From the NCBI GenBank assembly GCA_947178235.1, contig CAMWXQ010000044.1, positions 1 to 7,690 on the forward strand: 7,690 bases of DNA. Reading direction: 5' to 3'. A program made the position numbers and the translations under genes. Numbering within the stretch: position 1 is the stretch's first letter; every line of letters starts with the position of its first letter. The DNA is from an uncultured Muribaculaceae bacterium (GTDB lineage: Bacteria > Bacteroidota > Bacteroidia > Bacteroidales > Muribaculaceae). Below the pieces are notes generated by a model that saw only the letters and a list, made by a program, of their open reading frames with translations, was not told the DNA's origin and ran no database searches. Shown here piece by piece: positions 1 through 7,690 of the stretch.

Positions 1-1
1 C

Positions 2-199
2 CGCACGACATTCGGGGGAGCGTTCGACTACAAAATCAATGACTATTGGGGCGTAGAGGCAGGCGTCCAAGCCGTTCAACAAATCGGCACAAGGAGATTT
101 GAGGCGGAACCGATCGCCACCCCTTACTACAAAATCAACAAAAGAGTAAAAATCGGCCTCCCCGTCGGCCAGATCCTGTATCATATGATAAAAAGGTAA
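2..199 (+). CDS. 3' end of an unidentified gene, possibly an outer-membrane beta-barrel protein
   Basis: An open frame runs from the left edge to a TAA at 197-199, giving the last 65 residues of a protein whose start lies outside the window. The visible part has alternating aromatic/hydrophobic and polar residues separated by short turns (FDYKINDYWGVEAGVQAV, then TPYYKINKRVKIGLPVG). This pattern suits amphipathic beta strands of a Bacteroidales outer-membrane barrel, but it could be another beta-rich protein. It ends in a basic HMIKR tail, not the terminal aromatic residue common in barrels. Codon use is more AT- and Lys-rich (AAA, AGA, ATC) than in the minus-strand genes. It converges on the minus-strand block that ends at 623. 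That the frame is coding is fairly sure; the family is a guess. Confidence 0.6.
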   Translation, partial: RTTFGGAFDYKINDYWGVEAGVQAVQQIGTRRFEAEPIATPYYKINKRVKIGLPVGQILYHMIKR

Positions 200-200
200 G

Positions 201-231
201 CCTGACAGATTTCTTCATATATCTGTCGAGG
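201..231 (+). terminator. possible hairpin after the plus-strand gene
   Basis: GACAGAT (204-210) pairs with ATCTGTC (221-227), extended by CCT (201-203) with AGG (229-231) across one bulged base. It starts two bases after the TAA stop of the plus-strand gene. No T-run follows, so it may be an mRNA 3' end stabiliser or a weak terminator rather than a strong intrinsic one. Confidence 0.4.
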
Positions 232-257
232 ATGTGGGTGCTTCAAAACGTAAATAT

Positions 258-535
258 ATGGCGAAGGTCATGGGTGCCCCGCAGGGGCACGACAGAGGAA
301 GCCCCAGTGTGGGCGGAGCGAAGCGGAGACCTCACTGGGGTCAACGGATCTAACCCAAACAATCTGCCTCGTTGAGGCTGTACCACACAGACGTAATACG
401 TATGTGCTGTGCAACCCCCACGGGGTTGACTTGGTACTATTATCGAGTCTCCCCAATGAGGCCTCCGCATAAGCTGCGGCCACATTGGGGTTTCTGATGT
501 TGTGCCCCTGCGGGGCATCTATGGCCGGAGGCCAT
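258..535. repeat. Composite inverted-repeat element with hairpin-rich arms, REP/BIME-like
   Basis: A left arm (258-340) and a right arm (451-535) are inverted copies of one module, matching at roughly 65 of 85 aligned positions by hand count. The core sequence TGCCCCGCAGGGGCAC is identical in both. Each arm holds three hairpins in mirror order: a short ATGGC/GNCAT hairpin (258-271; 521-535), a 7-bp stem GTGCCCC/GGGGCAC (274-290; 502-518, with one G-T closing pair) and a stem CCCCARTG/CAYTGGGG with a 20-30 base loop that is partly paired (302-340; 451-490). The arms flank a core at 341-450 that is also structured. The element fills the gap between two convergent genes, as REP/BIME elements often do in other bacteria. 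Bases that differ between the arms mostly keep pairing within their own hairpin (G/C to A/T at 307/335 versus 456/485), which suggests that structure is selected. Dispersal in the genome is inferred, since only one copy is in the window. Confidence 0.75.
366..437. repeat. Structured core of the element: hairpin plus three-way junction
   Basis: Between the inverted arms, GCCTC (366-370) pairs with GAGGC (374-378) around a 3-base loop. Directly after it, GTACCA (380-385) pairs with TGGTAC (432-437). This encloses two adjacent stems: CACAG (386-390) with CTGTG (407-411), and CAACCCC (412-418) with GGGGTTG (422-428). The stems abut with no unpaired base except ACT at 429-431, which is the geometry of a compact three-way junction. 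The loop of the first inner stem contains ACGTAATACGT, itself a small palindrome. All pairings are perfect. Whether the structure forms as RNA or as single-stranded DNA cannot be told from the sequence. Confidence 0.6.
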
Positions 536-556
536 TGGTTTAGTGACTTGAAAAGT

Positions 557-590
557 CAAGAGGCTGCGTCTATTTTGACATAGCCTCTTG
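557..590. terminator. Bidirectional intrinsic terminator between convergent genes
   Basis: CAAGAGGCT (557-565) pairs perfectly with AGCCTCTTG (582-590), with an inner GTC/GAC pair (568-570, 577-579). On the minus strand it lies 33 bases after the stop of the 78-aa gene and is followed by ACTTTT. On the plus strand it is followed by CTCTATATATTCTTTC. Stems of this AAGAGGCT...AGCCTCTT type are frequent gene ends in Bacteroidales. It probably closes the long minus-strand transcription unit and may also stop readthrough from the left. Confidence 0.75.
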
Positions 591-622
591 CTCTATATAT
601 TCTTTCAATGTCTTTCGGGAGA

Positions 623-859
623 TTACTCCTGGGCGTAGCTGAGGACGGTGGGGCTTTGGACGTCTACGCCGAATTCGCGGGCTTTGGCGAGGATGGCGCG
701 GGCGAGGCGTGGTTTGAGGTCCTCGGGGCAATAGCGGAAGTATGCTTCGGCGGCGCGGACATGTGCTGCGTCGGGCATGGGGTATTCACGGCGATCGGGG
801 AGGCCGTAGACACTGTCGGGGAGCTCTTTGCGCTCCTCATCTGTGAGTCTGTCGTTCAT
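623..859 (-). CDS. Small protein with a DUF6582-like motif, function unknown
   Basis: This is a 78-residue acidic/basic soluble protein without a signal peptide or membrane segment. Residues about 10-50 read LPDSVYGLPDRREYPMPD, then H-x-RAAEAYFRY. This resembles the 'LPDSxFALPxxRxYPIxDxxHARNALARV' motif of the DUF6582 family, best known from phage and prophage proteins and as a tail domain; the assignment comes from motif memory, not a search. The second half (CPEDLKPRLARAILAKAREFGV) is a predicted helix matching the family's usual 'EEKAKVRAAVxRKY' part. The ATG at 859 has no clear Shine-Dalgarno sequence. It begins 27 bases after the barrel-protein stop and is followed by the terminator at 557-590, so it is probably the last gene of the transcript. 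No phage genes are visible nearby. The reading frame is well supported; the function is unknown. Confidence 0.75.
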   Translation of the reverse strand: MNDRLTDEERKELPDSVYGLPDRREYPMPDAAHVRAAEAYFRYCPEDLKPRLARAILAKAREFGVDVQSPTVLSYAQE

Positions 860-886
860 ATCGGGAGAGAGTTTTGGGGGTTAGTG

Positions 887-1402
887 TCAGATATTGAATC
901 GGAAGCCGACCTGCAAGAGCCCCTGGGCTCCATAGCCGAGCTCACCGAAGATTGCAGTGGTGCGTCCGAGGCCGACCTCGGCTCCGAGAGGCGAAACCTG
1001 GAAGGCTACATAGCCCTTGTTCTTGCTCCAATCGTCGCCATCCGTGGCGTGGGTGATACATGCACCGAGAGCGCCATGGGCATAGAGCTTCACAATGGAG
1101 TTGCGCCAGTAGTCGTAACGTGCATTGACCATGAGGACGTGATAGTATGCATTGCCTCCGTCATGCTTGTAGGATGCGGAAGAGAAGGTGTAGGATCCGC
1201 CTACCATCAGCTTGGGTGCGACATTGAAGTTGACGGCAGCCGTGAGGGCACCCCAGGCGTTGTCGATCTTGCCTCCGATGTGCATATTGCTGTTGTCCAT
1301 CTGTGTGTAGCCGCCGTAACCGATCTGGAACTGGGCCTTCTGGGCGCTTGCGCTGACGGCGATGCCTAACACTGCGCAGAAAATGAGTAAAAATTTCTTC
1401 AT
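887..1402 (-). CDS. Small outer-membrane beta-barrel protein
   Basis: The protein has 171 residues. Residues 1-20 form a classical signal peptide: MKK, a hydrophobic stretch LLIFCAVLGIAV and a likely SASA|Q cleavage site. The mature part is a run of alternating strands rich in Gly, Tyr and aromatic residues (FQIGYGGYTQM, LMVGGSYTFSSASY, AYYHVLMVNARYDY, IVKLYAHGALGACI, YVAFQVSPLGAEVGLG, TAIFGELGYG, LLQVGFRFNI), about eight in all. It ends in a strand like those of small 8-stranded OmpA/OmpX-type barrels. A role as a minor outer-membrane barrel protein is inferred from this pattern; the ligand or partner is unknown. It lies 66 bases after the preceding ORF, a gap holding a perfect inverted repeat and a TATAAT-like sequence, so it may have its own promoter. 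A long plus-strand ORF lies over it but is only its shadow. Confidence 0.85.
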   Translation of the reverse strand: MKKFLLIFCAVLGIAVSASAQKAQFQIGYGGYTQMDNSNMHIGGKIDNAWGALTAAVNFNVAPKLMVGGSYTFSSASYKHDGGNAYYHVLMVNARYDYWRNSIVKLYAHGALGACITHATDGDDWSKNKGYVAFQVSPLGAEVGLGRTTAIFGELGYGAQGLLQVGFRFNI

Positions 1403-1409
1403 GACGGGG

Positions 1410-1454
1410 GTAGTGTTTTTAGTTGGGTGAGTGATTATACCGATAAAACACTAC
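1410..1454 (-). promoter_or_regulatory. Inverted repeat and possible promoter upstream of the barrel gene
   Basis: On the plus strand GTAGTGTTTT (1410-1419) and AAAACACTAC (1445-1454) are perfect 10-base inverted copies 25 bases apart. On the minus strand the spacer contains GGTATAATCAC (1431-1441), which resembles a -10 box of the general bacterial type and does not match the Bacteroidales TAnnTTTG consensus. The repeat ends 7 bases before the barrel-gene ATG. It may be an operator around a promoter, or a 5' UTR hairpin that hides the start. No run of T residues follows, so it is not a typical terminator. Confidence 0.35.
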
Positions 1455-1468
1455 GGGCGAAGAAATGT

Positions 1469-1774
1469 TCAGCCGACAGACAAAGGGATTGAGATGGGGA
1501 GTGTTCCGCCGACAGTGAGATGAGCGAGAGCCGTCAAGGCGGGGCGCAGACCGTGTACAGGCAGCGTAGGTGGAAGCGTCGGGACCGCATCGGGCTTGAC
1601 AACCATGACCACGGCATTGATGTCGCGGGTCGAATGGGTCTCTCCTCCGAACGTACTCACCTCTGTCGAGCCATCCTCATATACAGTCACGAGCGCCGGA
1701 ACATGAACTAACCCCTCGGCGGCAGCCGCATGACATCGCCACCGCCCGGGTGCAAGGGCCGAAGCTGAGTTCAT
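1469..1774 (-). CDS. Hypothetical protein translationally coupled to the DUF4296 gene
   Basis: This is a 101-codon ORF whose ATG (1774-1772) overlaps the TGA of the DUF4296 lipoprotein gene (1773-1771) as ATGA, the usual geometry of translational coupling. I do not recognise a family. Residues 1-22 are Ala/Arg-rich with codons that look atypical (CGG, CGA, TGT, TTA). From residue 23 the sequence looks more like a folded protein (VPALVTVYEDGSTEV, then RDINAVVMVVKPDAV). The end is Pro/Leu-rich and hydrophobic (TVGGTLPISIPLSVG). No signal peptide, transmembrane helix or cofactor motif is evident. The overlap and the 306-base open frame favour a real gene. Its odd composition and the presence of competing short ORFs on both strands are against. 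It could also be the remains of a longer gene. Confidence 0.5.
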   Translation of the reverse strand: MNSASALAPGRWRCHAAAAEGLVHVPALVTVYEDGSTEVSTFGGETHSTRDINAVVMVVKPDAVPTLPPTLPVHGLRPALTALAHLTVGGTLPISIPLSVG

Positions 1775-2565
1775 CGGTTATGTGTGAGTTTCTGACCCTC
1801 GCGGGCAACCTTGTTGTCATTGCGACCGCGCGTACGCACAAGCGAGATCGAATCGAGGTAGCTGACCTCCCCTTCGGGCGCCACATATCGGATGAATCCG
1901 CGCACCTCGGTGGCAACCTTAGCCGAGTCGAGGACGAGGGTTAGACGGTGCATATCCTCGCCGCCCGCCCCGAGCGATACATATTCCGAGGTGCCGTCGT
2001 TGTAGTCCGCGATGAGCATGAGGGTGACGGGGGCCTGGGTCATCACACCCTTGGCCGAGAGGGTGTATCGGTCACCGCGCTCCCAGTTCTTGTCACGGAA
2101 GAGGGTGACCGTGTAGTAGTCCGCGGGTATATGCGGATAGATGCGCTGATGCGACGGGCCATTCCAGAGATTGACCGAGTCGCCGTCTATGCTTGTGTTC
2201 CTCGTTGCGACTGTACCCTGTGCGCCACGAGTCTCGGCATCCTTGATGCGCTCCTGCAAAATCTTCTCAACCTCCTCGGAGACCTCCATGAACTTGGAGA
2301 GGTTGCGGCCATACCAGCAGAGTGATGAATCGAACTCGACAGTGGTGTATCCGTGGCGCGAGAGTATGGACTGTTTGAGGGCCTGGCGCGTCGAGTCATC
2401 GGGATAATCCCTCGGGACAGTCTCGACCACAGCCTCGCCAACATATATGTCCGCGAGCAGCGGGGCCATCTTGTTCGGGGGTATGACGCCGCCGGGCGTG
2501 GACGAACACGCCGCCAAGATGGAGGCCGCGAGTATGGTCGGGGGCAGAAGTCTGAGGCTACGCAT
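1771..2565 (-). CDS. DUF4296 lipoprotein
   Basis: The protein has 264 residues. Residues 1-19 are a lipoprotein signal (MRSLRLL, a hydrophobic core, ILAA) followed by Cys20, so the mature protein should be lipid-anchored after LspA cleavage. Residues about 28-115 carry the DUF4296 signature of Bacteroidetes: IPPNKMAPLLADIYVGEA near the start, HGYTTVEFDSSLCWYGRN in the middle, then a charged helix (EVSEEVEKILQERIKDAE). The remaining 140 residues are beta-rich (YYTVTLFRDKNWERGDRYTLSAKG, PVTLMLIADYNDG, LTLVLDSAKVATEVRGFIRYV) and look like a jelly-roll or Ig-like sandwich. The function of the family is not established. It starts 15 bases after lspA, an order I know from Bacteroides genomes, and overlaps the following ORF by ATGA. 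The basic tail after about residue 245 (RTRGRNDNKVAREGQKLTHNR) is probably unstructured. Confidence 0.88.
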   Translation of the reverse strand: MRSLRLLPPTILAASILAACSSTPGGVIPPNKMAPLLADIYVGEAVVETVPRDYPDDSTRQALKQSILSRHGYTTVEFDSSLCWYGRNLSKFMEVSEEVEKILQERIKDAETRGAQGTVATRNTSIDGDSVNLWNGPSHQRIYPHIPADYYTVTLFRDKNWERGDRYTLSAKGVMTQAPVTLMLIADYNDGTSEYVSLGAGGEDMHRLTLVLDSAKVATEVRGFIRYVAPEGEVSYLDSISLVRTRGRNDNKVAREGQKLTHNR

Positions 2566-2580
2566 AGACGTGTATGAGAA

Positions 2581-3204
2581 TCAGAGCTTGCGCAGCTCCG
2601 CAGGCATAAGGATGTAGCGGTGGTAGAAGATGATCAGCACTATGATGCCGCACGAGATCGAGGCATCGGCGAGATTGAAAACCGGGTGGAAGAACTCGAA
2701 CTCGGTCCCACCAATCATCGGCAGCCACGCGGGCCATGTGAAGGTGAACAGGGGGAAGTAGAGCATATCCACAACCTTGCCCATGCACAGGGGAGCATAG
2801 CCGTGACCCCACTCGACGAAGGTCGCGACCTGAGGAGGCCACGGATTATTGAATATGAGCCCATAGAAGAGGCAGTCAAAGATATTGCCCGCAGCGCCCG
2901 CAATGATAAACGCGAGACACAGGACGTATCCCGCAGGGACACGCGGTATGCGCACGACCTTGGCCAGATACACGCCGAGTACCCCAACCACAACGATGCG
3001 GAAGAGGGTCAGAGCCAGTTTGCTCCCAATCGTCATCCCGAAGGCCATGCCGTTGTTCTCGATAAAGAGCAGACGGAACCACGGGAGTATCACGAGTTCT
3101 TCGCCGAGGTAGAAGGAGGTCTTGACCCAAATTTTGAGCAACTGGTCGAGGATGACTACGGCAAAGATGATGAGGAGGGAGGTGATGGCGAGTTTTCGGC
3201 GCAT
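2581..3204 (-). CDS. lspA: Lipoprotein signal peptidase (signal peptidase II)
   Basis: LspA is the inner-membrane aspartyl protease that removes the signal peptide from diacylglyceryl-modified prolipoproteins. The 207 residues show its conserved blocks in order: DQLLK at 20-24, ENNGMAFG at 49-56, GAAGNIFD at 103-110, GKVVDMLYFP at 142-151 and FNLADASI at 176-183. By comparison with Pseudomonas LspA the catalytic pair should be Asp146 and Asp180. Four membrane helices are visible (about 6-26, 64-82, 92-110 and 183-200). The protein is longer than the usual 160-170 residues because of extra loop sequence at about 115-141 and 150-172, as is usual for Bacteroidetes LspA. It starts 14 bases after the DksA-like gene and is followed by a lipoprotein gene. 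Assignment is firm. Confidence 0.96.
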   Translation of the reverse strand: MRRKLAITSLLIIFAVVILDQLLKIWVKTSFYLGEELVILPWFRLLFIENNGMAFGMTIGSKLALTLFRIVVVGVLGVYLAKVVRIPRVPAGYVLCLAFIIAGAAGNIFDCLFYGLIFNNPWPPQVATFVEWGHGYAPLCMGKVVDMLYFPLFTFTWPAWLPMIGGTEFEFFHPVFNLADASISCGIIVLIIFYHRYILMPAELRKL

Positions 3205-3218
3205 TTGGGGTTACGGGT

Positions 3219-3605
3219 TCAGTTCTTCTTTCGTTCGGACATCTTCCCCTCGACCGAGCGGGTGGCGTGGGGGACGGCGCGGAGACGCTCGGCGGGGATA
3301 AGCTCGCCGGTGACGCAGCATACGCCGTAGGTCTTGTTCTCGATGCGGATGAGGGCGTTGCGCAGGTGCTGGATGAACTTCATCTGACGCTGGGCGAGCT
3401 GCCCGGCCTCCTCCTTGGAGAGTGTCGAGGCGCCCTCTTCGAGAACCTTGAATGTCGGGGATGTGTCTGCGACATCGTTCCCCTCTGAGTTTGTGACGCT
3501 GGCCTTGAGGGACTCATATTCCTTCTGGGCCACTTCGAGCTTCGCAAGGATGATCTCCTTGAACTCCTGGAGCTCTTCGTCGCTGTATCGTTTCTTGTCA
3601 GCCAT
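3219..3605 (-). CDS. DksA/TraR-family RNA polymerase-binding protein lacking most zinc ligands
   Basis: I choose the ATG at 3605, giving 128 residues beginning MADKKRYSDEELQEFK. The frame is open to 3743, but the 46 upstream codons look non-coding and overlap the hairpin after ileS. Residues 8-35 and 58-90 are long charged helices forming the DksA-type coiled coil. The turn between them (NDVADTSP, 43-50) corresponds to the acidic tip that DksA inserts into the RNA polymerase secondary channel. The globular end has the family sequence YGVCCVTGELIPAERLRAVPHAT at 93-115. Of the four zinc-ligand positions of E. coli DksA, only Cys96 remains; the others are Thr99, Ser117 and Gly120 (Cys97 sits beside the motif). 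Loss of zinc ligands is, as I recall, usual in Bacteroidetes relatives. It probably modulates transcription initiation; response to ppGpp is unproven. It lies between ileS and lspA. Confidence 0.9.
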   Translation of the reverse strand: MADKKRYSDEELQEFKEIILAKLEVAQKEYESLKASVTNSEGNDVADTSPTFKVLEEGASTLSKEEAGQLAQRQMKFIQHLRNALIRIENKTYGVCCVTGELIPAERLRAVPHATRSVEGKMSERKKN

Positions 3606-3672
3606 AATAGTAGCAGTGTGCGGGTTTAGTGTGTAAGTCGTAGGTCCATTTTTGTTCAAAAGTGCCTCTCGA

Positions 3673-3709
3673 CCCGTCACACTCTCCGCCGTGGCGGGAG
3701 TGTGACGGG
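3673..3709 (-). terminator. Strong hairpin between ileS and the DksA-like gene
   Basis: A perfect 12-bp stem (3673-3684 with 3698-3709) is continued, after one bulged base at 3685, by CCGCC/GGCGG (3686-3690, 3693-3697). It lies 31 bases after the ileS stop. On the minus strand it is followed by TCGAGAGGCACTTTTG, so the T-run is short and displaced. It may be a leaky terminator or an RNA-processing or stability element that sets the ratio of ileS to downstream expression. A smaller ACAGG/CCTGT stem (3711-3722) lies just before it. I could not find a consensus promoter in 3606-3672, so at least some readthrough from ileS is likely. Confidence 0.55.
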
Positions 3710-3739
3710 CACAGGGGCCTGTGTATTGCGGGAGGTCCG

Positions 3740-6700
3740 TCACTCTGCCTTGCTGAGCGAGATGCGGACGGGGAGCTCGAAGTCATCCATGTCGAGGAGG
3801 GTGACGTCGGCGTCATCGGCGGGTGCGGGTAGCGTGTCGACGATTTCGAGCCCGGTGGCGAGCACCTGGGACGAAATGTAGTCGGAGAACTCGCGGATAG
3901 CCTCGTCGGCTGCCTCGGTCGACTTGAATGTGAGCGAGATGCGGTCGGTGATGTTGTAGTCACGCTCCTTGCGGGTGCGCTGGATGCGGTTTACGATGTC
4001 TCGGGCGATGCCTTCGCGTTCGAGCGAGGGATCGGCGGTGACGTCGAGGGCGATGGTCAGCGGACCGTCGTTGGCGACAAGCCACCCGGGGATATCCTCC
4101 GAGATGATGTCGACATCGGCGAGGTCGATGACAGCGGGGGTGCCGTTGACGTCGATTTCGATCGAACCCTCCTTTTCGAGGCGTATGGCGGCCTTGGTGT
4201 CGAGGGCCTGTACGGCAGCGGCCACGGCCTTCATGTTCTTGCCATGCTTCGGGCCGAGCTTCTTGAAGTCGGGCTTGACGCGCTTGACGATGACGCCGTC
4301 CTCATCGGTTACGATCTTGATCTCCTTGACGTTGATTTCGCTCTTCACGAGATCGGCGATGGCTTCGAGGGTGGCACGCTGGGTGTCGTCGTTCACGGGT
4401 ACCATGAGGGTACGCAGGGGTTGGCGAACCTTCATGTTGACCTTCCGGCGGAGTGCGAGGGCCATGGATGTGATGCTCTGAGCCATCTTCTGACGCGCTT
4501 CGAGCTCGGCGGCTTCGAGTGCGGGATCGAACTCAGGGAACTTGGCGAGGTGTACCGAACCTGCCTCCTCGCCGTTGAGATCGCGCCAGAGGCGGTCGGC
4601 GAAGAAGGGTGCGAAGGGTGCGGTGAGCAGGGCCAGTGTGCGCAGACAAGTGTAAAGTGTCTGATATGCGGCGAGCTTGTCCTGGGTCATCTCCCCGGCC
4701 CAGAAACGGCGGCGGTTGAGACGGACATACCAGTTGGAGAGGTTGTCACCCACGAACTCGGCGATGGCACGCGCGGCACGTGTGGGCTCGTAGTCGTCGA
4801 GCGACTCGTTGACCTCGCGCACGAGGGTGTTGAGCAGCGAGAGAATCCAACGGTCGATCTCGGGACGCTCGGCCAGGGGTACCTGCGGTGCCTCGGGGTC
4901 GAATCCGTCGACATTGGCGTAGAGGGCGAAGAAGCTGTAAGTGTTGTAGAGCGTGCCGAACAGCTTGCGCGAGGTTTCGAGCACACCCTTCGGGTCATAT
5001 TTGAGGTTGTCCCAGGGTGAGGAGTTGGCAATCATGTACCAGCGCACGGGATCGGCGCCGAACTCAGCAATCTGACCGAAGGGGTCGACGGTGTTGCCCT
5101 TGTGCTTCGACATCTTCTCGCCGTTCTTGTCGAGTACGAGGCCGTTGGAGACCACAGCCTTGTAGGCCACAGAGTCGAAGAGCATACCGGCGATGGCGTG
5201 GAGTGTGAAGAACCATCCGCGGGTCTGGTCGACACCCTCGGCGATGAAGTCGGCGGGGTAGACGGTGCGGTTGTCGAAAGCCTCCTTGTTCTCGAATGGA
5301 TAGTGTATCTGGGCATAGGGCATGGAGCCGGAATCGAACCACACGTCGATGAGGTCCTTCTCGCGGTGCATCGGCTTGCCCGAGGGGGAGAGGAGGACGA
5401 TGTCGTCGACATAGGGACGGTGCAGGTCGATCTTCTCGTAATTCTCCTTTGTATATACGCCGGGCTCGAACCCGAGGTCGCGGTAGGGGTTTGAGGTCAT
5501 CAGACCGGCCTCGACGGCGCGGTCAATCTCGTTGTAGAGCTGCTCGACCGAACGGATACAGAGCTCCTCGCGGGCATCCTCGGTGCGCCAGATCGGGAGG
5601 GGGGTACCCCAGTAGCGGCTGCGTGAGAGGTTCCAGTCCTGGAGATTTTCGAGCCACTTGCCGAATCGGCCCGAGCCTGTGGAAGCGGGTTTCCAGAGGA
5701 TACCCTCGTTGAGCTCCATGAGACGCTCGCGAACGGCGGTGGAGCGGATGAACCACGAGTCGAGGGGATAGTAGAGGACAGGCTTGTCGGTGCGCCAGCA
5801 GTGGGGATAGTTGTGGACATGCTTGGCGATGCTGAATGCCTCGCCGGCCTGCTTCATCTCCATGCAGAGGACGATGTTGAGGTCCTCGGCCTTTGCGGCG
5901 GCCTCCTCGTCATACTTGCCGCCGGGATTGAAGCGGGGGTCATATGCGTTCTTGACATAGTCCCCGGCGTGCTTCGAGTAGAGCTCGACGTCGACGCAAC
6001 GTTCTACGAACTCGGGAGCGAGCTTGTCGAGGGGATAATATTTGCCTTGCAGGTCAACCATCGGGCGTGTCTCGCCGCGGAGATTGATCATGAAGAGCGA
6101 GGGGATGCCGGCAGCCTTGGCTACCTTGGCGTCATCGGCACCGAAGGTGGGAGCGATATGCACGATGCCCGTACCGTCCTCGGTGGTCACATAGTCACCG
6201 CCGATGACACGGAAGGCCTCCTCGGAGATTTCGACGAAGCTGTCCCCTTCGGCCTTGAACATCTTCTCGGGATGGGCCTCGGCGTAGGCGGTAACGAAGG
6301 CGGGGGAGTTCTCGTCGACCTTCTCGACAGGCTTCACCCAGGGCATGAGCTGGGCATAGTGCATCCCGATGAGCTCAGAGCCCTTCCAAGAGCCGACGAT
6401 GCGGTAGGGGATGACCTTGTCCCCCTGCTTGTACTCCTCCATCGGCTTCTCGGCGCCTTCGGGCTTGAAGTAGCTCTTCATCAGCACCTCGGCGAGCACT
6501 ACGGTGATGGGTGCCCCGGTGTAGGGGTTGAATGTCTGCACGGCTACATAGTCAAACTTGGGGCCTACGCAGAGAGCTGTGTTCGAGGGGAGGGTCCAGG
6601 GGGTGGTGGTCCAAGCCATGAAGCAGGGTGTACCCCATGTAGCCATCTCAGGCTTCGGGTCGAGGATGCGGAAGAGTGCCGTGGCGGTCGTATCCTTCAC

Positions 6701-7312
6701 GTCGCGGTAGCATCCGGGCTGATTGAGCTCGTGCGAGCTGAGGCCGGTGCCCGCAGCGGGCGAATAGGGCTGGATGGTGTAGCCCTTGTAGAGGTAGCCC
6801 TTGTCATAGAGCTGTCCGAGGAGCCACCATACGGTCTCGATATAGCGGTTGTCATAGGTGATGTAGGCGTTGGGCATGTCGACCCAGTAGCCCATCTTGC
6901 GGGTGAGGTCCTCCCACTCGCCGGTGAACTTCATCACCTCCTTGCGGCAGGCTGCATTGTAGTCGCCGACCGAAATCTTGGTGCCGATGTCCTCCTTGGT
7001 GATGCCGAGGTTCTTCTCGACGCCGAGCTCTACGGGCAGACCGTGGGTGTCCCATCCGGCCTTGCGCTTGACCTGGAAACCCTTCATGGTCTTGTAGCGG
7101 CAGAAAATATCCTTTATGGTACGCGCGAGGACGTGGTGGATACCGGGTTTGCCGTTGGCCGAGGGGGGACCCTCGAAAAACACGAATGAGGGGCAGCCCT
7201 CGCGCTCGGTCATGGTACGCGCAAAGACATCTTCGGCATCCCAATCACCGAGGATACCGGCATTGATGGCGGGCAGATTCAGCCCTGTATATTCCTTGAA
7301 TTTCTTGGACAT
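3740..7312 (-). CDS. ileS: Isoleucine--tRNA ligase, type 2 with altered HIGH motif
   Basis: IleRS activates isoleucine with ATP and charges tRNA-Ile in the cytoplasm; it also hydrolyses mischarged Val-tRNA. The 1190 residues are much longer than E. coli IleRS (938). The class I catalytic domain carries GPPSANGKPGIHH at 48-60, so the HIGH position reads Gly57-Ile-His59-His60, and the second signature KMSKHKGN is at 733-740. The CP1 editing domain lies between, with WTTTPWTLPSN from 234 and GTGIVHIAPTFGADD at 380-394. The anticodon-binding helical domain includes NWYVRLNRRRFW from 860. The C-terminal part (after about 950) has no CxxC zinc finger and fits the DUF5915 region of type 2 (eukaryote-like) IleRS. 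The start at 7312 has AAGGA two bases upstream and fits the N-terminus of relatives. It has a consensus promoter at 7383-7414 and is the first gene of the block. Confidence 0.98.
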   Translation of the reverse strand: MSKKFKEYTGLNLPAINAGILGDWDAEDVFARTMTEREGCPSFVFFEGPPSANGKPGIHHVLARTIKDIFCRYKTMKGFQVKRKAGWDTHGLPVELGVEKNLGITKEDIGTKISVGDYNAACRKEVMKFTGEWEDLTRKMGYWVDMPNAYITYDNRYIETVWWLLGQLYDKGYLYKGYTIQPYSPAAGTGLSSHELNQPGCYRDVKDTTATALFRILDPKPEMATWGTPCFMAWTTTPWTLPSNTALCVGPKFDYVAVQTFNPYTGAPITVVLAEVLMKSYFKPEGAEKPMEEYKQGDKVIPYRIVGSWKGSELIGMHYAQLMPWVKPVEKVDENSPAFVTAYAEAHPEKMFKAEGDSFVEISEEAFRVIGGDYVTTEDGTGIVHIAPTFGADDAKVAKAAGIPSLFMINLRGETRPMVDLQGKYYPLDKLAPEFVERCVDVELYSKHAGDYVKNAYDPRFNPGGKYDEEAAAKAEDLNIVLCMEMKQAGEAFSIAKHVHNYPHCWRTDKPVLYYPLDSWFIRSTAVRERLMELNEGILWKPASTGSGRFGKWLENLQDWNLSRSRYWGTPLPIWRTEDAREELCIRSVEQLYNEIDRAVEAGLMTSNPYRDLGFEPGVYTKENYEKIDLHRPYVDDIVLLSPSGKPMHREKDLIDVWFDSGSMPYAQIHYPFENKEAFDNRTVYPADFIAEGVDQTRGWFFTLHAIAGMLFDSVAYKAVVSNGLVLDKNGEKMSKHKGNTVDPFGQIAEFGADPVRWYMIANSSPWDNLKYDPKGVLETSRKLFGTLYNTYSFFALYANVDGFDPEAPQVPLAERPEIDRWILSLLNTLVREVNESLDDYEPTRAARAIAEFVGDNLSNWYVRLNRRRFWAGEMTQDKLAAYQTLYTCLRTLALLTAPFAPFFADRLWRDLNGEEAGSVHLAKFPEFDPALEAAELEARQKMAQSITSMALALRRKVNMKVRQPLRTLMVPVNDDTQRATLEAIADLVKSEINVKEIKIVTDEDGVIVKRVKPDFKKLGPKHGKNMKAVAAAVQALDTKAAIRLEKEGSIEIDVNGTPAVIDLADVDIISEDIPGWLVANDGPLTIALDVTADPSLEREGIARDIVNRIQRTRKERDYNITDRISLTFKSTEAADEAIREFSDYISSQVLATGLEIVDTLPAPADDADVTLLDMDDFELPVRISLSKAE

Positions 7313-7376
7313 AATCCTTATGAAACTTAATGGCTACCCCACTGTGCAAGAGGCAGCCTGTGAAGGCTTATAAAAA
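7313..7376 (-). promoter_or_regulatory. ileS 5' leader with two mutually exclusive hairpins
   Basis: With initiation about 7 bases after the -7 box, the leader is about 64 bases. Two stems share bases 7355-7358 and so cannot coexist: 7355-7359 with 7364-7368 (AGCCT/AGGCT), and 7352-7358 with 7332-7338 (GGCTGCC pairing with GGTAGCC on the minus strand, one G-U pair). I see no T-box features such as a specifier loop or antiterminator sequence, and no leader peptide. The base before the start codon region, AAGGATT, may act as a weak ribosome-binding site. A regulatory role is speculative. Confidence 0.3.
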
Positions 7377-7382
7377 TTTTCG

Positions 7383-7414
7383 CAAAATTAGCAAATTACC
7401 CGCACAAATCCAAA
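7383..7414 (-). promoter_or_regulatory. Bacteroidales consensus promoter of ileS
   Basis: On the minus strand TTTG (7414-7411) is followed by exactly 20 bases and then TAATTTTG (7390-7383). This matches the Bacteroides primary-sigma consensus TTTG-N19-21-TAnnTTTG at every defined position. Transcription should start near 7376, giving a leader of about 64 bases to the ileS ATG. It lies just downstream of the terminator of the preceding gene, so ileS heads its own transcription unit. Confidence 0.85.
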
Positions 7415-7473
7415 CCCCGCTCCAAGTTTCGCAACCATCTTGTGCATGGGGGAATTATTTTATGGTAAAAACA

Positions 7474-7515
7474 AAAGCATGGCTGCCGCGGACCGGTCCG
7501 CGGCAGCCATGCTTT
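7474..7515 (-). terminator. Perfect 42-bp palindromic intrinsic terminator
   Basis: Bases 7474-7494 and 7495-7515 are perfect reverse complements with no spacer (21-base arms centred on ACCGGT). On the minus strand the stem is followed by TTTTGTTTTT (7476-7467 region), an almost continuous T-run, so it terminates the minus-strand gene whose stop is at 7539-7541, about 24 bases upstream. On the plus strand only TTTATGG follows. It also insulates the ileS promoter from upstream transcription. Confidence 0.9.
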
Positions 7516-7538
7516 ATGGTATCGTTCACCCGCCTTGA

Positions 7539-7690
7539 TCAGAGACCCTGCGGAGGCACGAGGCGTTTGTAGATTCGGCGGAAGTTGTCGTCCGCAGCGG
7601 CGAGCTCTTCGGCGCGGGCTTCGTAGTCCGACGCGGAGAGGGCTTCGATGAGATTGGGGAGGAAGGAGCGCTCCCTGTCCTTCTCGATCG
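7539..7690 (-). CDS. 3' end of an unidentified gene
   Basis: The last 49 codons of a minus-strand gene run from the right edge to a TGA (7541-7539). The visible tail is highly charged and helical (IEKDRERSFLPNLIEAL, DYEARAEELAAADDNFRRIY) and ends KRLVPPQGL. It has no membrane segment or recognisable motif, and I cannot assign a family. Codon use is strongly G/C-ended, like ileS. Its stop is followed by a strong intrinsic terminator, which supports this being a genuine gene end. It is transcribed in the same direction as ileS but should be a separate unit. Confidence 0.7.
   Translation of the reverse strand, partial: IEKDRERSFLPNLIEALSASDYEARAEELAAADDNFRRIYKRLVPPQGL

Follow-up and report, generated by a model that had tools for sequence, protein, structure and literature searches.

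The window, that is, the whole stretch of 7,690 nucleotides that we analyzed, comes from an uncultured Muribaculaceae bacterium and contains a large palindromic element close to one end (Table 1). To the left of the element is the end of a reading frame (2-199, + strand) with no match in Pfam, and to its right is a small gene (623-859, - strand) with a weak match to DUF6582, below the cut-off. The other neighbors in the window encode an OMP_b-brl protein, a DUF4296 protein, signal peptidase II, a DksA/TraR zinc-finger protein, and a 1190-aa frame (3740-7312), which we take to be isoleucyl-tRNA synthetase. There was no match to Rfam at the gathering score anywhere in the window, ARAGORN found no tRNA in it, and positions 250-545 had no match at E ≤ 1e-5 in plasmid and phage records. 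Two other inverted repeats lie near the 1190-aa frame. Upstream of it, at 7474-7515, is a perfect 21-bp inverted repeat with zero loop bases, which looks like the intrinsic terminator of the gene on its right. The other, at 3664-3718, lies in the gap that separates the 1190-aa frame from the zinc-finger gene; it is a 21-nt inverted repeat that is 81% complementary, with its halves 13 nt apart.

Table 1. Features of the palindromic element in the window.
Feature	Position	Strand	Basis
Complete two-armed element, family 1	258..535		14 head-to-head arm pairs found in the genome, this one included
HP1, left arm, outermost small hairpin, degenerate	258..271	+	sequence; helix 1 of the covariation test
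HP2, left arm, small hairpin	275..289	+	helix 2 of the covariation test; position of the 16-mer
HP3, left arm, large GC-rich hairpin	302..340	+	helices 3 and 4 of the covariation test
HP4, core, small hairpin	366..378	+	sequence, fold, core alignment
Middle core hairpin	384..411	+	sequence, fold; differs from copy to copy
HP5, core, small hairpin	412..428	+	sequence, fold, core alignment
HP3', right arm, large hairpin	451..490	-	arm profile matches, covariation test
HP2', right arm, small hairpin	503..517	-	covariation test, 16-mer position
HP1', right arm, outermost small hairpin	521..535	-	arm profile matches, covariation test

A preliminary description, made from the sequence of the window, had presented the element as two mirrored triple-hairpin modules around a structured core. 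The mirrored arms are there: 258-340 and 451-535 are inverted copies with 65 of 85 alignment columns matching, as had been reported, and the pair 266-319 / 473-526 (80% complementary) is the longest of the 47 inverted pairs that a repeat search found in the window. The 16-base segment that was said to be unchanged, TGCCCCGCAGGGGCAC, is at 275, and its reverse complement is at 502. The rest of the picture needed refinement. The core itself contributes small hairpins (for example, CAACCTCTGCGAGGTTG), and HP1 (consensus ATGGCCGAAGGCCAT, which is palindromic in itself) is missing or degenerate in several copies of the element and is its least constant part. HP2 has the consensus TGCCyCGcrGrGGCA, and HP3 is formed by CCCCAGTG...CACTGGGG, which enclose an inner stem. 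When 240-550 is folded as one RNA strand, the energy is -187 kcal/mol, versus a mean of -109.9 (sd 5.6) for dinucleotide shuffles (z = -13.7; 0 of 100 as low).

We searched for further copies in the host genome, which is a MAG of 1.70 Mb in 331 contigs (57.8% complete). Copies of this element, which we call family 1, are found in about twenty places. In the search with the whole element, same-orientation matches over most of its length have identities of 72-88%, which suggests that the copies are old. Most places match in the opposite orientation as well, because the element is palindromic. A profile of the arm, run on 20 of the host contigs, has 41 matches at E < 1e-3, and 28 of these form 14 two-armed copies, all of them head to head (on C1, C159, C165, C176, C259, C26, C33, C37, C42, C79, and C44, the contig of the window, and three on C27). 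The remaining 13 matches are to arms that stand alone, to fragments, or to arms truncated by contig ends. A covariance model built from 34 arms has at least 36 matches in the genome at E ≤ 1.1e-8, with 150 of the 833 first-look candidates scored. The prediction of a dispersed Bacteroidales analogue of BIME/REP elements thus passed the copy count that was proposed along with it, and the covariation and the Y1 gene described below agree with it as well.

The copies are mostly intergenic: by crude gene calls, 1 of the 14 two-armed copies overlaps a frame of more than 300 aa. The preliminary description had taken a convergent gap to be the favored place for such elements; by similarly crude calls of reading frames, the genes around the copies are convergent, tandem, and divergent, so such a gap is no general rule. 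Several copies are at contig ends, so they may explain some of the assembly breaks in MAGs of this kind. Two arms near contig ends, L044 (C259) 2788-2893 and L046 (C51) 61-166, have identical letters, and they may be one place that was assembled twice. On contig C166 (L049, 1335-1637), a two-armed element of another family, family 2, adjoins a family-1 arm that is truncated within HP3. The remainder of that arm is absent on the far side of the family-2 element, so this is a junction and not a clean insertion.

The hairpins of the arms covary. Our alignment includes 34 of the 41 arm matches (it excludes fragments and the truncated arm of L049, and arms lacking HP1 are trimmed near HP2). It holds 33 distinct arms and 26 pairs, which we compared with 500 shuffles. 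Standard pairs are found in 98.0% of cells, versus 93.5% in the shuffles (0 of 500 as high), and if the structures are shifted by 1-3 columns, only 36-52% of cells pair. Seven pairs changed on both sides, versus 3.6 in the shuffles (1 of 500 as high), and there were 39 double-change cells, versus 11.4 (0 of 500 as high). These compensatory changes between copies agree with the earlier remark that differences between the arms preserve the pairing within each hairpin. Further pair types were not above the shuffles in this test of 33 distinct arms (165 of 500). The covariation supports selection on the hairpins but does not prove it, because the arms are related to each other. Part of the signal may come from that relatedness or from quasi-palindrome repair.

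REP elements are mobilized by Y1 transposase-like proteins, and the preliminary description had suggested looking for a Y1/RAYT gene. The host genome has matches to Pfam's Y1_Tnp in three places, on C27, C140, and C142. The gene on C27 is intact (147 aa; 8474-8917 of locus L041), and it has a complete family-1 copy on one side (8098-8374) and a half copy, running from the inner to the outer hairpin, on the other (8930-9067). Another complete copy is at 7679-7955 of the same contig. This arrangement of copies around a Y1 gene is typical of REP/RAYT systems. The gene on C142 is between inverted arms of a different family, which has 12 matches on seven contigs of the host genome, and the downstream arm begins at the base right after the stop codon. 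The gene on C140 is also between inverted arms; these had no match elsewhere in the 57.8%-complete assembly. The three proteins fall at three separate positions in the tree: what this assembly (58% complete) contains is three divergent genes and not a near-identical gene in multiple copies.

The expectation of a Y1 gene was right, then, but the enzyme is IS200-like and not a classical RAYT. All three host proteins (147-149 aa) have an H-x-H motif and a Y---Q--HH motif, and in an alignment of 20 proteins, H53, H55, Y113, Q117, H120, and H121 do not vary. Each of the three host proteins scores above the threshold of NCBIfam's IS200/IS605 model (the C27 protein with 56.5 bits, versus a cut-off of 55), and none of the three passes its model for REP-associated tyrosine transposases (REP_Tyr_transpos), which matches only the C140 protein, at 22.2 bits versus a cut-off of 80. 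The solved relatives that were found by sequence are of the IS200 type. We also modeled the L092 protein, which is 52% identical to the C27 protein, with AlphaFold2 (pLDDT 87.5, pTM 0.80; L092 is the same gene as L081). In a Foldseek search with this model, the best 29 rows were IS200/IS605-type transposases, led by that of ISDra2 (2xma, E = 2.5e-8), and the RAYT of E. coli (4er8) was a weaker match in row 30 (E = 7.7e-6). By structure comparison, the modeled fold is like that of the IS608 and ISDra2 TnpA proteins bound to hairpin DNA. In a tree of proteins with the motif and four IS200-type proteins, without class 2 proteins, the two groups are apart, with support of 98/91.

Judging from its sequence, the C27 enzyme resembles IS200 transposases and carries the motif that marks TnpAY1 subclass 1.2. 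By motif and length, it is a likely member of that subclass. Subclass 1.2 is described as having the Y---Q--HH motif, a median length of 148 aa, and a low copy number (Quentin et al. 2018, PMC6006769), and its hosts are mostly Cyanobacteria and Bacteroidetes. Table 1 of that paper lists REP as "no" for this subclass, and a passage of its text says that the typical terminal structures of IS200 are generally absent. The automatic search for REPs, as outlined there, needed a GTAG or GTGG near the foot of the hairpin. In family 1, we found no GT[AG]G at the foot of the hairpin in any of 26 HP1, 29 HP2, and 34 HP3 arms; on the other strand, it is present in 0, 2, and 1 of 34 for HP1, HP2, and HP3.

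We then asked how widespread the layout with a gene between arms is. With an alignment of five proteins, we found 68 loci in species genomes, all recorded as groups of Bacteroidales or Bacteroidetes except for L122 and L143 (Firmicutes) and one untyped bacterium. We looked for a repeat common to both 1-kb flanks (E < 1e-4) and used 183 positions from the same loci as controls. Four partial matches (L144, L145, L149, and L150) and six loci with a flank of under 150 bases (L099, L109, L114, L134, L137, and L142) were left out. Among the 58 testable loci, 45 have a repeat common to both flanks. Setting aside L143 (a 4-aa reading, with the repeat) and L147 (no motif and no repeat) leaves 56 loci with the motif, and 44 of these have a flank-shared repeat, versus 10 of the 183 control positions; the other 12 have none common to both flanks. 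The five query genes all have arms, so this sample may lean towards armed genes. In 21 loci from a Pfam search, which were hand-chosen (all but C27 before we inspected the flanks), 19 have a shared flank repeat. Of the two loci without one, L071 has no HH, and at L080 there is a large inverted repeat on the upstream side alone. Five loci are in both samples (L063/L126, L073/L097, L079/L088, L081/L092, and L082/L089).

The repeats are usually inverted (at 40 of 44 loci, the matches include an inverted one) and close to the gene, with a median end 52 nt before the start codon and a median beginning 11.5 nt after the stop codon. The upstream repeats fold strongly, with a median z of -4.5 (28 of 43 below -3), versus -0.1 for controls (3 of 129). 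(L143 was left out of these statistics, and one of the 44 repeats was too short to fold.) Small exact hairpins are present on both sides at 38 of 55 loci, versus 7 of 241 controls. We folded the flanks of 13 chosen loci, and in several, a large GC-rich hairpin between two small ones is followed by the gene and then by the mirror image. For example, L117, L124, L139, L130, and G014 share this plan with unrelated letters; other loci are less regular. In all four further genomes that we searched, the flank repeat recurs elsewhere: there were 50 alignments in G023 (many covering only a low-complexity part of the query), 21 in G036 (many of only about 20 nt), 35 in G022, and 10 in the Salinivirgaceae genome G061. 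Four control loci with IS200-type genes (of the subclass 1.1 type) had no shared flank repeat at E < 1e-4, and at three loci that have the motif but belong to other families of the order, such a repeat was present once and absent twice (L057, in the same set, gave no parsed gene).

Two kinds of loci in these samples stand out for other reasons. At L081 (G036:C21), the Y1 gene is between direct repeats of 130 nt (1160-1289 and 1961-2090) that are 100% identical, which may be a sign of recent duplication or conversion. L122 and L143, which carry Y1 relatives, are recorded as MAGs of Pseudoflavonifractor and Lachnoclostridium. The L122 protein groups among Bacteroidales proteins in the tree, and these two would be either mislabeled records or cases of transfer.

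The letters of the element differ between sister species. When we compared the whole element to 60 other genomes, G023, from the same genus, was the only one to match, with three weak matches. These belong to a sister family with the same layout and other letters (63 alignments in G023). The one Y1 gene that we found in G023 (L063, on its contig C401) is flanked by another palindrome family, at 593-939 and 1441-1482. Either the enzyme of the sister family was lost or is unassembled, or the link between enzyme and repeats is looser than we thought.

The comparison of occupied and empty sites that the preliminary description put forward did not turn up an empty site. We queried 27 genomes of the genus with the right-hand gene; 25 matched, including the host's own, and we read 26 loci. 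The left neighbor is beside the right-hand gene at the host's own locus and at none of the 25 loci of 24 other genomes, so no empty site was found because the left neighbor is not syntenic. Target duplications were absent from the 8 of 14 copies that we tested: the longest shared sequence averages 3.0 nt, versus 2.9 nt for reshuffled pairs. Target duplication is not expected from the chemistry of Y1 transposases, and it would be expected of a classical DDE-type MITE. Outside the arms, any motif is weak (the best column has 0.9 bits, from 21 distinct outer flanks).

How does family 1 compare to known systems? It resembles the REP, BIME, and REPIN elements of class 2 TnpA-REP (RAYT) enzymes in its short palindromes, which form head-to-head pairs and are scattered among intergenic gaps, in having copies on either side of a single-copy Y1 gene, and in its species-specific repeats. 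It differs by its lack of GT[AG]G at the foot of the hairpins, by its three-hairpin arm, by the size of the element (near 280 bp), and by being seen in tens of copies instead of hundreds; also, class 2 RAYTs have the motif Y---NP, while the family-1 enzyme has Y---Q--HH. With subclass 1.2, as characterized in the portions of PMC6006769 that concern it, the genes share the motif, the length of about 148 aa, the low copy number, and the presence in Bacteroidetes, but that subclass is described without REPs, and the genes here have flanking hairpin arms. IS200/IS605 elements such as IS608 and ISDra2 have the nearest solved fold, the NCBIfam model, and hairpin-bearing ends in common with our system, which differs from them in its long inverted multi-hairpin arms, its many gene-less copies, and its single-copy, divergent genes. 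The BrickBuilt MITE of Porphyromonas gingivalis is likewise a gene-less element with inverted repeats that is scattered over a Bacteroidales genome, but it is described (PMC4596501) as containing a minisatellite, and it is by this description that we set it apart from family 1.

REPs have been reported for class 2 enzymes of Bacteroidetes, in subclasses 2.4 and 2.6 (in the sections of PMC6006769 on that class), and an excerpt of PMC3733652 also reports CGTC repeats in Bacteroidetes, so REPs in this phylum are not new in themselves. In searches of the open-licence PMC literature, we recognized no paper that links REP-type repeats to subclass 1.2 or to Muribaculaceae, and a search for terms in the RepRanger paper (PMC12306157) found neither RAYT nor transposase. 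Elements of this kind are known (BIME/REPIN); the enzyme partner, the design of the arms, and the pattern across Bacteroidales are undescribed in the literature that we searched.

The stretch 258-535 is a copy of a dispersed palindromic family that also surrounds the 147-aa Y1 gene, and we think it quite likely that it is a gene-less BIME/REPIN-like element that would be cut and copied or moved as single-stranded DNA by that enzyme. The IS200-like transposase is the likely partner of the element. The Y1 enzymes of IS200/IS605 and TnpA-REP act on hairpins in single-stranded DNA, and the cut site is chosen via a short guide 5' of the hairpin, according to the parts of Corneloup et al. 2021 (PMC8266576) that deal with them. 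By analogy with IS200/IS605 and with TnpA-REP of E. coli, we infer that the enzyme recognizes the hairpins of the arms in DNA that is single-stranded and moves the element in that form. It would nick beside the hairpins with its tyrosine, and the arm-core-arm unit would then be joined elsewhere, between genes. Given the anatomy, the arms probably serve both as binding sites and as ends, and a unit without a gene is likely to be moved in trans. Several such enzymes may coexist in one genome, with a separate arm family for each, and the letters of the arms would turn over while the layout of small, large GC-rich, and small hairpins stays.

Other explanations need to be weighed against this. That a chance cluster of gene-end hairpins arose at one place is barely credible, with repeated copies in the same order and orientation and a fold z of -13.7. 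The elements might instead be immobile and be kept as RNA, as two-way terminators or as 3'-end stabilizers, and their association with the transposase would be a relic of how they arose. Copies that are mostly intergenic (1 of 14 overlapping a frame of >300 aa), identities of 72-88% that suggest age, and strong folding with conserved stems would all suit this idea. We nevertheless find it improbable: it leaves unexplained why, at 44 of 56 loci, arms closely flank the gene on either side, why the arms differ from one gene to the next, and why the letters are wholly different in sister species, and the mixed orientation of the neighboring genes also speaks against it.

It is possible, though we would not bet on it, that an autonomous IS200-like element (arm-tnpA-arm) has these arms as its termini, so that the gene-less copies are MITEs formed by internal deletion, with no REP-type domestication. 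The plain order of arm, gene, and inverted arm at C142 and other loci fits this, as do the IS200-like motif, NCBIfam call, and fold of the enzyme. But the gene is not multi-copy (the three Y1 genes are at three places in the tree) while the gene-less copies are many, and the C27 gene has a complete gene-less copy on one side and a half copy on the other. This explanation and the BIME/REPIN-like reading that we prefer are compatible and do not exclude each other.

More broadly, and with some hesitation, we lean towards the view that subclass 1.2 arose from IS200 and makes up a second lineage of REP transposases. Most of its genes in Bacteroidales would be between inverted small-large-small arms without a GTAG guide, and each would have bred its own dispersed, fast-changing, gene-less palindromes. 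These would form a large BIME-like class that was passed over by surveys for single hairpins with GTAG.

REP/RAYT systems are best known from Proteobacteria. A REP-like system with an enzyme near IS200, its own arm architecture, and families that differ between the species of one genus would be an independent case, in common gut bacteria, of a transposase that came to maintain short repeats. The statement that subclass 1.2 has no REP becomes a testable claim, and the matched pairs of enzymes and arms are supplied for binding and cleavage assays.
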